From NCBI RefSeq assembly GCF_000372465.1, contig NZ_AQUZ01000003.1:186001-250000 (forward strand): a stretch of 64,000 bases of DNA, in the 5' to 3' direction. Positions 1-64,000 of this stretch are shown here, piece by piece; the first letter of the stretch is position 1, and each line of letters opens with the position of its first letter. This DNA comes from Kribbella catacumbae DSM 19601 (GTDB taxonomy: Bacteria; Actinomycetota; Actinomycetes; Propionibacteriales; Kribbellaceae). The position numbers and the translations under genes are program-made. The notes under the pieces are model-generated. The model was not told where the DNA came from, ran no database searches, and saw only the letters and a list, made by a program, of their open reading frames with translations.

Positions 1-1
1 G

Positions 2-124
2 AACGTGATCGTGCCGGATGGCGTGCAGATCGGTGTCGACCCGGATCAGGACCGCGAACGCGGCTTCACCGTCAGCAAAGGCGGCGTGACAGCCATCGGC
101 AAGGGCACGGTCATCGCCCCGTGA
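2..124 (+). CDS. glgC: Glucose-1-phosphate adenylyltransferase, C-terminal end (partial)
   Basis: Only the last 40 codons are in the window. The tail reads [20 protein letters not shown] and ends in GKGTVIAP, the typical C-terminus of bacterial GlgC, the left-handed beta-helix enzyme that makes ADP-glucose from glucose-1-phosphate and ATP for glycogen synthesis. Its TGA overlaps the GTG of the kynureninase gene in a GTGA junction, so the two may be translationally coupled although they are unrelated in metabolism. The identification rests on the C-terminal pattern alone. Confidence 0.8.
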
Positions 125-1392
125 GTTCGGCTGAGGCTGAGGCGAAGGCGCTCGATGCCGGCGATCCGGGGCATCGGGAGCTGTTCGACATTCCGCCGGC
201 GGATGGTGGCGCCTTCCCGGAGGTCGCGTACTTCGCCGGCAACTCGCTCGGGTTGCGGCCGAAGGCGACGCGGGTGGAGCTGCTCGCGGATCTCGACTCG
301 TGGGCCGAGCTCGGCGTCGAGGGGCATCTTGACGCGGCCCGGCCGTGGTTGCCGTACCACTCGTTGCTGACCGGGCCGGCTGCCCGGCTGGTCGGGGCGC
401 TGGAGAGCGAGACCGTGGTGATGAACTCGCTGACGGTCAACCTGCATCTGCTGATGGTGTCCTTCTACCGGCCGGCTCCGGACCGCTTCAAGATCGTGAT
501 CGAGGATTCGGCGTTCCCGTCGGACAGCTACGCAGTACGGTCGCAGGCTCGGTTCCATGGGTTCTCGCCTGATGAGGCGGTCGTGCGGCTCCGGCCGCGG
601 CCCGGTGAGGATGTACTGCGTACCGCGGATGTCGTCGAGCGGATCAGCGACCCGGATGTGGCACTCGTGCTGCTCGGCGGGGTGAACTATCTGACCGGCG
701 AGCTGATGGACATCCCGGCGATCACCGCGGCCGGTCGTGCGGCAGGCGCCGTCGTAGGCTGGGACCTCGCGCATGCGGCCGGGAACGTGCCGTTGTCCTT
801 GCACGAGTGGGATGTGGACTTCGCCGCCTGGTGCTCGTACAAGTACCTCAACTCCGGGCCTGGTGCGCTCGCCGGGGTTTTCGTTCATGAGCGGCATCTC
901 GATGCTCCGTTGCAGCGGTTCGAGGGTTGGTGGAGCACCGACGCGGCCAGTCGTTTCGAGATGGCTGCGGAGTCGCGTCCGCCCGCGTCCGCCGATGCCT
1001 GGCAGGTGTCGAACCCGCCGATCTTCTCGATGAGCCCGGTGCGGACGTCGCTCGAGTTGTTCGACCAGGTCGGCATCGGAGTACTCCGCGAACGCAGTCT
1101 GCGGCTGACGGCGTACCTGGAATCGCTGCTGGCTCTCATCACCCCGACCAGGCAGTTGCAGGTGATCACCCCTACCGATCCTTCGCGACGGGGCGCTCAG
1201 CTCTCGTTGCGCATCGGCGGTGGTCTGCGCGCCGGGGAGCTGGCGAAGGTGCTTCGCTTCGAGTTCGGAGTGATTGCTGACGCCCGCGAGCCCGACGTAC
1301 TGCGGCTGGCGCCTGTGCCGCTCTACTCGCTGTACCACGACTGCTGGCGCGCAGTACAAGCGCTGGCCGAGGCTGTCCCGGAGAATGCATGA
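121..1392 (+). CDS. kynU: Kynureninase
   Basis: A 423-residue PLP-dependent fold-type I enzyme that cleaves kynurenine or 3-hydroxykynurenine to (hydroxy)anthranilate and alanine. Visible signatures are [11 protein letters not shown] near residue 39, the cofactor-binding WDLAHAAGN segment (Asp215) and the Schiff-base motif [12 protein letters not shown] with Lys241. Length matches the family. The GTG start overlaps the glgC stop, and the stop overlaps the next start (ATGA). Since a kynurenine 3-monooxygenase follows directly, the physiological substrate is probably 3-hydroxykynurenine. Confidence 0.95.
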
Positions 1393-2708
1393 GCGAGCGT
1401 GTTGCCATCGTCGGTGCCGGTCTGGCCGGGAGCCTGCTCGGGTGCTACCTGGCGCGACGCGGGTTGTCGGTCACCCTGTACGAGCGCCGGGCGGATCCGC
1501 GAGCCGGGCAGCCCGAGCGTGGCCGATCGATCAACCTGGCGATCTCCGAGCGCGGGCTGGACGCGTTGCGGCGGATCGGGCTGGTCGACCAGGTGATGGC
1601 CGACGCGTTGCCGATGAAGGGGCGGATGATCCATCCGGTCGAGGGGCCGCTGGACTTCCAGCAGTACAGCGCCTCGGGGGAGCGGGCGATCAACTCGATC
1701 AGCCGCGGGACGCTGAACAACGCGCTGCTCGACGCGGCTACGGCGGCGCCCGGGGTGGAGGTGCTGTTCGAGCACCGGCTGGTGGAGCTGGACTCGGCTT
1801 CGGGGGCGATGGTTTTCGAGACGCCTGCGGGCAAGGTGAAGGCGACGGCGGACGTCGTACTGGGTGCTGATGGTGCCGGGTCGGCGGTCCGGGAGCAGTT
1901 GCTCGCCGAGGGTGCCGTGGGCGAGGACGTCGACTTCCTGGACTACGGGTACAAGGAGTTGAGCATCCCTGCGGTGGATGGGTCGTTCGCGCTGGATCCC
2001 GGTGCGTTGCACATCTGGCCGCGCGGTACGTCGATGATGATCGCGCTGCCGAACCCGGATCGGTCCTTCACCTGCACGTTGTTCTGGCCGGCCGGGAGTT
2101 TCGATGCCTTGAGCAACCGGGAGTCGATCGAGCAGCACTTCCGCGAGCACTATCCGGATCTGTTGCCGATGGCACCTTCGCTGGTGGACGACTACCTGCA
2201 CAACCCGGTCGGCGTACTGGGCACGGTGCACACCCAACCCTGGCAGGCGCACGGCCGTACTGCGCTGATCGGCGACGCGGCCCACGCGATCGTCCCGTTC
2301 TACGGCCAGGGCGCGAACTGCGCCTTCGAAGACGTGGTCGAACTCGACCGCTGCCTAGCCGACACCGGCGGCTCCTGGGCCCGCGCCCTGCCTCTCTACG
2401 AACACCGCCGCCGCGAAAACACCGAGGCCATCGCTTCAATGGCGCTCGACAACTTCGTAGAAATGCGCGACAAGGTCGCCTCCCCAGCCTTCCGCCTGGG
2501 CAAACGCATCGAACACACCCTGGAACGAGCCCTCCCCGGCCGCTACGTCTCCCGCTACGAACTAGTCTCCTTCACCACCACCCCCTACGCCGAAGTCCAC
2601 CAACGAGTCCACCGCCAACACCAATTCCTAGCCGCCGCAGTCCTACTCGGAGCAGCCGTACTAGGCGCCGCCACCCGAATAGCCCGCTCCGGCCGGAGAA
2701 CGCCATGA
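1389..2708 (+). CDS. kmo: Kynurenine 3-monooxygenase (FAD-dependent)
   Basis: 439 residues. The N-terminal dinucleotide-binding motif VAIVGAGLAGSLLGCYLA (about residues 5-22) and the second FAD motif LIGDAAHAIVPFYGQGANCA mark an aromatic hydroxylase; RSINLAIS is characteristic of KMO rather than other salicylate-hydroxylase relatives. It hydroxylates L-kynurenine to 3-hydroxykynurenine with NADPH and O2. The last 30 residues form a hydrophobic helix followed by Arg residues, like the C-terminal membrane anchor of eukaryotic KMO, so membrane association is likely. ATGA overlaps at both ends place it in the middle of a three-gene operon. Confidence 0.95.
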   Translation: MSERVAIVGAGLAGSLLGCYLARRGLSVTLYERRADPRAGQPERGRSINLAISERGLDALRRIGLVDQVMADALPMKGRMIHPVEGPLDFQQYSASGERAINSISRGTLNNALLDAATAAPGVEVLFEHRLVELDSASGAMVFETPAGKVKATADVVLGADGAGSAVREQLLAEGAVGEDVDFLDYGYKELSIPAVDGSFALDPGALHIWPRGTSMMIALPNPDRSFTCTLFWPAGSFDALSNRESIEQHFREHYPDLLPMAPSLVDDYLHNPVGVLGTVHTQPWQAHGRTALIGDAAHAIVPFYGQGANCAFEDVVELDRCLADTGGSWARALPLYEHRRRENTEAIASMALDNFVEMRDKVASPAFRLGKRIEHTLERALPGRYVSRYELVSFTTTPYAEVHQRVHRQHQFLAAAVLLGAAVLGAATRIARSGRRTP

Positions 2709-4213
2709 GTGCGGGGTTGTGGCAGCCGGGGCTGTTGACTGGGCAGCCTGAGTCTGTCGGCCTGCTAAAGAACTTCGTTGACGGCTCCTTTGTCGAAGGC
2801 GGCTCGACCTTCGCGAAGTTCAGTCCGGTGACGGGGGAGCAGATCTTTGAAGTAGCTGAAGCGGATGCGGCGGCGGTAGATGCAGCCGTGTTGGCGGCTA
2901 AGGCAGCGCTCAAAGGTCCCTGGGGGCGGATGAGTGAGCACGAGCGGGCGGTCGTGCTCCGACGGGTGGCTGACGAACTGGAGCGGCGCTTCGACGACCT
3001 GGTCGCCGCCGAGGTGGGCGACACCGGCAAGTCGATCAGCCAGGCGCGCACGCTCGACATCCCTCGCGGCGCGGCGAACTTCCGCTCCTTCGCGGACTTC
3101 GCGACCACCGCCTCCACCGAGTCCTTCACGACCGTCCTCGCCGACGGCCGCCGAGCGCTGAACTACGCCGTCCGCAAGCCGGTCGGCGTGGTCGCGATCA
3201 TCGTGCCCTGGAACCTCCCACTCCTGTTGCTCACCTGGAAGGTGGCGCCGGCGCTTGCCTGCGGCAACACTGTGGTGGTGAAGCCTTCGGAGGAAACCCC
3301 CTCCTCGGCAACCGTTCTCGCCGAGGTGATGGCCGCGGCCGGCGTACCGCCCGGGGTCTTCAACCTCGTGCACGGCTTCGGCCCGTCCTCCGCCGGCGAG
3401 TTCCTCACCAAGCACCCGGGCGTCGACGCGATCACCTTCACCGGCGAATCCGCCACCGGTACGGCGATCGCCAAGGTCGCCGCCGACGGCGTGAAAGCGG
3501 TCTCCTTCGAACTGGGCGGCAAGAACGCCGGCCTGATCTTCGCCGACGCCGACCTGGACGCGGCAGTCGAAGGATCCGTCCGCTCGGTCTTCACCAACGG
3601 CGGCCAGGTCTGCCTGTGCACCGAGAGGCTCTACGTCGAACGGCCGATCTTCGACGAGTTCTGCACCCGCCTGGCCGCCCGCGCCGCCGAACTCACCTTC
3701 GGCTGGCCCTCCGACGAGGCGACGGCCAACATGCCGCTGATCTCCAAGACCCATCGCGACAAGGTCCTCTCGTACTACGACCTGGCCCGCGCCGAAGGAG
3801 CCGAGGTGCTCACCGGCGGCGGCGTACCGGCGTTCGGTGATGCCCGAAACGGTGGTTGCTATGTGCAACCAACCGTGGTCACCAGCCTGCCCCCGGATGC
3901 CCGGACCAACACCGAGGAGATCTTCGGCCCGATCTGCCACATCGCGCCGTTCGACACCGAGGACGAGGCTTTCGCGCTGGCCAACAACAGCCAGTACGGG
4001 CTGGCGGCAACGGTCTGGACCCGCGACGTCGGCCGCGCCCACCGGGCCGGCGCGGAGCTGGAGGTGGGCATCGTCTGGGTGAACACCTGGTTCCTCCGCG
4101 ACCTCCGCACCCCCTTCGGCGGCACCAAGCTCTCCGGCATCGGCCGCGAAGGCGGCAACCACTCCCTCCACTTCTACTCAGAACTAACCAACGTCTGCGT
4201 GGAGCTGTCATGA
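2705..4213 (+). CDS. Aldehyde dehydrogenase, probable 2-aminomuconate-6-semialdehyde dehydrogenase
   Basis: A 502-residue NAD-dependent aldehyde dehydrogenase. The oxyanion Asn170 (VPWNLPLLL), general base Glu269 in FELGGKNAG and nucleophile Cys303 in GGQVCLCTERL are all present. Substrate is inferred from context: it is the third gene of an operon with kynureninase and KMO, and the next operon has HAO, ACMS decarboxylase and a RidA deaminase, so it should oxidise 2-aminomuconate semialdehyde to 2-aminomuconate. The first 20 residues are an extension before the ALDH core. Sequence alone does not exclude another semialdehyde. Confidence 0.9.
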   Translation: MSAGLWQPGLLTGQPESVGLLKNFVDGSFVEGGSTFAKFSPVTGEQIFEVAEADAAAVDAAVLAAKAALKGPWGRMSEHERAVVLRRVADELERRFDDLVAAEVGDTGKSISQARTLDIPRGAANFRSFADFATTASTESFTTVLADGRRALNYAVRKPVGVVAIIVPWNLPLLLLTWKVAPALACGNTVVVKPSEETPSSATVLAEVMAAAGVPPGVFNLVHGFGPSSAGEFLTKHPGVDAITFTGESATGTAIAKVAADGVKAVSFELGGKNAGLIFADADLDAAVEGSVRSVFTNGGQVCLCTERLYVERPIFDEFCTRLAARAAELTFGWPSDEATANMPLISKTHRDKVLSYYDLARAEGAEVLTGGGVPAFGDARNGGCYVQPTVVTSLPPDARTNTEEIFGPICHIAPFDTEDEAFALANNSQYGLAATVWTRDVGRAHRAGAELEVGIVWVNTWFLRDLRTPFGGTKLSGIGREGGNHSLHFYSELTNVCVELS

Positions 4214-4220
4214 GGGCGCC

Positions 4221-4251
4221 AAAAAAAGACCCGGCCCACGAGGGGCCGGGT
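4221..4251 (-). terminator. Rho-independent terminator for the minus-strand NYN gene
   Basis: A 9-bp GC-rich stem (ACCCGGCCC pairing with GGGCCGGGT, 5-base loop) is followed, on the minus strand, by seven T residues. It lies 26 bases past the stop of the NYN gene and 8 bases past the stop of the convergent aldehyde dehydrogenase; the T tract shows that it is oriented for the minus-strand transcript, although the hairpin could also stop the plus-strand operon. Confidence 0.85.
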
Positions 4252-4277
4252 GCGTTATGAGTGCATCGTACTACAGC

Positions 4278-4664
4278 TCACCAGCCGGACGGTTTGGTAT
4301 AGCGGCCGGCGGGGTCCCGAAGTTGGTGGACCTGAAAGTCTCTCGGGGTGAGCTTGCGCCACCAGTGCCGGCCGGCGCCGGTGATGTACTTGCCGTACTC
4401 GATGTAGTCGACACTTCCGGCTGCGACCAGCGCTTTGAGATAGACATCCTGCTCGGCGAATCCGGCGGGGTTGAAGGACTGGTCGATTCTGGCTGTGCAG
4501 TAGACGATTCGATCGACGACAGCGCCTGTCCAGCTCTGTTGTTCCGCGACAATCGTCGACACCAGGGCGCGGATATCGAGCCAGCGCCAGCCTGGCGTTT
4601 TGCCCAACTGATGCCAGCCTCCGTAGTTCAGATTGTAACCGTCGATGTATACGCCAACTCGCAT
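4278..4664 (-). CDS. Short NYN-domain (PIN-like) protein, apparently internally deleted
   Basis: 128 residues. The N-terminus MRVGVYIDGYNLNYGG with the acidic residue of the NYN/LabA nuclease core, and the VDRIVYCTARID strand, are clear. The C-terminus (HWWRKLTPRDFQVHQL, ending TKPSGW) resembles the true C-terminus of actinobacterial NYN proteins, which from memory run to about 230-250 residues. What is missing is the middle, including the usual KGSDVN and SNDSDL acidic motifs, so this looks like an in-frame internal deletion near residues 92-97 rather than a 3' truncation. Catalytic activity is therefore doubtful. It sits alone on the minus strand between two kynurenine operons, with its own terminator. 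Confidence 0.75.
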   Translation of the reverse strand: MRVGVYIDGYNLNYGGWHQLGKTPGWRWLDIRALVSTIVAEQQSWTGAVVDRIVYCTARIDQSFNPAGFAEQDVYLKALVAAGSVDYIEYGKYITGAGRHWWRKLTPRDFQVHQLRDPAGRYTKPSGW

Positions 4665-4735
4665 AGTGACGAACCCTGCCGTCGGGCGAGGACAGAAAGC
4701 GTGGTCGAGGGCCCGGCTGTGGACGGAGAGGTCTC

Positions 4736-5188
4736 ATGAGGTCTACGGCGAAGCTGGTCGCGGGGAAGGCGAAGCCGCGGGGGCGGTTCCCGCATGTGAA
4801 GGTGGCGAACGGGCTCGCGTATGTCTCGGGGACGTCTAGCCGGTTGCCGGACAACACGATCGCGGGGGCGTCGGTCGACGAGTTCGGGACAACCACCCTC
4901 GACATCCGGGTGCAGACGCGGGCGGTGCTGGAGAACATCCGGGACATCCTGGCGGCGGTCGATGCCGGGCTTGAGGATCTGGTCAGTCTGACGACGTACC
5001 TGGTGTCGATGAACGACTTCGGTGGCTACAACGAGGTCTACGGCGAGTACTTCGACGAGACCGGGCCGGCGCGTACGACGGTCGCAGTACATCAACTGCC
5101 GCATCCTCAGCTTTTGATCGAGATTCAGGCAATTGCGGCCCTCCCGGCAAACCAACACAGTCCGCAAAACACTGGAGAGGTGAAGTGA
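4736..5188 (+). CDS. RidA-family deaminase, probable 2-aminomuconate deaminase
   Basis: 150 residues of the YjgF/YER057c/UK114 trimeric fold. The VSGTSSR strand, the [15 protein letters not shown] segment and [20 protein letters not shown] carry the conserved Arg and Glu of active RidA enzymes. RidA members hydrolyse enamines and imines; in bacterial 2-nitrobenzoate and tryptophan meta-cleavage pathways a member converts 2-aminomuconate to 4-oxalocrotonate, which fits the neighbours exactly. It is the first gene of the second kynurenine operon, preceded by GGAGAGG, and its stop overlaps the dioxygenase start. General reactive-enamine protection is the alternative role. Confidence 0.85.
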
Positions 5189-5706
5189 TGGCGAATCTGG
5201 AGTCGACGAACTTCCCGGAGTGGATCGAGCAGAACAAGCACCTGCTGAAGCCACCGGTGGGCAACAAACAGATGTTCCCGACCGGCGACGACTTCATCAC
5301 CATGGTGGTCGGTGGGCCGAACCAGCGGAGCGACTTCCACGTCGACCCGTACGAGGAGTTCTTCTACCAGATCAAGGGCACGATGCACGTCGACGTGATG
5401 ACGGACGACGGGCCGGGCCGGGTGGACATCAACGAGGGCGAGATGTGGGTGCTGCCGCGCAACATGCCGCACTCGCCGCAGCGGGACGCGGACTCGATCG
5501 GCCTGGTGATCGAGCGAGTCCGCGAGCCGGGCACGCTGGAGAAGTTCCGCTGGTACTGCGCCAACTGCAACGCCATCGTGCACGAGGTCGAGCTGCAGGT
5601 GACCGACATCGTCGCGGACCTGCCGCCGGTCTTCAAAGCCTTCTACGAAAGCGAAGACGCCCGTACCTGTCCCGAGTGCGGCACCGTTCACCCAGGCAAG
5701 GGCTGA
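5188..5706 (+). CDS. nbaC: 3-Hydroxyanthranilate 3,4-dioxygenase
   Basis: 172 residues from the ATG at 5188, chosen because GGAGAGG lies about 8 bases upstream; a GTG at 5185 would add one residue. It is a cupin Fe(II) ring-cleaving enzyme giving 2-amino-3-carboxymuconate semialdehyde. Iron ligands are visible as His51, Glu57 and His95, with Arg47 positioned to bind the carboxylate. The C-terminal rubredoxin-like metal site of the bacterial type is complete (Cys124, Cys127, Cys161, Cys164). TGATG overlap with the next gene. Confidence 0.96.
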   Translation: MANLESTNFPEWIEQNKHLLKPPVGNKQMFPTGDDFITMVVGGPNQRSDFHVDPYEEFFYQIKGTMHVDVMTDDGPGRVDINEGEMWVLPRNMPHSPQRDADSIGLVIERVREPGTLEKFRWYCANCNAIVHEVELQVTDIVADLPPVFKAFYESEDARTCPECGTVHPGKG

Positions 5707-6704
5707 TGCGGACGGTCGACGTCCACACCCACCTGGTCCCGAAGGGCTGGCCGGACCTCGCCCAGGCCTGCGGCGGGGACGGCTGGCCGTGGTTGCGGGT
5801 CGACTCCGAGCGGGACGCGATGATCATGGTCGGCGAGAGCGAGTTCCGGCCGATCGGGGCGCAGGCTTGGGATCCCGCCACCCGGCGCGCGGATATGGAT
5901 GCCGATGGCATCGAGTTGCAGGTGGTCTCGCCGACGCCGGTGTTCTTCGCCTATGAGCGGCCGGCGGACCAGGCGGTCAAGGTGGCGCGGATCTTCAACG
6001 ACCTGACGTTGGAGACGCTTGCCGGTGACAACAGACTCGTACCGTTCTGCCAGGTACCGTTACAGGATCCGGACGCTGCCTGCGCGGAAGTCGATCGTTG
6101 CCTGGCCGCCGGGCATGCCGGGGTCGAGATCGGCAACCACGTCGGCGACAAGGATCTCGACGACGCCGGGATCGTTGCCTTCCTCAAGCATTGCGCCGAG
6201 GTCGGCGCGCCGGTCCTGGTGCATCCGTGGGACATGCCGGGCGGGCCACGGCTCGACCGGTGGATGGCTCGCTGGCTGACCGGGATGCCCGCGGAGACCC
6301 ATCTGTCCTTGCTGGCAATGATTCTGGGCGGTGCGTTCGACGAGTTGCCCGAGTCGTTGCGGATCTGCTTCGCCCACGGTGGTGGGAGTTTCGCCTTCTG
6401 GCTGGGCCGGGTGGAGAACGCCTGGCAGCGCCGTGGCGACGTAGTACGGGGGAAGTCTCAGCATCCGCCAAGCCACTATCTCGGGCGGTTCTCTGTGGAT
6501 ACTGTGGTGTTTGAGCAACCAGCATTGCGGTTACTGGTTGAGACCCTTGGTGAAGACCAGGTGATGGTTGGCAGTGATTACCCGTATCCGCTCGGTGAGC
6601 GACCGGTCGGAGAGGTTGTCCGGCGGGCCGACTGGCTCTCGGACGGTCAGCAGGTCAAGCTGGCGTCAGAGAACGCCCTGCGTTTCTTGGGCCTAGGTAT
6701 CTGA
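5706..6704 (+). CDS. nbaD: 2-Amino-3-carboxymuconate-6-semialdehyde decarboxylase (ACMSD)
   Basis: 332 residues from the ATG that overlaps the dioxygenase stop. Amidohydrolase superfamily barrel with the metal ligands of ACMSD: VHTHLVP (His7, His9), LVHPWDMPGG (His173), FAHGGGS (His224) and GSDYPYPLGE (Asp291). It decarboxylates ACMS to 2-aminomuconate semialdehyde, diverting the pathway from quinolinate and NAD synthesis into catabolism, which the adjacent aldehyde dehydrogenase and deaminase complete. The reading frame continues open upstream, but that part overlaps the dioxygenase in another frame and is not coding. Confidence 0.96.
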   Translation: MRTVDVHTHLVPKGWPDLAQACGGDGWPWLRVDSERDAMIMVGESEFRPIGAQAWDPATRRADMDADGIELQVVSPTPVFFAYERPADQAVKVARIFNDLTLETLAGDNRLVPFCQVPLQDPDAACAEVDRCLAAGHAGVEIGNHVGDKDLDDAGIVAFLKHCAEVGAPVLVHPWDMPGGPRLDRWMARWLTGMPAETHLSLLAMILGGAFDELPESLRICFAHGGGSFAFWLGRVENAWQRRGDVVRGKSQHPPSHYLGRFSVDTVVFEQPALRLLVETLGEDQVMVGSDYPYPLGERPVGEVVRRADWLSDGQQVKLASENALRFLGLGI

Positions 6705-6716
6705 CTGGGAGGTCTG

Positions 6717-7439
6717 ATGACTGAGGACCGCTCCGTACTGTCGCGTGAGGCACGTGAACCGGACGAGGAGCTGCGGTACGGCGAGCATGCGGACCAGGTG
6801 GTCGACGTCTGGCACGCGAAGGAGTACCGGCCGACGGTCGTGTTCATCCATGGCGGGTTCTGGCGGCCGGAGTACGACCGGACGCATGCCCGCCCGCTCG
6901 GCGAGGCGCTCGCCGACGAAGGGTGGCCGGTGGCATCGATCGAGTACCGGCGCGAACCAGGGCAGCCCGATCTGACCGCCGAGGACATCCGTGACATGCT
7001 CGACAGGTTGCCCGACCTGATGGACCTGCACGCCGGCTTCGTACTGACCGGGCACTCCGCGGGCGGCCACCTGGCTTTGTGGTCGGCGGCAACCTTCAAC
7101 CCGGTACGGCTACGTGGCGTGGTCGCGTTGGCGCCGGTGGCCGACCTGCTGATGGCCGACCGCCTCGGGCTGGACGACAACGCAGTACAGGACTTCCTCG
7201 GCGGCGGCGTCCGCAACGACCTCGACCCAACCCACCTCCCGGCCCCGATCATGCCGGTCTCCATCGTCCACGGCACCACCGACAAGCGGGTCCCGATCGA
7301 AGTATCCGACTCATACATCACGGCCCACCCCACAGCCCGCCTCATCCCGGTCCCTGGCGCAGGCCACTACGACGTGATCGACCCGCGAACCCCCGCCTGG
7401 CACCAGGTAACCGCCGAACTAACCCGCTTCAGCAGCTAA
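6717..7439 (+). CDS. Alpha/beta-hydrolase, probable kynurenine formamidase
   Basis: 240 residues with the HGGFWR oxyanion motif (from His45), nucleophile elbow GHSAGG (Ser114), Asp189 in GTTDKRV and His217 in GAGHYDVIDP, a complete Ser-Asp-His triad. The HGG-W architecture is that of the arylformamidase branch of the hormone-sensitive-lipase/BioH-like hydrolases, which hydrolyse N-formylkynurenine to kynurenine. Being the last gene of the kynurenine operon, 12 bases after ACMSD, supports this strongly. The more common bacterial KynB belongs to an unrelated metal-dependent family, so no symbol is given. Confidence 0.85.
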   Translation: MTEDRSVLSREAREPDEELRYGEHADQVVDVWHAKEYRPTVVFIHGGFWRPEYDRTHARPLGEALADEGWPVASIEYRREPGQPDLTAEDIRDMLDRLPDLMDLHAGFVLTGHSAGGHLALWSAATFNPVRLRGVVALAPVADLLMADRLGLDDNAVQDFLGGGVRNDLDPTHLPAPIMPVSIVHGTTDKRVPIEVSDSYITAHPTARLIPVPGAGHYDVIDPRTPAWHQVTAELTRFSS

Positions 7440-7462
7440 CGCCTGGCCGGGAGGGTCAGGCG
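7440..7462. terminator. Bidirectional hairpin between convergent genes
   Basis: CGCCTGGCC pairs with the following GGTCAGGCG (one G-T pair) immediately after the formamidase stop and overlapping the last codons of the minus-strand methyltransferase. There is no T tract on either side, so termination strength is uncertain. Confidence 0.5.
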
Positions 7463-8145
7463 CGTTTGACGGCGGCTAGGAGGCCGTTGCTGGTGGGGAG
7501 GAGGGCTGAGGTCAGGTCGTCGTTGTCGCGGATGGCCCTGATCAGGTCGCGGACGGCGGTGGTGTCGGGGTCGCGGTGGGACGGGTCGGCGACTCGGCCG
7601 CGGAGGAGGGCGTTGTCGAAGGCGACGACGCCGCCGGGGCGGAGGAGGCGCAGGGCCTCGTGCAGGTACGCCGTGTACTCGCGCTTGTCCGCGTCGCAGA
7701 AGACCAGATCGTAGTGGCCGTCGGTGAGCCGGGTGACCACGTCCAGCGCGGAGCCGGCGATCAGGCGGAAGCGGTTGGACGGGATGCCGGCGTCCAGGAA
7801 GGTCTTGCGGGCCAGGCGCTGGTTCTCCGCGTCGAGGTCCACGGTGGTCAGCGTGCCGTCGGAGCGCATGCCGCGAAGCAGCGCGAGGCCGGAGACACCC
7901 GTACCGGTACCGATCTCGACGACCGCCTTCGCACCCGCCGCGGCGGCCAGCATGCTCAGCGCGGAGGCCGCGCCCGGGCCGATCGAGGAGATGCCACTGT
8001 CCTCGGCGCTCGCCCGCGCACCGGTGACGACCTCGTCTTCACCGGTGTAGTCCTCGGCGTAGGCCCAGGACGTGGGGTCGATGCCCGTGGCGATGATGCC
8101 CTCCTTGATCGATGCCGCTGCGGTACTCATCCCTGCGCTGGTCAT
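7456..8145 (-). CDS. Class I SAM-dependent O-methyltransferase
   Basis: 229 residues of the caffeoyl-CoA/catechol O-methyltransferase-like family. Motif I is VVEIGTGTGVSGLALL, followed by TTVDLDAENQ and the metal-site region DLVFCDADKREY. In mycobacteria a close homologue (Rv1220c, from memory) lies next to and divergent from sigE, and here sigE follows about 6.5 kb downstream, so this gene marks the edge of that conserved block. The substrate is unknown. Start is taken at the first ATG; a second ATG five codons in is an alternative, and neither has a strong ribosome site. Confidence 0.9.
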   Translation of the reverse strand: MTSAGMSTAAASIKEGIIATGIDPTSWAYAEDYTGEDEVVTGARASAEDSGISSIGPGAASALSMLAAAAGAKAVVEIGTGTGVSGLALLRGMRSDGTLTTVDLDAENQRLARKTFLDAGIPSNRFRLIAGSALDVVTRLTDGHYDLVFCDADKREYTAYLHEALRLLRPGGVVAFDNALLRGRVADPSHRDPDTTAVRDLIRAIRDNDDLTSALLPTSNGLLAAVKRA

Positions 8146-8291
8146 ATATGGCGAAGCCTAGCGTCCCGAGGCGTCCGCTCAGCGCCTCCCGCGCGGAGGT
8201 TGCGCACTCCTGCTCGTAACTTGGGCCCCCGAGCAGATATGATCGTGTTGACTAGGCAGCAATCACCCGTCGAAGGAGGTACGAGCAGATG

Positions 8292-9074
8292 TCAGGACCG
8301 AATGACGTCGATGCCGGCTTCCTTGAAGATCGCCAGCTGCTCCTCGTCGGCCTGGGCGTCGGTGACGAGGGTGTCGATCTCGCTCAGCTCGCAGATCCGG
8401 GCGAAGGCGCGCTGGCCGAGCTTGCTCGAGTCGGCCACCACGACGACCTTGGCGGCCCGGCTGACGATCAGCTGGTTGATGTTCGCCTCGCCCTCGTGGT
8501 GGGCGGTGGCGCCGGTCTCGTCGATCCCGTCGACGCCGATGAAGGCGATGTCCAGCGACAGGTCGGCCAGGATCCGGTGCGACAGCGGGCCGATCATCTC
8601 GTACGACTGCGGCCGCGCGACGCCGCCGGTCAGCACCATCTTCACGTGCGGGCGGACGATCAGCTCGTTGGCGATGTTCAGCGCGTTGGTGACCAGGGTG
8701 AAGGCGGGCTCACCGTGCTCGGCCGACAGCTCCGGCCGGGTCGCCAGCGTGCGCGCCACCTCGGAGATCGTCGTCCCGCCGTTCATCCCGATCACCATGC
8801 CGCGGCGGACCAGGGTGGCCGCGGCCTGCGCGATCCGCTGCTTCTCGGAGGCGAAACGCGCGGTCTTGTAGCGCAGCGGCAGGTCGTAGGACACCGCGTT
8901 GGCGACTGCGCCGCCTCGGGTCCGGGTCAGGAGCTGCTGCTTTCCCAGGTGGTCCAAATCGCGCCGGATCGTCGCCGCGGACACGTGCAACTGCACCGCG
9001 AGCTCGTCGACATCGATCGCGCCCTTCTCGGCGAGCGATTCCAGCAACGTATTCAGGCGTTCATAACGCTTCAC
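8292..9074 (-). CDS. DeoR-family sugar-phosphate-responsive repressor
   Basis: 260 residues from the GTG that begins KRYERLNTLLESL, chosen because AAGGAGG lies just upstream; the open frame beyond it has no family similarity. Residues 3-50 form the DeoR winged helix (VDELAVQLHVSAATIRRDLD), followed by the RTRGGAV linker and the C-terminal DeoR sensor with MNGGTTISEVARTL and VVVADSSKLG, which binds a sugar phosphate. It is divergent from a SIS-domain isomerase gene and three TTCGA repeats lie between them, so it presumably regulates that gene and itself. Confidence 0.92.
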   Translation of the reverse strand: MKRYERLNTLLESLAEKGAIDVDELAVQLHVSAATIRRDLDHLGKQQLLTRTRGGAVANAVSYDLPLRYKTARFASEKQRIAQAAATLVRRGMVIGMNGGTTISEVARTLATRPELSAEHGEPAFTLVTNALNIANELIVRPHVKMVLTGGVARPQSYEMIGPLSHRILADLSLDIAFIGVDGIDETGATAHHEGEANINQLIVSRAAKVVVVADSSKLGQRAFARICELSEIDTLVTDAQADEEQLAIFKEAGIDVIRS

Positions 9075-9128
9075 CCGGGCGTCCTCCTTCGCACAATCGG
9101 TCAGCCAGACGGCTGCCGGTTGGCACCA

Positions 9129-9153
9129 TTCGATCACGTTCGAGCAGTTTCGA
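9129..9153. promoter_or_regulatory. Probable DeoR operator: three TTCGA repeats
   Basis: TTCGA occurs at 9129, 9139 and 9149, exactly 10 bases apart, so all three lie on one face of the helix. They sit between the divergent DeoR (start 9074) and SIS isomerase (start 9176) genes. DeoR-type proteins commonly bind short direct repeats with helical periodicity. Assignment is inference from position and pattern. Confidence 0.65.
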
Positions 9154-9175
9154 CCATTACATCTCCGGAGACGAC

Positions 9176-10057
9176 ATGACCGACACGCCATTCGTGAGCA
9201 CTGAGATCGCCACTCAGCCCGACCTCTGGCGGCAGGTGTCAACCGGTTTCGCGCAGTACGGTGGCGCATTGCCCAAGCCTGGTCAACGCGTGGCTGCCGT
9301 CGGCTGCGGCACATCGTGGTTCATGGCGATGGCGTACGCCGCCCTGCGCGAGGACCTCGGCCAGGGCCTGACCGACGCGTTCGCCGGGTCGGAGTTCCCG
9401 TCGGGACGCGAGTACGACGCGGTGGTGGTGATCAGCCGCTCCGGTACGACGACCGAGGTGCTCGACCTGATCCGTACCACCGAACTGCCCACGATCGCGA
9501 TCACCGCGACGCCCGGTTCGCCGATCGTCGAGCTGGCCGGCCACACCATCATGCTGGACTTCGCCGACGAGCAGTCCGTCGTACAGACCAGATTCGCCAC
9601 CACAACTTTGGCGCTGCTGCGGGCTTCGCTCGGGCAGGACCTCTCGCAGGCCGCCGCGGACGCCGAGGTGGCCCTCACGATCGACGTGGACGAGCTGGCG
9701 AAGCTGGAGCAGGTCACGTACGTCGGGACGCGCTGGACCGTCGGGCTGGCGCACGAGGCGGGCCTGAAGCAGCGCGAGTCGGCGTCGGCGTGGACCGAGG
9801 CGTACCCGGCCATGGACTACCGCCACGGCCCGATCGCGATCGCGCAGCCCGGTCGTGGCGTCTGGATCTTCGGCGAGCCGCCCGCCGGCCTGGTCGAGGA
9901 CGTGGCGGCCACTGGCGCGACGATCGTCCACCACCCCGAGCTGGACCCGATGGCTTCCCTGGTGGTGGCCCAGCGAGTCGCGGTGGCCAAGGCGCTCGCC
10001 CTCGGGCTCAACCCCGACCAGCCTCGCAGTCTGAGCCGCTCGGTCATCCTGGACTGA
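9176..10057 (+). CDS. SIS-domain sugar-phosphate isomerase/deaminase-like protein
   Basis: 293 residues with two SIS folds. VGCGTSWFMAMAYAA and VISRSGTTTEVLDLI form the phosphosugar-binding loops of the first, and YRHGPIAIA is the second-half motif seen in the isomerase half of GlmS and in FrlB/AgaS-type proteins. No glutaminase domain is present. Such proteins act on amino-sugar or glycated-amino-acid phosphates in the cytosol; the exact substrate cannot be read from sequence. Control by the divergent DeoR gene is likely. A strong hairpin follows. Confidence 0.85.
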   Translation: MTDTPFVSTEIATQPDLWRQVSTGFAQYGGALPKPGQRVAAVGCGTSWFMAMAYAALREDLGQGLTDAFAGSEFPSGREYDAVVVISRSGTTTEVLDLIRTTELPTIAITATPGSPIVELAGHTIMLDFADEQSVVQTRFATTTLALLRASLGQDLSQAAADAEVALTIDVDELAKLEQVTYVGTRWTVGLAHEAGLKQRESASAWTEAYPAMDYRHGPIAIAQPGRGVWIFGEPPAGLVEDVAATGATIVHHPELDPMASLVVAQRVAVAKALALGLNPDQPRSLSRSVILD

Positions 10058-10063
10058 CCATGG

Positions 10064-10099
10064 GTCGGGCCCGGCCGGATGACTCCGGCCGGGCCCGAC
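10064..10099. terminator. Strong GC hairpin after the SIS gene
   Basis: A perfect 16-bp stem with a 4-base loop starts 7 bases after the SIS stop codon. It lacks a T tract, as is common for actinomycete terminators. Confidence 0.75.
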
Positions 10100-10117
10100 A
10101 CAGGTAAGTAGCTAGTG

Positions 10118-10149
10118 GCGTGTCGCGCCAAGATTTTGACGCGACACGC
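10118..10149. terminator. Second hairpin, end of the sigma/partner operon
   Basis: GCGTGTCGCG and CGCGACACGC form a perfect 10-bp stem around a 12-base loop, ending 2 bases before the stop of the minus-strand anti-sigma-like gene. With the preceding hairpin it insulates two convergent transcription units. Confidence 0.7.
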
Positions 10150-10151
10150 TG

Positions 10152-10997
10152 CTAGAACCAGACCTTGCTGGTGACCGCGGTGGTCAGTTGGGCGATGCTG
10201 AATGGCGGTTCGGGGGCCAGCATCGGTCCGAACTTGAGCGCCGTGTTGTACGACAGGATGGCGATCTCGTAGCCGTCCTTGGTGAGCAGCGATGCCGACT
10301 GGCAGACGCCCGGCTGCTTGGCGGAACCGACCGACCGCCAGGTCATCAGCACCGTCCCGTCGGGACGTTTCGTGCAGGTGAGTGACAGAGCGGCCCCGTT
10401 GGCTTCCTGGAGCGCGTTGCACCGCCCTACCGGAGTACCGGCGTACGCCGCGAACCCGACGGACGTGGAGAAGCCGTTCCACAGGAAGTGGGCGTACTGG
10501 CTCTCCTTGCCGTTGTCGATGATGCGGCCGGTTCGCGCCTCGGCAGGGGTGACCTTGCCGGGGTGGAGCTGGGTGAACAGACCCGGCAGGTCGGCAGCCT
10601 TGACCGGGATGTCGGCGACCGCGCCGCCCAGCGGACCGTTCTTGGTCGGCTTGGTGGGCGGCTTGGCGGTCTTGGCCGGGGCCGCGCTCGGTGTCGGGGC
10701 CGTGCTCGGGTTCGAGGCTGCGCTCGGCGTCGAGACCGCAGTACCGGCGGGTGCGCCGGCTGGGTCGAACCCGGCGCCGCCGAGGTTCGGAGTCAGGTTC
10801 ACCGCGGCCCCGACGATGCCGGCGACGGCGACGGCCGCGGCAGCCGCAGTACCGATGGCGTTGCGGCGCCGTCTGACCTGGCCGCGTTCGATGCTGCCCC
10901 GGACCAGCACGGCGACGTCGGGCTCGAGGTGCGTGGTGGTGTCGTGGAAGAGCGTGGAGACCTGGCCGTCGCTGTCAGTGGTGTTGTCGTCGTACAT
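10152..10997 (-). CDS. Membrane protein paired with an ECF sigma factor (putative anti-sigma factor)
   Basis: 281 residues. A short acidic cytoplasmic N-terminus (about 35 residues), Arg-rich segment RRRRNAIG and one transmembrane helix (about 46-66) precede an Ala/Pro/Thr-rich linker and an extracytoplasmic domain with four or more Cys residues. No zinc-finger HxxxCxxC motif is seen. It starts only 2 bases after the stop of the sigma-factor gene, with AAAGGA upstream, which is the main reason to propose a sigma-regulating role. The extracellular domain matches no family I recognise. Confidence 0.6.
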   Translation of the reverse strand: MYDDNTTDSDGQVSTLFHDTTTHLEPDVAVLVRGSIERGQVRRRRNAIGTAAAAAVAVAGIVGAAVNLTPNLGGAGFDPAGAPAGTAVSTPSAASNPSTAPTPSAAPAKTAKPPTKPTKNGPLGGAVADIPVKAADLPGLFTQLHPGKVTPAEARTGRIIDNGKESQYAHFLWNGFSTSVGFAAYAGTPVGRCNALQEANGAALSLTCTKRPDGTVLMTWRSVGSAKQPGVCQSASLLTKDGYEIAILSYNTALKFGPMLAPEPPFSIAQLTTAVTSKVWF

Positions 10998-10999
10998 GG

Positions 11000-11521
11000 T
11001 CAGTCCTTTCCTATCCTCAGTGAGTCGTCGGCCAGCCCGCGGATCCGTCCCAGTGCGCGCATACTGCGGTTGCGAACCGCCCCGGCCGAGATGCCCATCC
11101 GGTCGGCGACCTCGTCGATGCTGAGGTCTTCGAGGTAGCGCAGCACCAGCACGACGCGGTCCGGTGGCGGCAGTTCGGCCATCAGTTGCAGGAGGGCGAG
11201 CCGGACGCTGGCTCCTGTCGCCGGATCGGCGACCGCTTGGTCGGGCACGTCGGCGTACGGCTGCTCGCCGTCGCTGCGGCGGCGTTTTCCGCCCAGGAAC
11301 GTGCGCGTCAGCGTCGTCTGGGCGTAGGCGGCGGGATTGTCGATCCGGCCGAACGGCCGTCGCCACCGGGCGTAGACCTTGGCGAGGGTCTCCTGGACGA
11401 GATCCTCGGCCTGGTAGTGACTGCCGCAGAGCAGCCATGCCGAGCGGTAGAGCTGGGCGGCGCGGGCATGGGCGAACTCCTCGAACTCCTGCTGATGATC
11501 TGGTCCCCTGGGGTTCGGCAT
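11000..11521 (-). CDS. SigE-like (SigE-family, actinobacterial) ECF RNA polymerase sigma factor
   Basis: 173 residues with region 2 (FEEFAHARAAQLYRSAWLL, then YQAEDLVQETLAKVYARW) and region 4 (LPPPDRVVLVLRYLEDLSID followed by the MGISAGAVRNRSMRALGRIR helix-turn-helix). It has the compact form of the actinobacterial family usually named SigE family, distinct from the true SigE encoded later in the window. Cotranscribed with the downstream membrane protein, its likely partner. Confidence 0.92.
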   Translation of the reverse strand: MPNPRGPDHQQEFEEFAHARAAQLYRSAWLLCGSHYQAEDLVQETLAKVYARWRRPFGRIDNPAAYAQTTLTRTFLGGKRRRSDGEQPYADVPDQAVADPATGASVRLALLQLMAELPPPDRVVLVLRYLEDLSIDEVADRMGISAGAVRNRSMRALGRIRGLADDSLRIGKD

Positions 11522-11615
11522 CGTTCTCCTCGGTTGGCGTCACCCTTTTCGATGCACAGCGCGGTACGAATGTCACACGCCGGACGAGATCGTCCTGATC
11601 TGACATCCTCGACGA

Positions 11616-11760
11616 GTGACCAACGACGAGCGCTTCGAAGTCAAGTGACAGCTGGCCGCCGCGCCCGCGGGCACGGGGCAAGGTCAACTTCCCGGTCATC
11701 CCCGAGGCAGGTCTGCGCGCGACGCTGGGCGTCCTGGCACGCACAGTCGAGCAGCGGTGA
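11616..11760 (+). pseudogene. Possible remnant of a small protein gene
   Basis: A GTG start gives TNDERFEVK then a stop, followed by QLAAAPAG in the same frame; one frame over, the segment KVNFPVIPEAGLRATLGVL runs to a TGA at 11760. This resembles the two ends of an SRPBCC-type protein with the middle deleted and a frameshift. It partly overlaps the end of the GNAT gene on the other strand, so chance coding character is possible. Confidence 0.25.
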
Positions 11761-12337
11761 CAGGGGTCACCAGCACCCACCCCAGGCGGCTGTAGAGAGC
11801 TCGGCCATCGGCTGTGGCGACCAGTACTCCGGTCGTGGTGCCGCGGGCGACTGCTGCCTGCGCCAGAGCCTGCATGGCGATCGACCCGAGGCCACGGCGG
11901 CGATGCTCGGGCTCGGTGATCACCTGGTCGATCACCGCGTACTCACCGCTGAGTGCAGCCTTGCCCCGTGCCGCCAGCTCTCCCCGCTTGCCGAGCACTA
12001 CGTCGACAACACTCCCGGTCTGCACCGCTTCCAGCTCGTACTCCGGTGCGCAAGCCGGCAGCTCGGCCGTCAGGCGAATGCTCATCAGGTACTCCGTCGG
12101 CTGGACCTGCCAGCGCTCGTCAAGCGGCACAGTCGCCGGATCCGCGCAGACCTTCAGCCAGGTGTCCGGTGCCGTCAGGCGGGCGGCCAACTCTGGAGCG
12201 TGGGTTGGAAGCACGTAGCGCGTGAGGTGCCCGGGTAGACCGACATCGATGCGGTAGCCCTCGGGGACCTCTACTGGCGCAGGTGTTCCGCGGGAGATCG
12301 CCCAGCCGTCGGCCCATGCTCTAGCCAGCGTTCGCAT
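11696..12337 (-). CDS. GNAT-family N-acetyltransferase
   Basis: 213 residues starting at ATG (MRTLARAWADGWAISRG). The acetyl-CoA binding motif A is VITEPEHRRRGLGSIAMQAL, with TGVLVATADGRALYSRLGWV as the C-terminal half of the fold. The first 120 residues are the extra N-terminal region typical of this actinobacterial subgroup. Its start lies inside the last codons of the MFS gene (17-base overlap), suggesting coupled expression and possibly a joint detoxification role. Substrate unknown. Confidence 0.85.
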   Translation of the reverse strand: MRTLARAWADGWAISRGTPAPVEVPEGYRIDVGLPGHLTRYVLPTHAPELAARLTAPDTWLKVCADPATVPLDERWQVQPTEYLMSIRLTAELPACAPEYELEAVQTGSVVDVVLGKRGELAARGKAALSGEYAVIDQVITEPEHRRRGLGSIAMQALAQAAVARGTTTGVLVATADGRALYSRLGWVLVTPVTAARLCVPGRPASRADLPRG

Positions 12338-13496
12338 GTGCCACCGCCTTCGGGATGGAGAGATAACCAAGGGCTGACGCAGCGACCAGACCTGCGGCCA
12401 CTACCAGCAGCGCAGTACGCGTGCCCACGGTGGGAACCAAGAGGCCGGCGGCTGCCTGGCCGAGGGCGGCCGCGCCTACTCGAAGGCTGGCTGCTGTGGT
12501 GCTGACTCGACCTTGCAGGGCCGCGGGGGAGTACTGCTGTCGAGCAGCGAACATGGCGGGGAGCATCGGACCTTCCAAGAGACCTGTGGCGACTGCCAGT
12601 ACGAGTAGAACGCTGAAGGTGCCCGCCAGTGGCCAGGCAGTGAAGGCCAGGCCATAGGCAGCCACTGAAAGCATGACGACGTACTCCGGTCGCCAGCGCG
12701 TCTGCAACCGGCTCAGGAGAAGCGCAGTGGTGACGCTGCCCAACTCCAGTGCTGTCCAGAGATAGCCGGCCGCCGACCGTGGAGCACCAACGGACGCCAT
12801 GTGCAGCGGCAGGGTGATCAGCAGCATCCCGGTGACGCCCATGAGCACGGTTGTCGTCAGTGTCGACGCCCGCAGGCGCGGAGTACGGGCTAGGTGCACG
12901 AGGCCGGCTACTACTGAACCTAGGAAGGGCTCGTGCGTCGAAAGGGCTGCAGGTAGTGCGGGTAGGCGTCCGATGGCCAGGATGCTGAGTGTTGCCGTCA
13001 CAGCGATGACTACGGCGGCTGCATCTATTGACACGGTTGCAGCGATCGTTGCGGCCGCCGCCGGGCCGGTGATCGTGGCTGCGCCGAAGCTGGCGGCCTC
13101 TAGCGAGTTGGCCCGAGCGAGCCGCTCTAACGGCACCAGACTCGGCAGCATGCTGGTGAAGCCGCCACTGACCATCGGCAGCGTTGTACCGGCTACTGCC
13201 GCGAGTACTGGCGTCACCCAGTGAGCGCTGTGGCCGACCACCGCGAGCATCGACACCATGACGGCGCCCAGGACGGCCTGGTTGAGTGCCAGCGCAGTAC
13301 GCCGGTACTGCGTCCTGTCGAGCCAGGCGCCGAGCAGTGGGCCGGTGACGATCGCAGGAAGGGCGTAAGCGGCTCCGGTGATGCCGGCCAGCGCTGGGCT
13401 GTCGGTGCGCTCCAGTACGAGCAGGACAAGCGTGAACGCGACCATCTCGTCGCCCACGCGCGCCAGCGTCGCCGCCACGAAGTAGCTGATCGGCAC
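12321..13496 (-). CDS. MFS efflux transporter
   Basis: 391 residues from a GTG preceded by AGGAGG; the frame upstream is open but crosses the divergent promoter. About twelve hydrophobic helices are seen, with the intracellular loop DRTQYRRTAL after helix 2 that marks the major facilitator superfamily. It resembles the MFS_1 drug exporters of actinomycetes. It is divergent from a CGNR regulator with a GTAACGC inverted repeat between them, so substrate-induced efflux controlled by that regulator is plausible. Confidence 0.88.
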   Translation of the reverse strand: MPISYFVAATLARVGDEMVAFTLVLLVLERTDSPALAGITGAAYALPAIVTGPLLGAWLDRTQYRRTALALNQAVLGAVMVSMLAVVGHSAHWVTPVLAAVAGTTLPMVSGGFTSMLPSLVPLERLARANSLEAASFGAATITGPAAAATIAATVSIDAAAVVIAVTATLSILAIGRLPALPAALSTHEPFLGSVVAGLVHLARTPRLRASTLTTTVLMGVTGMLLITLPLHMASVGAPRSAAGYLWTALELGSVTTALLLSRLQTRWRPEYVVMLSVAAYGLAFTAWPLAGTFSVLLVLAVATGLLEGPMLPAMFAARQQYSPAALQGRVSTTAASLRVGAAALGQAAAGLLVPTVGTRTALLVVAAGLVAASALGYLSIPKAVAHANAG

Positions 13497-13506
13497 GGCG
13501 CCTCCT

Positions 13507-13535
13507 GTAACGCATAGATCGAAGTTACGCGTTAC
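13507..13535. promoter_or_regulatory. Inverted repeat between MFS and CGNR genes (candidate operator)
   Basis: GTAACGC at 13507-13513 and its complement GCGTTAC at 13529-13535 are 22 bases apart centre to centre. GTTACG also recurs at 13524, 13531 and 13548. The sites lie in the 66-base gap between the divergent starts. No experimental CGNR site is known to me, so binding is inferred from position. Confidence 0.55.
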
Positions 13536-13562
13536 GTTAGCAAAGCCGTTACGATCGGTCGA

Positions 13563-14138
13563 GTGGAGACTCTGACGACCCCGGACCGGATGATCCGGCT
13601 CGCGGTGGATCTGGTGAACACCAAAACCCTCGACCCGGAGCAACTGACCTCACCGGCGGCCCTGAAGCAGTTCCTGCTCGACCATGGCGAGCCGACGGCG
13701 ACCGTGGACGAGGACGACCTGGCGGCTATGAAGGCGATTCGCGAGCGGCTCCGTCCGGTCTTCCACGCCGAACCGGGCGAGGCGGCCCGGATCGTCAACG
13801 AGTTGCTCACGGAGTACGCAGTACGGCCGTATTTGTCGGATCACGACGGGTCGCCGTGGCATCTGCACGTGGCCAAACCCGAGGCGACCTGGGCTGAGTG
13901 GCTCGCCGCTGGGTCGGCCCTCGGCCTCGCTGGATTCGCCGCCGGGCACGGCTTCGAGGCGATCGACACCTGCGCCGCGCCGGACTGCGAACGCGTCTTC
14001 GTCAACGCGGCCGAGCGCCGGCCCCGCCGGTTCTGTACGCCGACCTGCTCCAGCCGCACCCGCGTCGCGTCGTACCGGGCCCGCCAGGCGGCGCCTAGGA
14101 TCGAACAACAGGACCCGGGAACAGAGGAGCGCGCGTGA
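13563..14138 (+). CDS. CGNR zinc-finger / ABATE-domain regulator
   Basis: 191 residues. The N-terminal ABATE region (LAVDLVNT at 13-20 onward, a probable small-molecule-binding domain) is followed by a C-terminal zinc finger with Cys137, Cys142, Cys158 and Cys162 (CAAPDC and CTPTC) and the helix SSRTRVASYRAR. The canonical CGNR tetrapeptide is replaced by CSSR, a common variant. GTG start 66 bases from the divergent MFS start. The last codons overlap the next gene (GTGA). Confidence 0.9.
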   Translation: METLTTPDRMIRLAVDLVNTKTLDPEQLTSPAALKQFLLDHGEPTATVDEDDLAAMKAIRERLRPVFHAEPGEAARIVNELLTEYAVRPYLSDHDGSPWHLHVAKPEATWAEWLAAGSALGLAGFAAGHGFEAIDTCAAPDCERVFVNAAERRPRRFCTPTCSSRTRVASYRARQAAPRIEQQDPGTEERA

Positions 14139-14356
14139 GTCACACCGTCGTGGCAGAGCTGGTGGCGAACGTCCAGTCGGTCATCGCCAAGGCCGGGGAC
14201 ACGGTGGGGCCGGAGGACACCCTCGTCATCCTGGAGTCGATGAAGATGGAGATCCCGGTGCTCGCCGAGGTGGCCGGCACGATCAGTGAGATGAAGGTCG
14301 CCGCGGGTGAGGTCGTCCGCGACGGCGACCCCATCGCCGTGATCGAAGAAAACTAA
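14135..14356 (+). CDS. Stand-alone biotinyl/lipoyl-attachment domain protein (mini-BCCP)
   Basis: 73 residues comprising little more than one biotinyl domain. The attachment motif ESMKMEIP contains the lysine to be biotinylated, and flanking Gly/Val turns give the flattened beta-barrel. Actinobacteria encode similar 70-residue proteins (for example the mycobacterial TB7.3 family) near stress sigma loci; they may serve as acyl-CoA carboxylase carriers. No carboxylase subunit is in the window. GTG start overlapping the CGNR stop. Confidence 0.9.
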   Translation: MSHTVVAELVANVQSVIAKAGDTVGPEDTLVILESMKMEIPVLAEVAGTISEMKVAAGEVVRDGDPIAVIEEN

Positions 14357-14362
14357 TGCCTC

Positions 14363-14474
14363 GCGTCCTCCCACCTGATCATTCGCCCCCTTTTCACCCT
14401 CCTTGCGGGCTGTCCGATGCTGCGGGCAGGGCGGAGAGGGTGAAAAGGGGGCGAATGATCAGGTGGGAGGACGC
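14363..14474. repeat. Long palindromic repeat, copy 1
   Basis: Arms 14363-14401 and 14436-14474 are 39 bases each and perfectly complementary, around a 34-base apical region. The inner stem contains TCATTCGCCCC, one variable base (C here), then TTTTCACCC. Within the apex CTGTCC (14410) can pair with GGGCAG (14424). It lies between co-directional genes, after the mini-BCCP stop and just before the sigE promoter. The remaining sequence of the 306-base gap to sigE holds the promoter listed next and nothing else I recognise. Confidence 0.9.
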
Positions 14475-14516
14475 TCAACCAAAATGGCCGCTCGAGCGTC
14501 TTCATCAGTGAGAGCC

Positions 14517-14543
14517 GGGAACTTCCGGATCGCGGAGGCCGTT
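14517..14543 (+). promoter_or_regulatory. SigE-type ECF promoter upstream of sigE
   Basis: GGGAAC at 14517-14522 and CGTT at 14540-14543 are separated by 17 bases, matching the GGAAC/CGTT elements recognised by actinobacterial SigE-type ECF sigma factors. The position, about 120 bases before the sigE start, fits the autoregulated sigE promoter known in mycobacteria. Confidence 0.65.
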
Positions 14544-14662
14544 GACTCGTCGTACTGGCATCCCAGGGTCGAACCAGGGTGTACCCGACGTGCGAAGAGG
14601 ACGGTGAACGCGGCACCATGGTGTTCTCACTCGTTGCCGAGCGGACCCAGGGAGGCGTTGCC

Positions 14663-15295
14663 GTGAAGCCGGTCGACATCCCCATGGCGCCTGCTCCGAG
14701 CCCGCAGCATCAGCCGGAGGCCGAGGCGCTGCCGTCCTGGGACGAAATCGTCCGGGCCCACTCGGCCCGCGTGTACCGGCTCGCCTACCGCCTGACCGGG
14801 AACAAGCACGACGCCGAGGACCTGACCCAGGAAGTCTTCGTCCGGGTCTTCCGGTCGCTGTCGTCCTACACCCCGGGCACCTTCGAGGGCTGGCTCTACC
14901 GGATCACCACCAACCTCTTCCTGGACGGCGCCCGCCGCCGGCAGCGGATCCGTTTCGACGGCCTGCCCGACGACGCGCACGACCGGTTGCCTTCCAAGGG
15001 CTCCGGCCCGGCCGAGAAGCTCGACCACGACTTGTTCGACCACGATGTGCAGGGCGCGCTCGACGCGCTGCCGGAGGACTTCCGTGCGGCCGTGGTGCTC
15101 TGCGACATCGAGGGCATGACGTACGACGAGATCGCCGACGTGCTGGACGTGAAGCTCGGCACCGTCCGCAGCCGGATCCACCGCGGCCGCTCGATGCTGC
15201 GCAAGCACCTCGAGCACCGCGCGCCGCGGTCCGGTCAGACCCGTATCAGTGGCCCGCCGGCTGACGGGCCCTTCCTTGCCGGGGGCGACCGGTGA
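14663..15295 (+). CDS. sigE: ECF sigma factor SigE
   Basis: 210 residues from the GTG preceded by GGGAGG; an in-frame ATG at 14618 could give a longer form, and multiple starts are known for mycobacterial sigE. Region 2 is [20 protein letters not shown] with [15 protein letters not shown] and [13 protein letters not shown]; region 4 is [20 protein letters not shown] followed by [20 protein letters not shown]. The downstream zinc-finger anti-sigma, RseB-like, HtrA and TatB genes identify it as the envelope-stress SigE. Stop and next start overlap (GTGA). Confidence 0.95.
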
Positions 15296-15900
15296 CTCTG
15301 CAGCATCCCCTGGACAAGCTGAGCGCCGTCGTCGACGGAGAGCTCGACCACGACTCGCGCGACAAGGTGCTGAGCCACCTGGTCGGCTGCGACACCTGCC
15401 GCGGCGAGGTCGAGGCCCAGCGGCGACTGAAGGCCCGGCTGGCGGCGATCAGCGAGCCAGAGCCTTCCGTTGACCTGATGCAGCGTCTGATGGGCGTCCC
15501 GTCGTTCTCGCCGGAGCCGCGCGAGGAGATCCGCCCGGTGCTCACGCCGGCGTTCACCCTCAGCCCGCAGCGCTCGGCCTTCCCGGCGGCCCGTGGTGGC
15601 GCCACTCGGCCCGCCGCCCGTACTGCGACCCGCAGCCGTCGGCGTGCCGGCGTACTGGGTGCAGCTGGCTCTGCGGCAGCAATGGCCTCACTACTCGGTA
15701 CTGCGTTCGTCCTGGGCGACCCGGCTCGATCGGAGCAGCCGCCCGCGCTGCAGCCGCCGGTGGCGAGCTTCTCCGCCGACCACGCAGCCAGCGCCGGTAC
15801 GCCGTACGCGGACCCGGTGGCGCTGATGAACTCGTTCAATGGGGCTGGATACGCCGGGCTGAGCCCGACGCTGCAGCCGGTGGCTTTGACGGGGCGCTGA
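15292..15900 (+). CDS. rseA: Zinc-binding anti-sigma factor RseA-like
   Basis: 202 residues. The N-terminal ZAS domain has HLVGCDTC (His29, Cys33, Cys36), the HxxxCxxC signature of redox-sensitive anti-sigma factors that hold ECF sigma factors. An Arg-rich patch precedes a hydrophobic segment at about 119-142, so, unlike the soluble mycobacterial RseA, this protein appears to be membrane-anchored with a short outer tail. That suits regulated proteolysis and sensing by the next gene product. GTG start overlapping the sigE stop. Confidence 0.9.
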
Positions 15901-15903
15901 TAA

Positions 15904-16977
15904 GTGAGCCTCTCCCGGCTCGCCGTACTGATCGGCACTGCGCTGATCGGCTTCGGCCTGCCCATGCCCGCTGCGGCCACGCCTGCGCCCGCCGCACAGC
16001 GTGAAGACAACCCGACCGCCGTCGCCTGGCTGGAACGCGCTGCGGCGGCGCCGGACCGGGTGTCCTTCCATGGCACCCAGATCATCACCTCCTGGGGACC
16101 GCAGGGCGCCAGCTCGGCCATGCTCGACATCGTGCACGCCGCCTCGCAGGGGTCGGAGATCAGCGTGGTCGGCCCGGCCGCCTCTCCTGGCGCCAAGGCG
16201 TTCGTGCAGCGCGGCAACCACGCCGTGGGGCCGACTGTCGACGGCGGGCCGCTCGCGCTGCTCAAAGCGACGTACGAGCTCGTCTACAAGTGCTGCACGG
16301 ACACGATCGGGCGGACCGCAGTACTGATCGAGGCGCTGCGGGCCGACCAGACGCTGGCTGCGCGGTTCTGGATCGACCAGGCGACCGGGCTGCTGCTGCA
16401 GCGGCAACTGTTCAGTGACGACGGCAAGACGATGGTCCGGGCGACCGTGTTCACCGACCTGGAGATCGAGGACTCGGAGTTCCTCGGACACCTGCCACCG
16501 ATGGCTCCGGGCAGTGTGGAGTCGGTGGGGATGGGCAACGTCGACGGGCTGCGCTCGCAGGGCTGGACTTGCGCGCCGACGCTCCCGTCGTCGCTGCAGC
16601 TCTACGACGTCCACCAGGACCAGGCGACCAAGTCACTGCAGTTCTCGTACTCCGATGGGCTCTTCAACGTCTCACTGTTCGAGCAGCGCGGGGAGCTCGA
16701 CCCGGCGGCCGTAGCCGGCTACACGGCCACTACGACGGCTGACGGCGCCCGGATCTACCAGCGGAACGGCATGCCGTCGTACGTGGTCTGGTCATCTGAT
16801 GGGATCGTCTACACGCTGGTCGGGGACCTGCCGTTCGATACGCTCGGGAAGGTGGTTGCAGCCTTTCCACACGTGCCTCCACCGAAGGTGACCGCGGTCC
16901 AGCGGGTGGGCACCGGACTGGCGAAAATCGCGTCTTGGCTCACTCCGATGGGTGCGCTTTCCCGCAAGCTGGGATAA
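15904..16977 (+). CDS. MucB/RseB-like sigma-E regulatory protein
   Basis: 357 residues with an N-terminal signal peptide (hydrophobic stretch about 6-25 ending AAA) and an extracytoplasmic region resembling the MucB/RseB N-terminal LolA-like fold: VSFHGTQIITSW, RFWIDQATGLLLQRQLFSDD and a C-terminal GARIYQRNGMPSYVVWSSDG. RseB proteins bind the periplasmic part of the anti-sigma factor and shield it from proteolysis. Starting 3 bases after rseA and preceding htrA fits this. A paired CC (LVYKCC) in the middle is unusual. Confidence 0.75.
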   Translation: MSLSRLAVLIGTALIGFGLPMPAAATPAPAAQREDNPTAVAWLERAAAAPDRVSFHGTQIITSWGPQGASSAMLDIVHAASQGSEISVVGPAASPGAKAFVQRGNHAVGPTVDGGPLALLKATYELVYKCCTDTIGRTAVLIEALRADQTLAARFWIDQATGLLLQRQLFSDDGKTMVRATVFTDLEIEDSEFLGHLPPMAPGSVESVGMGNVDGLRSQGWTCAPTLPSSLQLYDVHQDQATKSLQFSYSDGLFNVSLFEQRGELDPAAVAGYTATTTADGARIYQRNGMPSYVVWSSDGIVYTLVGDLPFDTLGKVVAAFPHVPPPKVTAVQRVGTGLAKIASWLTPMGALSRKLG

Positions 16978-17056
16978 TCAATTCTGGGAGTACCTCCCGG
17001 CACCCCGGTGCAGGCTGCTCCCGACACCGAGACGACGACGACGTGAGGCGGGCACC

Positions 17057-18871
17057 GTGAGCTGGGATGACGCCGAGCCGACCGTCCGGAACCCGCGAGA
17101 CCCCGCGGCCCCGGACCCCACCCAAGAGGCCCCCACCACAGGCCCCGCAACCCCAACAAGCACGGCCAGCACGTCCGACAGCGCGCCCACGGGTTCTGCA
17201 CTCGATGGTGCCCTCATCGGCGCTACGTCTGGGCCGGACACTGCGTCGGCTGGTACTGCCACCGCTGGGTCCACGACTGCACCTGCTGCGCCAGACAGCG
17301 CGTCAGCCGGTACTACGCCCGCCGTGGCCTCTGCTTCGGCCAGCCGCCCCACATCGGGCGGATCGGGCGCCGACCCGACTCTCACTGACGCCACTCTTGC
17401 CGACGCAGCCGCGGCCATTACGGCGCCCACGCCTGTCACCCCTGCGGCCGCAACCACATGGCAGGCGCCTGGAGCCCCCGCGCCCGCTGCGCCCGCGACC
17501 GGCGCGCCCGCATCCGCGTGGCCGGCGCCCGCTGGGCCTATGACTGTCTCCGCTTTGATGCCGCCGAGTGCCGGCGCCGGGGCGGCTCCGATTCCGGCTC
17601 CGGGGAGCAGTTCGGCGTACCGGCAGAATGGTGGACGGTCGACGACCCAGCGGAGCTTCGGCAAGCCTGAGCCGCAGGAGCCGAGCTTCCGGCCCGCCTA
17701 CCCGGGACAGGCGTGGCCGACGCAGCAGCCGACGTACACGCCGCCGCCGCCGCTCGACTGGCACCAGCAGCAGGCCCGCGCCTACACCCCGGTCCCGCCG
17801 CAGAAGAGCAACAAGGTGATCGGTCTCGCGGCCGTAGTCGCCCTGATCGTCGGCCTGATCGCCGGCGGAGGTGCGGCCGCCGCAATAGTCGCCCTGGACA
17901 ACAACGGCGTCGTGGACGACCAGTCCGGCCCACCGATCGGCCAGGGCGCCGACCCGAAGATCAAGACCGGCTCCGTCTCAGCCGTCGCCCAGGCCCTGCT
18001 GCCGAGCGTCGTCCAGCTGAAAGTGGAAGGCGCCGACGACTCCAACGCGACCGGCTCCGGCTTCGTGATCGACGGCTCCGGCCACATCCTCACCAACAAC
18101 CACGTCGTCTCGGCCGCCGCGTCCGGCGGCTCGATCCAGGTCGTCACCCAGAAGGGCAAGACCTCCACCGCACGCCTGGTCGGCCGCTCACCGGCGTACG
18201 ACCTGGCGGTGGTCCAGGTGGTCGGCCTGGACGCGCCTTCTGTGCAGTTCGGCCAGTCGGCGGCGGCCATCGTCGGGCAGGACGTGGTGGCGATCGGTTC
18301 GCCGCTCGGCCTGGCGGGCACCGTCACCTCCGGCATCGTCTCGGCCAAGAACCGCCCGGTCACGGCCGGCGGCGAGGGCGAGATCTCCTACATCAACGCG
18401 CTGCAGACCGACGCGGCGATCAACCCCGGCAACTCCGGCGGCCCGCTGGTCGACATGGAGGCCCGCGTGATCGGCGTGAACTCCGCGATCGCGACCGTCC
18501 GCGGCGCCGAACCGGGCAGCAGCGGCAACATCGGGCTCGGATTCGCGATCCCGATCGACCAGGCCCGGCGTACCGCGCAACAACTGATCGCCTCCGGCAA
18601 AGCGTCGTACCCGGTGATCGGCGCGAACGTGGACATGCAGTTCGAAGGCGGCGCCCGCGTCAGCGAGGTGACGCCAGGCTCGCCGGCCCAGCGCGCCGGA
18701 CTGCGCACGGGCGACGTGATCACCCAGATCAACAGCCAGCCAGTGGACACCGCCGAGGCGCTGATCGTGGCGATCCGCACGCACCGGCCGGGGGAGAGCG
18801 TCCGGCTCGACGTCGAGCGGTCAGGCAAACCACGCCAGGTCACAGTGACCCTAGGCCAGCAGACCGGCTGA
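17057..18871 (+). CDS. htrA: HtrA/DegP-like serine protease with PDZ domain
   Basis: 604 residues from the GTG at SWDDAEPTV. A cytoplasmic tail of about 250 residues, extremely rich in Ala, Thr, Pro and Ser, precedes one transmembrane helix (about 253-280). The trypsin-like domain has the full triad: His349 (NNHVVS), Asp382 (YDLAVVQV) and Ser460 (GNSGGPL). A PDZ domain (GARVSEVTPGSPAQRAGLR) ends the protein. It should degrade misfolded or signalling proteins outside the membrane, within the SigE response. The disordered cytoplasmic tail is much longer than in mycobacterial HtrA. Confidence 0.95.
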   Translation: MSWDDAEPTVRNPRDPAAPDPTQEAPTTGPATPTSTASTSDSAPTGSALDGALIGATSGPDTASAGTATAGSTTAPAAPDSASAGTTPAVASASASRPTSGGSGADPTLTDATLADAAAAITAPTPVTPAAATTWQAPGAPAPAAPATGAPASAWPAPAGPMTVSALMPPSAGAGAAPIPAPGSSSAYRQNGGRSTTQRSFGKPEPQEPSFRPAYPGQAWPTQQPTYTPPPPLDWHQQQARAYTPVPPQKSNKVIGLAAVVALIVGLIAGGGAAAAIVALDNNGVVDDQSGPPIGQGADPKIKTGSVSAVAQALLPSVVQLKVEGADDSNATGSGFVIDGSGHILTNNHVVSAAASGGSIQVVTQKGKTSTARLVGRSPAYDLAVVQVVGLDAPSVQFGQSAAAIVGQDVVAIGSPLGLAGTVTSGIVSAKNRPVTAGGEGEISYINALQTDAAINPGNSGGPLVDMEARVIGVNSAIATVRGAEPGSSGNIGLGFAIPIDQARRTAQQLIASGKASYPVIGANVDMQFEGGARVSEVTPGSPAQRAGLRTGDVITQINSQPVDTAEALIVAIRTHRPGESVRLDVERSGKPRQVTVTLGQQTG

Positions 18872-18944
18872 CCCGGCCGAGCGGTTGACCAGCCGCGGGC
18901 TACGCTGTCCGCGGCGTTTCGGAGAGGTTCGGAAAGGTGGGGAC

Positions 18945-19289
18945 ATGTTCGGCATCGGGCCGCTCGAACTGGGCGTGATCGCGATCGTGGCCATACTCGT
19001 CTTCGGCCCCGATCGGCTGCCGGAGTTCGCCCGCACCGCCGGCCGGCTGCTGCGGCAGGTCCGGCAGATGGTCAACAACGCCCAGAACGACCTGCGCGAG
19101 GAACTCGGCCCCGAGTTCGCCGACCTCGACGTCCGCGACCTCAACCCGCGCAGCTTCGTCCGCAAACACCTCCTCGACGGCATCGACGACGACTTCGACG
19201 ACAAGCCGGTGTCGAACTCCGACGACCTGAACACCCCCCAACGCCTCCCCGCCGGCGCGCGGGCGCCGTTCGATCCCGAAGCAACCTGA
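18945..19289 (+). CDS. tatB: Sec-independent translocase subunit TatB
   Basis: 114 residues from the ATG after GGAAAGG; the longer upstream frame is not coding. The N-terminus MFGIGPLELGVIAIVAILVF gives the short membrane helix, then GPDRLPEFARTAGRLLRQVR forms the amphipathic helix of TatB. It works with TatA and TatC in twin-arginine export of folded proteins. Its place after htrA matches the mycobacterial sigE-rseA-htrA-tatB order. The Asp-rich C-terminal half (LDGIDDDFDD) is typical. Confidence 0.93.
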   Translation: MFGIGPLELGVIAIVAILVFGPDRLPEFARTAGRLLRQVRQMVNNAQNDLREELGPEFADLDVRDLNPRSFVRKHLLDGIDDDFDDKPVSNSDDLNTPQRLPAGARAPFDPEAT

Positions 19290-19484
19290 ATCACCCAAGC
19301 CACTCACGACACCATCACCCTTCAGCACTTCCACACTGAAATACGGCGCCGCCTGGACATCGAGTACGAGCCCTACGACGAATGGGACCCACTCCGCATC
19401 TGGCGACAACGCGACGCTCGACGAACCCCACCCACCCGGCCGCAGACCGCGGGCGGAAGCCCTCTCAGATGGTGGTAGTGCCAA
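19290..19484 (+). other. Coding-like tract without a start, after tatB
   Basis: Directly after the tatB stop the same frame stays open for about 64 codons and reads like protein (THDTITLQHFHTEIRRRLD, EYEPYDEWDPLRIWRQ) with C/G third positions, but has no start codon. It may be the 3' remnant of an inserted or lost gene at the edge of the accessory block. The end overlaps the convergent LysR gene. I recognise no family. Confidence 0.3.
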
Positions 19485-20361
19485 GGTCGCGGACGATTTC
19501 GACGAGGGCGCGGATGGCGTCGGTTTCGGTGTCGGTTCGCCAGATCAGGGCCCATCTCAGAGGTGGACCGTCGTGGACGGGCAGGTAGGTGATGTCGGGA
19601 CGAGAGTGGTAGCGGGTCACGTGGGAGCCCAGGATGTGGATGGCACCGCCGGTTCCGACGTTGGTGAAGATGTCGTCGAGGCTGGCGCCGGGCTGTGAGC
19701 GGCGTTCGATCGGGCGGTTGCTGGGTGTGTAGAAGGGGATGAAGGCGTTTTCCCAGTACTCGGGGAGGGGCTGGGCCGAGCCGATGACTCCGTAGTCGCC
19801 GAGGACCTCCAGAGAGACCGATTGGTGGTCGGCGAGGTCGTGGTTGGGGGTGACCAGGACGACTCGGGGTTCGGTGAACAGGACTGGGCTGATGGACAGG
19901 TCGGGTTCTTCGACGGGGAGCCAGGCGACGAGGGCGTCGATGTCCCCGGCACGGAGCGGCTCGAACGGGTTGATGAAGGGGTTGTGGCGGATGTGCAGCC
20001 CCCACTCGGGGTGGCGGGTGCGGAAGGCCTGCCAGAAGGGTCGCAGGTCGTGGGCGTTGCTGGGGATCATGCCCACGCGCAGTACGCCGGACTCTCCTTG
20101 GGCGGTGAGTCTGGCCCGCTCCAGGCTCGCATGCAGGCCCTGATAGACCGGCTGCAGGTCGTCGCGCAACTGCTGTCCGACCGGGGTCAGGCGGACCTGG
20201 CGGCGGTTGGAGCGGTCGAACAACGGGGTCCCGATACGGCGTTCCTGCTGGCTGATCGCCTGGCTGATCCGAGCCTGGGACACATAGAGCCGGGCGGCGG
20301 TCCGGCCGAAGTGCAGCTCCTCGGCCAGGGTCAGAAAGATCTCGATGTCCCTAAGTTCCAC
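19465..20361 (-). CDS. LysR-family transcriptional regulator
   Basis: 298 residues. The N-terminal winged helix is MELRDIEIFLTLAEELHFGR with LYVSQARISQAISQQERRIG, and the remainder is the periplasmic-binding-protein-like effector domain (RVGMIPSNAHDLRPFWQAFR onward). It is divergent from a hemerythrin-domain gene across a 119-base gap, the usual LysR arrangement with a regulated neighbour. The effector is unknown; regulation of the downstream hemerythrin/VOC/YdeI genes is inference. Confidence 0.92.
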   Translation of the reverse strand: MELRDIEIFLTLAEELHFGRTAARLYVSQARISQAISQQERRIGTPLFDRSNRRQVRLTPVGQQLRDDLQPVYQGLHASLERARLTAQGESGVLRVGMIPSNAHDLRPFWQAFRTRHPEWGLHIRHNPFINPFEPLRAGDIDALVAWLPVEEPDLSISPVLFTEPRVVLVTPNHDLADHQSVSLEVLGDYGVIGSAQPLPEYWENAFIPFYTPSNRPIERRSQPGASLDDIFTNVGTGGAIHILGSHVTRYHSRPDITYLPVHDGPPLRWALIWRTDTETDAIRALVEIVRDLGTTTI

Positions 20362-20480
20362 TCTGTTCCCATCTGCGTTATAAGCCCCAGGTTATCGGAA
20401 CACGCGGAATCCCCTGTTGATGCCGGTACGTCACCACTCCAGAGTGGGACACGTCCAGAACCGCAGGTGGAAGGAGCAGG

Positions 20481-21131
20481 ATGCTCGACATGACGGCGAT
20501 GTACGCGATGCACGGCGCGCTGCGCCGGGAAGCCGAGCACCTGGCCGAAGTCACCACCCGGGTCGGCACGGACCCCCGGGCCGTCCTGCGCACCGCCGCC
20601 GGCTGGGAGCTGTTCAAGACCTCGCTCCATGCCCACGACTCCGCCGAGGACGACGCACTGTGGCCCGTCCTGCGCCAGGCCCTGGCCGGCCGGCCGGCCG
20701 ATCTGACGCTGTTGGAGGTGATGGAGGCAGAACACATCGCCCTCTGCCAGGTCATCGAGGCGATCGACGAGGCGCTGGGCGAGCCAGAAGAAGGGCTGGG
20801 CCGGCTCGGGGACCTCACCGATTCGCTGGTCACCGGCCTCAGCGGACACCTCAGGCACGAGGAGGACCAGGCGCTTCCGCTGATTCAGGCGGTCGCCACC
20901 CAGGAGGAGTGGACGCGCTTCGGGCAGGTTCACGCCCAGCGGATCGGCGCCGGCGTACCCAGAATCCTGCCGTGGCTTCTGGACGGCGCGAGTAGCCAGG
21001 TCGTCGCCGCGATCCTGGCGCAACTCCCCGAACCTGCACGGCAGGCCTACGAACACCAGTGGCGACCCGTCTATGCGGCCCTTGACCTCTGGCATCACCG
21101 AGATCCAAAAGAACATTCGAACTACAACTAG
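20481..21131 (+). CDS. Hemerythrin HHE-domain protein
   Basis: 216 residues of an all-helical protein with the spaced His/Glu ligands of the hemerythrin-like family: MHGALRREAEH, LHAHDSAEDDALWP, EAEHIALCQV and GHLRHEEDQALPL. Such proteins bind a di-iron centre and O2 or NO, and in actinomycetes are linked to redox or nitrosative stress. The C-terminal third (HAQRIGAGVPRILPWLLDGA) is an extension also seen in cytoplasmic actinobacterial members. GGAAGGAG precedes the ATG. Confidence 0.85.
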   Translation: MLDMTAMYAMHGALRREAEHLAEVTTRVGTDPRAVLRTAAGWELFKTSLHAHDSAEDDALWPVLRQALAGRPADLTLLEVMEAEHIALCQVIEAIDEALGEPEEGLGRLGDLTDSLVTGLSGHLRHEEDQALPLIQAVATQEEWTRFGQVHAQRIGAGVPRILPWLLDGASSQVVAAILAQLPEPARQAYEHQWRPVYAALDLWHHRDPKEHSNYN

Positions 21132-21286
21132 CCCTGGCGACCGGTCTCACCGGCCAAGTCGGGGCGGCATCGGTCAGGATTCGAGAAGCGCGGGTCGGGG
21201 CGCCGCTTCTACCGTTCAGGGAACACAGGCGCCGGGGTGGCGTCCGGCCGTACACCACATAACAACCGACAATCAAGGAGTAGGAC

Positions 21287-21700
21287 ATGAAGGCACACGT
21301 CAGCTCGATTCTTCTTGGCGTCCGGGACATGGACCGGGCCAAGGAGTTCTACACCGAGGGGCTGGGCTGGAAGATCCAGAGTGACTTCGGTATCTCGGTG
21401 TTCTTCGCATCGGATGGCGCCTCGCCGGTCGGCTTCTACAGCCGCGAAGGCCTGGCCGCTCAGGTGGGCACCGGCCAGGAAGGCAGTGGCTTCAGCGGAC
21501 TGGTTTTGACCTACGTTGTCCGCAGCCAGGGGCGGGTTGATGAGATCATGGCGGAGGCCGAGAAGGCCGGCGCCACGGTCCTCAAGCCTGCTGGCGCTCT
21601 GCCGTGGGGCGGGTATGGCGCTACCTTCGCCGACCCGGACGGCTACATCTGGAGTCTCGGCTACAGCGACCAGGGAACCGACCAGCCCTACGCGGAGTAG
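21287..21700 (+). CDS. VOC-superfamily (glyoxalase-like) protein
   Basis: 137 residues forming two beta-alpha-beta-beta-beta units: VSSILLGVRDMDRAKEFYTE and the C-terminal GGYGATFADPDGYIWSLGYS are classic vicinal-oxygen-chelate ends. The usual N-terminal metal His is replaced (SSILLGV), as in many non-enzymatic or atypical VOC proteins. Function (resistance, isomerase or binding protein) cannot be chosen from sequence. Preceded by AAGGAG. Confidence 0.85.
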   Translation: MKAHVSSILLGVRDMDRAKEFYTEGLGWKIQSDFGISVFFASDGASPVGFYSREGLAAQVGTGQEGSGFSGLVLTYVVRSQGRVDEIMAEAEKAGATVLKPAGALPWGGYGATFADPDGYIWSLGYSDQGTDQPYAE

Positions 21701-21755
21701 CCGCGATCTCTGTCGGGATCCCGTGGTGAACCGGCAGGACGAACAGGAGAAGATC

Positions 21756-22190
21756 ATGAAGTTTCGGGCCTGTGTTGAGCCACCTGAGCCCATGCGGGGT
21801 CTGGAAGTTCCGCCCGAGGTGGTCGCAGCGCTCGGCGAGGGCGTGCGGCCGCCGGTGACGATCACGATCAACGGGCATTCCTGGAAGAGCCGGGTCGCCC
21901 TCCTGCGCGGCCGCCACCTGCTCGGCCTCAGCAACGCCAACCGGCAGGCCGCAGGAGTTGCGATCGGCGAGATGGTCGAGGTCGAACTGGAACTGGACAC
22001 CGAACCACGCATCGTCATCGAGCCAGCAGACTTCACCCAAGCCCTGGACGACGACCCCGCCGCCCGCGCCGCCTACGACAAGCTCGCCTACAGCCACAAA
22101 CGCGAGCACGTGCGCGCCATCGAGAGCGCGAAGAAGCCCGAAACACGGCAGCGGCGCATCAACAAGGCCATCTCCACCCTGCGGCACTGA
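21756..22190 (+). CDS. YdeI/OmpD-associated-like protein with DUF1905
   Basis: 144 residues from the ATG after AGGAGA. The N-terminal DUF1905 beta-barrel (EVVAALGEGVRPPVTITING, RHLLGLSNANRQAAGVAIGE) is followed by the helical YdeI tail: YDKLAYSHKREHVRAIESAK and KPETRQRRINKAI. Proteins with this pairing are widespread in actinobacteria and are loosely linked to envelope-stress or peptide protection; biochemical function is unknown. It starts 55 bases after the VOC gene in the same direction. Confidence 0.85.
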   Translation: MKFRACVEPPEPMRGLEVPPEVVAALGEGVRPPVTITINGHSWKSRVALLRGRHLLGLSNANRQAAGVAIGEMVEVELELDTEPRIVIEPADFTQALDDDPAARAAYDKLAYSHKREHVRAIESAKKPETRQRRINKAISTLRH

Positions 22191-22271
22191 CCCCCGAAAG
22201 CAAGACACCCGCCGCAACGCCATCGCCGCGCGGAGGTATCACCCTGCCCAACTCCCCCCGAAGGAAAGAAC

Positions 22272-22694
22272 ATGTCGAAACGACTCATGACCTGCCTGTA
22301 CTGGTTCCTGGCTTTTCAGTTCGCGCTGGGAGCCGTGACCAAGTACTGGCCAGGCGACACGATATTCAGCTCGGCGTACTCCGTGAAGTTCGCCGAGTGG
22401 GGATACCCGTCCTGGATGCGCTTCGCGGTCGGTGCCCTGGAAGGTGTGGCCGCCGTCCTGCTGGTGATCCCCGATCGGCGGACACGCTTCCTGGGTGCCG
22501 CAACGCTGATGTTCGTGCTTACCGGCGCGGTCACCACCCACATCGTCAACCACGACCCGGTGGTGGAAAGCTGGGCCGCGCCGACCCACCTCGTCATCAT
22601 GGGCATTCTCGCGCTGGCCAACTGGCCCGCCGACTGGAGAGACCTCCTGCGGGTTCCCGCCCCGCCGGCAGGAACACCACTTCAAACGATGTGA
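22272..22694 (+). CDS. DoxX-like small integral membrane protein
   Basis: 140 residues with four predicted helices (about 5-25, 48-67, 74-94, 105-120), the DoxX arrangement, and GALEGVAAVLLVIPDRRTRF typical of the DoxX/MauE-like group. DoxX proteins are linked to redox and thiol stress in the membrane, which fits the hemerythrin neighbour. AAGGAAAG precedes the ATG. It ends the run of five genes divergent from the LysR regulator. Confidence 0.8.
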   Translation: MSKRLMTCLYWFLAFQFALGAVTKYWPGDTIFSSAYSVKFAEWGYPSWMRFAVGALEGVAAVLLVIPDRRTRFLGAATLMFVLTGAVTTHIVNHDPVVESWAAPTHLVIMGILALANWPADWRDLLRVPAPPAGTPLQTM

Positions 22695-22969
22695 CGACTC
22701 GCCAACCTCGACGACGGCACCGTGTGACTGCCGGGCCACGGCGACCGACTTTCCTCGCCCGTATCCGAAACAGGGAGAACCGCTCGGTGGTCACCACAGA
22801 GATGTGCTTGAGCGCCAGCTTCGCTGCGAGCAATCCGCCCGACGAATTCTCAGCGATCCTGTCAACCCCCACGTCAGACGAGGCAACCAGATGCCACCCT
22901 CACGGAGAACGGACACCCTCCTTCGACCAATTCCCCCACGCCATGGGATACACGCGGAAGGTGAATGGA

Positions 22970-23158
22970 ATGAAGGGTCATCAGAAAATGGCGACGTTCG
23001 GCTCTGCAGTTGTTGCTATTGGAGCGCTTTCGATGGGGCATATCCCCATTAGCAGAGGCGAGTCCCAGGTTCGAAGGTCTCTCCACCGGCACCATGCTGA
23101 ACCGCCACCCTTGTCCCACCGGGCCTGTGCGCCAACGTCGGGAAGCGTGGCTGTATAA
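22970..23158 (+). CDS. Small ORF with signal-peptide-like start (doubtful)
   Basis: 62 residues. MKGHQKMATFGSAVVAIGAL is a plausible signal peptide start (basic then hydrophobic), preceded by AAGGTG, but the rest is His/Pro/Arg-rich with no recognisable fold. It may be the broken 5' end of a secreted protein gene. Confidence 0.2.
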   Translation: MKGHQKMATFGSAVVAIGALSMGHIPISRGESQVRRSLHRHHAEPPPLSHRACAPTSGSVAV

Positions 23159-23403
23159 CCTCACCAGCGGGACCATTCGCCTTGGTCGAGGGAGGGCGCA
23201 TAGGTCAAAACCAACTGGTGGGCCGGCGAACGGCGCTGAGCAGGACCGGCTTCGCTGTCCAGAGTATCGGCGAGGTGTAGACCCAAATATCAATTCAGTC
23301 GATTGCAAAACGACCTTTCTCTGGGAAGTCCCCTGGATTCGAAGAGCCCCGGACACTGCAAGTTCCGGTTTGCCTTCCTGATGTTCGACGACTCCCGATC
23401 CCA

Positions 23404-23427
23404 GCAAATCTTCAAGAGAAGTGCCGG
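23404..23427 (+). repeat. 24-base direct repeat, copy A
   Basis: GCAAATCTTCAAGA at 23404 followed by GAAGTGCCGG is repeated at 24374 with two differences. The two copies bracket the secreted beta-sandwich gene. Confidence 0.7.
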
Positions 23428-23600
23428 TGAACTCGACGTGACGAGACAGAGCCTCGCAAACGATTGACCTAGATGAATACCCGGAAGCACGTCGAGGTTG
23501 GCGGTCGTGTGCTGTTGCCAGGCGGGTGTTCAGCAAGCAAAATCGAGCACTGTGGGCGATCTGACGCTCACGGGGGTGTTTCCGACAAGGGGGGTTCTGA

Positions 23601-24152
23601 ATGCGCTTTGTCATGCGTTTTTTCCGATCGCGGCGGGTTATCGGTGTCGCTGCGACAGTGGGGTTGTCGTTCGGTGCGATGGCGGCCGGCAGTGGGCAGG
23701 CCTGGGCGGCTTATTCCGGGTTCGGCTGGGAGAGCGGTGGCGTCCAGGGGTGGGCGGTCGACTGGGATGGAGCGGGGATTTCGTCCTCGACGACGTACAA
23801 GTTCGCCGGCACCCGGTCGCTCAGGCTTCCGCAGTCGGGTGAGCAGTACGCGGGCTACCACTCGCCGTCGGATCTGACTGGTCTCGCTGTCGGCTCCGTT
23901 GTGACCTACAAGGTGTACCTGCCGGCCAGCGCCAACCAGCCGGTGGAGGCCAAGGGGTATGTCACCGACGGCAACAACGGCTCGTTCATCGAGCGCTTCG
24001 GCCAGGAGAAGGTCCTGACTCCGGGCGCGTGGACCACGCTCACGCTGACCGTGCCGGCCGTCACCAGCATCGAGTACATCGGCCTGGAGGTGGACAACCC
24101 CGGCTGGACCGGATCGGTCTACCTGGACGCCGTCAGCTGGACGACGCCGTAG
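23601..24152 (+). CDS. Secreted carbohydrate-binding-like beta-sandwich protein
   Basis: 183 residues. The signal peptide has a basic start (MRFVMRFFRSRR), a hydrophobic core and a GQAWAA cleavage region at about residue 37. The mature part begins FGWESGGVQGWAVDWDGAG, the pattern of jelly-roll carbohydrate-binding modules that stand at the ends of glycoside hydrolases, and ends with a typical IGLEVDNPGWTGSVYLDAVS strand. No catalytic domain is attached, so a free binding module or wall-associated lectin is the best guess. AAGGGGGG precedes the ATG. Confidence 0.7.
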   Translation: MRFVMRFFRSRRVIGVAATVGLSFGAMAAGSGQAWAAYSGFGWESGGVQGWAVDWDGAGISSSTTYKFAGTRSLRLPQSGEQYAGYHSPSDLTGLAVGSVVTYKVYLPASANQPVEAKGYVTDGNNGSFIERFGQEKVLTPGAWTTLTLTVPAVTSIEYIGLEVDNPGWTGSVYLDAVSWTTP

Positions 24153-24169
24153 TTGATCCGCAGGCCGAG

Positions 24170-24231
24170 CCGCCCCGGCCGTGAGCACCAGCCGCGACCG
24201 GGGCGGTGACGCTCACAGTTTCCGCTGTGAG
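24170..24231 (+). terminator. Two tandem hairpins after the secreted gene
   Basis: CCGCCCCGG (24170) pairs with CCGGGGCGG (24198), and CTCACAG (24212) with CTGTGAG (24225). They start 18 bases after the stop codon. The remaining gap to the ABC exporter holds the second copy of the 24-base repeat and no gene. Confidence 0.6.
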
Positions 24232-24373
24232 CCGCCAAGGTCGCTTGCGAGTCGGCTGACCAGGAGATCGCTGGACGGGTGCCACACCAGCGCCAGGCTC
24301 AGGTGTGGTGAGGCAGCTGAGGTCATCCCCGCTGTCACCGGGAAACTGTCGGCCACCCAAGAGACTTAGACCG

Positions 24374-24397
24374 GCAAATCTTCAAGAAAAGTGTCGG
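24374..24397 (+). repeat. 24-base direct repeat, copy B, at the ABC exporter promoter
   Basis: GCAAATCTTCAAGA at 24374 followed by AAAGTGTCGG. The TGTCGGAGG that begins here, with an eight-base gap and GACGCT, resembles the TTGTCRGTG-N8-TANNNT promoter of the PafBC DNA-damage regulon. It ends a few bases before the exporter GTG, implying a nearly leaderless transcript. Similarity to the PafBC motif is from memory and imperfect at the -10. Confidence 0.5.
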
Positions 24398-24419
24398 AGG
24401 GGCGTGCGACGCTGAGTTG

Positions 24420-26258
24420 GTGATCAGACGGTTGCGGGCTCGGCAGGAGTGGCAGTTCTTTGCGGTACTGCCGCGGGCCAGCATGCCCTTGGCCGTGGCG
24501 TGGTGGCTGCTCGTGGTGGCTCGCGGGGCGTTGCCAGCGGTCTTCGCAGTCGCGATGGGGCGGGTGATCGGCACGGTTCAGCGGCACGGTGAGCTGGCGG
24601 GGTCGTTGGTACTGGTCGGGGTCACCTTCGTGTTGTTGCAAGTGTTGATGCCGATCCATCAGGCGGTCAGCTCGAATCTCGGCAGCAAGGTCGCCGCGTG
24701 GCTCAACGACGAGCTGGCCACGGCATGCGTCGAGCCGCCGGGGATCGGACACCTCGAGGACGCCGCGCTGGCCGAGGATCTGGAGGTGGCGCGCGAGTTC
24801 GACCGCGGCCAGACCGGGCCGCCGATGTACCTGAACGTCGACTTCCTGGCGGGCGGCCTGGTGGAGCTGGCCGGCGGATTGGCTTGTGCGGCGGTGCTGT
24901 TCGGGTTCAACTGGTGGGCCCCGCTGGTACTGGTCGTGGCGTGGGGTGCGACGCACTGGCTGCTGCGGGAGAGCGGGATCTGGCGCGATCGGAACACCCA
25001 AGAGGTGCGATCGGCGCAGCGGCATGCGACGTACGCGTACCAGTTGGCGGTGGATCCCGAGCCGGCCAAGGAGTTGCGGATGTTCGGGCTGGCCGACTGG
25101 GTGCTGCAGCGGTTCGTCGAGCGGAGGCGGCGGCTGTTCAGCATGCAGTATGAGGCGACGCGCCTTCGTGAGCAGCCGTTGGCCTGGAGCCTGTTGATCG
25201 TTGCTGTGGGCAATGGGGTGGTCTTCTGGGCGCTCGCCTCGGCAGCACTCGACGGGCGGATCGGTCTGGACGGCCTGATCACCTATGCGCAGCTGGCGAT
25301 CGGCGTCAGCATGATCGCTTTCGGCGGCCTCAACTGGGTCCTTGACGGCGCGGCCGCACCAGTGGTCGCAGTACGCCGCCTCCGCGCCGCGATGGCACCC
25401 GCCGGCGCACTCACCGCACCTCGTGGTCTACTCACCACGCCTCGCGAGCCGGTCACCGCAGTCCGTGGTCCAGTCGCCGCTGCGTCCGGCGACCTCCGCA
25501 TCAAGAACCTCACCTTCGGCTACCCCGGCACGGAAGCCAAGGTCTTCGACGGCCTGAGCCTTGCCGTTCCTGCTGGTACTTCGCTGGCGGTGGTTGGCCG
25601 TAACGGTGCGGGAAAGACGACGCTGGCCAAGTTGCTCTGCCGGCTTTACGACCCGGACAGTGGTTCGATCGAGGTGGGTGGATCCGAGTTGCGCGACCTG
25701 GATCTGGACGCCTGGCGCGAGCAGATCACCGCGGTGTTCCAGGACTTCATCCGCTTCGAACTGCCCCTGCGGAACAACGTCGCACCAGCTGGGGCATCGG
25801 ATGAGGACATCCTCGAGGCGCTGGCCGACGCCGGTGCCGACCATCTGGCCGAACTCGACACCCCGCTGGCCAAGGGGTACGAAGGCGGTACCGATCTATC
25901 TGGTGGCCAATGGCAACGAATAGCCCTGGCGCGAGCCCTCTGCGCAGTCCGGCAAGGCGCCGGGCTGGTGTTGCTCGACGAACCCACCGCCCAGCTGGAT
26001 GTCCGCGGCGAGGCGAAGGTGTTCGACCGGATCCTGTCGGCCACCCGTGGCGTGACCACGATCCTGATCTCCCACCGCTTCTCCACTGTCCGCCAGGCCG
26101 ACCGCATCTGCGTCCTCGAGCAAGGCCGGGTGCTGGAGCTCGGCAGTCACGACGAGCTGATGGCGCTGAGCGGCCGCTATCGCACGATGTTCGACCTGCA
26201 GGCCAGGCGATTCACGGCGGATGTCGACGAGGAGGGGATGAGCTATGAGGTCCTCTGA
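24420..26258 (+). CDS. ABC exporter half-transporter 1 (TMD-NBD fusion)
   Basis: 612 residues. Six N-terminal membrane helices (from VAWWLLVVARGALPAVFAVA) are followed by a Pro/Thr-rich linker and an ATPase domain: Walker A VGRNGAGKTTLAKL (about 391), intact signature LSGGQWQRIALARAL (about 492), Walker B LVLLDEPTAQLD and the H-loop SHRFSTVRQAD. Overlaps the next, similar gene by 14 bases, so the two should form a heterodimeric exporter. GTG start close to a possible stress promoter. Substrate unknown. Confidence 0.9.
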   Translation: MIRRLRARQEWQFFAVLPRASMPLAVAWWLLVVARGALPAVFAVAMGRVIGTVQRHGELAGSLVLVGVTFVLLQVLMPIHQAVSSNLGSKVAAWLNDELATACVEPPGIGHLEDAALAEDLEVAREFDRGQTGPPMYLNVDFLAGGLVELAGGLACAAVLFGFNWWAPLVLVVAWGATHWLLRESGIWRDRNTQEVRSAQRHATYAYQLAVDPEPAKELRMFGLADWVLQRFVERRRRLFSMQYEATRLREQPLAWSLLIVAVGNGVVFWALASAALDGRIGLDGLITYAQLAIGVSMIAFGGLNWVLDGAAAPVVAVRRLRAAMAPAGALTAPRGLLTTPREPVTAVRGPVAAASGDLRIKNLTFGYPGTEAKVFDGLSLAVPAGTSLAVVGRNGAGKTTLAKLLCRLYDPDSGSIEVGGSELRDLDLDAWREQITAVFQDFIRFELPLRNNVAPAGASDEDILEALADAGADHLAELDTPLAKGYEGGTDLSGGQWQRIALARALCAVRQGAGLVLLDEPTAQLDVRGEAKVFDRILSATRGVTTILISHRFSTVRQADRICVLEQGRVLELGSHDELMALSGRYRTMFDLQARRFTADVDEEGMSYEVL

Positions 26259-28038
26259 CGAGATCGAGATGCCCCGCGCGATCCCGGCGATGTGGCGGCT
26301 CTGCAAGCTCGGCTACCAGCACGAGCCCGGCCTGCTGGTGTTCGCGTTCTCGATGACCCTGCTGGCCGCAGTACCGGATGCCTTGCTTGCCCTCTGGCTG
26401 AAGATCCTTGCTGACGGTCTGCTGCAAGAGGACCGTGCGAAGGTCATCCTCGCCACCGCAGGGATCGCCGTGTCCGTCACTGCGACCTGGTTGCTTCGCA
26501 CTGTCAGCACCAGGGTGTCCCGCCGCTTCCGGGACCGCGTGACGATCGCCCTGGAGGCACACGTCGCCAGGCTGCAGGCATCCGTGGCCACGATCGAGCA
26601 CCACGAGCGCCGCGACTATTTGGACCGCCTGTCGGTACTGCGCAAGCAGGTGTTCGTGCTCGACCACATGTACATGTCGCTGTTCTCCACGTGCGGCTGG
26701 ATCCTCCGGCTCGGCGTGACGGTCGCATTACTCGTCTCTATCCACCCAGTGCTCGCTCTGCTCGTGCTGTTCGCAGTACCGACCGTGGTGACGTCTGCCT
26801 GGCGCCCAGGAGTCGAGCGAGTCATCGAGGAGCGCAACGCGTCGTACAGCAGACTGGCGGACCACCTCTTCCGTACTGCGACCACTGCTGCCGCCGGCAA
26901 GGAGGTCAGGGTGACAGGGATCGGCCCGGACCTGGTCGCCCAGCGGCGTGAGGAGTGGGAGCACTGGTACCAGCCGATCGCGGCAACGCGTTGGGTCAGC
27001 GCCACGTGGCATGCGCTGGCCTGGGCGATCTTCGCTGCGGCGTACGTCGGTGCCGTGGCGCTTGTCGCTGTCGGGCTCAACGGGTCTGTCGGCGACGTAC
27101 TGCTTCTGCTTGCGGCTGGCGCCCGGCTGTCGGCGTACATAGGCGCCACTGTCGGCGAGATCGGATTCCTGCGCGGCATCTGGCTCGACGGCTCGCGGCG
27201 CCTGGTCTGGCTGGAGAACTACGCCGCGGCTTTCGATGAGGGCGCGGAGGACGACGTACCGGAGCGTCTGCATGACGGCATCCGGCTGGAGCACCTGACT
27301 TTCGCCTACCCAGGCACCGATCGGGCGGTGCTCGACGACGTGTCCGTCCACCTGCCCGCCGGCCGCGTGATCGCGATCGTGGGGGAGAACGGCGCGGGCA
27401 AGTCAACGCTGGTGAAGCTGCTGGCCAAGATGTACCAGCCGACGTCCGGCAGCATCCTCGTGGAGGGGCAACCGCTGGAACGGCTCCGGACGGTCGACTG
27501 GCGCACGCGGATCGCGGGGGCGTTCCAGGACTTCTTCCGATTCGAGTTCCGCGCGCAGCACAGCGTCGGCCTCGGCGACCTTCCCCGGTACGACGAGAAG
27601 CCCGCGGTGGTGACGGCGGTCGGTCGTGCGGGCGCCCAGGACGTGGTGGATCGGCTGGCCGCCGGATTGGAGACACAGCTCGGACCGACGTGGCCGGATG
27701 GGGCCGAGGTCAGCTTTGGCCAGTGGCAGAAACTCGCGCTGGCCCGGGGCTTCATGCGAGACCAGCCGCTGCTGCTGATCCTCGACGAGCCAACCGCGGC
27801 ACTGGACGCAGAAACCGAACACGCCCTCTTCGAGCGCTACGCCGCATCAGCCCGGAACAACACCGACGGCCGGATCACCATCCTCGTCTCGCACCGATTC
27901 TCGACGGTCCGGATGGCCGACCTGATCGTCGTTCTGGACGGCTCACACCTAGCCGAATCAGGTACCCACGAACAACTGATGGCCAACAACGGCCCCTACG
28001 CCTCCCTCTACCAAATCCAAGCCAACGCCTACAGTTAA
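26245..28038 (+). CDS. ABC exporter half-transporter 2 (TMD-NBD fusion, altered signature motif)
   Basis: 597 residues with six membrane helices and an ATPase domain: Walker A VGENGAGKSTLVKLL, Walker B LLILDEPTAALD and SHRFSTVRMADLIVVLD. The ABC signature reads VSFGQWQKLALARGF instead of LSGGQ, so the heterodimer has one degenerate ATP site, as in TM287/288-type exporters. Cotranscribed with the preceding half. Peptide, lipid or antibiotic efflux are all possible. Confidence 0.9.
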   Translation: MRSSDEIEMPRAIPAMWRLCKLGYQHEPGLLVFAFSMTLLAAVPDALLALWLKILADGLLQEDRAKVILATAGIAVSVTATWLLRTVSTRVSRRFRDRVTIALEAHVARLQASVATIEHHERRDYLDRLSVLRKQVFVLDHMYMSLFSTCGWILRLGVTVALLVSIHPVLALLVLFAVPTVVTSAWRPGVERVIEERNASYSRLADHLFRTATTAAAGKEVRVTGIGPDLVAQRREEWEHWYQPIAATRWVSATWHALAWAIFAAAYVGAVALVAVGLNGSVGDVLLLLAAGARLSAYIGATVGEIGFLRGIWLDGSRRLVWLENYAAAFDEGAEDDVPERLHDGIRLEHLTFAYPGTDRAVLDDVSVHLPAGRVIAIVGENGAGKSTLVKLLAKMYQPTSGSILVEGQPLERLRTVDWRTRIAGAFQDFFRFEFRAQHSVGLGDLPRYDEKPAVVTAVGRAGAQDVVDRLAAGLETQLGPTWPDGAEVSFGQWQKLALARGFMRDQPLLLILDEPTAALDAETEHALFERYAASARNNTDGRITILVSHRFSTVRMADLIVVLDGSHLAESGTHEQLMANNGPYASLYQIQANAYS

Positions 28039-28061
28039 CTCACCCCACGCCGGCACCCCAC

Positions 28062-29144
28062 CTAATCCGACGCCAAGAGGTCGTAAACCACCCGGTTGTC
28101 GAGAAGCCCGCTGCCCAGGGCGAATGCCTCGCGATCCGTCCCGGCGTGTTTGAAGCCGGCTGACTCGGCCACCCGGCGGGCCGCCTTGTTCGTGGCGGCG
28201 GTGCGGACTACCAAGCGCCGGCTGCCGAAGCCGCCGTCAGCTGTCGGCGTGAAGAACCACTGCGAAACCCGTCGCAACGCCTCGCCCATCAAGCCCCGCC
28301 CTTGCGCGTCGGGGTGCGCCCAGTAGCCGAGCTCGCCCTCGCCATCATGCAGGTTGAACAACGTTAAGTTGCCTAGAGCAACATCTGAGTCGAGATCCGC
28401 CAAGCACCAGTTGAACCGGAGGCCGGCGGCCGCCTGCGAGGTCATGTCCTTCAGCCAGAAGCGGGCGTCCTCGGCGGTGAAGGGCTGCGGGATGAACGGC
28501 AGGAAGTGCGCGGTCGCCTGGTTGGTTCGGGCGGTGGTGATCCGGTCGACCTCGTCGTCGCGCCAGGTGCGCAACCGAAGCCGTCCGGTCTCCAGTACCG
28601 GGTTCTCGAACCACCGCGACGACGGCTCGCGGGGATCAGTAGGCGTGATCCAGCCGGTCCACGCGTCGGTACGCCGTCCGCCGGTCTCGGCCATGCCGGG
28701 AATCGTAGGCCCGAAGTGGAAGCCGGTGGCCCAGGCGACGCGGCGGGAACCCCAGTTCCCGTCGACCGCCCACCAATGGATCACGGCGAAGCCGCAGGTG
28801 GAGAAGCCGAATTCGAGCGCCAGCCGGACCGCCCGCGCGGCGACTCCGGTGCCACGAGCCCACGGGGACAGCCCGAAGTGCACACTCGCGTTGCCCATCG
28901 CATCGGGCTGCAGGCCGACGGTACCGGCATACCGGCCTTGGTACTCGATGACGAACACCAGCCGGGACCCGCTGGCCCAGGACTCGGCGATCCCGTACGC
29001 GATCCAGTTGCGGGCGTCGTCGGCGTTGAAGGAGGTGTCTTCGGAGGTGTAGCGCTCGACGGCGCCAGGGACGTCAGCTGGGTGGGGCGCGCGCAGCGTC
29101 ACCACGCCATCGGTCAGGACCGGTGTCTCGACAGGAAAAGGCAC
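28062..29144 (-). CDS. Tandem GNAT acetyltransferase (two RimJ/RimL-like domains)
   Basis: 360 residues from GTG (VPFPVETPVLTDGVVTLR); the frame extends further without a better start. Two acetyltransferase domains occur in series: residues about 8-170 (LSPWARGTGVAARAVRLAL as motif A) and about 190-355 (HPDAQGRGLMGEALRRVSQW). Both look like the RimJ/RimL N-terminal acetyltransferase branch. Double GNATs in actinomycetes often modify antibiotics or small amines; nothing here selects a substrate. Convergent with the ABC exporter, 23 bases apart. The 186 bases beyond the start hold only a short Arg-rich frame that I do not accept as a gene. Confidence 0.85.
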   Translation of the reverse strand: MPFPVETPVLTDGVVTLRAPHPADVPGAVERYTSEDTSFNADDARNWIAYGIAESWASGSRLVFVIEYQGRYAGTVGLQPDAMGNASVHFGLSPWARGTGVAARAVRLALEFGFSTCGFAVIHWWAVDGNWGSRRVAWATGFHFGPTIPGMAETGGRRTDAWTGWITPTDPREPSSRWFENPVLETGRLRLRTWRDDEVDRITTARTNQATAHFLPFIPQPFTAEDARFWLKDMTSQAAAGLRFNWCLADLDSDVALGNLTLFNLHDGEGELGYWAHPDAQGRGLMGEALRRVSQWFFTPTADGGFGSRRLVVRTAATNKAARRVAESAGFKHAGTDREAFALGSGLLDNRVVYDLLASD

Positions 29145-29330
29145 CCGCGCAGTCTGACGAAAACGCGCGGCCCGGGCAATCACAGCTCAACGACTACCTC
29201 CGTGGAGAGCGGGCGCGTCGACTGCTGGCGCCGCCGGACCAACGAGCGAGATCTCCGCGCACACCCGTACAGCAGGCCAGCGAGCGAACCCTGGAGAGGG
29301 CGCGCGAGTGACCCCTGAAGCGGTCAGCGA

Positions 29331-30476
29331 TCAGCGGCCGACGGGGGACAGGCCCAGTTGGCGGCCGAGGAGGCCTCGGGGCTTGCCGCCGAGGCGTTCG
29401 GCGATCTCGCCGAGTACCAGCGCGGCCGGGGTCTCCGGGTCCGACTTCACCAGCGGCTCGCCGATGTCGCCACCACTACGGAGGCGCTCGTCCAGCGGTA
29501 CCTCGCCCAGCAGCGGAATCTCGTACCCAAGCCGCTGAGACAACGTCGCCGCCACTCGCGCCCCACCACCGGAACCGAAGATCTCGATCCGGTGCTCGGG
29601 ACCGCAGTGCGGGCAGGGCAGGAAGGACATGTTCTCGATCACGCCGGCCACCCGCTGGTGCACCATCTGCGCCATCGTGCCGGCCCGCTCGGCCACCTCG
29701 GCGGCGGCCTCCTGCGGGGTGGTCACGACGATGACCTCGGCGCTGGTCAGCCGCTGGCCGACCGAGATCGCGATGTCGCCGGTACCCGGCGGCAGGTCGA
29801 GCAGCAGGACGTCGAGGTCGCCCCAGTAGACGTCGGCCAGCATCTGCACCAGCGCGCGGTCCAGGATCGGTCCCCGCCAGGCGACGACCTGGTCGCGCTT
29901 GGGCTTCAGCATGCCGATCGAGATCACCTTCACGCCGTGCGCGGGCACCGGCATGATCATGTCGTTCACCGCGGTCGGCCGCTCGTCGGCGACACCGAAC
30001 ATCGCCGGGATCGAGTGGCCGTAGATGTCCGCGTCCAGGACGCCGACCGACAACCCCTTGGCCGCCATCGCGACGGCCAGGTTCACCGTCACGGACGACT
30101 TGCCGACGCCACCCTTGCCGGACGCGATCGCGAACACCTTGGTCAGCGAGTCGGCCCGGGCGAACGGGATCTCCTTCTCCGCCACCCCACCGCGCAACTG
30201 GGTCTGCAGGGCGGCGCGCTGCTCGGCCGACATCACGCCGAGCTCGATCTCCACGCCGGTCACACCGTCGAGCGCGCTGACGGCGGCGGTCGTGTCACGA
30301 CGCAGGGTGTCCTTCATCGGACAGCCCGCGACGGTCAGCAGGATCTTCACCGCGACCACGCCATCGGTCTTCACGACGACGGACTCGACCATGCCCAGCT
30401 CGGTGATCGGCTTCTTGATCTCCGGGTCCATCACGCCACCGAGCGCGGCGGTCACCTGATCAGCAGTTGGGGCCAT
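29331..30476 (-). CDS. mrp: Mrp/NBP35-family Fe-S cluster carrier ATPase
   Basis: 381 residues from ATG (MAPTADQVTAALGGVMDPEI). An N-terminal MIP18/DUF59 domain (about 1-90, with AGCPMKDTLR) is fused to the P-loop domain, whose deviant Walker A is SGKGGVGKSSVTVNLA (about 119). The Fe-S binding LPCPHCG motif is present. It acts as a cytosolic scaffold or carrier for iron-sulfur clusters. In mycobacteria mrp lies a few genes past tatB, so it resumes the SigE neighbourhood after the 10-kb insertion. Confidence 0.95.
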   Translation of the reverse strand: MAPTADQVTAALGGVMDPEIKKPITELGMVESVVVKTDGVVAVKILLTVAGCPMKDTLRRDTTAAVSALDGVTGVEIELGVMSAEQRAALQTQLRGGVAEKEIPFARADSLTKVFAIASGKGGVGKSSVTVNLAVAMAAKGLSVGVLDADIYGHSIPAMFGVADERPTAVNDMIMPVPAHGVKVISIGMLKPKRDQVVAWRGPILDRALVQMLADVYWGDLDVLLLDLPPGTGDIAISVGQRLTSAEVIVVTTPQEAAAEVAERAGTMAQMVHQRVAGVIENMSFLPCPHCGPEHRIEIFGSGGGARVAATLSQRLGYEIPLLGEVPLDERLRSGGDIGEPLVKSDPETPAALVLGEIAERLGGKPRGLLGRQLGLSPVGR

Positions 30477-30580
30477 ACACACCAGGCTACGTGCTCCCCG
30501 CACACCCACCCATTCCGGTCCATGTGACGTAGCTCCGGCAAGGCAACCCTAACCAGCGCCCTGGACTGCGGATCGGGGGT

Positions 30581-31120
30581 TCAGACCCGGTCGTCCTCGC
30601 GGTCTTTGAGTTCCAGTTCGGCCAGGAGGGTGCGTAGTTCCGAGCGGAGGAAGTCCCGGGTCGCTACCTCGCCGACGGACATTCGCAGGGCGGCCATCTC
30701 GCGGGCGAGGAACTCCATGTCGGCGCGGGTCCGGGCGTCCACGTCGCGGTCGCGTTCGTACTGGACCCGGTCGCGGGACTCCTGGCGGTTCTGGGCGAGC
30801 AGGATCAGCGGGGCGGCGTACGACGCCTGCAGGCTGAGGGCGAGGGTCAGGAAGATGAACGGGTACTGGTCCCAGCGCAGGTACTCCGGCGCGAAGACGT
30901 TCCAGGCGACCCAGAACAGGATCGTCGCGGTCATGTAGACCAGGAACTGCCCGGTGCCGAGGAAGCGCGCGATCCGTTCGGACATCCGGCCGAACGCGTC
31001 CGCGTCGTACGCGCGGCGCCGCACGATCGTGCGGCGCAGTTCGCGGGGGATGTCCAGCCGACCCACAGTGGCCGGCCGGGTCAACCGGCGCTCGTCGGTA
31101 CTGCGGTCGTCACGGGCCAT
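30581..31120 (-). CDS. DUF1003 membrane protein
   Basis: 179 residues. Basic cytoplasmic N-terminus, then two membrane helices (FLVYMTATILFWVAWNVFAP and YPFIFLTLALSLQASYAAPL) with the DUF1003 hallmark ILLAQNRQESRDR, and an acidic/basic coiled C-terminal tail. Function is unknown, but it regularly neighbours an MgtE-N/CBS protein, and here its start overlaps the end of that gene by 11 bases. Confidence 0.9.
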   Translation of the reverse strand: MARDDRSTDERRLTRPATVGRLDIPRELRRTIVRRRAYDADAFGRMSERIARFLGTGQFLVYMTATILFWVAWNVFAPEYLRWDQYPFIFLTLALSLQASYAAPLILLAQNRQESRDRVQYERDRDVDARTRADMEFLAREMAALRMSVGEVATRDFLRSELRTLLAELELKDREDDRV

Positions 31121-32375
31121 GGCCGTCCACCTCCTGCTGATCGGGTTCGCGCCAGTCGTCGGGGAGCAGGTGATCCAGTACGTCGTCGACGGTGACCGCG
31201 CCGAGCAGCCGGCCCTCGTCGTCGAGTACCGGTGCCGCCACCAGGTTGTAGGTGGCGAGGTACTTGCTCACGGCATGCAAACTGTCGTCCGGCCGGAGCC
31301 CGTCGAGATCGGTGTCCAGGACGCCGGAGACGAGTGCGGACGGCGGTTCGCGGAGCAGCCGCTGGATATGACCGATGCCGATGAAACGGCCGGTCGGCGT
31401 CTCCAGTGGCGGCCGGCAGACGTAGATCATCGCGGCCAGCGCGGGGCTCAGTTCAGCGTTGCGGACATGCGCGAGCGCATCGGCGACGGTGGCGTCGGCG
31501 GGCAGGATCACCGGCTCCGACGTCATCAAGCCGCCGGCCGTCCGCTCCTCGTAGGTGAGCAGCCGGCGGACGTCCTCGGCCTCGTCTGGCTCCATTAAGG
31601 TCAGCAGCCGCTCGGCTATGTCGGTCGGCAGATCAGCGATCAGATCGGCCGCGTCGTCGGGTGACATCTCCTCGAGCACGTCCGCGGCCCGCTCGGTGTC
31701 CAGGCCGGCCAGGATCTCCACCTGGTCGTCCTCGGGCAGTTCCTCCAGTACGTCGGCCAGCCGCTCGTCGGGCAGCGCGGCAGCGATCTCCTTGCGCCGC
31801 TTGGGCGACAGTTCATGCAGTACGCCGGCCAGGTCCGCCGGCTTCATCGACTCGAAGGCCGCGAGGATGTGGGTCGCGCCCTGACCTTCCTCCATCTGCG
31901 CGAAGCCGCTCACGTCGGCCCAGTCGAGCACGTGCGACTGCCCGCGACGGCGCCGGAACCGCTTGCCTCCCTCGGCGACGGCCACCTTGGACAGCACCCA
32001 GTCGCGCGTGCGCCATTGCTCCATCGCGAGGTCGAACACAATCGCCTCGGTACCCGTCTCGCGGATCGTCACCGTCCGGTCCAGCAGTTCGCCGATCACC
32101 AGTACTTCGGTCGGGCGCTGCTGGAACCGGCGCATGTTCACCAGCCCGGTGGTGATCACGTGGCCGACGTCGACCGAGGTCACCCGCGTCATCGGCAGGA
32201 AGATCCGCCGCCGGGTGAACACCTCGACCACCAGCCCGAGCACGCGCGGCGGCTGCGTCCCCTGCCGGAGCATCACGATGACGTCGCGAACCTTGCCGAC
32301 CTGGTCCCCGTTCGGATCGAACACGGGAAGACCAGCCAGCCGAGCCACGTAAACGCGTGATGGAGGGCCGCTCAT
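31110..32375 (-). CDS. PRC-barrel / MgtE N-terminal / CBS domain protein
   Basis: 421 residues. Order of parts: PRC barrel (YVARLAGLPVFDPNGDQVGK), a second barrel-like region, MgtE N-domain with superhelical repeats (LPDERLADVLEELPEDDQVE, then SPDDAADLIADLPTDIAERL), and a CBS pair (ERTAGGLMTSEPVILPADAT to the end). The magnesium-channel membrane domain of MgtE is absent. It should be a cytosolic Mg2+ or nucleotide sensor working with DUF1003. Corresponds to Rv1232c from memory. Confidence 0.92.
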   Translation of the reverse strand: MSGPPSRVYVARLAGLPVFDPNGDQVGKVRDVIVMLRQGTQPPRVLGLVVEVFTRRRIFLPMTRVTSVDVGHVITTGLVNMRRFQQRPTEVLVIGELLDRTVTIRETGTEAIVFDLAMEQWRTRDWVLSKVAVAEGGKRFRRRRGQSHVLDWADVSGFAQMEEGQGATHILAAFESMKPADLAGVLHELSPKRRKEIAAALPDERLADVLEELPEDDQVEILAGLDTERAADVLEEMSPDDAADLIADLPTDIAERLLTLMEPDEAEDVRRLLTYEERTAGGLMTSEPVILPADATVADALAHVRNAELSPALAAMIYVCRPPLETPTGRFIGIGHIQRLLREPPSALVSGVLDTDLDGLRPDDSLHAVSKYLATYNLVAAPVLDDEGRLLGAVTVDDVLDHLLPDDWREPDQQEVDGHGP

Positions 32376-32424
32376 ACCTCGAAGGCTAATGCCCCAGGCA
32401 GGCTCTCCCCGGCCGGGACATGGC

Positions 32425-32952
32425 TCAGGTCAGCTTCGGCCTGCGCTTGGAGCGCTTGTGGAGGGTGATCGGGCGTTTGCCGCGGGTAGTGGCCGGGCTG
32501 CCCGTGGGCGGCTCCAGGCGCAGGCGGCCGTCGTAGCGGCCGGTGGTCTCGGTGAGCTCGCCAGTGGGCTCCAGGACGAGCAGGTCGGCCTCTGTCTGCC
32601 AGCGGTCGAGTTGGGTGTCGAGACCGTCCGCGTTGAGCCGCTCAGTACGCAGTACCTGGGCTGCGGCGGTCCACTCCTCGCTGCCGGGCTCCAGGCGGCG
32701 TACTGCGGCAGTCCACCCGGCCAGACGGTTAGTAGCGGGCTTAGCCGGTACTACGACCTCCGCCGTCCCCGCCTCGGCCAACCCGGGCAGCGGCTGCTCA
32801 GCACTGCCAGCCCTGTCAGCCAGTACTACGTACGTGCCGTCCACTGTGGCAAACCAAGCCGGGGCGGGTCGTCCGCCGTTCCAGGACAACCAGACGAGCC
32901 CGGCCTTCTTCATCACCCCGGCGATCTCTGCAACAGCCTCGTCAGTCGTCAC
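32425..32952 (-). CDS. Conserved hypothetical, possibly split-barrel flavin-binding fold
   Basis: 175 residues. LVWLSWNGGRPAPAWFATVD followed by TYVVLADRAG and AEVVVPAKPATNRLAGWTAA resembles pyridoxamine 5'-phosphate oxidase-like split barrels, but no cofactor motif is certain. The C-terminal 30 residues are very basic (KRPITLHKRSKRRPK), which might bind nucleic acid. It precedes two related regulators on the same strand. No function assigned. Confidence 0.6.
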   Translation of the reverse strand: MTTDEAVAEIAGVMKKAGLVWLSWNGGRPAPAWFATVDGTYVVLADRAGSAEQPLPGLAEAGTAEVVVPAKPATNRLAGWTAAVRRLEPGSEEWTAAAQVLRTERLNADGLDTQLDRWQTEADLLVLEPTGELTETTGRYDGRLRLEPPTGSPATTRGKRPITLHKRSKRRPKLT

Positions 32953-32964
32953 CCGAACAGGGTG

Positions 32965-33774
32965 TCACAAGTCGCGGAGCGCAGCCTGTGCTCCCGCCTG
33001 GAACCGGGTCCGCGCGCCGAGTTCGTGCATGAGCGCGGCCAGTTTGCGCTGAGTAGTCCGCGGGCTGACCCCGAGCTGCCGGGCGATCGCGTGGTCCGTG
33101 AGCCCTGACAGCAGCAGCGACGTCAGCAGGTGGGCTTCCGCCTGGTCGTCGGCTGCAGCGGGCAGCGAACACTCCCACAGCCGCTCGAAGAGCTCCACAT
33201 AGGCGTCGAACAGCCCACACGGCTGCAGGATCGCGGCACTGTCCTCCCCGAGCACTATCAACGCCAGCCTGTCGTCGACGAAGTAGATCTCCATCGGCAG
33301 GACCGGCACCACTCGCACCTCGCCAGCTGGGTTCCCCGGCAGCGCTGCGGCCTCATAGATCGTCCGGCACTCGGCCTGTACGTCGACAGGTGCTTGCGGA
33401 GCTCGGACCAACCTGCGGAGCTCGGACCGAGCCGCCTGCTGGACCTGAACGAGCCGCTGCCCCACAGCTTCCGCGCCGCTCACGTATTCGACCAGTGTCG
33501 GCGTCGGCGAGGTGACATGCTTGCGGTAGGCAACTTTGAGAGCTGCGATGTGCTCGCGGGCCTCTCGCAGCTTCCGCTCGCGGTCGAGCAGCAACACCTC
33601 CAGCGCGATATCTGGAGCCACCGCTGTGTAGACGCCATCGACGAGCGTCGCCAGCCCCTTCTCCACCAGCGCCGCCAGCGCGTCGCCGTCCGGTACAGGT
33701 TCGTGCGCGATCAGATCCCGGTACGCCGCCTGCTCGGCCGGCGTCAGCCCCAGCGCTGAAAGGTCATCCGTCAT
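32965..33774 (-). CDS. TrmB-like / LuxR-type helix-turn-helix regulator A
   Basis: 269 residues. The N-terminal winged-helix-like part (GLTPAEQAAYRDLIAHEPVP) recalls TrmB regulators; the centre is a phospholipase-D-like effector region; the C-terminal LuxR HTH is SGLTDHAIARQLGVSPRTTQ. Clearly a paralogue of the neighbouring gene, whose last codons it overlaps by 11 bases. In actinomycetes such proteins often control secondary metabolism. Ligand unknown. Confidence 0.82.
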   Translation of the reverse strand: MTDDLSALGLTPAEQAAYRDLIAHEPVPDGDALAALVEKGLATLVDGVYTAVAPDIALEVLLLDRERKLREAREHIAALKVAYRKHVTSPTPTLVEYVSGAEAVGQRLVQVQQAARSELRRLVRAPQAPVDVQAECRTIYEAAALPGNPAGEVRVVPVLPMEIYFVDDRLALIVLGEDSAAILQPCGLFDAYVELFERLWECSLPAAADDQAEAHLLTSLLLSGLTDHAIARQLGVSPRTTQRKLAALMHELGARTRFQAGAQAALRDL

Positions 33775-34720
33775 GTGGTTCCAGCCATCCCCGTCGTACG
33801 GCCTGGTAGCCGGCTTGGAACCTGGTGTCGGCTCCTAGCCGCTGGCGCAGCCGGTCGATCCGTGAACGCACGCTGCGCTCGGTCCACCCCAGCTGCGCGG
33901 CGGTCTCGCCATCCGTGAGGCCTGACATCAGGAGGGCGAGCAACTCGCGTTCCTGCTCGGTCGGGCCGTCCGTGCTCCCCGACTGCCCGGCGTACGTGGC
34001 TAGTGGGACTGCCCTGCTCCAGAGCAGCTCGAACAGCGTCCGCAAGGCGGCGATCAGGGTCGGATCGTGGATCAGCAGCGCAGCCGAGTACTTCGTCGCA
34101 CTGATGTCGATCGGTACGAAGGCCATCGGCCCATCGGTCAGGATCAGCTTCATCGGTACGTGCCCGACCCGCGCCTGCTCGCCATCGTTGACGCCGCGTA
34201 CGCGCGCCGCAATCCGCCCTGGCCGATCGACGGACCTCCGCCGGTCGTAGAGGATCCGGAAGCCGATACCGTCCCCGAGCTGCTCCAGCTCCTCCTGATG
34301 CACCTGACTCGGGTCGTCCATGAACGGCGGCGCGTCTGCGAAGCACACCTCGCTCTTGGCGGTCCGGATGAGCCGCTCGATCCCAGCGGCGATCTCCGGC
34401 TCTCCCCGGAGTACTTCGATCAGCTCGGGCGGCTCGCTGCGCGCAGTACTGGTGTGGAAGTGGGTGGCGAGCAGCACCGTCTCCTGCCGCGCCCGGGCCA
34501 GCTCCAGCTCGCGGTCGCGGACCAGGAGCTCCAGGGCGATGTCCGGTGGCAGCACGAGGTACCGCGGCGGGTCGGAGGGCATCAGCGTGATCAGGCCGAG
34601 CTCGACCAGACGCTTGGCGGCGATCGGGTCGCTCACCTCGGCCTCGGTCACCGGCCGGCGGGACACGAGCTGTTCGTAGAGGTCCTGCTCAGCATGAGTC
34701 AGACCGAGAGGCTCCAGCAC
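33764..34720 (-). CDS. TrmB-like / LuxR-type helix-turn-helix regulator B
   Basis: 318 residues from the GTG at LEPLGLTHAEQDLYEQL; other GTG codons 6-7 codons upstream are possible. Same plan as regulator A: TrmB-like N-terminus, PLD-like middle with the VCFADAPPFMDD segment, and the C-terminal HTH SGLTDGETAAQLGWTERSVR. Tandem duplication with regulator A is evident, but the two are diverged enough to suggest different targets. Confidence 0.82.
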   Translation of the reverse strand: MLEPLGLTHAEQDLYEQLVSRRPVTEAEVSDPIAAKRLVELGLITLMPSDPPRYLVLPPDIALELLVRDRELELARARQETVLLATHFHTSTARSEPPELIEVLRGEPEIAAGIERLIRTAKSEVCFADAPPFMDDPSQVHQEELEQLGDGIGFRILYDRRRSVDRPGRIAARVRGVNDGEQARVGHVPMKLILTDGPMAFVPIDISATKYSAALLIHDPTLIAALRTLFELLWSRAVPLATYAGQSGSTDGPTEQERELLALLMSGLTDGETAAQLGWTERSVRSRIDRLRQRLGADTRFQAGYQAVRRGWLEPHDG

Positions 34721-34872
34721 GGCACGATCATCACCCACGACCGGGTCGTTCCCGGCCCGGTGACTCCCACCACATCCACCGGCTGGCGTGAGGGATGTCA
34801 CCGGCCCGCACCGACTCGTTTCGCCGTACGCTGCGAGTGACCGACGGGTAACCAAGACCTTAGGATGCGGCG

Positions 34873-35847
34873 ATGGCTGACGAGACAACCACCGGCAAGG
34901 CCTTCCGGAGCAGGCGTTCGTGCCTGGCGACGCCGGGATCCAACCCGCGCTTCCTCGAGAAGGCCAAGGGCCTGGACGCCGACCAGGTGTTCCTCGACCT
35001 GGAGGACTCGGTCGCGCCGATCGCCAAGGTGGACGCGCGCAAGAACATCGTCGCCGCGCTGAACGAGGGTGGCTGGGGCAGCAAGACCCGCGTGGTCCGG
35101 GTGAACGACTGGACCACCGAGTGGACCTACGCCGACGTGATCGAGGTCGTCGCCGGCGCTGGCGCGAACCTCGACTGCATCATGCTGCCGAAGGTGCAGA
35201 CCGCCGAGCAGGTGGTCGCGCTCGACCTGCTGCTGACCCAGCTGGAGAAGGTGCACGGGCTGGAGCAGGGCCGGCTCGGGATCGAGGCGCAGATCGAGAA
35301 CGCGCTCGGCCTGACCAACGTGAACGCGATCGCCGCCGCCTCGCCGCGGGTCGAGACGATCATCTTCGGCCCGGCCGACTTCATGGCGTCGATCAACATG
35401 AAGTCGCTGGTGGTCGGCGAGCAACCGCCCGGGTACGACGTCGGCGACGCCTACCACTACATCCTGATGCAGATCCTGATGGCGGCCCGCGCCTACGGGA
35501 AGCAGGCGATCGACGGGCCGTACCTGCAGATCAAGGAGCTGGACGGCTTCCGGCGGGTGGCCAGCCGTTCGGCCGCGCTCGGCTTCGACGGCAAGTGGGT
35601 GCTGCACCCGGACCAGATCGCCGCCGCGAACGAGGTCTACTCGCCGCGGCAGGACGACTACGACCACTCCGAGAACATCCTCGACGCCTACGACCACTTC
35701 ACCTCGGCCGCCGGTGGCGCCCGCGGCGCGGTGATGCTCGGCGACGAGATGATCGACGAGGCCTCCCGCAAGATGGCACTCGTCATCTCCGCCAAGGGCC
35801 GCGCCGCGGGCATGACCCGCACCAACGTCTGGAAGCCCGAGGACTGA
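34873..35847 (+). CDS. CitE-like HpcH/HpaI beta-lyase (malyl/citramalyl-CoA lyase family)
   Basis: 324 residues of the TIM-barrel aldolase family. RSRRSCLATPGSNPRFLEKA, FLDLEDSVAP (metal-binding Glu44), GIEAQIENALGLTNV and IFGPADFMASI are the family blocks. Members cleave malyl-CoA, beta-methylmalyl-CoA or citramalyl-CoA. Acyl-CoA dehydrogenase and MaoC genes on the same strand (38.5 and 48.0 kb) recall the mycobacterial citE, MaoC and fadE19 cluster (Rv2498c-Rv2500c, from memory). Exact substrate not decided. Confidence 0.88.
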   Translation: MADETTTGKAFRSRRSCLATPGSNPRFLEKAKGLDADQVFLDLEDSVAPIAKVDARKNIVAALNEGGWGSKTRVVRVNDWTTEWTYADVIEVVAGAGANLDCIMLPKVQTAEQVVALDLLLTQLEKVHGLEQGRLGIEAQIENALGLTNVNAIAAASPRVETIIFGPADFMASINMKSLVVGEQPPGYDVGDAYHYILMQILMAARAYGKQAIDGPYLQIKELDGFRRVASRSAALGFDGKWVLHPDQIAAANEVYSPRQDDYDHSENILDAYDHFTSAAGGARGAVMLGDEMIDEASRKMALVISAKGRAAGMTRTNVWKPED

Positions 35848-35860
35848 CCCTCGCCTCGGC

Positions 35861-36529
35861 TCAGCCGAAGGTGAGGACCTTCAGGATGCGGATCGGGCGG
35901 ACCGGCGGGCCGTCCTGGTCCGGGTCGGCGATGCCGGCCTTGACCATCCGGTCGAACGCGGCCATGCCGTGGATCACCTTGCCGAGCACGGTGTAGTTCG
36001 GCGGGATGTTGGCGAACGAGTGCACGACGAAGAACTCGCTGCCGTTCGTCCCCGGCCCTTGGTTGCCCATGGCAACGGTGCCGCGCGGGTAGGTCTCCTT
36101 GCCGGTGACCTCGTCCGGGAACTTGTACCCCGGTCCGCCCTCCTCCTGCCGGTAGATGTCACCGCACTGCAGCACCCCGAGCCGCGCGGAGTTCGTCAGC
36201 CGGAAACACTGGGTCTTGTCGTAGAACCGGCTCTTGGTCAGGTGGACGAAGTTCGACACCCCGCACGGCGCGTTCGCCCGGTCCATCCGGACCACGAACG
36301 ACCCGTAGTTCGTCGCGAAGAACACGTCGACGGTGCCCTTCGCGACGGCGATCGGCGAGGGAAGGGTGACCGGCTTGGCCGCCGGGTTCTCCGGCGTCGG
36401 CGTGAACTCGCACCGCACGGTCGGCAGTTCGTGGCCGGCCGGTACTGCGGGCGCCGCGCCCGCTGTGGTCGAAGTAAGGGACGCCGCGGCGAGGCCGGCG
36501 ACGACCAGCAAAGACAGTCTGCGCAACAT
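35861..36529 (-). CDS. Secreted cyclophilin-type peptidyl-prolyl cis-trans isomerase
   Basis: 222 residues from ATG (MLRRLSLLVVAGLAAASLTS), which gives a standard signal peptide ending near AGAAPA. The cyclophilin core has YGSFVVRMDRANAPCGVSNF, a Cys-containing FRLTNSARLGVLQCGD and TNGSEFFVVHSFANIPPNYT (catalytic pocket residues). It should catalyse prolyl isomerisation in the cell envelope. Convergent with the CitE gene, 13 bases apart. Confidence 0.92.
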   Translation of the reverse strand: MLRRLSLLVVAGLAAASLTSTTAGAAPAVPAGHELPTVRCEFTPTPENPAAKPVTLPSPIAVAKGTVDVFFATNYGSFVVRMDRANAPCGVSNFVHLTKSRFYDKTQCFRLTNSARLGVLQCGDIYRQEEGGPGYKFPDEVTGKETYPRGTVAMGNQGPGTNGSEFFVVHSFANIPPNYTVLGKVIHGMAAFDRMVKAGIADPDQDGPPVRPIRILKVLTFG

Positions 36530-36586
36530 GAACAGCAACCTAGCTTGCAGTGACATCGCTGTCACCGGATTCTCATGGTCCACCCA

Positions 36587-36688
36587 CCACTACCTGTTCA
36601 TTCGCCCCTTTTTCACCCTCACCATCCAGCCGACAGCGCCGGGTTGTCGCCAACGAGGGTGAAAAAGGGGCGAATGAACAGGTAGTGG
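36587..36688. repeat. Long palindromic repeat, copy 2
   Basis: Arms 36587-36620 and 36655-36688, 34 bases each and perfectly complementary, with a 34-base apex in which CGACA (36631) pairs with TGTCG (36645). The core TCATTCGCCCC and TTTTCACCC is shared with the other copies; the base between is T here, compensated by A. It lies between the divergent starts of the cyclophilin and kinase genes, so it cannot be a shared terminator of those genes. Confidence 0.9.
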
Positions 36689-36790
36689 CGGCAAGGTTTG
36701 CTGAAGGAATTGGCTGTGGACTCGCTCTGATGGAGCAGGCCGCCTAGGGTAGGGCGGCGATCCGGCTGACAGGTGTAGTGAGGTGTTGTT

Positions 36791-38365
36791 GTGAACGGCG
36801 AGGTACTCGCGGGGCGCTATCGATTGCTGGCTCCGCTGGGGCACGGCGGCGCAGGCGAGGTGTGGCGAGGCGAGGACACGGTCCTCGCGCGGCCGGTGGC
36901 AGTGAAGTTGCTGCGCCGGCTCGAAGGCGACCCGATGGACGCCGCCGAGCGGTTCCGCACCGAGGCGCGCGCCGCGGCTCGCCTGACCCACCCGAACGTG
37001 GTCGCGACGTACGACGTCGGTACTGCGAACGGCCAGGTGTTCCTGGTGATGGAACTCGTCGACGGACCCGACTTGGCTCAGCTGCTGCGCTCCAAGGGGT
37101 TGCCGCCGGAGCGGTTCGTCGCTGACATCGCACTGCAAGGTGCACGCGCGCTGGACGCCGCCCACGCCGCCGGGATCGTCCACCGCGACGTGAAGCCGGG
37201 CAACCTGCTGCTGGCGCCCGACGGCACCCTCAAGATCACTGACTTCGGTATCGCCCAGGCAACCGGCATGGACGGGGCGACCGGGCCGGTACTGCTCGGC
37301 ACTGCCGGCTACGTCTCGCCCGAGCAGGTGCGAGGCGAGCGTGCGACGCCCGCGAGCGACTGGTACGCCCTCGGCTGCGTCCTCTACGAACTACTCGAGG
37401 GCACGACGCCTTTCGTCGGAACAGACGTCATGGACGTCATGCGCCAGCATCTGGACACCACCCCACCCCCGGTACGCCGTACTGACGCGGCGCCCGGGCT
37501 CGCGGACCTGGTCATGGCCCTACTCGCCAAGAACCCCGCGGCCCGCCCCTCCTCGGCAGCCGCAGTACTCACCTACCTGAACCAGCCTGCAGCTCCAACA
37601 GCAAACAACAGCACCCAAGTCCTACCAACCCTCCTTGCGGGAGGGCTGGCAGGTGGCGCGGGCGAGGCGGGCTACGGCGCCGGCGCTGGAAGCGCGGCAG
37701 TCGCCAGCGGAGCTGGTGCGGGCGCGGCGGAGCTCCCGCCTGCCGCCCGGATCCTGCCCGCTGGAGCGTTTGATGAGCGCGAGGAGGCTATGGAGCCGCC
37801 TCGGCGGCGGGTGCCCTTCGCTAAGGCGCTCGTGGCTGTGGGAGTGCTGGTGGCCGGTGTGGTGATTGCGGCGTTGTTGAGGGAAGGCGTTTCCTCTGAC
37901 CCGACTGCCAAGGCCGGCGGAGTGCCGTCTACTACGCCGTCGGCCACCGTGAAGCCGGTTGTGAAGCCCAAGCCGACTCCTACGCCGAGTAAGACGCCGA
38001 CGAAGAAGGCCACTCCCAAGAAGACGCCCAGCAAGATGCCCTCGACTCCGCAGGTCGGGAGTCCGGAGTCGCTGCGGGCTCTTGCGCAGTTGGTGCGCGA
38101 GCACCAGCAGGAGCGTGGCATGCGGACAGCGCGTGAGGCGGCCAAGGATCTGGACCAGGCCGCCAAGGCTCTGGAGGAAGGCGACACCGACGAGGCCTCG
38201 CAGCAGTTCCAGCAGGCCCGGAACCGGCTGATCGAGGCTCAGCGGGACGGACGCTGGCAGTCCACGCCGCAGATCTCAGTACTGTTCGCCGCCATCGGCC
38301 GCACCCTTCCCCGCGAAGGCGACGGCGACGGCGACAACCCCAACGGCTGGAACCCGAACGAGTAG
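36791..38365 (+). CDS. Transmembrane Ser/Thr protein kinase (PknB family)
   Basis: 524 residues. Kinase domain 8-265: glycine loop LGHGGAGEVWRG, Lys39, HRDVKPGNLL (131-140), DFG at 151-153 and the activation-loop GTAGYVSPEQ. After a Gly/Ala-rich juxtamembrane region a helix at about 345-363 crosses the membrane. The outer part has a Lys/Pro/Thr repeat stretch (KPTPTPSKTPTKK), probably wall-spanning, and a helical domain with many Gln/Glu (residues about 425-500). No PASTA repeats are present. Target unknown. Confidence 0.93.
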   Translation: MNGEVLAGRYRLLAPLGHGGAGEVWRGEDTVLARPVAVKLLRRLEGDPMDAAERFRTEARAAARLTHPNVVATYDVGTANGQVFLVMELVDGPDLAQLLRSKGLPPERFVADIALQGARALDAAHAAGIVHRDVKPGNLLLAPDGTLKITDFGIAQATGMDGATGPVLLGTAGYVSPEQVRGERATPASDWYALGCVLYELLEGTTPFVGTDVMDVMRQHLDTTPPPVRRTDAAPGLADLVMALLAKNPAARPSSAAAVLTYLNQPAAPTANNSTQVLPTLLAGGLAGGAGEAGYGAGAGSAAVASGAGAGAAELPPAARILPAGAFDEREEAMEPPRRRVPFAKALVAVGVLVAGVVIAALLREGVSSDPTAKAGGVPSTTPSATVKPVVKPKPTPTPSKTPTKKATPKKTPSKMPSTPQVGSPESLRALAQLVREHQQERGMRTAREAAKDLDQAAKALEEGDTDEASQQFQQARNRLIEAQRDGRWQSTPQISVLFAAIGRTLPREGDGDGDNPNGWNPNE

Positions 38366-38507
38366 AACCCCGCGCCCGCAGTACGGCGTGAGGCAGGTGA
38401 CGGTCCGGAGGTGGCCGGTGTCACAGCGGGTGTCAAGCTCGGCCGCGATGCTGGGACCCGCGATACTCACGAGTAAGTGTCGCGGGCCGACGGAAGGAGC
38501 GCCGCTG

Positions 38508-39698
38508 ATGAGCAGGTTGCAGCAGACCGAGGGACTCACCGACATCCAGGAGGAGATCCTGAAGACGGTCCGGGCCTTCGTCGAGTCCGAGATCCTCCCG
38601 GTCGCCACCGAGCTGGAGCACAAGGACGAGTACCCGACCGCGATCGTCGAAGGGCTCAAGGAGCTCGGCCTGTTCGGGCTGATGATCCCGGAGGAGTACG
38701 GCGGTCTGGGGGAGTCGCTGCTGACCTACGCGCTCTGCGTCGAGGAGATCGCCCGCGGCTGGATGAGCGTGTCCGGCATCATCAACACGCATTTCATCGT
38801 CGCCTACATGCTGTTGCAGCACGGCACCGACGAGCAGAAGCAGAAGTACCTGCCGCGGATGGCGACCGGCGACGTTCGCGGCGCGTTCTCGATGTCCGAG
38901 CCCGGTTGTGGCTCCGACGTCGCCGCGATCAAGACCAAGGCCGTCAAAGATGGCGACAGCTACACGATCAACGGCCAGAAGATGTGGCTGACCAACGGTG
39001 GCACGAGCAACCTGGTCGCAGTACTCACCAAGACCGATGAGGGCTCCGACTCGGTCTACAAGAACATGACCACCTTCCTGGTCGAGAAGGAGCCGGGCTT
39101 CGGCGAGGTCGACAAGGGCCTGACCGTGCCGGGCAAGATCGAGAAGATGGGCTACAAGGGCGTCGATACGACCGAGCTGATCTTCGACGGCTACCAGATC
39201 AGCGCCGATCAGGTTCTCGGCGGCGTACCTGGCAAGGGTTTCTACCAGATGATGGACGGCGTCGAGGTCGGCCGGGTGAACGTGGCCGCGCGCGGCTGCG
39301 GGGTGGCCCGGCGCGCGTTCGAGTTGGGCATCTCGTACGCCCAGCAGCGCGAGACGTTCGGCAAGAAGATCGCCGAGCACCAGGCAGTGCTGTTCCGGCT
39401 GGCCGACATGGCGGTCAAGGTCGAGGCCGCGCACGAGCTGATGGTGAAGGCGGCCCGGAAGAAGGACTCCGGCTCCCGCAACGACTTCGAGGCCGGGGTG
39501 GCGAAGTACCTGGCCAGCGAGTACTGCTCGCAGGTGGTCGAGGACTCGTTCCGGATCCACGGCGGCTACGGGTTCTCGAAGGAGTACGAGATCGAGCGGC
39601 TGTACCGCGAGGCGCCGATGCTGCTGATCGGGGAGGGGACGGCCGACATCCAGCGGATGATCATCGGCCGTCGCCTGCTCGAGGACTACAAGCTGTGA
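38508..39698 (+). CDS. Acyl-CoA dehydrogenase
   Basis: 396 residues from the ATG preceded by GGAAGGAG. The acyl-CoA dehydrogenase blocks are FSMSEPGCGSDVAAIKTKAV (flavin/substrate binding), YTINGQKMWLTNGGTSNLVA, the QRETFGKKIAEHQAVLFRLA helix and the C-terminal IHGGYGFSKEYEIERLYREA. It oxidises a short or branched acyl-CoA using FAD and passes electrons to ETF. Same strand and same unusual ribosome site as the MaoC gene at 48.0 kb, which suggests a once-contiguous cluster with CitE. Confidence 0.92.
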   Translation: MSRLQQTEGLTDIQEEILKTVRAFVESEILPVATELEHKDEYPTAIVEGLKELGLFGLMIPEEYGGLGESLLTYALCVEEIARGWMSVSGIINTHFIVAYMLLQHGTDEQKQKYLPRMATGDVRGAFSMSEPGCGSDVAAIKTKAVKDGDSYTINGQKMWLTNGGTSNLVAVLTKTDEGSDSVYKNMTTFLVEKEPGFGEVDKGLTVPGKIEKMGYKGVDTTELIFDGYQISADQVLGGVPGKGFYQMMDGVEVGRVNVAARGCGVARRAFELGISYAQQRETFGKKIAEHQAVLFRLADMAVKVEAAHELMVKAARKKDSGSRNDFEAGVAKYLASEYCSQVVEDSFRIHGGYGFSKEYEIERLYREAPMLLIGEGTADIQRMIIGRRLLEDYKL

Positions 39699-40669
39699 AC
39701 CGGCAGCTCTGAGCCGTCCAGCAAGGCCTGGCCAAGCGGAGTCAGGTCGTGCAGGACGGCTTGGCCCGCCCGGCGGGTGGTGATCAGGCCGGCCTCTCGC
39801 AGGATGCCTGCTTGACGGCTGGCTCCAGCCAGGGAGATCTGGCAGCGGCGGGCCAGCTCAGTCGTCGTACACACGTCCGCGATGGCCGCTAGGGCAGCCG
39901 CACGGGTGGTGCCGAGCAGCGCGGCCAGCGGCTCGGTGCGGGACTCTTCTGTCGTCAAGTGCAGTGCGCCGGGAACCGTCCGGACCGGGTAGACGAGCAC
40001 TGGCGGCAGCATCGGGTCGAACAGCTTCGTCGGCGTCTGCCAGCAGAACAAGGACGGCTGCAGGCGAAGGCCGCGGCCCTCCAGGTGCAGGTCCCGCTCG
40101 GCGAAGCCCATGATCTTCAGCACCGGCCGGTCCCACCTCACGGCGGGGTGCAGGTTGCTCAGCAGGTCGTCGACGCCGGCGCCGGTCAGCCGGCTGACCT
40201 GCTGCTGCAGGTTGCCACGGACCGTGGAGCGGATGGAGTCCCAGTACGGCGCTATCGCGTGCCGGTGGTAGGCCCGGAGCGACTGGCCCAGGCCCGTGAC
40301 CGCGTCGCGATGTCCCGCGGCCAGGTCGCGGGTCCAGCTCGTCCCGGGACGACGGATCAGCTCCAGCTCCCGGCGTACGCGGCGTGGCGATGCCGTCAGT
40401 ACCTCCTCGACTGCGTCATCGAAGCTCCCACCCGCGTGCGCGGGCGTCAGGAAGTCAGGTGAGTAGCCGCGGGGCGGTGCGAGGTGCAGCAGCCGCTCCG
40501 CATGCCGCGGGAACTGTCGCCGCGTCCGCTCACGCCAGAAGCCGTAGTGGCCCACGCCGTCACGGCCCTGGAGTTGGTGCAGGCTCAGCAGCACCTCCCA
40601 GAGCGGGTCCGGCTCCTCGGCCAGTGTCGTCCGGGCCAGGTCCTGGCCGGTGAAATGAATCCGCAGCAA
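39686..40669 (-). CDS. ArsR-like winged-helix regulator with DUF5937-type N-domain, paralogue 1
   Basis: 327 residues starting MLRIHFTGQDLARTTLAEEP. A long N-terminal domain (about 1-230), rich in Trp/Arg and containing GYSPDFLTPA, precedes a C-terminal winged helix (CTTTELARRCQISLAGASRQ, then AGLITTRRAGQAVLHDLTPL). Two further copies of the same architecture lie at 40882 and 46766. The last 13 bases overlap the acyl-CoA dehydrogenase end. Target unknown; TGTCA repeats upstream are candidates. Confidence 0.82.
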   Translation of the reverse strand: MLRIHFTGQDLARTTLAEEPDPLWEVLLSLHQLQGRDGVGHYGFWRERTRRQFPRHAERLLHLAPPRGYSPDFLTPAHAGGSFDDAVEEVLTASPRRVRRELELIRRPGTSWTRDLAAGHRDAVTGLGQSLRAYHRHAIAPYWDSIRSTVRGNLQQQVSRLTGAGVDDLLSNLHPAVRWDRPVLKIMGFAERDLHLEGRGLRLQPSLFCWQTPTKLFDPMLPPVLVYPVRTVPGALHLTTEESRTEPLAALLGTTRAAALAAIADVCTTTELARRCQISLAGASRQAGILREAGLITTRRAGQAVLHDLTPLGQALLDGSELPVHSL

Positions 40670-40881
40670 TCGGAACGCCCCCTCCTGATCTCGGGCACCA
40701 TCTTGCCGGTACTGCCTGTCATCGGCCTGTCACGCTTCTTACGGTCCCCGCGATACCCTGCGACCCTGCGGGCTGGGGAGCGGAGGCAGATGTCACAGCG
40801 GGCCGTGCCTGAACCGGGGGCCGCGATCCGGCTGCTGGGCGGGGCTCGATCAGGCGGAGCGCGGCTAACTCACTCTGGGCC

Positions 40882-41907
40882 TCAGCGTGTCGGTACTGCG
40901 GGCCGCTGGCTCTGGCGGAGGCTGCCGGAGCCGTGGCCGGACAGTAGCCAGATGCCGAGCTGGGTGATCTCGTGCCGCACCGCTGCGCCGATCCGCCGGG
41001 TGGTGATCAGCCCTGCCTCGCGCAGCACTGTCGCCTGGTGGCTGGCCGCCGCCGGGGAGATCTTGCAGAGCCGGGCCAGCTCGGTCGTAGTACAGCCGGT
41101 CACGGTGGCTTCCAGTGCGGCGGCCCGAGTGGAGCCGAGCAGTGAGCCGAGAACGTCCGCCGAGGCGCCGAGGTCGGCTCCAGCCTGACGCAGGATGCCC
41201 GGCGCGTGCTGGATCGGGTAGACCAGGATCGGCTTCAGCTCCGGATCCCGCAGCTTGGTGGGCACCTGCCAGCAGAACGCGGACGGCTGCAGCTCGATAC
41301 CGCGCCCGTCCAGGTAGAGGTCGCGGTCCTGCATGTCCAGGACCTGCAGCACCGGCGCCACCCAGCGGACCCGCGGGTGCAGGGTCGACAGCAGCCGGTC
41401 GACGCCGTGCCGGGCCAGGGACTCGCCGCGGTGCGCGTGGTCGGCGGAGACGTGGGTGCCGATCGACTTCCAGAACGGCGCGATCGCGGCGTCGTGGTAC
41501 GACCGGATGGCCCGTCCTAGCTTGTGCAGCGAGCTGCTGTCGCCCTGGGCGAGCTCCCGGGTCCACGGCGAGACCGGGCGGTACTTGCTCAGCAGCTCCA
41601 GCTGGCTGCGCAGCTGCTGCCGCGGGGTCGACAGGGTCATCTCCAGCCCGGTCTCGAAGTCCGGCGCGGACTCGGCCGGGGTGAGGAAGTCCGGGGAGTA
41701 GCCCTTCGGCGGCGTCAGCTCGAGCAGCAGCCGCATCTGGTCCGGCGACACCTTGGTACGGACCGAGCGGCGCCAGTCCTCGAAGATCAGCCGACCCTCG
41801 GAGTGCTGGAGCATGTGCAGGCTGAGCAGGATTTCCCAGGACGGAGCAGGCTTCGTCGAGACCGTCGTGCGTGCGAGATCGCGCGGGGTGAAATGAATGC
41901 GAAGCAC
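40882..41907 (-). CDS. ArsR-like winged-helix regulator with DUF5937-type N-domain, paralogue 2
   Basis: 341 residues from GTG (VLRIHFTPRDLARTTVSTKP), chosen by alignment with the other two copies and GGGAGG upstream. Shares KGYSPDFLTPAE in the N-domain and CTTTELARLCKISPAAASHQ with REAGLITTRRIGAAVRHEIT in the HTH. The tail is longer and Ser/Arg-rich. The 233-base gap upstream, to the end of corA, holds no gene; a TGGCAA-AAGG-TTGCCA inverted repeat lies at 42077-42092. Confidence 0.82.
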   Translation of the reverse strand: MLRIHFTPRDLARTTVSTKPAPSWEILLSLHMLQHSEGRLIFEDWRRSVRTKVSPDQMRLLLELTPPKGYSPDFLTPAESAPDFETGLEMTLSTPRQQLRSQLELLSKYRPVSPWTRELAQGDSSSLHKLGRAIRSYHDAAIAPFWKSIGTHVSADHAHRGESLARHGVDRLLSTLHPRVRWVAPVLQVLDMQDRDLYLDGRGIELQPSAFCWQVPTKLRDPELKPILVYPIQHAPGILRQAGADLGASADVLGSLLGSTRAAALEATVTGCTTTELARLCKISPAAASHQATVLREAGLITTRRIGAAVRHEITQLGIWLLSGHGSGSLRQSQRPAVPTR

Positions 41908-42140
41908 AGCGCCCTCCCTGGTCCTGAGCGTCTCCGACATCCGGTCGATGCTGCCCCCGATGCCGCGGTCGCAGGCTGTGGCGGACTGCTGACCGAACGC
42001 GATGGACCGATTGAAGCAGGTCGGTTCAAGCCCCCACAACCGTTTGAGTCACCCTCCGGCGGGGCAGTGGTGGCCATGGCAAAAGGTTGCCATCTGGCCG
42101 CGGAGCCGGTAAAAGCGGCTCAGTTGATGACGGTGCGGCG

Positions 42141-43247
42141 TCAGAGCCAGCGATTCCGCTTGAACAGCAGGTAAAGCACCGTACAGACCGTCACCATCAA
42201 CGCGAGCACCCCGTAGTACCCGTATTTCCAGGTGGTCTCGGGCATGTTGTCGAAGTTCATCCCGTAGACGCCGGCGATCAGGGTCGGCACCGCGAGGATC
42301 GCCACCGTGGCGGAGATCCGGCGCATGTCGTCGTTCTCCGCCACCTGGACCTGGGCCAGCCCGGCCTGCAGGATCGAGCTGAGCAGCTCGTCGAACGAGA
42401 CCACTTGTTCCTTCACCCGCAACAGGTGGTCGTCGACGTCGCGGAAGTAGTTCCTGATGTCGTCGCCGATCAGCGGATGCCGCAGGGTGGACAGCGCGCG
42501 CATCGGGCCGGTCAGCGGCGCCACGGCGCGCTTCAGCTCCAGGACCTCGCGCTTGAGCTGGTAGACCCGGTCGATGTTGCGCCAGCCGCGCGGGCTGAAC
42601 ATGTCGCTCTCGATCAGGTCGATATCGGCCTGTACGGCGTCCGCCACGTCCAGGTAGCTGTCCACCACGTGGTCGGTGATGGCGTGCAGGACGCCACCCG
42701 GGCCGGCCGCCAGCCGGTCCGGCTCCTTCTCCAGCCGCTGTCGCAGGCCGGCCAGCTCGCCGTGGTCCCCGTGCCGCACAGTGATCACGAAGCCCGGTCC
42801 GCAGAACACCATCACCTCACCGGACTCGACCACCTCGCTGGTGGCGGTGAGGTCGCCGTGCGGGACGTACCGGACCGTCTTCAGTACTGCGAACAGCGTC
42901 TCGTCGTACCGCTCCAGCTTCGGCCGCTGGTGGGCCTCGGCGGCGTCCTCGAGAGCCAGTGGGTGCAGCCCGAACTCGCTGCCGATCACTGCCAGTTGCT
43001 GGACGTTCGGCTCGAACAGGCCGATCCAGACGAAGCCGTCGCCGCGCCTGGCCCGGGTGAGCGCGTCGACGTACGATCCGGTCCTGGTGTCGCGGCGGCC
43101 GCCACGGTAGTAGGCCCAGTCGACCAGGGCGCCGTCCAGCTTGCCGCTGCCGACCAGATCGAGGGGTGCCGGAGCACCGGCGGGACGCCTGGCGAAGGCA
43201 CGTCCAACGCGGCGTGTCGCGCCCAAGTCCCACTTCCGCCCGGTCAT
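42141..43247 (-). CDS. corA: CorA-type divalent cation (Mg2+/Co2+) transporter
   Basis: 368 residues. A large cytosolic domain (FVWIGLFEPNVQQLAVIGSE, LHPLALEDA, then the long stalk helix with FRDVDDHLLRVKEQVVSFDE) is followed by two C-terminal helices with the signature YGMNFDNMPE between them and a basic end FKRNRW. Forms a pentameric magnesium channel. In mycobacteria corA (Rv1239c, from memory) lies in the same wider neighbourhood as mrp and the stress protein found next to it here. Confidence 0.95.
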   Translation of the reverse strand: MTGRKWDLGATRRVGRAFARRPAGAPAPLDLVGSGKLDGALVDWAYYRGGRRDTRTGSYVDALTRARRGDGFVWIGLFEPNVQQLAVIGSEFGLHPLALEDAAEAHQRPKLERYDETLFAVLKTVRYVPHGDLTATSEVVESGEVMVFCGPGFVITVRHGDHGELAGLRQRLEKEPDRLAAGPGGVLHAITDHVVDSYLDVADAVQADIDLIESDMFSPRGWRNIDRVYQLKREVLELKRAVAPLTGPMRALSTLRHPLIGDDIRNYFRDVDDHLLRVKEQVVSFDELLSSILQAGLAQVQVAENDDMRRISATVAILAVPTLIAGVYGMNFDNMPETTWKYGYYGVLALMVTVCTVLYLLFKRNRWL

Positions 43248-43322
43248 CGAGGCGAGGCTATCAATGTGCCGTCACCAGCCGTCGGCAATGATGGAGTTGG
43301 AAGCAAGCGGAGAGGAACGACG

Positions 43323-43841
43323 ATGACCACGCAGGGCATGCCCTCGATGGACCCCAGACCGACCGGTTTGACGATCGGGACGTACGACACGTACCGGGAG
43401 GCGCAGCGAGCGGTCGACTACCTCTCGGACGAGAAGTTCCCGGTCGAGCACACCACCATCGTCGGCAACAACCTTCGCCAGGTGGAGAAGATCACCGGGC
43501 GGTTGAGCTGGGGCAAGGCGATCACCGCCGGTCTGGCCAGCGGTGCCTGGTTCGGTCTGTTCGTCGGTGTCCTGCTCGGGCTGTTCACCAGCGGCAACGG
43601 CGGTTGGCTGGCCGCCCTGATCACCGGTGTGGTGCTCGGTGGGCTCTTCGGGATGGCGTTCGGCGCGATCGGCTACGGCCAGCTCGGCGGCCGCCGCGAC
43701 TTCACCTCCCGCACCGCGGTGGTCGCGACGACCTACGACGTCCTGTGCGACTTCAAGTACGCCGAAGAGGCCCGCAACCACCTGGCCAAGCTGGCCCTCA
43801 AGGGCGAGGTCGCTCCGCGCCTGCCCGAGCAGTCGAACTAG
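43323..43841 (+). CDS. General stress protein 17M-like membrane protein
   Basis: 172 residues from the ATG after GGAGAGG. The N-terminal GspM-like domain (IGTYDTYREAQRAVDYLSDE, EHTTIVGNNLRQVEKITGRL) precedes two closely spaced membrane helices (about 66-90 and 95-120, Gly-rich) and a cytosolic C-terminus. Closely resembles Rv1234 of mycobacteria from memory. Its last 44 bases overlap the end of the convergent SARP gene. Confidence 0.88.
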   Translation: MTTQGMPSMDPRPTGLTIGTYDTYREAQRAVDYLSDEKFPVEHTTIVGNNLRQVEKITGRLSWGKAITAGLASGAWFGLFVGVLLGLFTSGNGGWLAALITGVVLGGLFGMAFGAIGYGQLGGRRDFTSRTAVVATTYDVLCDFKYAEEARNHLAKLALKGEVAPRLPEQSN

Positions 43842-46809
43842 GAACAAACCCAGTCTCCTCCTGGATGGCCGTTGCTTCGGCAGCGTGGCCGGCGGCGGGT
43901 TCCAGGATGGCGAGGAGGAGCAGAGCGCGGCAGGCGAGGATGCGAAGGCCGAGCTGGCGGGCGGACGACAACGCCTGCTTGGCCAGCTCCGTGGCTCGTT
44001 CCGGTTGCCCTCTGCCTTGATCGGCTTCCGCCAGTCCCAGCACCGACTCCGCGACTGTCGCCCGGTGGCCGTTGCTCCGGGCGATCCCGCCGGCGGCTTG
44101 GTGGTAGCGAGCGGCGTCGTTCCAATGGCCACGCCGGCTGCAGATCGTTCCCAGGGTGTTCAGGGCGGCCGCTTCGTGCCAGGGCTGGCCGTTCCCGTGG
44201 CTGCGCGTCAGTGCTCGCCGGGCCCAGCTCTCGGCTTCCTCCAGGTAGCCCAGATCGGCGTAGAGCAAGGCAGCCTCGTACTGCTGCGGCAGTGACTCGT
44301 CCTCGGTCTCCACTGCTTCGCTGAGGTCCACCTCGGCTTGCACCAGGTCGCCCAGCAGCCGATGAGCGACACCGCGGTTGAACAGGGCCACTGTCCTGCT
44401 GCGGTTGTCGGGCGCGATGGCGGCTGCCTCGTCCGCTGCCGCCAGTGCCGCGTCCAGCTCACCCAGGTTGCACTCCGCGTTGCTGAGGCTGTTCAGCGCG
44501 TTGACCAGAGCTCCAGGGCGGTCGAACTCGCGCAGACCCGTCACTCCACGGTTCAGCAGGTCTGCGGCCTTCCGTGACTCGCCCATGTCGTCATAGGCCA
44601 TCCCCAGGTTGCACAGCAGCGCCGAGTAGCCAAGACCGAACCCTGCCCGGGCATAGAGCTCCGCAGCCTGGCTGGCCAGTTCAATCGCCGCACCGTTGTC
44701 GCCAGTGACGAACCGCAGGGCTGCGAGGCTGTGCAGCATCGCACCCTGCCCGGCAAGGTCGTCGGTGGACCGAGCGGCCGTCATCCCGGCCAGCACGGCC
44801 GCTCGCCAGGCGTCGACTCGATGGTTGACGGTCAGGTACTGCCTGAGGACGTCAGTCAGCTGCCAGGCGACCTGGACAGGCCCGCGCTCGACGGCACGCT
44901 TGACTACGGCGACCAGGCTGGCCTCCTCCTGCTCCAGCCAGGCCTGCGCCTCATCCGCAGTACTGAAGACCTGTGGACCCAGCAGGGGAGTCAGCCGGAC
45001 AGCCGGCAGGTAGCCGAAACGAGTGGCGGCATCAGTGGTCGACAGGTACCACTCACACAGCCGGAGCCAGGCTGCTTGGGCTTCAGGCTCCACCTCTGCA
45101 CGCTGTTCGGCGTACAGGCGGATTAGGTCGTGCATGCGGTACCGGTCGGCTTGGCGGACCAGCAGGTTGGCGCTGACCAGACTGTCCAGCAAGGAACCCG
45201 CTTGCTGCGGACCTGTGCCGAGTAGTGCGGCAACGGTTGCGACAGTCACGTCTGGACCGGGCACTAGTCCCAGCAGTGCGAACAGGCGTCGTGAGTTGGG
45301 TAGCAACCCTTCGTACGAGCGGGCGAACGCGCCCTCGACAGCTGCATCGGGCTCACCGATTACGGCCAGCGCGAGCAGCCTGTTGCTGCCCCGAAGCTCC
45401 TCGACGTACGCGGCGATCGAGTCATCCGAGCGCAGAGCCAGGTGGCCGGCAGCGATCCGCAATGCGAGCGGCAGGCAGCCACACAACCTGGCGAGCTCCT
45501 CCGTGGCGTACAACTCCCGATCGACCCTCTCGGAGCCAACCACAGCCCGCAGCAGGTCAACAGCCTCAGCCAACTCCAGTACTGCGACAGTCGTCCCCAA
45601 CGCACTGTCGAGAACGCTCAACCCAGCAAGCTCGTTCCGGCTCGTCACCAGTACTGCGCTCTTGCGCGAGCCCGGCAACAGCGGCCGGACCTGCTGGGAG
45701 TCCTTGGCATCGTCGAGCAGGATCAGCACCTGCTTGTCGGCCAGCAGTGAGCGCAAGCGAGCCGAGAGCGTGTCAGCGTCACCCGTCAGTACCTCAGAGC
45801 CCGCTAGCTCGAGCAGCGAACGCAGTACCTCGAGAGGATCTCGCTCGGAGTCCCCAGCACCATCCAGCCGCAGGTACCACTGACCGTCGGGATACCTACT
45901 CCGCAGCCGATGGGCCACCCGCACAGCCAGGGCTGTCTTGCCCGCACCCGGCGCCCCGCTGATAGTGACCACCGGTACTGCGCCAGGGCTCGTCAGCCGG
46001 GCCACGATCGCATCGACCTCGTCCTGCCGACCGACGAAGTCCCCGATGTCGAGAGGCAGCTGCCGATGCACCTGCCACTCAGCCGGCGCTGCTGGCCGCT
46101 CATTCGCCTGCCCGGCCAGCACGGCAAGGTGGACGCGCCGGATCTCCTCGCCGGGGTCGATGCCCAGCTCGTCCCGCAGCAGGCCGGCCACCTGGTGGTA
46201 CGCCGCGAGCGCGTCCGCCTGCCGAGCCGAGTTGTGCAAGGCGAGCATCAGCTGGGCCCAGAACCGTTCCCGGAGCGGGTACTGCTTCGTGAGCGAGGTC
46301 AGCTCCGGTATCAGCTCCGTGTGCTCCCGCAGCGCCAGTCGTGCGTCGATCAGTTGCTCAGTGACCCGCAGCCACTCCTCCTGCAGCACCATCCGCTGGT
46401 CCCGGACCACCGGGTAGTCCAGCGCGCCGGTCAGCGGCGCGCCCTCCCAGAGCCGCAGTGCCGCCGTCAGGTCGTCGATGGTCCCCGCGGCGGCCAGGAG
46501 CCGGAACTGCCGGAGGTCCAGCTGGTCGTCGTCGACGTCGAGCCGGTAGCCGCCGATGACGGTCTGCAGCCCGGAGTCCGGCCCGAGAATGGCCCGCAGC
46601 CGCGACACCGTGGTGTGCAGAGCGCGTTGTGGCTGCGCCGGCGGCTCACCACCCCATAGCCAGAGGACTAGTTCCGAGAAGGTGACGGTCTGGTTCGCGT
46701 TGACCAGCAACGCCGCCAGCAGGGTCCGCAGCCGGGGTGCCCCGATCGGCACCGCTCTTCCCTCTTCAAGGACCGCGATGGGGCCCAGGAGACGGAAGGC
46801 GGGATTCAT
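43798..46809 (-). CDS. AfsR/SARP-type regulator with NB-ARC and TPR domains
   Basis: 1003 residues. OmpR-type winged helix (about 1-92, APRLRTLLAALLVNANQTVT), bacterial transcriptional-activation domain (about 96-235, ending DELGIDPGEEIRRVH), NB-ARC ATPase (Walker A ISGAPGAGKTAL with Lys291; VLILLDDAKD), a winged region and C-terminal TPR repeats (about 650-980). This AfsR plan activates secondary-metabolism or differentiation genes. No biosynthetic cluster is adjacent. Its ATG lies inside the end of the ArsR-like gene at 46766. Confidence 0.92.
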   Translation of the reverse strand: MNPAFRLLGPIAVLEEGRAVPIGAPRLRTLLAALLVNANQTVTFSELVLWLWGGEPPAQPQRALHTTVSRLRAILGPDSGLQTVIGGYRLDVDDDQLDLRQFRLLAAAGTIDDLTAALRLWEGAPLTGALDYPVVRDQRMVLQEEWLRVTEQLIDARLALREHTELIPELTSLTKQYPLRERFWAQLMLALHNSARQADALAAYHQVAGLLRDELGIDPGEEIRRVHLAVLAGQANERPAAPAEWQVHRQLPLDIGDFVGRQDEVDAIVARLTSPGAVPVVTISGAPGAGKTALAVRVAHRLRSRYPDGQWYLRLDGAGDSERDPLEVLRSLLELAGSEVLTGDADTLSARLRSLLADKQVLILLDDAKDSQQVRPLLPGSRKSAVLVTSRNELAGLSVLDSALGTTVAVLELAEAVDLLRAVVGSERVDRELYATEELARLCGCLPLALRIAAGHLALRSDDSIAAYVEELRGSNRLLALAVIGEPDAAVEGAFARSYEGLLPNSRRLFALLGLVPGPDVTVATVAALLGTGPQQAGSLLDSLVSANLLVRQADRYRMHDLIRLYAEQRAEVEPEAQAAWLRLCEWYLSTTDAATRFGYLPAVRLTPLLGPQVFSTADEAQAWLEQEEASLVAVVKRAVERGPVQVAWQLTDVLRQYLTVNHRVDAWRAAVLAGMTAARSTDDLAGQGAMLHSLAALRFVTGDNGAAIELASQAAELYARAGFGLGYSALLCNLGMAYDDMGESRKAADLLNRGVTGLREFDRPGALVNALNSLSNAECNLGELDAALAAADEAAAIAPDNRSRTVALFNRGVAHRLLGDLVQAEVDLSEAVETEDESLPQQYEAALLYADLGYLEEAESWARRALTRSHGNGQPWHEAAALNTLGTICSRRGHWNDAARYHQAAGGIARSNGHRATVAESVLGLAEADQGRGQPERATELAKQALSSARQLGLRILACRALLLLAILEPAAGHAAEATAIQEETGFVPSSTARAGAERPRP

Positions 46810-47809
46810 GCACGTCAGTGTCTCCCGACCAAGGGTCGATTCCTTCCAGCAGCGCGTGCCCCAGAGAGGTTGCCTGATGGATCACCGACTTCCCCTGGCG
46901 ATGCGACACGATCAGCCCCGCGTCCCGCAGTACTGCGGTCTGGTGGCTGGCCGTCGCGAGGGTGATGTCACACGAGCGCGCCAGCTGGGTCGTGGACGAG
47001 CCCTCGACGGTCAGCGCCAGTACTGTCGCGCGGGTCCGGCCCACGAGAGCGGCCAGCCGCTCCTGGGTGTCGGCGCCCGACCGGTCCTGGTGCAAGAGCC
47101 CGCCGGCTCGCTTGATCGGGAACACCAGCACCGGCGGCAGGTCGGCGTCCAGCAGCGTCGTGGGTGCCCGCCAGCAGAAGTACGACGGCTGGAGGCGCAG
47201 GCCCCGGCCGTTCAGCCACAGGTCTTGGTCGGGGAAGGGAGAGACCTCCAGTACCTGGCCGTGCCAGCGCGTCTGTGGGTGGATCCCCGCCAGCATCGAC
47301 GCGACACCGCCGGTAGTCAGCTGCTGCATCCGCTGCCGGTTGTCCGCCTGCACGGCAGACCGCAGCGACGGCCAGTACCCCGCCAGCGCGGAGCGGTGGT
47401 AGACACGGACCGAGTGGCCGAGGCGGTGCAAGGTCTCCGGCCGCGCTTCCGAGAGCTGCCGCACCCAGGTGACCGCAGTACGGCGGGGAGAGAGCTTGGA
47501 CAGGTCGGTACGCACCTGATGACGTGGTGCCGACAGCATCAGGTCGACCGCGTCGCCGAAGTCGCTCGACTGGCCGGAAGGCGTGAGGAAGTCGGGGGAG
47601 TAGCCCAGCGGCGGAGCCAGCGCGGTCAACGGCCCCACTGCCTGCCGTGGAAGCCTCCGGCGCATCCGCTGGCGCCAGGCGCCGAAGGCCAGCGGCCCGT
47701 CCTCGACCTGCAGCATGTGCAGGCTGAGCAGAACCTCCCAGAGGGGATCCGGCTCGGCCGCCAGCGTCGTCCGGGCAATGTCCTCGGCAGTGAAGTGAAT
47801 CCGCAGCAT
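46766..47809 (-). CDS. ArsR-like winged-helix regulator with DUF5937-type N-domain, paralogue 3
   Basis: 347 residues from ATG (MLRIHFTAEDIARTTLAAEP). N-domain with LGYSPDFLTPSG and the HTH SSTTQLARSCDITLATASHQ, then RDAGLIVSHRQGKSVIHQAT. Its 3' end overlaps the SARP start by 44 bases, so the two are probably cotranscribed. It is divergent from the MaoC gene, with GTGACAG and CTGTCAC flanking the 200-base gap. Confidence 0.82.
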   Translation of the reverse strand: MLRIHFTAEDIARTTLAAEPDPLWEVLLSLHMLQVEDGPLAFGAWRQRMRRRLPRQAVGPLTALAPPLGYSPDFLTPSGQSSDFGDAVDLMLSAPRHQVRTDLSKLSPRRTAVTWVRQLSEARPETLHRLGHSVRVYHRSALAGYWPSLRSAVQADNRQRMQQLTTGGVASMLAGIHPQTRWHGQVLEVSPFPDQDLWLNGRGLRLQPSYFCWRAPTTLLDADLPPVLVFPIKRAGGLLHQDRSGADTQERLAALVGRTRATVLALTVEGSSTTQLARSCDITLATASHQTAVLRDAGLIVSHRQGKSVIHQATSLGHALLEGIDPWSGDTDVHESRLPSPGPHRGP

Positions 47810-48009
47810 GCTGTCCTTCCCCAGTCCAGGCCCCGAAGGCCCGGGCACAGTGACAGCACCAGGGAAACAGCAAGCCCTTACCGATCGCTCACCTCTGGGT
47901 GACGTATCTCTCCCGCCCTGTCACACGGCTGAGAGGAAGGCCACGCGGCGCGGTACTGCCGCTCGGCCCCCGGATTCGGCAGCATGGGGGCTCACTGGAA
48001 GGAGCAGGG

Positions 48010-48513
48010 ATGCAGTTCGGTCGTAGTTACGAGGAATTCGAGGTCGGTGCGGTCTACAAGCACTGGCCCGGCAAGACGGTCACCGAGTCCGACGACCACC
48101 TGTTCTGCCTGCTCACGATGAACCACCACCCGCTGCACCTGGACGCCAACTACGCCGAGCAGACCACCCAGTTCGGCAAGAACGTTGTGGTTGGCAACTA
48201 CATCTACTCGATCCTGCTCGGTATGTCGGTCCCGGACGTGAGCGGCAAGGCGATCGCCAACCTGGAGATCGAGTCCCTGCGGCACATCGCGCCGACCTTC
48301 CACGGCGACACCATCTACGGCGAGACGACCGTGCTGGACAAATGGGAGTCCAAGTCGAAGGACGACCGCGGCGTCGTCTACGTGGAGACGAAGGGCTACA
48401 AGCAGGACGGCACCGTCGTCTGCCTGTTCAAGCGCAAGGTAATGGTCCCGAAGAACTCCTACCTCGAGGCGCGAGGCGGCGACCAGCCTGCCCGCCCCAC
48501 GCCGCTCGACTGA
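48010..48513 (+). CDS. MaoC-family acyl-CoA dehydratase
   Basis: 167 residues from the ATG following GGAAGGAG. A single hot-dog fold: YEEFEVGAVYKHWPGKTVTE, the hydratase segment DDHLFCLLTMNHHPLHLDAN and NVVVGNYIYSILLGM. The catalytic Asp/His pair of R-specific hydratases corresponds to the NHHPLHLD region. Likely partner of the acyl-CoA dehydrogenase and CitE-like lyase in branched-chain or C5 acyl-CoA breakdown; the orthologous trio is adjacent in mycobacteria (from memory). Confidence 0.9.
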   Translation: MQFGRSYEEFEVGAVYKHWPGKTVTESDDHLFCLLTMNHHPLHLDANYAEQTTQFGKNVVVGNYIYSILLGMSVPDVSGKAIANLEIESLRHIAPTFHGDTIYGETTVLDKWESKSKDDRGVVYVETKGYKQDGTVVCLFKRKVMVPKNSYLEARGGDQPARPTPLD

Positions 48514-48532
48514 CCCCCTGCCCCTCGACCTT

Positions 48533-48620
48533 GCGATCATTCGCCCCGTTTTCACCCGCCCTGCATGTCGGCGACCACGGCGCAGGCTGGCGAGCGGGTG
48601 AAAACGGGGCGAATGATCGC
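48533..48620. repeat. Long palindromic repeat, copy 3
   Basis: Arms 48533-48559 and 48594-48620, 27 bases each and perfectly complementary, around a 34-base apex with CCTGC (48560) pairing GCAGG (48582). Core as in the other copies, with G as the variable base (compensated by C) and GC closing instead of TC. Lies between the convergent MaoC and fucosidase genes, where it could also terminate transcription. Confidence 0.9.
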
Positions 48621-48630
48621 TGGGGTGGGG

Positions 48631-49920
48631 TCAGGTCAGGTACAGCTCGATCACCGGGACCAGGACGTCGGGGCGCTGGGTCGGGAGTTCCAGGGTCAGC
48701 GTGCCGGGGGCGAGCCCGCCCATCGTGGTGTTCTGGGCGGTCTGCTCGGGGTCGGTGACGGTACGCCGTACCTCGGACGCGTCGTGCAGGAACTGGGCAT
48801 AGCGGACCTTGCCGGCCATCCCCGGCAGGTGCAGGTGCTGCATCGGCCAGGACAGGACGTGCAGGTAGAGCCGGTCACCCCGTTGGGTGAAGCGGCAGTC
48901 CTGCGGTGCTTCGAGCTCGCTCGGACCGGCACCGTGCACCGACCGGCTGTGCAGGCGGGTCCACCGGCCGATCTCGCTCAGCGTGTCCAGCGCGCGCGGG
49001 TCGAACTCGCCTCGCCCGGTCGGGCCGACGTTGAGGAGCAGGTTGCCGTCCTTGGAGACCGAGTCGATCAGCATCCGGACCAGCAGGTCCGGTGACTTCC
49101 AGTCCAGGTTGTCGCGGTCGTATCCCCAGCTCCCGTTGAGGGTCTGGCAGGCCTCCCAGACGACCGGCTGGCCGTCTCGTATCATCGGCCCGCTCGGCTG
49201 GTACTGCTCCGGGGTGACGAAGTCGCCGGGGATGTCGAGCCGGTCGTTGATCAGGATGCCGGGCTGCAACTCCCGGACCATCGCCATCAGTTCCTCCGAA
49301 CGCCAGTCGTCCCTGCCCTTGCCGTGCCCGTCGCGGCCGTCGTCGTACTGGCGTCCCGGGTAGGAGAAGTCGAACCACATGATGTCGATGGGGCCGTAGT
49401 TGGTCAGCAGTTCCCGCGTCTGCGCGTGCAGGTAGTCGGCGTACACCCCGATGTCCCGGCCCGCCGCCTTCGCGATCGCCTCCTCGTCATCGCGCTGCGG
49501 GTGCACCAGGTCGATCGGGAACTCCGGGTGGTGCCAGTCGATCAGCGAGTGGTAGAAGCCGACGCCGAGCCCTTCGGCCCGGCAGGCCTCGACGAACGGG
49601 CCGACCAGATCCTTGCCCCACGACGTTTTCGCGACCGTGTAGTCCGACACCTCGGAGTCCCACAGGCAAAAACCCTCGTGGTGCTTGGTGGTCAGTACTG
49701 CGTACCGCATTCCCGCCTCGCGGGCTGCCCGGGCCCAGGCGCGCGGGTCGTACAGGTCGGGCTCGAAGTGGTCGAAGTACGGCTGGTAGTCCTCGTCCGT
49801 GAGCCGCTCGCGGTTCTTCACCCACTCGTGCCGGGCGGGCAGCGAGTACAGGCCCCAATGGACGAAGAGGCCGAAGCGCCAGTCCTTGAACTTGGCGACG
49901 GACGGAGTCAGGTCGGTCAT
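48631..49920 (-). CDS. Alpha-L-fucosidase, GH29
   Basis: 429 residues. GH29 landmarks: FGLFVHWGLYSLPARHEW, AVLTTKHHEGFCLWDS (His80, His81), GFYHSLIDWHH and the nucleophile region IDIMWFDFSYPG with Asp184. C-terminal beta-sandwich included. No signal peptide, so fucosylated oligosaccharides are probably cleaved inside the cell after import by the adjoining ABC system, of which it is the last gene. Confidence 0.92.
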   Translation of the reverse strand: MTDLTPSVAKFKDWRFGLFVHWGLYSLPARHEWVKNRERLTDEDYQPYFDHFEPDLYDPRAWARAAREAGMRYAVLTTKHHEGFCLWDSEVSDYTVAKTSWGKDLVGPFVEACRAEGLGVGFYHSLIDWHHPEFPIDLVHPQRDDEEAIAKAAGRDIGVYADYLHAQTRELLTNYGPIDIMWFDFSYPGRQYDDGRDGHGKGRDDWRSEELMAMVRELQPGILINDRLDIPGDFVTPEQYQPSGPMIRDGQPVVWEACQTLNGSWGYDRDNLDWKSPDLLVRMLIDSVSKDGNLLLNVGPTGRGEFDPRALDTLSEIGRWTRLHSRSVHGAGPSELEAPQDCRFTQRGDRLYLHVLSWPMQHLHLPGMAGKVRYAQFLHDASEVRRTVTDPEQTAQNTTMGGLAPGTLTLELPTQRPDVLVPVIELYLT

Positions 49921-49950
49921 CGTTATCCCTGTTCTCTGGTACGAAAGGGC

Positions 49951-50799
49951 TTACCTGCCACCGAGACCGGTGACGAGCAACCCGCGGACGAGGTGCTTCT
50001 GCAGCAGGATGACGAGCAGCACGGTCGGCAGCATGGCCAGGACCGAGGCGGCCATCATCAGGTTCCACTGGGTGCCCTGCTGGCCGATGAACTGGGCCAG
50101 CCCGAGCGGCACCGTGCCCTTGTCCTCGACGCTGTTGATGATGACCAACGGCCACAGGAAGCTGCCCCAGAAGGAGATGAAGGTGAAGACGGTCAGTACC
50201 GCGAGGGCCGGCCGGGCCAGCGGCAGCATGATCCGGAAGAACGAGCCGAACGGCCCGCAGCCGTCGACCCGGGCAGCCTCCTCCAGCTCGGCCGGGACGG
50301 TGAGGAAGAACTGCCGGAGCAGGAAGGTGCCGAACGCGGTGAAGGCCCACGGCAAGATCAGCGCCCAGTAGCTGTCCACCCAGCCGAGCGACTGCATCAG
50401 CCAGTACATCGGCACGATCAGTACTTCCTGCGGCACCATCAATGTGCCCAGGAACAGCACGAACAGTTGCTCACGGCCCCTGAATCGCAACCGGGCGAAC
50501 GCGTACGCCGAGAGGCTCGAGGCGACCACCACCACCGCGGTCCCGGCGATCGCGACGAACAGGCTGTTCAGGAAGTAGCGGCCGAACGGCGCGAAGGTGA
50601 ACGCGTCGGCGTAGTTCTGCCAGCGGATCTCGGAGCCGAACAGTTCCGGTGTCGGCGTGAACACCTCGTCCGCCGGTTTCAGCGAGGTCGAGACGGCGTA
50701 CAGCAAGGGCCCGAGGAAGGCGATCGCGACGATGACCAGCAGGACGTGCGAGACGCCGCTGCGCACCTTGCGGACGGTCGTACCGGTGTCAGACGTCAT
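49951..50799 (-). CDS. Carbohydrate ABC transporter permease (MalG type), cluster 1
   Basis: 282 residues, six helices, and the cytoplasmic coupling motif EEAARVDGCGPFGSFFRIML of CUT1 permeases. Overlaps the upstream permease by 11 bases. Its partner ATPase is not encoded here; as usual in actinomycetes a shared MsiK-type ATPase elsewhere should energise it. Confidence 0.93.
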   Translation of the reverse strand: MTSDTGTTVRKVRSGVSHVLLVIVAIAFLGPLLYAVSTSLKPADEVFTPTPELFGSEIRWQNYADAFTFAPFGRYFLNSLFVAIAGTAVVVVASSLSAYAFARLRFRGREQLFVLFLGTLMVPQEVLIVPMYWLMQSLGWVDSYWALILPWAFTAFGTFLLRQFFLTVPAELEEAARVDGCGPFGSFFRIMLPLARPALAVLTVFTFISFWGSFLWPLVIINSVEDKGTVPLGLAQFIGQQGTQWNLMMAASVLAMLPTVLLVILLQKHLVRGLLVTGLGGR

Positions 50800-51730
50800 A
50801 GTGCACCCACCGCTTCTGGCCGAAGAACTGGATCGCGGTGATGCCCATGATGATCACGAACAGCACCCAGCCCGCGGCCGAGGCGAGTCCCATGGTGAGG
50901 AACTGCCAGCCCTGGTTGTAGACGTACATCACGATGGTCTGGGTGGACACGCCCGGACCGCCCTGGGTCAGGATGAACGGCTGCGCGAACACCTGGAACG
51001 AGGTGATCAGCGTCATCGTGGTGGCGAAGAAGAGCGACGGCGTGATCATCGGCCAGGTGACGTAGCGGAACCGCTGCAGGGGACCGGCCCCGTCGATCTG
51101 CGCCGATTCCAGTTGTGACTGCGGCACCTGGTCCAGCGCGGCGGAGAAGACCAGGAAGTTGTAGCCGAAGCCTTGCCAGACCGACATCGCGACGATCGCC
51201 GGCATCGCCCAGTTCGACGAGCCGAGGAAGTTCGGGGCGTCGATGCCGAACCAGGTCTGCATCCCGCTGTCCAGCAGGCCGCCCGGCTGGAACAGCAGCC
51301 GCCACACCATCACGTTGGCGACCATCGGCGTCATCACCGGGATGAAGAACAGCACCCGGAACGCCTGCCGGCCCTTGATCGCCGGTCCCAGCCAGACCGC
51401 CAGCCCGAGCGAGATGACCACGTTCAGCGGGACGTAGAGCAGCACGAACAACGCGGTGTTCAGCACCACCCGCCGGAACACCGGGTCGCTCAGCAGGTGG
51501 GAGTAGTTGTCCCAGCCGAGGAACTTGCGCTCGCCGAAGACCGGCCAGTCGAACAAGCTGATGCCCAGCGCCATCGCGGTCGGGAACAGCGTGAACAGGG
51601 CCAGGCCGACCAGGCTCGGGGCCAGGAAGATCCCGGCGTACCGGCCGTCGCGGCGCAGCGCGGGCCGCCGCCCCGCCGGGGCACTGCCCGGCGGGACGTG
51701 CTCCGGCGGAGCGACAGTCGCGGTGCCCAT
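50789..51730 (-). CDS. Carbohydrate ABC transporter permease (MalF type), cluster 1
   Basis: 313 residues with six helices and a CUT1 coupling motif (LESAQIDGAGPLQRFRYVTW). The Ala/Gly/Pro-rich first 20 residues are cytoplasmic. The start overlaps the binding-protein stop (TGATG). Forms the membrane heterodimer with the following MalG-type protein. Confidence 0.93.
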   Translation of the reverse strand: MGTATVAPPEHVPPGSAPAGRRPALRRDGRYAGIFLAPSLVGLALFTLFPTAMALGISLFDWPVFGERKFLGWDNYSHLLSDPVFRRVVLNTALFVLLYVPLNVVISLGLAVWLGPAIKGRQAFRVLFFIPVMTPMVANVMVWRLLFQPGGLLDSGMQTWFGIDAPNFLGSSNWAMPAIVAMSVWQGFGYNFLVFSAALDQVPQSQLESAQIDGAGPLQRFRYVTWPMITPSLFFATTMTLITSFQVFAQPFILTQGGPGVSTQTIVMYVYNQGWQFLTMGLASAAGWVLFVIIMGITAIQFFGQKRWVHYDV

Positions 51731-52998
51731 CAGGAGCCAGCGCCCGCCTGGTCCTGGATGGTCTTCAGTGCCTGGTCAGGCGGGACCTCGCCGTTCAGTG
51801 CCTGGGTCCCGAACCGGGTGAGCAGGTCGGACACCTTGACCCAGTTCTTCGAGGTGACCAGCGGGATCGAATTCTCCGAGGCGTAGTCCAGCGTTTCCTT
51901 CGCACCGTCGATCCCCGCGGCGGTGAACCAGGCCGGGTGCGCGGCGGTGCGGGCCGGGTACGCCCGGCCGGCCGCGGCCAGTGTGGTCAGCGGCTTCTCA
52001 CTGGTCATCGACATGATCGCCTGGAACGCGGCGTCCGGCGTCTTGCAGGACCGGGCGATGCCGAAGCCCGAGCCGGCCGTGTACGTCTTGGAGCCGTCCG
52101 GACCGGCCGGGATCGGCGCGACGCCGAGCTTGAACTTGACCTTGCCCTTGGTGTCGATCAGCGACCAAGGCCCGTTCAGCTGCATCGCCGCCTTGCCGGA
52201 GGTGAACTGCGTGGTCTCGAAGTCCGTGGCGCCGGACGGCACCTGCGGCGCGATCTTGTCGGTGCGGACGAAGTCTGCCCAGCCCTGGAAACCCTCCACG
52301 AACTTCGGGTCGGTGAGGTTCAGTTTGCCGTCGGCGAGTGGTTCCGCGCCTGTCAGGGTCCGCACCCACGACGTCACGCCCAAGTCGCCGGGTGTCGTCA
52401 CCAGGCCGGTCTTGCCGGCGGCGGTCAGCTTCTTCGCGGCCGCCTTGAACTCGTCCATCGTCCAGCCCGGCTTCGGGTCGGCCACCCCGGCGGCCTTGAA
52501 CGCGTCGCGGTTGTAGAAGATCACCATCGGGCCGGAGTCGTACGGGATCGCGATCTGCTTCCCGTCCACCTTGAGGCCGTCCATGATCGGCTTGTCGAAG
52601 TCCTCGGCCTTCAGCCCGTACTTCGACATCAGGTCGTCGAGCGGGAGCATCGCGCCGGCGTACGACGCGGTCCGCAGGCTCTGCATGCCGATGATGCAAG
52701 GCGCCTTGCCGCTGGCCAGCAGGGTGCCGATCTTGGACCAGTAGCTGTTCCAGTCGGTGCCCTGGAGCTTGACGGTGATCCCCGCGTGGTCGGTGTGGGC
52801 CTGGTCCGCGACCTTCTGCCACGCGGCTTGGTCCTCGGTGCCGCCGACCCAGAACTGCCAGGTCAGATCGGCCTTGTCCGCTGACCCGGACTCGCCGCCC
52901 GCGTCGTTGCCACCTCCGCACGCGGAGAGGATTCCCAGTGCCAGGACCGCGGCGGCGGCGACCAGCCGGCGTCGGGTCCGTACTCGTGTTCCGTTCAT
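51730..52998 (-). CDS. Extracellular solute-binding lipoprotein, cluster 1
   Basis: 422 residues from the ATG after GGAGGT. Signal peptide with lipobox ILSACGGG, then a family-1 sugar-binding fold (MVIFYNRDAFKAAGVADPKP, QLNGPWSLID). It presents a sugar, probably a fucosylated oligosaccharide given the GH29 gene, to the permeases. Divergent from the GntR regulator gene. Confidence 0.92.
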   Translation of the reverse strand: MNGTRVRTRRRLVAAAAVLALGILSACGGGNDAGGESGSADKADLTWQFWVGGTEDQAAWQKVADQAHTDHAGITVKLQGTDWNSYWSKIGTLLASGKAPCIIGMQSLRTASYAGAMLPLDDLMSKYGLKAEDFDKPIMDGLKVDGKQIAIPYDSGPMVIFYNRDAFKAAGVADPKPGWTMDEFKAAAKKLTAAGKTGLVTTPGDLGVTSWVRTLTGAEPLADGKLNLTDPKFVEGFQGWADFVRTDKIAPQVPSGATDFETTQFTSGKAAMQLNGPWSLIDTKGKVKFKLGVAPIPAGPDGSKTYTAGSGFGIARSCKTPDAAFQAIMSMTSEKPLTTLAAAGRAYPARTAAHPAWFTAAGIDGAKETLDYASENSIPLVTSKNWVKVSDLLTRFGTQALNGEVPPDQALKTIQDQAGAGS

Positions 52999-53025
52999 CC
53001 TGACCTCCACGGCAAAAAGTCGATT

Positions 53026-53147
53026 CATCCGATCTATAGGTGCTTTTCCTGAGGAGAGTCAAGGTCTCAGGCTCGGTTAAATGACTTAAATGGCCAGATC
53101 TCGACGAATAGCGAAGCAGTCGCTACGGTGATAGACATCCGATGTAT
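53026..53147. promoter_or_regulatory. Two CATCCGATSTAT elements between the binding-protein and GntR genes
   Basis: CATCCGATCTAT at 53026-53037 and CATCCGATGTAT at 53136-53147 flank the AT-rich divergent promoter region. The second is a near-palindrome (ACATCCGATGT), the shape bound by FadR-type GntR dimers. One copy faces each transcription unit, consistent with repression of both. Confidence 0.65.
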
Positions 53148-53161
53148 GCGGGGAGGTATGC

Positions 53162-53890
53162 ATGCGCGTCACCGATGAGGCGATCGACCGGATCAAGCAG
53201 ATGATCGTCGCCGGCGAGCTGCGCCCGGGGGACCGGCTGCCGCGCGAACCGGACCTGGCGGCCCACCTCGGGCTGTCCCGCAGCTCGCTGCGCGAAGCGG
53301 TCAAGGCGCTCGCGCTGATCCGGGTCCTGGATGTCCGTCAGGGGGACGGGACCTACGTGACCAGCCTGGACCCGACCCTGTTGCTGGAGACGATGGGCTT
53401 CGTCCTCGACCTGCACCAGGACGCGTCGGTGCTGGAGTTCTTCGAGGTACGGCGAATCCTCGAGCCGGCCGCCGCGGCGCGGGCCGCGGTACGGATGAGT
53501 GACGAGGACATCGCCGTACTCCGTGACTTGCTGGACGAGCTCGGCCCGGAGCCGTCGGTGGATGCGCTGCTGGCCAACGATGTCGAGTTCCACCGGCTGA
53601 TCGCGGCCGGCAGCGGCAACCGGGCCCTCGCCTCCATCATCGACAGCCTCCGCCAGCCCACCTACCGGGCCCGCGTCTGGCGTGGTCTGACCCAGTCGGA
53701 CGCCGTCGCGCGAACCGTCGCGGAACACCGGGCGATCCTGGCCGCGATCGCCGGCCGCGAACCGGACGTCGCCCGGTCCTGGGCGACCGTGCACATCGCC
53801 GGGGTCGAACGCTGGATCCAGGAAGCGGTCAGCCTCGACTCGGCCGGAACTCCAGCAGAACCGCGGCAGGCATCGGCAAGGTCAGGGTGA
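53162..53890 (+). CDS. GntR-family (FadR subfamily) repressor
   Basis: 242 residues. Winged helix at 5-70 (LPREPDLAAHLGLSRSSLRE, then VRQGDGTYV) and a FCD-type helical effector domain with the metal-binding pattern ([44 protein letters not shown]). GGGAGG precedes the ATG. Likely local regulator of the GH29 import cluster. Its 3' end overlaps the GH39 gene by 62 bases in convergent orientation. Confidence 0.92.
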   Translation: MRVTDEAIDRIKQMIVAGELRPGDRLPREPDLAAHLGLSRSSLREAVKALALIRVLDVRQGDGTYVTSLDPTLLLETMGFVLDLHQDASVLEFFEVRRILEPAAAARAAVRMSDEDIAVLRDLLDELGPEPSVDALLANDVEFHRLIAAGSGNRALASIIDSLRQPTYRARVWRGLTQSDAVARTVAEHRAILAAIAGREPDVARSWATVHIAGVERWIQEAVSLDSAGTPAEPRQASARSG

Positions 53891-55649
53891 GCTCGTCGCC
53901 CTCCCGTTCGACCGCGTCCACCCGCAAACGGCTCCGCTCCGCCAACTCAGTCCACTGCTCATCGGTGGGCCAGTCCCCAACCTTCAACTCATCCGCCAGA
54001 GCCACCAGATCTCCTGAGCCGGTGCCGGGGGTGAGCCAGGTGGCAGTTGCGGACCAGCTCGGGTCCACGCCCGGGACGGACAAGGTGAGCTCGCGCGTCA
54101 GTTCGGCCGCGCCACCCGACTTGGACTGGTCCAGCGTCAGGTTCCACACCAGCACGGCGATCCGATCGCGATCCCGCGACGCCCACGCCTCCACCAAACT
54201 CCCGCCACCATCACCCTCGAACGCAACCGGAAGCTCAACCGGCCCGAGCCCGCTCAGCAGCGACATCGCGTGAAAGCGCGGCTTCGCCAGCCCACCCACG
54301 GTCTGCAGCCCGAACCCACCATGAAGCAACCGCGGCGGCCGCCCCAGCTCCTCGAAGTGGTCCGACGCCACCCAATACGCCAGCGCATCCACCCGCCCGG
54401 CCGCCGACCGCATCCCGCGCAGCAGGAACACCCCGGAGAACACCGAGTCGTTGATCGGGTTGAAGTGCGTCGGCGTCACTCCCCACTCGGTCCACAGGAT
54501 CCGCGCCTTGCTGAAGCCATGCCGATCCAGCGACGCCTGTACGTCGAGCGGCGGGCTCCCGTAGGTATGCGTAGTGACAAAGTCCACCGGCGACCCGCTC
54601 GAGGCGGCATGCGCCAGCAGATCGTCCACCCACCCGGCGGCGGCCGACGAGGGCCCGCCAACGGCGAGCCGCTCGTCGACGGACTTCACCGCGGCAGCGC
54701 TCACGTCGTACAGGTGCATCCATTCGGCCTTGGTGCCGGACCAGAAGACCTCGAGGTTGGCCTCGTTCCACACCTCGAAGTCCCAGCCCAGTACTTCGTC
54801 CAGTCCGTACCGCTCGACGAGATGCCCGACGAGCGCACGGACGAGGTCGTGCCAGTGCTCGTACGATTTCGGCGGCGAGATGATCGCGCCGTACTCGAAG
54901 ACGGTCTTCGACGGATCCGCCGCGAGATCACGCGGCATGAACCCGAGCTCGACCACCGGCCGCAGCCCGAGCCCGAGCAGCTTGTCGTAGATCGCGTCGA
55001 CGACAGTGAAGTCGTACTGCGGTTCGCCATCCACCTCGGTGTAGACGCGAGTGTCATCGTGGAAGATTGCATGCGCGCGAACCGTCCGGACGCCGATCTC
55101 GTCATGCATCCGGCGCAACGCCTGCTCCAGCTCGACCCCGATCTCGCGGCCGCCGCTGAGTTCCTTGCAGAGCAGCTGACTGAGCCGTTCACTCCCCACC
55201 ATCGGCACCCATGGCCGGTGCAACTCGGTGCCCTCGGCAACGGCATCCACGGTGACCCGAATACCAGGCACGTTGTCACCGGCAACCAACGGCATCGCCT
55301 CCACCGATGCGCCCGGCCGCCCGTGCACAGTCACCTCAGGAACACTCGCCACCGCGTATCGGTACGTCGTACCGGGCGTGCAGGTCGTGTCGACATACGG
55401 TGGGGACGGCACGGACAGGAGGTCGCCGCTGTGGTGGTCGACCGGTTCGAGTGAGGCGTCGTCCAGGCCGCGCAGGATCACGTACCCGACCGCACCCGGC
55501 ACCGGCGACCAGTCGACCGTGACCTGCCCGACGCCGCCCACCGCCGTCACCGACGCCGGTGGATCGAGGTCGGGCAACGAGACCGCGCGGGTCTCGTCGC
55601 TGCGAAGGGCGATCCGCTGGTCCCAGTCAGCTTTTGCGTTGCTCTGCAT
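53829..55649 (-). CDS. GH39-like beta-xylosidase/glycosidase with N-terminal FN3 domain
   Basis: 606 residues from the ATG at MQSNAKADWDQRI, preceded by GGGAG. A fibronectin type III-like module (about 28-120, SVTAVGGVGQVTVDWSPVPG) precedes a clan-A barrel with acid/base Glu296 (FEVWNEANLEVF) and nucleophile Glu388 (ILWTEWGV), the GH39 pair. A C-terminal beta-sandwich completes it. No signal peptide, so intracellular action on imported xylosides or related oligosaccharides is likely. Last gene of the second cluster. Confidence 0.88.
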   Translation of the reverse strand: MQSNAKADWDQRIALRSDETRAVSLPDLDPPASVTAVGGVGQVTVDWSPVPGAVGYVILRGLDDASLEPVDHHSGDLLSVPSPPYVDTTCTPGTTYRYAVASVPEVTVHGRPGASVEAMPLVAGDNVPGIRVTVDAVAEGTELHRPWVPMVGSERLSQLLCKELSGGREIGVELEQALRRMHDEIGVRTVRAHAIFHDDTRVYTEVDGEPQYDFTVVDAIYDKLLGLGLRPVVELGFMPRDLAADPSKTVFEYGAIISPPKSYEHWHDLVRALVGHLVERYGLDEVLGWDFEVWNEANLEVFWSGTKAEWMHLYDVSAAAVKSVDERLAVGGPSSAAAGWVDDLLAHAASSGSPVDFVTTHTYGSPPLDVQASLDRHGFSKARILWTEWGVTPTHFNPINDSVFSGVFLLRGMRSAAGRVDALAYWVASDHFEELGRPPRLLHGGFGLQTVGGLAKPRFHAMSLLSGLGPVELPVAFEGDGGGSLVEAWASRDRDRIAVLVWNLTLDQSKSGGAAELTRELTLSVPGVDPSWSATATWLTPGTGSGDLVALADELKVGDWPTDEQWTELAERSRLRVDAVEREGDELTLTLPMPAAVLLEFRPSRG

Positions 55650-55669
55650 ACAGATGGCTCCCGTTGTGG

Positions 55670-57262
55670 TCAGTCGAGTCCGACGGAGAACTGCTCCATC
55701 GCGATCAGTGGGCGGACCCGGCGAACCACATCGCCGACCGCGAAGTTGCGCCGGATCAGGTCGTCGGCGAAGACGTTGCCGATGGCACCCATCACCATCG
55801 CCTGGTCCAGCGACAGGTACCGCCTGGCGATCAGCCCCGACCGGACCGCGACCGAGTCGAAGAACCCGCCACCGCCGTACGCGTGCAGCCGCGACTCGAT
55901 CCGCGCGAGGTTGTCGATCGCCTGCTTCGGCGCGTACTGCATCGCAAGGAAGGCCGCGTGCGGGGTGACCACGCCATCGCCGTACGTCGGGTTGGGGTTC
56001 GTCCCTTCGCGGCAACCGTCGAAACCCTTGTCGTAGTTGGTCGCCTCGAGGTCGGAGGGGTAGCCACCCGGATCCATCCCGATCGCGTCGACGCCGTAGA
56101 CGGAGTACCCGCCCTTCGGGTTGCTCGCGGGGGAGAAGCCCCAGTACCCGTACTTCGCGTCGTCCAGCCCGTGCTCGATGTGCGCGCGCACGGTCAGCGG
56201 GTGGTTGATCCCCCAGCTGCGCGGCGCCCAGCTCGACTCCGGCACGAACAGGTCGGGCATCAGCGACTCGAACATGTCGCCACCCCACGACGGCACCAGC
56301 CGCATCCCGCGGTACGAGTAGCTGCCCTCGAAGACGTCGATGCCCAGGTAGGTCCGGTGCACGCCGACCGGTTTCTGCTCCACCCAGGCCCAGTCGCAGG
56401 ACTCCGGGAAGGTGCGGTAGGTGGCGAAGTACTGCTGCGGTGGGACCTGCCCTCGGGCGATGCCGATGTACGGCGCGATCCGGGCCTCGGTGTTGCAGGT
56501 GTCGTAGTGGAACTTGCGGTAGTACACGTCCGGGCCGGTACCGGCGTGGTTGCCCTTGTCGATCGCCTCGTCCGGCGGCGAGGTCTCGAAGAAGCCGCCG
56601 CGCATCAGGCCCGCTCCGAGCCCGGGCCGGGCGTCGGGGTTGTAGTAGTAGGCGAAGTTCATCTTGGTCAGCAGCGAGTCCGCCAGCCGGCGAACGCGCG
56701 GCTCGGCGTTGCGGACGACCATCAGCGCTGCCGCGAACCACCCGTTGTCCACGCTGGAGACGAAGGGTGTGATCGGCTTGGTGCCGTCCGGATCGACCGT
56801 CAGGACCGCGCCGGTCGCCTCGTCGTACCAGTTGAAGTACATCCCGCTCGGCTCGTGATGGTCGACCCGGGCCATCGTCGTCAGCGTCTGCGTTAGCCGC
56901 CGGACGGACTCCTGCGGCGAGATGATGCCGAGCTCACGGGCGACCAGCGTGCTCCACAGGTAGCCGCCGATGTTGGTCGGCGACGTGTACCGGCTGCGCA
57001 CGGGGTTGGTGACGGACTCCCCGATGTTGTCCGCGGGCAGCCCGGTCCGCTCGTCCGTCATCGCGACCAGGCTGCGCCAGGTGTCGCGAGCCCAGCGGCC
57101 GACCAGGGCACGGTCCTGGCGACTGGGGTGCCACCCGCCACGGAGGAGAGCGGCGGGATCCGGCGTACCGGCGTACGAGCTGGTGGTCAGGCCGGCGGAT
57201 CCGGCGAGGGCGGCAGTGCCTGTGGCTGCCAGTAGCATTCGTCGGCTGATGTTGGCGGTCAT
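55670..57262 (-). CDS. Tat-exported glycoamylase-like (PF10091/GH144-type) glycosidase
   Basis: 530 residues from the ATG after GGAGG. A twin-arginine signal (ISRRMLLAATGTAALAGSAG) directs export of the folded enzyme. The (alpha/alpha)6-barrel resembles glycoamylase-family proteins: SPTNIGGYLWSTLVARELGI, FVSSVDNGWFAAALMVVRN, VPSWGGDMFESLMP and YGYWGFSPASNPKGGYSVYG. Relatives include beta-1,2-glucan-cleaving enzymes, so an extracellular glucan-degrading role feeding the adjacent importer is plausible. Substrate not proven by sequence. Confidence 0.8.
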   Translation of the reverse strand: MTANISRRMLLAATGTAALAGSAGLTTSSYAGTPDPAALLRGGWHPSRQDRALVGRWARDTWRSLVAMTDERTGLPADNIGESVTNPVRSRYTSPTNIGGYLWSTLVARELGIISPQESVRRLTQTLTTMARVDHHEPSGMYFNWYDEATGAVLTVDPDGTKPITPFVSSVDNGWFAAALMVVRNAEPRVRRLADSLLTKMNFAYYYNPDARPGLGAGLMRGGFFETSPPDEAIDKGNHAGTGPDVYYRKFHYDTCNTEARIAPYIGIARGQVPPQQYFATYRTFPESCDWAWVEQKPVGVHRTYLGIDVFEGSYSYRGMRLVPSWGGDMFESLMPDLFVPESSWAPRSWGINHPLTVRAHIEHGLDDAKYGYWGFSPASNPKGGYSVYGVDAIGMDPGGYPSDLEATNYDKGFDGCREGTNPNPTYGDGVVTPHAAFLAMQYAPKQAIDNLARIESRLHAYGGGGFFDSVAVRSGLIARRYLSLDQAMVMGAIGNVFADDLIRRNFAVGDVVRRVRPLIAMEQFSVGLD

Positions 57263-57276
57263 CCGAGCCTCCAGAG

Positions 57277-58089
57277 TTATTTGATGCCGGTGATGGCGAT
57301 GCCCTTGGTGACATGGCGCTGGAAGGCCAGGAAGATCACCAGCACCGGTACGACGACCACGACCGCGCCGGCCATCAGCAGGCCGAAGTTCTGCGCGTTC
57401 TGTCCGGTCGAGTACAGCGCCAGGGCGACGGGAAGGGTGTACTTCTCCTCGGTCTGGGCGACCACGAGGGGCCACAGGAAGTTGTTCCAGGAGCCGAGGA
57501 AGGTGAGGATCCCGAGGGTGGCCAGCGCGGGTCTGGTCAACGGGAGCATGATCCGGGCGAAGATGCCGAGCTCGCTGCTGCCGTCCACCCGGCCGGCGTC
57601 CATCAGGTCGTCGGGCAGGCCCTGGAAGAACTGCCGCATCAGGAACACCCCGAACGGCGAGACCAGGAACGGCAGGATCAGGCCGGGATAGGTGTTCGCC
57701 AGGCCGGCGTTGGTGACCAGCACGAACAGCGGGACGAAGGTGACCACTCCGGGCACCATCAAGGTGCCCAGGACCAGGACGAACAGCGCGGTCCGGCCGT
57801 GGAAGTTCAGCTTGGCCAGCGCGTAGCCGACCATCGAGCAGAAGATCAGGTTGCCGGCCGTCACGGCGAGCGCGACGATCGTCGAGTTGAGGAAGTAGCG
57901 CGGGAAGTTCGCCTTCGCGAACAGGTCGTCGTAGTTCTGCGTGGTAGGTGCCTCGGGCAACCAGGTCGGCGGGACCCGGAGCAGCTCGCCCTGGGTCTTG
58001 AAGCTGCCGAGGAACATCCACAGGAACGGCGCGGCCACCGCGACCAGCCCGAGGACCGCGATCACATAGACCCACCAGGTCCGGCGCAT
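57277..58089 (-). CDS. Carbohydrate ABC transporter permease (MalG type), cluster 2
   Basis: 270 residues from the ATG overlapping the MalF stop (TGATG). Six helices, coupling motif LMDAGRVDGSSELGIFARIM. The frame continues upstream but that part is antisense noise over malF. Confidence 0.93.
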   Translation of the reverse strand: MRRTWWVYVIAVLGLVAVAAPFLWMFLGSFKTQGELLRVPPTWLPEAPTTQNYDDLFAKANFPRYFLNSTIVALAVTAGNLIFCSMVGYALAKLNFHGRTALFVLVLGTLMVPGVVTFVPLFVLVTNAGLANTYPGLILPFLVSPFGVFLMRQFFQGLPDDLMDAGRVDGSSELGIFARIMLPLTRPALATLGILTFLGSWNNFLWPLVVAQTEEKYTLPVALALYSTGQNAQNFGLLMAGAVVVVVPVLVIFLAFQRHVTKGIAITGIK

Positions 58090-58976
58090 CACTTCTCCCT
58101 CAGCAGCTTGAACTGGATGAAGGTGACCACGGCGATCACGACGAACAGGATGTAGCTCATCGACGTCGCCAAGCCGTAGTTGCCGAAGCCGAACTGCTGG
58201 TAGGTGTACATCGACACCGACACCGTGCTGTTCAGCGGCCCGCCCTGCGTCATCACGAACGGCTCCTCGAAGAACTGCAGATAGCCGATCCCCGTGGTCA
58301 CGCTGGTGAACAGGACCGTTGGCCTGAGCAACGGCAGGATCAGGTACCGGAACCGTTGCCAAGAGCCCGCACCGTCGAGCTGGCCGGCCTCCTCGACGGT
58401 CTGCGGGATGCCCTGCAGCCCGGCCAGGAAGATGATCATCGCCGAGCCGAAGTTGCGCCAGACGGCCATCATGATCAGCGATGGCATCGCCCAGGTCTTC
58501 GACGCGAGCCAGTTCGGCCCGTCGATGCCGACCCAGGACAGGACCGTGTTCAGCAACCCGGCCTCAGGCGCCAGCACGAACCGCCAGATCACCGCGATGG
58601 CGACGATCGAGGTGATCACCGGCAGGTAGTAGCCGACCTTGAACAAGCTCTGGAACCGCTTCACGCCGCGATCCAGCAACAGCGCCGCCGCCAGCGCGAG
58701 GACGAGCGTCAACGGCACCCCGACCAGGACGAAGTACGCCGTGTTGAGCGCCGCCTTGCGGAACGTCTCGTCCTGGAACGCCTTGACGTAGTTGCCGAAG
58801 CCGACGCCGTTCACCGCGAACGGCGTCCGCAGATCGCGCTGCCTGAGATCGGTGAAACTCATCCCGAGCGACCCGAGCACGGGGCCCGCGGTGAAGGCGA
58901 GGAAGAGGGCGACGAACGGCAGCGTGAGGATCCACGCGGCCGCGGTCTGCCGCCCTCGCGCTGACACCGAACTCAT
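58089..58976 (-). CDS. Carbohydrate ABC transporter permease (MalF type), cluster 2
   Basis: 295 residues, six helices, coupling motif EEAGQLDGAGSWQRFRYLIL. Start overlaps the solute-binding protein stop by one base (TGATG). Partner of the preceding MalG-type permease; the ATPase is again missing from the locus. Confidence 0.93.
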   Translation of the reverse strand: MSSVSARGRQTAAAWILTLPFVALFLAFTAGPVLGSLGMSFTDLRQRDLRTPFAVNGVGFGNYVKAFQDETFRKAALNTAYFVLVGVPLTLVLALAAALLLDRGVKRFQSLFKVGYYLPVITSIVAIAVIWRFVLAPEAGLLNTVLSWVGIDGPNWLASKTWAMPSLIMMAVWRNFGSAMIIFLAGLQGIPQTVEEAGQLDGAGSWQRFRYLILPLLRPTVLFTSVTTGIGYLQFFEEPFVMTQGGPLNSTVSVSMYTYQQFGFGNYGLATSMSYILFVVIAVVTFIQFKLLREK

Positions 58977-60271
58977 CAGCTACCGGTGCCGATCGCCGCG
59001 GCCTTGGTCTGGATCGCCTTCGCGGTGTCGGCGGGGGACTGGCCGGCCTTGGCCATCTTCTCCACCTCGGCATCGAAGGCGGTGGCGACCTGCTCCCAGT
59101 TCACGATCGCGGGCGGCGCCTTGGCATCCTCGAGCTGCTTGCCGAACACCGGCAGCAGCGGGTCGCTGGCGATGCTCGGGTCCTCCCAGGCGCTCTTCAC
59201 GGCCGGCAGATCGGTGGACAACTTGAACCACTGGGCCTGCGTCTTGGCGTCGGACAGCCACTTCACCAGCTTCCAGGCGCTGTCCTTGTTCTTGCTGTTC
59301 TTGAAGACGACGAAGTTGCTGCCGCCGACGAACGACGTCGCGGTCTTGTTCTTCGGGAGCTGGAAGACGCCGATGTTCGGCTTGATCTTGTCGCCGCCGA
59401 GCTTGGCCACCGAGCCGGCCATCCACGGACCGGAGATGAACATCGGCACCTCGCCGCTGACGAACTGCGCCTCGGTCTGGTTCGGCGGCAGGTCGGTACC
59501 GGCCAGCTTGTCGGTGAAGAAGCTCTGGTAGTACTTCAGCCCCTCCTGCATCTCCGGGGTGTCGAACGTGAACTCCTTCTGGTCGTCACCCGTGATCGAC
59601 GCGCCCGCGGACCAGGCGAACGGCATCACCGTCTGCCAGGACCCGGTCCCGCCCGGCTGCAGATTGATCCCGTACTTCGCTCCCGCCTTCTCCTTCATCG
59701 CCTTGGCCATCGCCTTGAGTCCGTCCCAGTCGGCCGGCGGCGTGGTGATCCCGGCCTTGGCGGCGAGGTCCTTGCGGTAGTAGACCAGCCGCGTCTCGAC
59801 GTACCAGGGAACGCCGTAGCTGGTGTCGCCCACCTTGGTGGTCTCGTTCGCGCCCTCGAAGAACCCGCTGGTGTCGATCCCCGATGGTGTCGGATCGAGC
59901 GCGCCGAGGTCGGCGAACTCACCCATCCAGGTGGTGCCGACCATCGCGGCGTCCGGCAGTGTCTGCGCGGTGATCGCGGTGGTGAACTTGCTGTGCGCGG
60001 CATCCCACGGGATCGGCGTGACCTTCACCTTGACGCCCGGGTTGGCCTGCTCGAAGGCGGCGGTCAGCTTGGGCAGGTTCTCGCCCTCGGTGCCCATCGC
60101 CCAGACGGTCAGGTCGCCGGTGGCGGGTCCTTCGCCGATACTGGTCGTTGCCTTGGGCGCCGATTCGGGGGAGTCCTCCGTGGAGCGGCCGCAGCCGGTC
60201 AGCGCGAGAGCTGTCGCCGTGAGAGCCGCACCGCCGATCACCAGTCGGCGGCGGGTGGTCTGGATGAACAT
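58976..60271 (-). CDS. Extracellular solute-binding lipoprotein, cluster 2
   Basis: 431 residues from ATG (MFIQTTRRRLVIGGAALTAT). Lipobox ALTGCGRS follows a signal peptide with an RRR motif. Family-1 binding fold (GDLTVWAMGTEGENLPKLTA, VETRLVYYRKDLAAKAGITT). Delivers the sugar to the cluster 2 permeases. It starts 13 bases after the LacI gene, so the regulator and importer form one operon. Confidence 0.92.
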   Translation of the reverse strand: MFIQTTRRRLVIGGAALTATALALTGCGRSTEDSPESAPKATTSIGEGPATGDLTVWAMGTEGENLPKLTAAFEQANPGVKVKVTPIPWDAAHSKFTTAITAQTLPDAAMVGTTWMGEFADLGALDPTPSGIDTSGFFEGANETTKVGDTSYGVPWYVETRLVYYRKDLAAKAGITTPPADWDGLKAMAKAMKEKAGAKYGINLQPGGTGSWQTVMPFAWSAGASITGDDQKEFTFDTPEMQEGLKYYQSFFTDKLAGTDLPPNQTEAQFVSGEVPMFISGPWMAGSVAKLGGDKIKPNIGVFQLPKNKTATSFVGGSNFVVFKNSKNKDSAWKLVKWLSDAKTQAQWFKLSTDLPAVKSAWEDPSIASDPLLPVFGKQLEDAKAPPAIVNWEQVATAFDAEVEKMAKAGQSPADTAKAIQTKAAAIGTGS

Positions 60272-60284
60272 AGGTCGTTTCTCC

Positions 60285-61421
60285 TCAACCGGTTGGTCGT
60301 GCTGCCTGTGTTTCCCCCGGTCCTGTGCCGCAACTACCCCGCAGCACAAGCTCTGTCCCCAGTACGTCGTTCCGCGCCCGCGTCCGCTCGCCCGTGATCC
60401 GCTCATGCAACCGCTGAGCAGCCAACCGCCCCAACTCGGCCATCGGCTGCCGCACAGTCGTCAACCCCGGCGACACATACCGAGCCGCCATCACGTCATC
60501 CCACCCGGTCACCACAACGTCATCGGGTACGCCGACGCCGCCCGCGGCCAACGTCTTCATCACCGCAAGCGCCAACTCGTCATTGGCACATACAAGGCCG
60601 TCCGGACGCCCTGCAGACCAGCGCCCCTCGCCTCCTGCCGCCCCGCCGTCGGCTCCACCGGCCGCGCTGTGCTCGGCGCCCCCGCCGTGCCTTCCCGCTG
60701 CCAGGCCGGTTGCTTCCAGCAACTTTGTTGCGAACGCTGCACCCGCCTCCTCGGTCAACGGCATCCGCTCGGGCTCCGGCACCTGCAACCCCCGGGCGCG
60801 GAGCGCCGCCGAGAAGCCCGCGTACCGCTCGGACACGTCGTACGAGCTGGCGGGATCTCCAACGAACAGTAGGTTTTGGCGGCCGTGCTCCAGCAGGCGG
60901 TTCGTCAGCTGTTCCGCGCTTGAAGCGCTTTCACTCCGTACTGAGTCGCAGCCCGTGAGCGGCGGATGTGCGACCAGCACGATCGGCACATTCGCCCGCC
61001 GCAGATCCTGGACCGCCGGCAGGTCGAGCGCGTTGCCGTGGACAACGATTCCGTCGACTCGACCGGCCAGATCCCGCAGGCTCTTCAGCGGGTCCGGGTT
61101 TCCGTGGGTGACCGTCAGGATCACGCTCTGACCATGCTCGCCGGCCCACCGCTCGTACCCCATCAGCAGATCGCCGTAGAACGGGCCGGCCAGGTCGGGC
61201 AGCACGAGCCCGTGCGCCTCGTGACGTTGCACCGCGAGACTTCGGGCGGCTCGCAGTGGCACGTAGTTCAGCTCGCGCGCCGCCTGGTCGACCTTGGTCC
61301 TGGCCTTCGCCGACACCGGCCCAGTGCCTTGCAGGACACGCGAAACCGTCGCGATCGACAGCTGCGCCAGCGCCGCGACGTCGTAGATCGTCGCGGGTCT
61401 GCCGGTCGGTCCGGACGGCAT
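60285..61421 (-). CDS. LacI-family transcriptional repressor
   Basis: 378 residues. N-terminal HTH ATIYDVAALAQLSIATVSRV with hinge helix, then the periplasmic-binding-like sensor (GLVLPDLAGPFYGDLLMGYE, DGLVCANDELALAVMKTL, VTGWDDVMAARYVSPGLTTV). An unusual Gly/Ala-rich insert (HGGGAEHSAAGGADGGAAGG) sits at about 243-275 between two core strands. A LacI-type palindrome lies just upstream of the start, so autoregulation of the whole operon is expected. Confidence 0.92.
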   Translation of the reverse strand: MPSGPTGRPATIYDVAALAQLSIATVSRVLQGTGPVSAKARTKVDQAARELNYVPLRAARSLAVQRHEAHGLVLPDLAGPFYGDLLMGYERWAGEHGQSVILTVTHGNPDPLKSLRDLAGRVDGIVVHGNALDLPAVQDLRRANVPIVLVAHPPLTGCDSVRSESASSAEQLTNRLLEHGRQNLLFVGDPASSYDVSERYAGFSAALRARGLQVPEPERMPLTEEAGAAFATKLLEATGLAAGRHGGGAEHSAAGGADGGAAGGEGRWSAGRPDGLVCANDELALAVMKTLAAGGVGVPDDVVVTGWDDVMAARYVSPGLTTVRQPMAELGRLAAQRLHERITGERTRARNDVLGTELVLRGSCGTGPGETQAARPTG

Positions 61422-61443
61422 CCGTGGTCTCCTGTCGCCAAAG

Positions 61444-61457
61444 TGGAAGCGCTTACA
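61444..61457. promoter_or_regulatory. LacI-type operator upstream of lacI
   Basis: TGGAAGCGCTTACA is centred on GCGC with near-perfect dyad symmetry, the classic LacI/GalR half-site pair, 22 bases before the ATG. A second, intragenic match is described in the findings. Confidence 0.75.
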
Positions 61458-61537
61458 GTTTCCGACCCTGCCTTGTTCCGGTGCTGTTGGTCAAGGGTTC
61501 GTCCAGAGGTGAACAGACTTTCTGCGACGATGTCCGG

Positions 61538-62125
61538 GTGAGCACACACGCAGAGTCAGCGGAGCGGAAGGACCGGCTCTGGCTGGTCCGGCACGGCGAG
61601 ACCGAGTGGAGCAAGTCGGGCCGGCACACGTCGACGACGGACCTCCCACTGACTCCGGAGGGGGAGCGGATCGCGGCCTCGCTGACCGACCGGCTGGCGG
61701 GTCAGGAGTTCGATCTGGTGCTGACCAGCCCGCGGCAGCGCGCCCGGCGTACGGCGGAACTCGCGGGGTTCGGGAAGGCCGAGGTGGACGACGATCTGGT
61801 CGAGTGGGACTACGGCGACTATGAGGGCATCACCACTGCGGAGATCCGCAAAACCGTGCCCGGCTGGACGGTCTGGGCGCACCCCACGCCCAACGGGGAA
61901 GCCCCGGCGCAGGTCTCGGCCCGCCTCGACCGCGTCAACGCCCGGATCGCCGCCGTCGACGGCGACGTCCTCGTCTTCGGCCACTCCCACGCCCTGCGCG
62001 CCTTGACCGCCCGCTGGCTGGAACTCGACGTCACCGAAGGCCGCCACTTCGTCCTCAACACAGCCACCGTCTCCATCCTCGGCTGGGAACGCGGCTCCCC
62101 AGCAGTCCACCAGTGGAACGCCTGA
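61538..62125 (+). CDS. Histidine phosphatase (phosphoglycerate mutase-like)
   Basis: 195 residues from GTG (VSTHAESAERKDRLWLVRHG). The phosphohistidine motif LVRHGETEWS with catalytic His, LTSPRQRARRTAELA, the acid WDYGDYEG and the second His in VFGHSHALRALTARW are all present. Substrates of this branch include sugar phosphates and other small phosphates. Divergent from the LacI gene; followed by a long hairpin. Confidence 0.9.
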   Translation: MSTHAESAERKDRLWLVRHGETEWSKSGRHTSTTDLPLTPEGERIAASLTDRLAGQEFDLVLTSPRQRARRTAELAGFGKAEVDDDLVEWDYGDYEGITTAEIRKTVPGWTVWAHPTPNGEAPAQVSARLDRVNARIAAVDGDVLVFGHSHALRALTARWLELDVTEGRHFVLNTATVSILGWERGSPAVHQWNA

Positions 62126-62132
62126 CCCGATG

Positions 62133-62234
62133 TGTCCCGACCGACAGGACATAGTGCCGATTCTGGGGTCCGGCGGGTTGGCACTGAGCGTGACCTTTGG
62201 GCGTGGGTGTGACTATGTCCTGTCGGTCGGGACA
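62133..62234. terminator. Long hairpin between convergent phosphatase and TetR genes
   Basis: Perfectly complementary 23-base arms at 62133-62155 and 62212-62234 (containing GTCCCGACCGACAGGACATA and its complement) enclose 56 bases. The right arm encodes the last residues of the TetR protein and its stop codon. Sequence differs from the three-copy palindrome family. Confidence 0.8.
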
Positions 62235-62782
62235 GCAACCAGGTTGACGAGTAGCTCGACGCGGTTCTCGTGGTGGTCCGGTCGCAGCCGCTTGCCGGCC
62301 TGGAGTGTGGCCAGTCCGTGGAGTGAACTCCAGAAGAGTTCGGCAAGCGTCTCGGTAGCGCCGTCGGCGTACGGGTCGACTGCGGCGAGGAAGACGGCGA
62401 AGGCCGCGCGCAGGCTGGCGGGGATCTCGCCGACGGCAAACGTCAACTCGCTCCGCCGTACGAACATCGCCTGATACAAGGCCGGATGCTCACGAGCGAA
62501 CGCCAGGTACGCATCCGCCAACCCCCGCAACTTCGCCCGCCGAACACCCTCCGTCAGCGCAACGGTGAGTTCTTCGAAGCCCTGGAGGGCGACCGCGGAC
62601 GCGATGGCGTCCATGTTCTTGAAGTGGCTGTAGAGGACCGGCTGGCTGTACTCGACCTTCTCGGCGAGCTTGCGGGTGGTGACCGCGTCCCAGCCCTCCG
62701 CCTCGGCGAGCTCCCGGGCGGCGTCGACGATCAGCCGGCTGCGCTCCTCGCGCGCCTTCTCTTTCCTCTGCTGGGCTGGCAT
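62213..62782 (-). CDS. TetR-family repressor
   Basis: 189 residues from ATG (MPAQQRKEKAREERSRLIVD). HTH at about 20-65 (TTRKLAEKVEYSQPVLYSHF) and a C-terminal TetR_C-like ligand domain with the ALYQAMFVRR helix. Divergent from the DUF4267 gene, with CTAGCATCGCTA repeats in between, so it very likely represses that gene and itself. Its last codons lie within the long hairpin arm. Confidence 0.92.
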   Translation of the reverse strand: MPAQQRKEKAREERSRLIVDAARELAEAEGWDAVTTRKLAEKVEYSQPVLYSHFKNMDAIASAVALQGFEELTVALTEGVRRAKLRGLADAYLAFAREHPALYQAMFVRRSELTFAVGEIPASLRAAFAVFLAAVDPYADGATETLAELFWSSLHGLATLQAGKRLRPDHHENRVELLVNLVAVPTDRT

Positions 62783-62792
62783 GACCCTGACC

Positions 62793-62856
62793 CTAGCATC
62801 GCTAGACAATCTAGCGACGGCAGCGCTAGCATCGCTATGAAAGCTAGCAACGCTAG
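62793..62856. promoter_or_regulatory. TetR operator array of CTAGCATCGCTA repeats
   Basis: CTAGCATCGCTA occurs at 62793-62804 and again at 62826-62837, 33 bases (three turns) apart, and CTAGCAACGCTA at 62844-62855. Each unit is an imperfect dyad, and further CTAGC and GCTAG halves lie at 62811 and 62801. They fill the gap just upstream of the TetR start. A (TTCC)4 tract at about 62872-62887 separates them from the DUF4267 ribosome site. Confidence 0.75.
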
Positions 62857-62907
62857 AATCGCTCCCTTCGCCTTCCTTCCTTCCTTCCCTTGCATTGGAG
62901 AAACGAC

Positions 62908-63342
62908 ATGACCCTGCGCCGCCTGACCACCATCCTGACCGTCGTCCTCGGCCTCGCGCCGATCACCTTCGGCCTGAATTTCCTGCTCGACCCGCAAGGT
63001 GCCGCGAGCGGGTTCGGCATCGACCCCTGGCCGACCGGCAACGAGGCCGGGTACTTCGCCGTCAAGGCCGGCCGCGACCTCGCCTTGGGACTGAACATCC
63101 TCGTCCTGCTCGCGCTCGGTCAGCGCCGCGCGACCGGCATCGTGATGGCCCTCGTCACGCTCGTCCCGATCGTCGACATGGTCACCGTCCTCACCCATGG
63201 CGGTTCGGCCGCCACGGCCCTCGGCATCCACGGTCTGACCGCCGTCATCGTCGCGATCGTCGCCGCCCTACTCCTGCGGGAGCGCCCGCTCGTAGAGGTC
63301 GATCGCGCAGTACTCCCGAAAGCCGAGGCCGCCATAAACTGA
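62908..63342 (+). CDS. DUF4267 small membrane protein
   Basis: 144 residues from the ATG after GGAGA. Four hydrophobic helices (TILTVVLGLAPITFGLNFLL, DLALGLNILVLLALG, ATGIVMALVTLVPIVDMVTV, GIHGLTAVIVAIVAALLL) and the FGIDPWP loop are typical of DUF4267 proteins, which are commonly paired with TetR genes. Function unknown. The last 75 bases overlap the convergent acetyltransferase. Confidence 0.85.
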   Translation: MTLRRLTTILTVVLGLAPITFGLNFLLDPQGAASGFGIDPWPTGNEAGYFAVKAGRDLALGLNILVLLALGQRRATGIVMALVTLVPIVDMVTVLTHGGSAATALGIHGLTAVIVAIVAALLLRERPLVEVDRAVLPKAEAAIN

Positions 63343-64000
63343 CCGCCCAGCAGGCGACGCCCCCAGTACGGCGTACTGGCTGCCCGAGTCCCGCGCCTCC
63401 CGCAGTACGGCGGCCGTGATCGCGGCGCCTATCCCGCGTCGCCTCGCCTCGGGCACTGTCATCACGAAGTACAGGCCGGCCACCCCGGCCGCGAGGAACA
63501 CCGTCGCCGTGGCTACGGGCTGATCACCGAGATAGCCCAGATAGTGCCGCCACGGATCGGTGACGCCCAGTCGCCGATAGACCTCACTCACCCACCGCGC
63601 TTCCTTTGGGCCCTCGCCGAAACCCCGGCCCAGGGTGTGCTCCCAAACCCCCAACTCCGCAAGGCCGATCCGCTCGACCCGCAGGCCGGCCGCCTCGGCC
63701 TCCCGCAGTTCGGTGAGGCGGAGGGCCATGCCTGGTTCGCTGCCGGCGTGAGAGAAACCCGCGGCCAGCAAGCGATCGCCAAGGTCCAGCGGCCGCATCG
63801 ACGGACCGACGTGCCAGCTGCCCGGTACGCCGTGATTCTTCAACTCCTGTAAGGATTCCGCGATCACCTGATCGGCATCGTCAGCCGCGCAGGACACGAC
63901 CGCGTTGTGGTAGTCGATCGGCGATCCACCGATCGTCCACCGCACCTCATGGTCGGACCGCTGGCGCCCACCACCCGCGGCGCCCATCGCCAGCAGCAGT
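63268..64000 (-). CDS. GNAT-family acetyltransferase (5' end outside window)
   Basis: At least 244 residues; the frame stays open to the window edge and the first in-window ATG (63987) sits inside a conserved-looking helix, so the true start is probably beyond. A degenerate N-terminal half (SDHEVRWTIGGSPIDYHNAV) is followed by a C-terminal acetyltransferase domain with FVMTVPEARRRGIGAAITAA and GFREYCAIDLYER. Such two-part GNATs are common in actinomycetes; substrate unknown. Confidence 0.85.
   Translation of the reverse strand, partial: LLLAMGAAGGGRQRSDHEVRWTIGGSPIDYHNAVVSCAADDADQVIAESLQELKNHGVPGSWHVGPSMRPLDLGDRLLAAGFSHAGSEPGMALRLTELREAEAAGLRVERIGLAELGVWEHTLGRGFGEGPKEARWVSEVYRRLGVTDPWRHYLGYLGDQPVATATVFLAAGVAGLYFVMTVPEARRRGIGAAITAAVLREARDSGSQYAVLGASPAGRSVYGGLGFREYCAIDLYERALPQE

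Follow-up and report, generated by a model that had tools for sequence, protein, structure and literature searches.

The closest known system to the palindromes described here is that of the REPINs, REP doublets that form a hairpin and are accompanied by a RAYT transposase in Pseudomonas fluorescens SBW25 (PMC3116915); the Kribbella palindromes are a variant of the interspersed-palindrome kind. As described for that strain, REPINs have conserved inverted ends, the invariant 16-mers of the GI class lying 71 bp apart; in the spacer, length and pairing outweigh sequence, and compensatory changes are common (PMC3116915). The GTAG- and CGTC-tagged REPs are reported as extragenic stem-loops of 20–40 bp, the dimers of which can form large hairpins, and the CGTC class is without a dedicated transposase; Actinobacteria, Kribbella and Streptomyces are unmentioned in the main text of that report (PMC3733652). 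Rickettsia palindromic elements (RPEs), as summarized in one account, are palindromes that likewise spread and, at about 150 bp, are comparable in size, and they enter genes in frame (PMC10969869). Template-switch homogenization of inverted repeats, in the form given in two accounts, could account for matched changes that reach the two arms through a single event, but it is a mutation mechanism, not an element, and leaves spread and conserved ends unexplained (PMC8604942, PMC8794818).

The window, the whole stretch of 64,000 nucleotides of Kribbella catacumbae DSM 19601 that was analysed, contains three long palindromes with the following features (window coordinates).

14363..14474, no strand: copy 1 palindrome, arms of 39 bp, apex of 34 nt
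14379..14399, plus strand: left core arm of copy 1, TCATTCGCCCCCTTTTCACCC, with its mirror arm at 14438–14458
14402..14435, no strand: apex of copy 1, identical over 34 bases to that of another copy on contig C36
36584..36691, no strand: copy 2 palindrome, perfect arms of 34 bp, apex of 34 nt, in a divergent gap
48533..48620, no strand: copy 3 palindrome, arms of 27 bp, apex of 34 nt, in a convergent gap

These are the top three inverted repeats within the 64-kb window. The inverted-repeat search placed the arms at 14363–14401/14436–14474 (39 bp), 36584–36620/36655–36691 (37 bp with one mismatch, of which 34 are perfect, at 36587–36688) and 48533–48559/48594–48620 (27 bp), with 34 nt between the arms in each case, so that the perfect arms of 39, 34 and 27 bp announced by a first-pass annotation of the sequence are present where it had put them. 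Its reading of the stem was likewise borne out: the inner part, TCATTCGCCCC-n-TTTTCACCC, is common to the three copies, the variable base is matched across the arms (C, T and G against G, A and C), and the closing pair switches in step (T-A or G-C). The left arm of copy 1 starts 6 bp after an apparent TAA stop (14354–14356, read directly), and an ORF judged by eye to be sigma-factor-like starts at 14579. Elsewhere in the window, at 62133–62234, a second type of palindrome has 23-bp arms and a 56-nt gap; part of its arm, GACAGGACATAGT, recurs in locus L179.

The genome containing the window (G000) is a 9.63-Mb draft in 151 contigs. A pattern search with the 18-base core arm found 43 inverted pairs in it, both core arms being exact, against none with the reversed pattern as control, and the window palindromes are therefore not due to chance. 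A covariance model, R1, was built from 47 copies, namely the 43 of G000 and 4 others taken from relatives. It scored copies 1, 2 and 3 at 105.6, 101.8 and 84.8 bits, matched at least 62 distinct G000 loci, as counted by hand among the matches listed, and detected the family in 6 of the 38 Kribbella genomes searched (E ≤ 1e-4); model R2 detected it in 3 of the 38. Searching at the level of the taxonomic family added no genome to these 38. The many loci found in G000 and its relatives with the covariance model, a check that the first-pass annotation had proposed, establish a defined element family.

A diverged variant, TCATTCGTCG[G/C]AATCCGCCCTC, forms 131 exact pairs in another genome, G031. 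The same pattern, in which only the ten outermost bases of each arm are specified, occurs as two pairs in G007 and one in G000; the remaining 35 genomes have none. As model R1 gave 9 strand-hits in G031 among the matches listed, compared with 131 pattern pairs, other diverged variants may be missed. In a wider contig database, a looser arm pair retrieved two loci, both from Kribbella sp. VKM Ac-2527, one of which (L183) has the sequence of a G007 locus (L105), so that G007 is probably this strain; the exact G000 arm had no match there, in a database that may omit the source genome and those closest to it. Positions 14340–14500 of the window matched no phage or plasmid. Thirteen viral stretches that fit a loose pattern were discarded as chance occurrences, since of 15 additional bases no more than 5 pair. 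Such a Kribbella element was described in none of the top literature matches, which does not prove the absence of a report.

The family was also recovered in scans blind to its sequence. In unselected stretches of G031 (240 kb), four of the seven perfect inverted repeats with arms of at least 20 bases were family members, as were both of those found in G000 (200 kb). No family member was found in unselected stretches of G020 (200 kb), and 120 kb of G027 held no perfect inverted repeat with arms of 19 bases or more. When unselected stretches were searched with the models for decayed copies, G031 gave one weak match (L203) in addition to four strong ones; G000, the window included, gave five strong matches and no weak one. 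Such scarcity calls either for a rapid turnover of copies or for selection acting on each locus.

The element is about 100 bp long and consists of two mirror-image arms, perfect over 22–39 bp, around an apex of most commonly 34 nt. Its length is constrained. With search patterns that left 30 bases of freedom in both genomes, the core span was 72–75 in 42 of the 43 G000 copies and 82 in the remaining one, and it was 78–82 in all 54 distinct copies read from G031, where the perfect arms measure 22–37 bp. An apex of exactly 34 bases, as first proposed, is thus correct for the three window copies and does not extend to the whole family. The outer stems had been considered unrelated; they instead share, in the 47 copies, a C-rich stretch followed by TG[A/T]TCA or CGTTCA. 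Likeness between these copies fades about 14–20 bp outside the core, and within-copy matching of the outer stems is at background by about 15 bp.

Two alignments were examined, A1 with the 47 copies used for model R1 and A2 with the 54 G031 copies. Mean pairwise identity is 0.92 for the arms and 0.37 for the apices in A1, and 0.91 and 0.62 in A2, the arm values being biased upward by an exact-pattern search that selects intact core arms. The apices are varied yet related, 104 of 1081 pairs among the 47 copies exceeding the 99% shuffle level where 10.8 are expected. A small hairpin nested in each apex had been proposed from the window copies. In the 47 copies, folding of the apex is barely above chance (z −0.39, s.e. 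0.18); the apices of the G031 variant do have an inner palindrome in common, close to GCGGACCkGTRCAGGTCmGC and next to an asymmetric loop. At locus L091 in G030, too, a long palindrome lies within the apex, CAGTCTGTCGG..CCGACAGACTG.

Exact half-sites without an exact partner were inspected at 21 fetched loci, a part of those listed. A decayed partner lies at the usual distance in nine, and a partner at another distance in six (three shorter and three longer); in the last six no partner was found within ±1.5 kb, L086 being cut by a contig end. A common sequence near GGCTCTCCTGACTGAyCCGTGGG adjoins or sits in the half-elements of L079, L086, L088 and L089, and by eye L086 may continue into a transposase gene. 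Family arms around shorter apices are seen in L081 (about 4 nt), L077 (17 nt) and L037. In G031, a CCCTTGTGACCAAGGG-like motif lies beside copies at L195, L227, L231, L250, L253 and L264, as assigned by eye.

Changes in the two arms are coupled. In A1, 92.9% of 1598 cells are paired, and double-changed cells number 122, compared with 54.0 in shuffles (0 of 500); the excess is weaker when pairs with a double change are counted (13, with 10.9 in shuffles; 16 of 500). In A2, 199 cells are double-changed, compared with 81.7 in shuffles (0 of 500). At outward position 2 of the G031 copies, A and G are about equally common, and the two arms match within the copy in 54 of 54 cases, where a proportion of 0.49 is expected from other copies. 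Some G031 copies, at L280 (4254), L282 (10606) and L281 (1962), have altered core bases on both arms and were missed by the arm pattern. Coupling is clearest in one orthologous pair of copies, at L009 (G000) and L092 (G030), whose loci have 88.5% identity across 3.1 kb: one copy has T/A at the variable stem position where the other has G/C, both arms having changed. The outer stem of this pair points the other way, being perfect over 14 bp in L009 and over 10 bp in L092. As with the compensated stem changes noticed in the window, an inner-arm difference between copies of the family usually affects both arms of a copy. Many double changes are inherited within subfamilies, so that events are fewer than cells.

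Strong covariation, as in A1 and A2, would usually evoke a structured RNA in which compensatory mutations are selected, and the asymmetric loop and conserved apex motif of the G031 copies are in keeping with this. The pattern of intermediates is not. Columns 11–34 of A2 comprise 24 pairs and 1296 cells, 540 of which are fixed by the search pattern; by our own sum they contain 66 double-changed and 3 unpaired cells, and not a single one-sided wobble. Wobble cells are found at the inner edge (3 in columns 35–36 of A2) and in the outermost seven columns (29 in A2 and 18 in A1). The uncoupled arm cells, counted without regard to the transcribed strand, show no excess of G-T over A-C, and only four of the nine pairs of the inner apex stem have double changes. 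Copies occur in all gene contexts. No Rfam family scored above cut-off for five loci; the 13 matches obtained were all to microRNA precursor families, below the gathering score, and were dismissed. The near-absence of wobble in the inner arms, together with the lack of an Rfam match above cut-off for these loci, makes a structured RNA highly improbable. Of the three natures suggested in the first-pass annotation, this one is disfavoured, while a REP- or MITE-like DNA element and palindrome correction are favoured.

The arms would be kept alike at the DNA level, by hairpin-templated correction combined with selection on the ends. A mutation in one arm could be copied to the other by intrastrand template switching, as in quasi-palindrome correction. 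Simple correction does not account for everything. The ratio of coupled to uncoupled private changes is 1:3 and 1:2 in two G031 regions and 1:2 in G000, and these changes and the outer-stem wobble weigh against it. In addition, the palindrome inside the G031 apex is only 74.3% paired and has not stayed symmetric, which template switching alone would not predict.

The sites of the window copies are empty in related genomes. The element of copy 1 is absent from the orthologous gap in all eight relatives compared, where the gap measures 53–87 bp instead of about 159 in G000. For copy 2, both flanks could be aligned in seven of eight relatives, all of which lack the element; in three of them the alignment reaches the edges of the insert, with 37–47 bp in place of 122–130 in G000. 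For copy 3, four of twelve relatives align on both sides, again without the element, and the aligned flanks abut in G027. Model R1 found no match at the three window sites in any relative. Conversely, loci L003 and L066 have all 34 apex bases alike in flanks that diverge, as judged by eye, beyond about 14 bp outside the core. Absence of the window copies in relatives and the presence of same-apex copies in unrelated flanks indicate that the family probably moves.

The flanks provide one hint of how this may occur. At copy 1, the arrangement is GCGT-element-ACGC-TCAACC in G000, and GCGTTCAACC is found in five of the eight relatives. In this one case, GCGT/ACGC is possibly an inverted copy of the target end, or a chance match. 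A general inverted duplication of the target was rejected, as coupling is at background by about 15 bp and the extra bases of copy 1 are an exception.

Absence from orthologous sites would also be consistent with a MITE, an internally deleted derivative of a DNA transposon with the arms as terminal inverted repeats. Such an origin could explain that the arms bound other interiors, both in the short variants L077 and L081 and in a longer composite repeat with family arms, parts of which are matched by 19 G000 loci; by eye, its arms are roughly 200–450 bp apart in several loci, with further hairpins inside. The lack of a detectable direct target duplication speaks against it: the longest direct match averages 5.05 within and 4.92 between copies (z 0.8, 43 copies), in a test that leaves room for very short duplications. 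Nor was a parent transposon with these ends recognized, in what was not a systematic search, and the ends vary between copies yet match within a copy. A MITE is considered improbable. In L074, L082 and the composite-repeat loci of G000, homology extends past the arms, and at 1190–1320 of L082 another palindrome, with arms CCGCCACTCACAAACCTC, interrupts the composite repeat.

Gene contexts were determined with a crude gene caller of our own in 43 regions, 20 of which had been fetched for holding copies and one of which is the window. The 16 G000 copies with flanking genes comprise seven in convergent, five in divergent (including copy 2) and four in co-directional gaps, and the 32 G031 copies comprise 20 co-directional, 10 convergent and 2 divergent ones. 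An earlier count, made on 43 loci with only short flanking sequence, placed 20 in co-directional, 14 in convergent and 7 in divergent contexts and left 2 unassigned. Median distances from the core to the neighbouring 3′ end are 19 (G000) and 32.5 (G031), against 109.5 and 193 to the 5′ end.

This proximity to stop codons is what would be expected of bidirectional terminators, or hairpins stabilizing 3′ ends, selected by the host and alike in sequence because a protein reads it. The convergent or co-directional position of 30 of the 32 G031 copies, the very stable predicted fold of copy 1 and the scarcity of decayed copies in unselected stretches point in the same direction. On the other hand, inspection by eye of 47 and 54 copies revealed no T-run behind the stem on its 3′ side, the T- or C-rich tract being on the 5′ side. 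Five of 16 G000 copies, including copy 2, lie in divergent gaps, the window copies are missing from the relatives compared, and terminators need no common 20-base sequence like the one shared here. A terminator scan reported nothing near the three copies, but it allows loops of 3–8 and is blind to such a hairpin. A role in termination as the reason for the family is thus judged unlikely, and the earlier argument against a simple terminator stands on the divergent position of copy 2 and the relatives without the three copies. If the family is mobile, the sites behind stop codons would be tolerated insertion sites, and some copies may have acquired a role at transcript ends.

The candidate mobilizer of a REPIN-like family is a RAYT. 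The corresponding domain, Y1_Tnp (PF01797), had no match in G000 (as a draft of 151 contigs) or G031; among the 38 genomes it was matched in G007 only, a low-copy carrier. The TnpA_REP-like partner that the first-pass annotation had advised looking for is hence not found in the high-copy genomes. A gene lying between close copies was also considered as mobilizer and rejected: all 10 proteins encoded between closely spaced copies were scanned, none is a transposase, and three belong to no family.

Compared with REPINs as described in SBW25, the Kribbella family is alike in its conserved inverted ends, length-conserved spacer, hairpin pairing, compensatory changes, extragenic location and high copy number (PMC3116915). 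The earlier statement that no described element has this plan must accordingly be amended, as REPINs, from that description, have nearly the same one. In contrast to REPINs with their RAYT, the high-copy Kribbella genomes G000 and G031 have no Y1_Tnp match, and a Kribbella arm alone does not fold as the REPs are described to do, the arms being paired with each other over 22–39 bp. In predicted folds of five typed lone arms and their complements, the G000 and G007 types were unpaired and the G031 types reached −1.4 to −2.3 kcal/mol. As both a RAYT and REP-type ends were sought and neither was found, the family is not classed as REPIN. The GTAG/CGTC REPs resemble it as short extragenic palindromes with large-hairpin dimers and a transposase-free CGTC class, but are reported as 20–40 bp stem-loops (PMC3733652), and the CGTC tag is present in the G031 arms and absent from the usual G000 arm. 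In contrast to RPEs, which enter genes in frame in the account cited (PMC10969869), 1 of 16 G000 copies and 0 of 32 G031 copies lie inside a called gene.

On balance, we favour the view that these palindromes of about 100 bp are non-autonomous, REPIN-like mobile elements of Kribbella, served by a mobilizer that recognizes their ends and subject to arm correction by template switching. The copies would spread through an activity recognizing the hairpin or its ends, other than a detectable Y1/RAYT transposase. The ends would be conserved because the mobilizer must recognize them, and the apex would mainly keep its length.

More tentatively, the family may represent a RAYT-independent class of mobile palindromes in Actinobacteria, with an enzyme that recognizes extended mirror-image ends and gauges the length of the apex, and arms that record template-switch correction. 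The family provides a REPIN-like population that lacks the transposase presumed to drive repeats of this kind. Between them, two genomes offer about 200 natural palindromes in which arm-to-arm copying can be told apart from selection on RNA structure. Covariation of this sort would otherwise be taken as proof of a structured RNA, and the Kribbella palindromes call for caution in drawing that inference.
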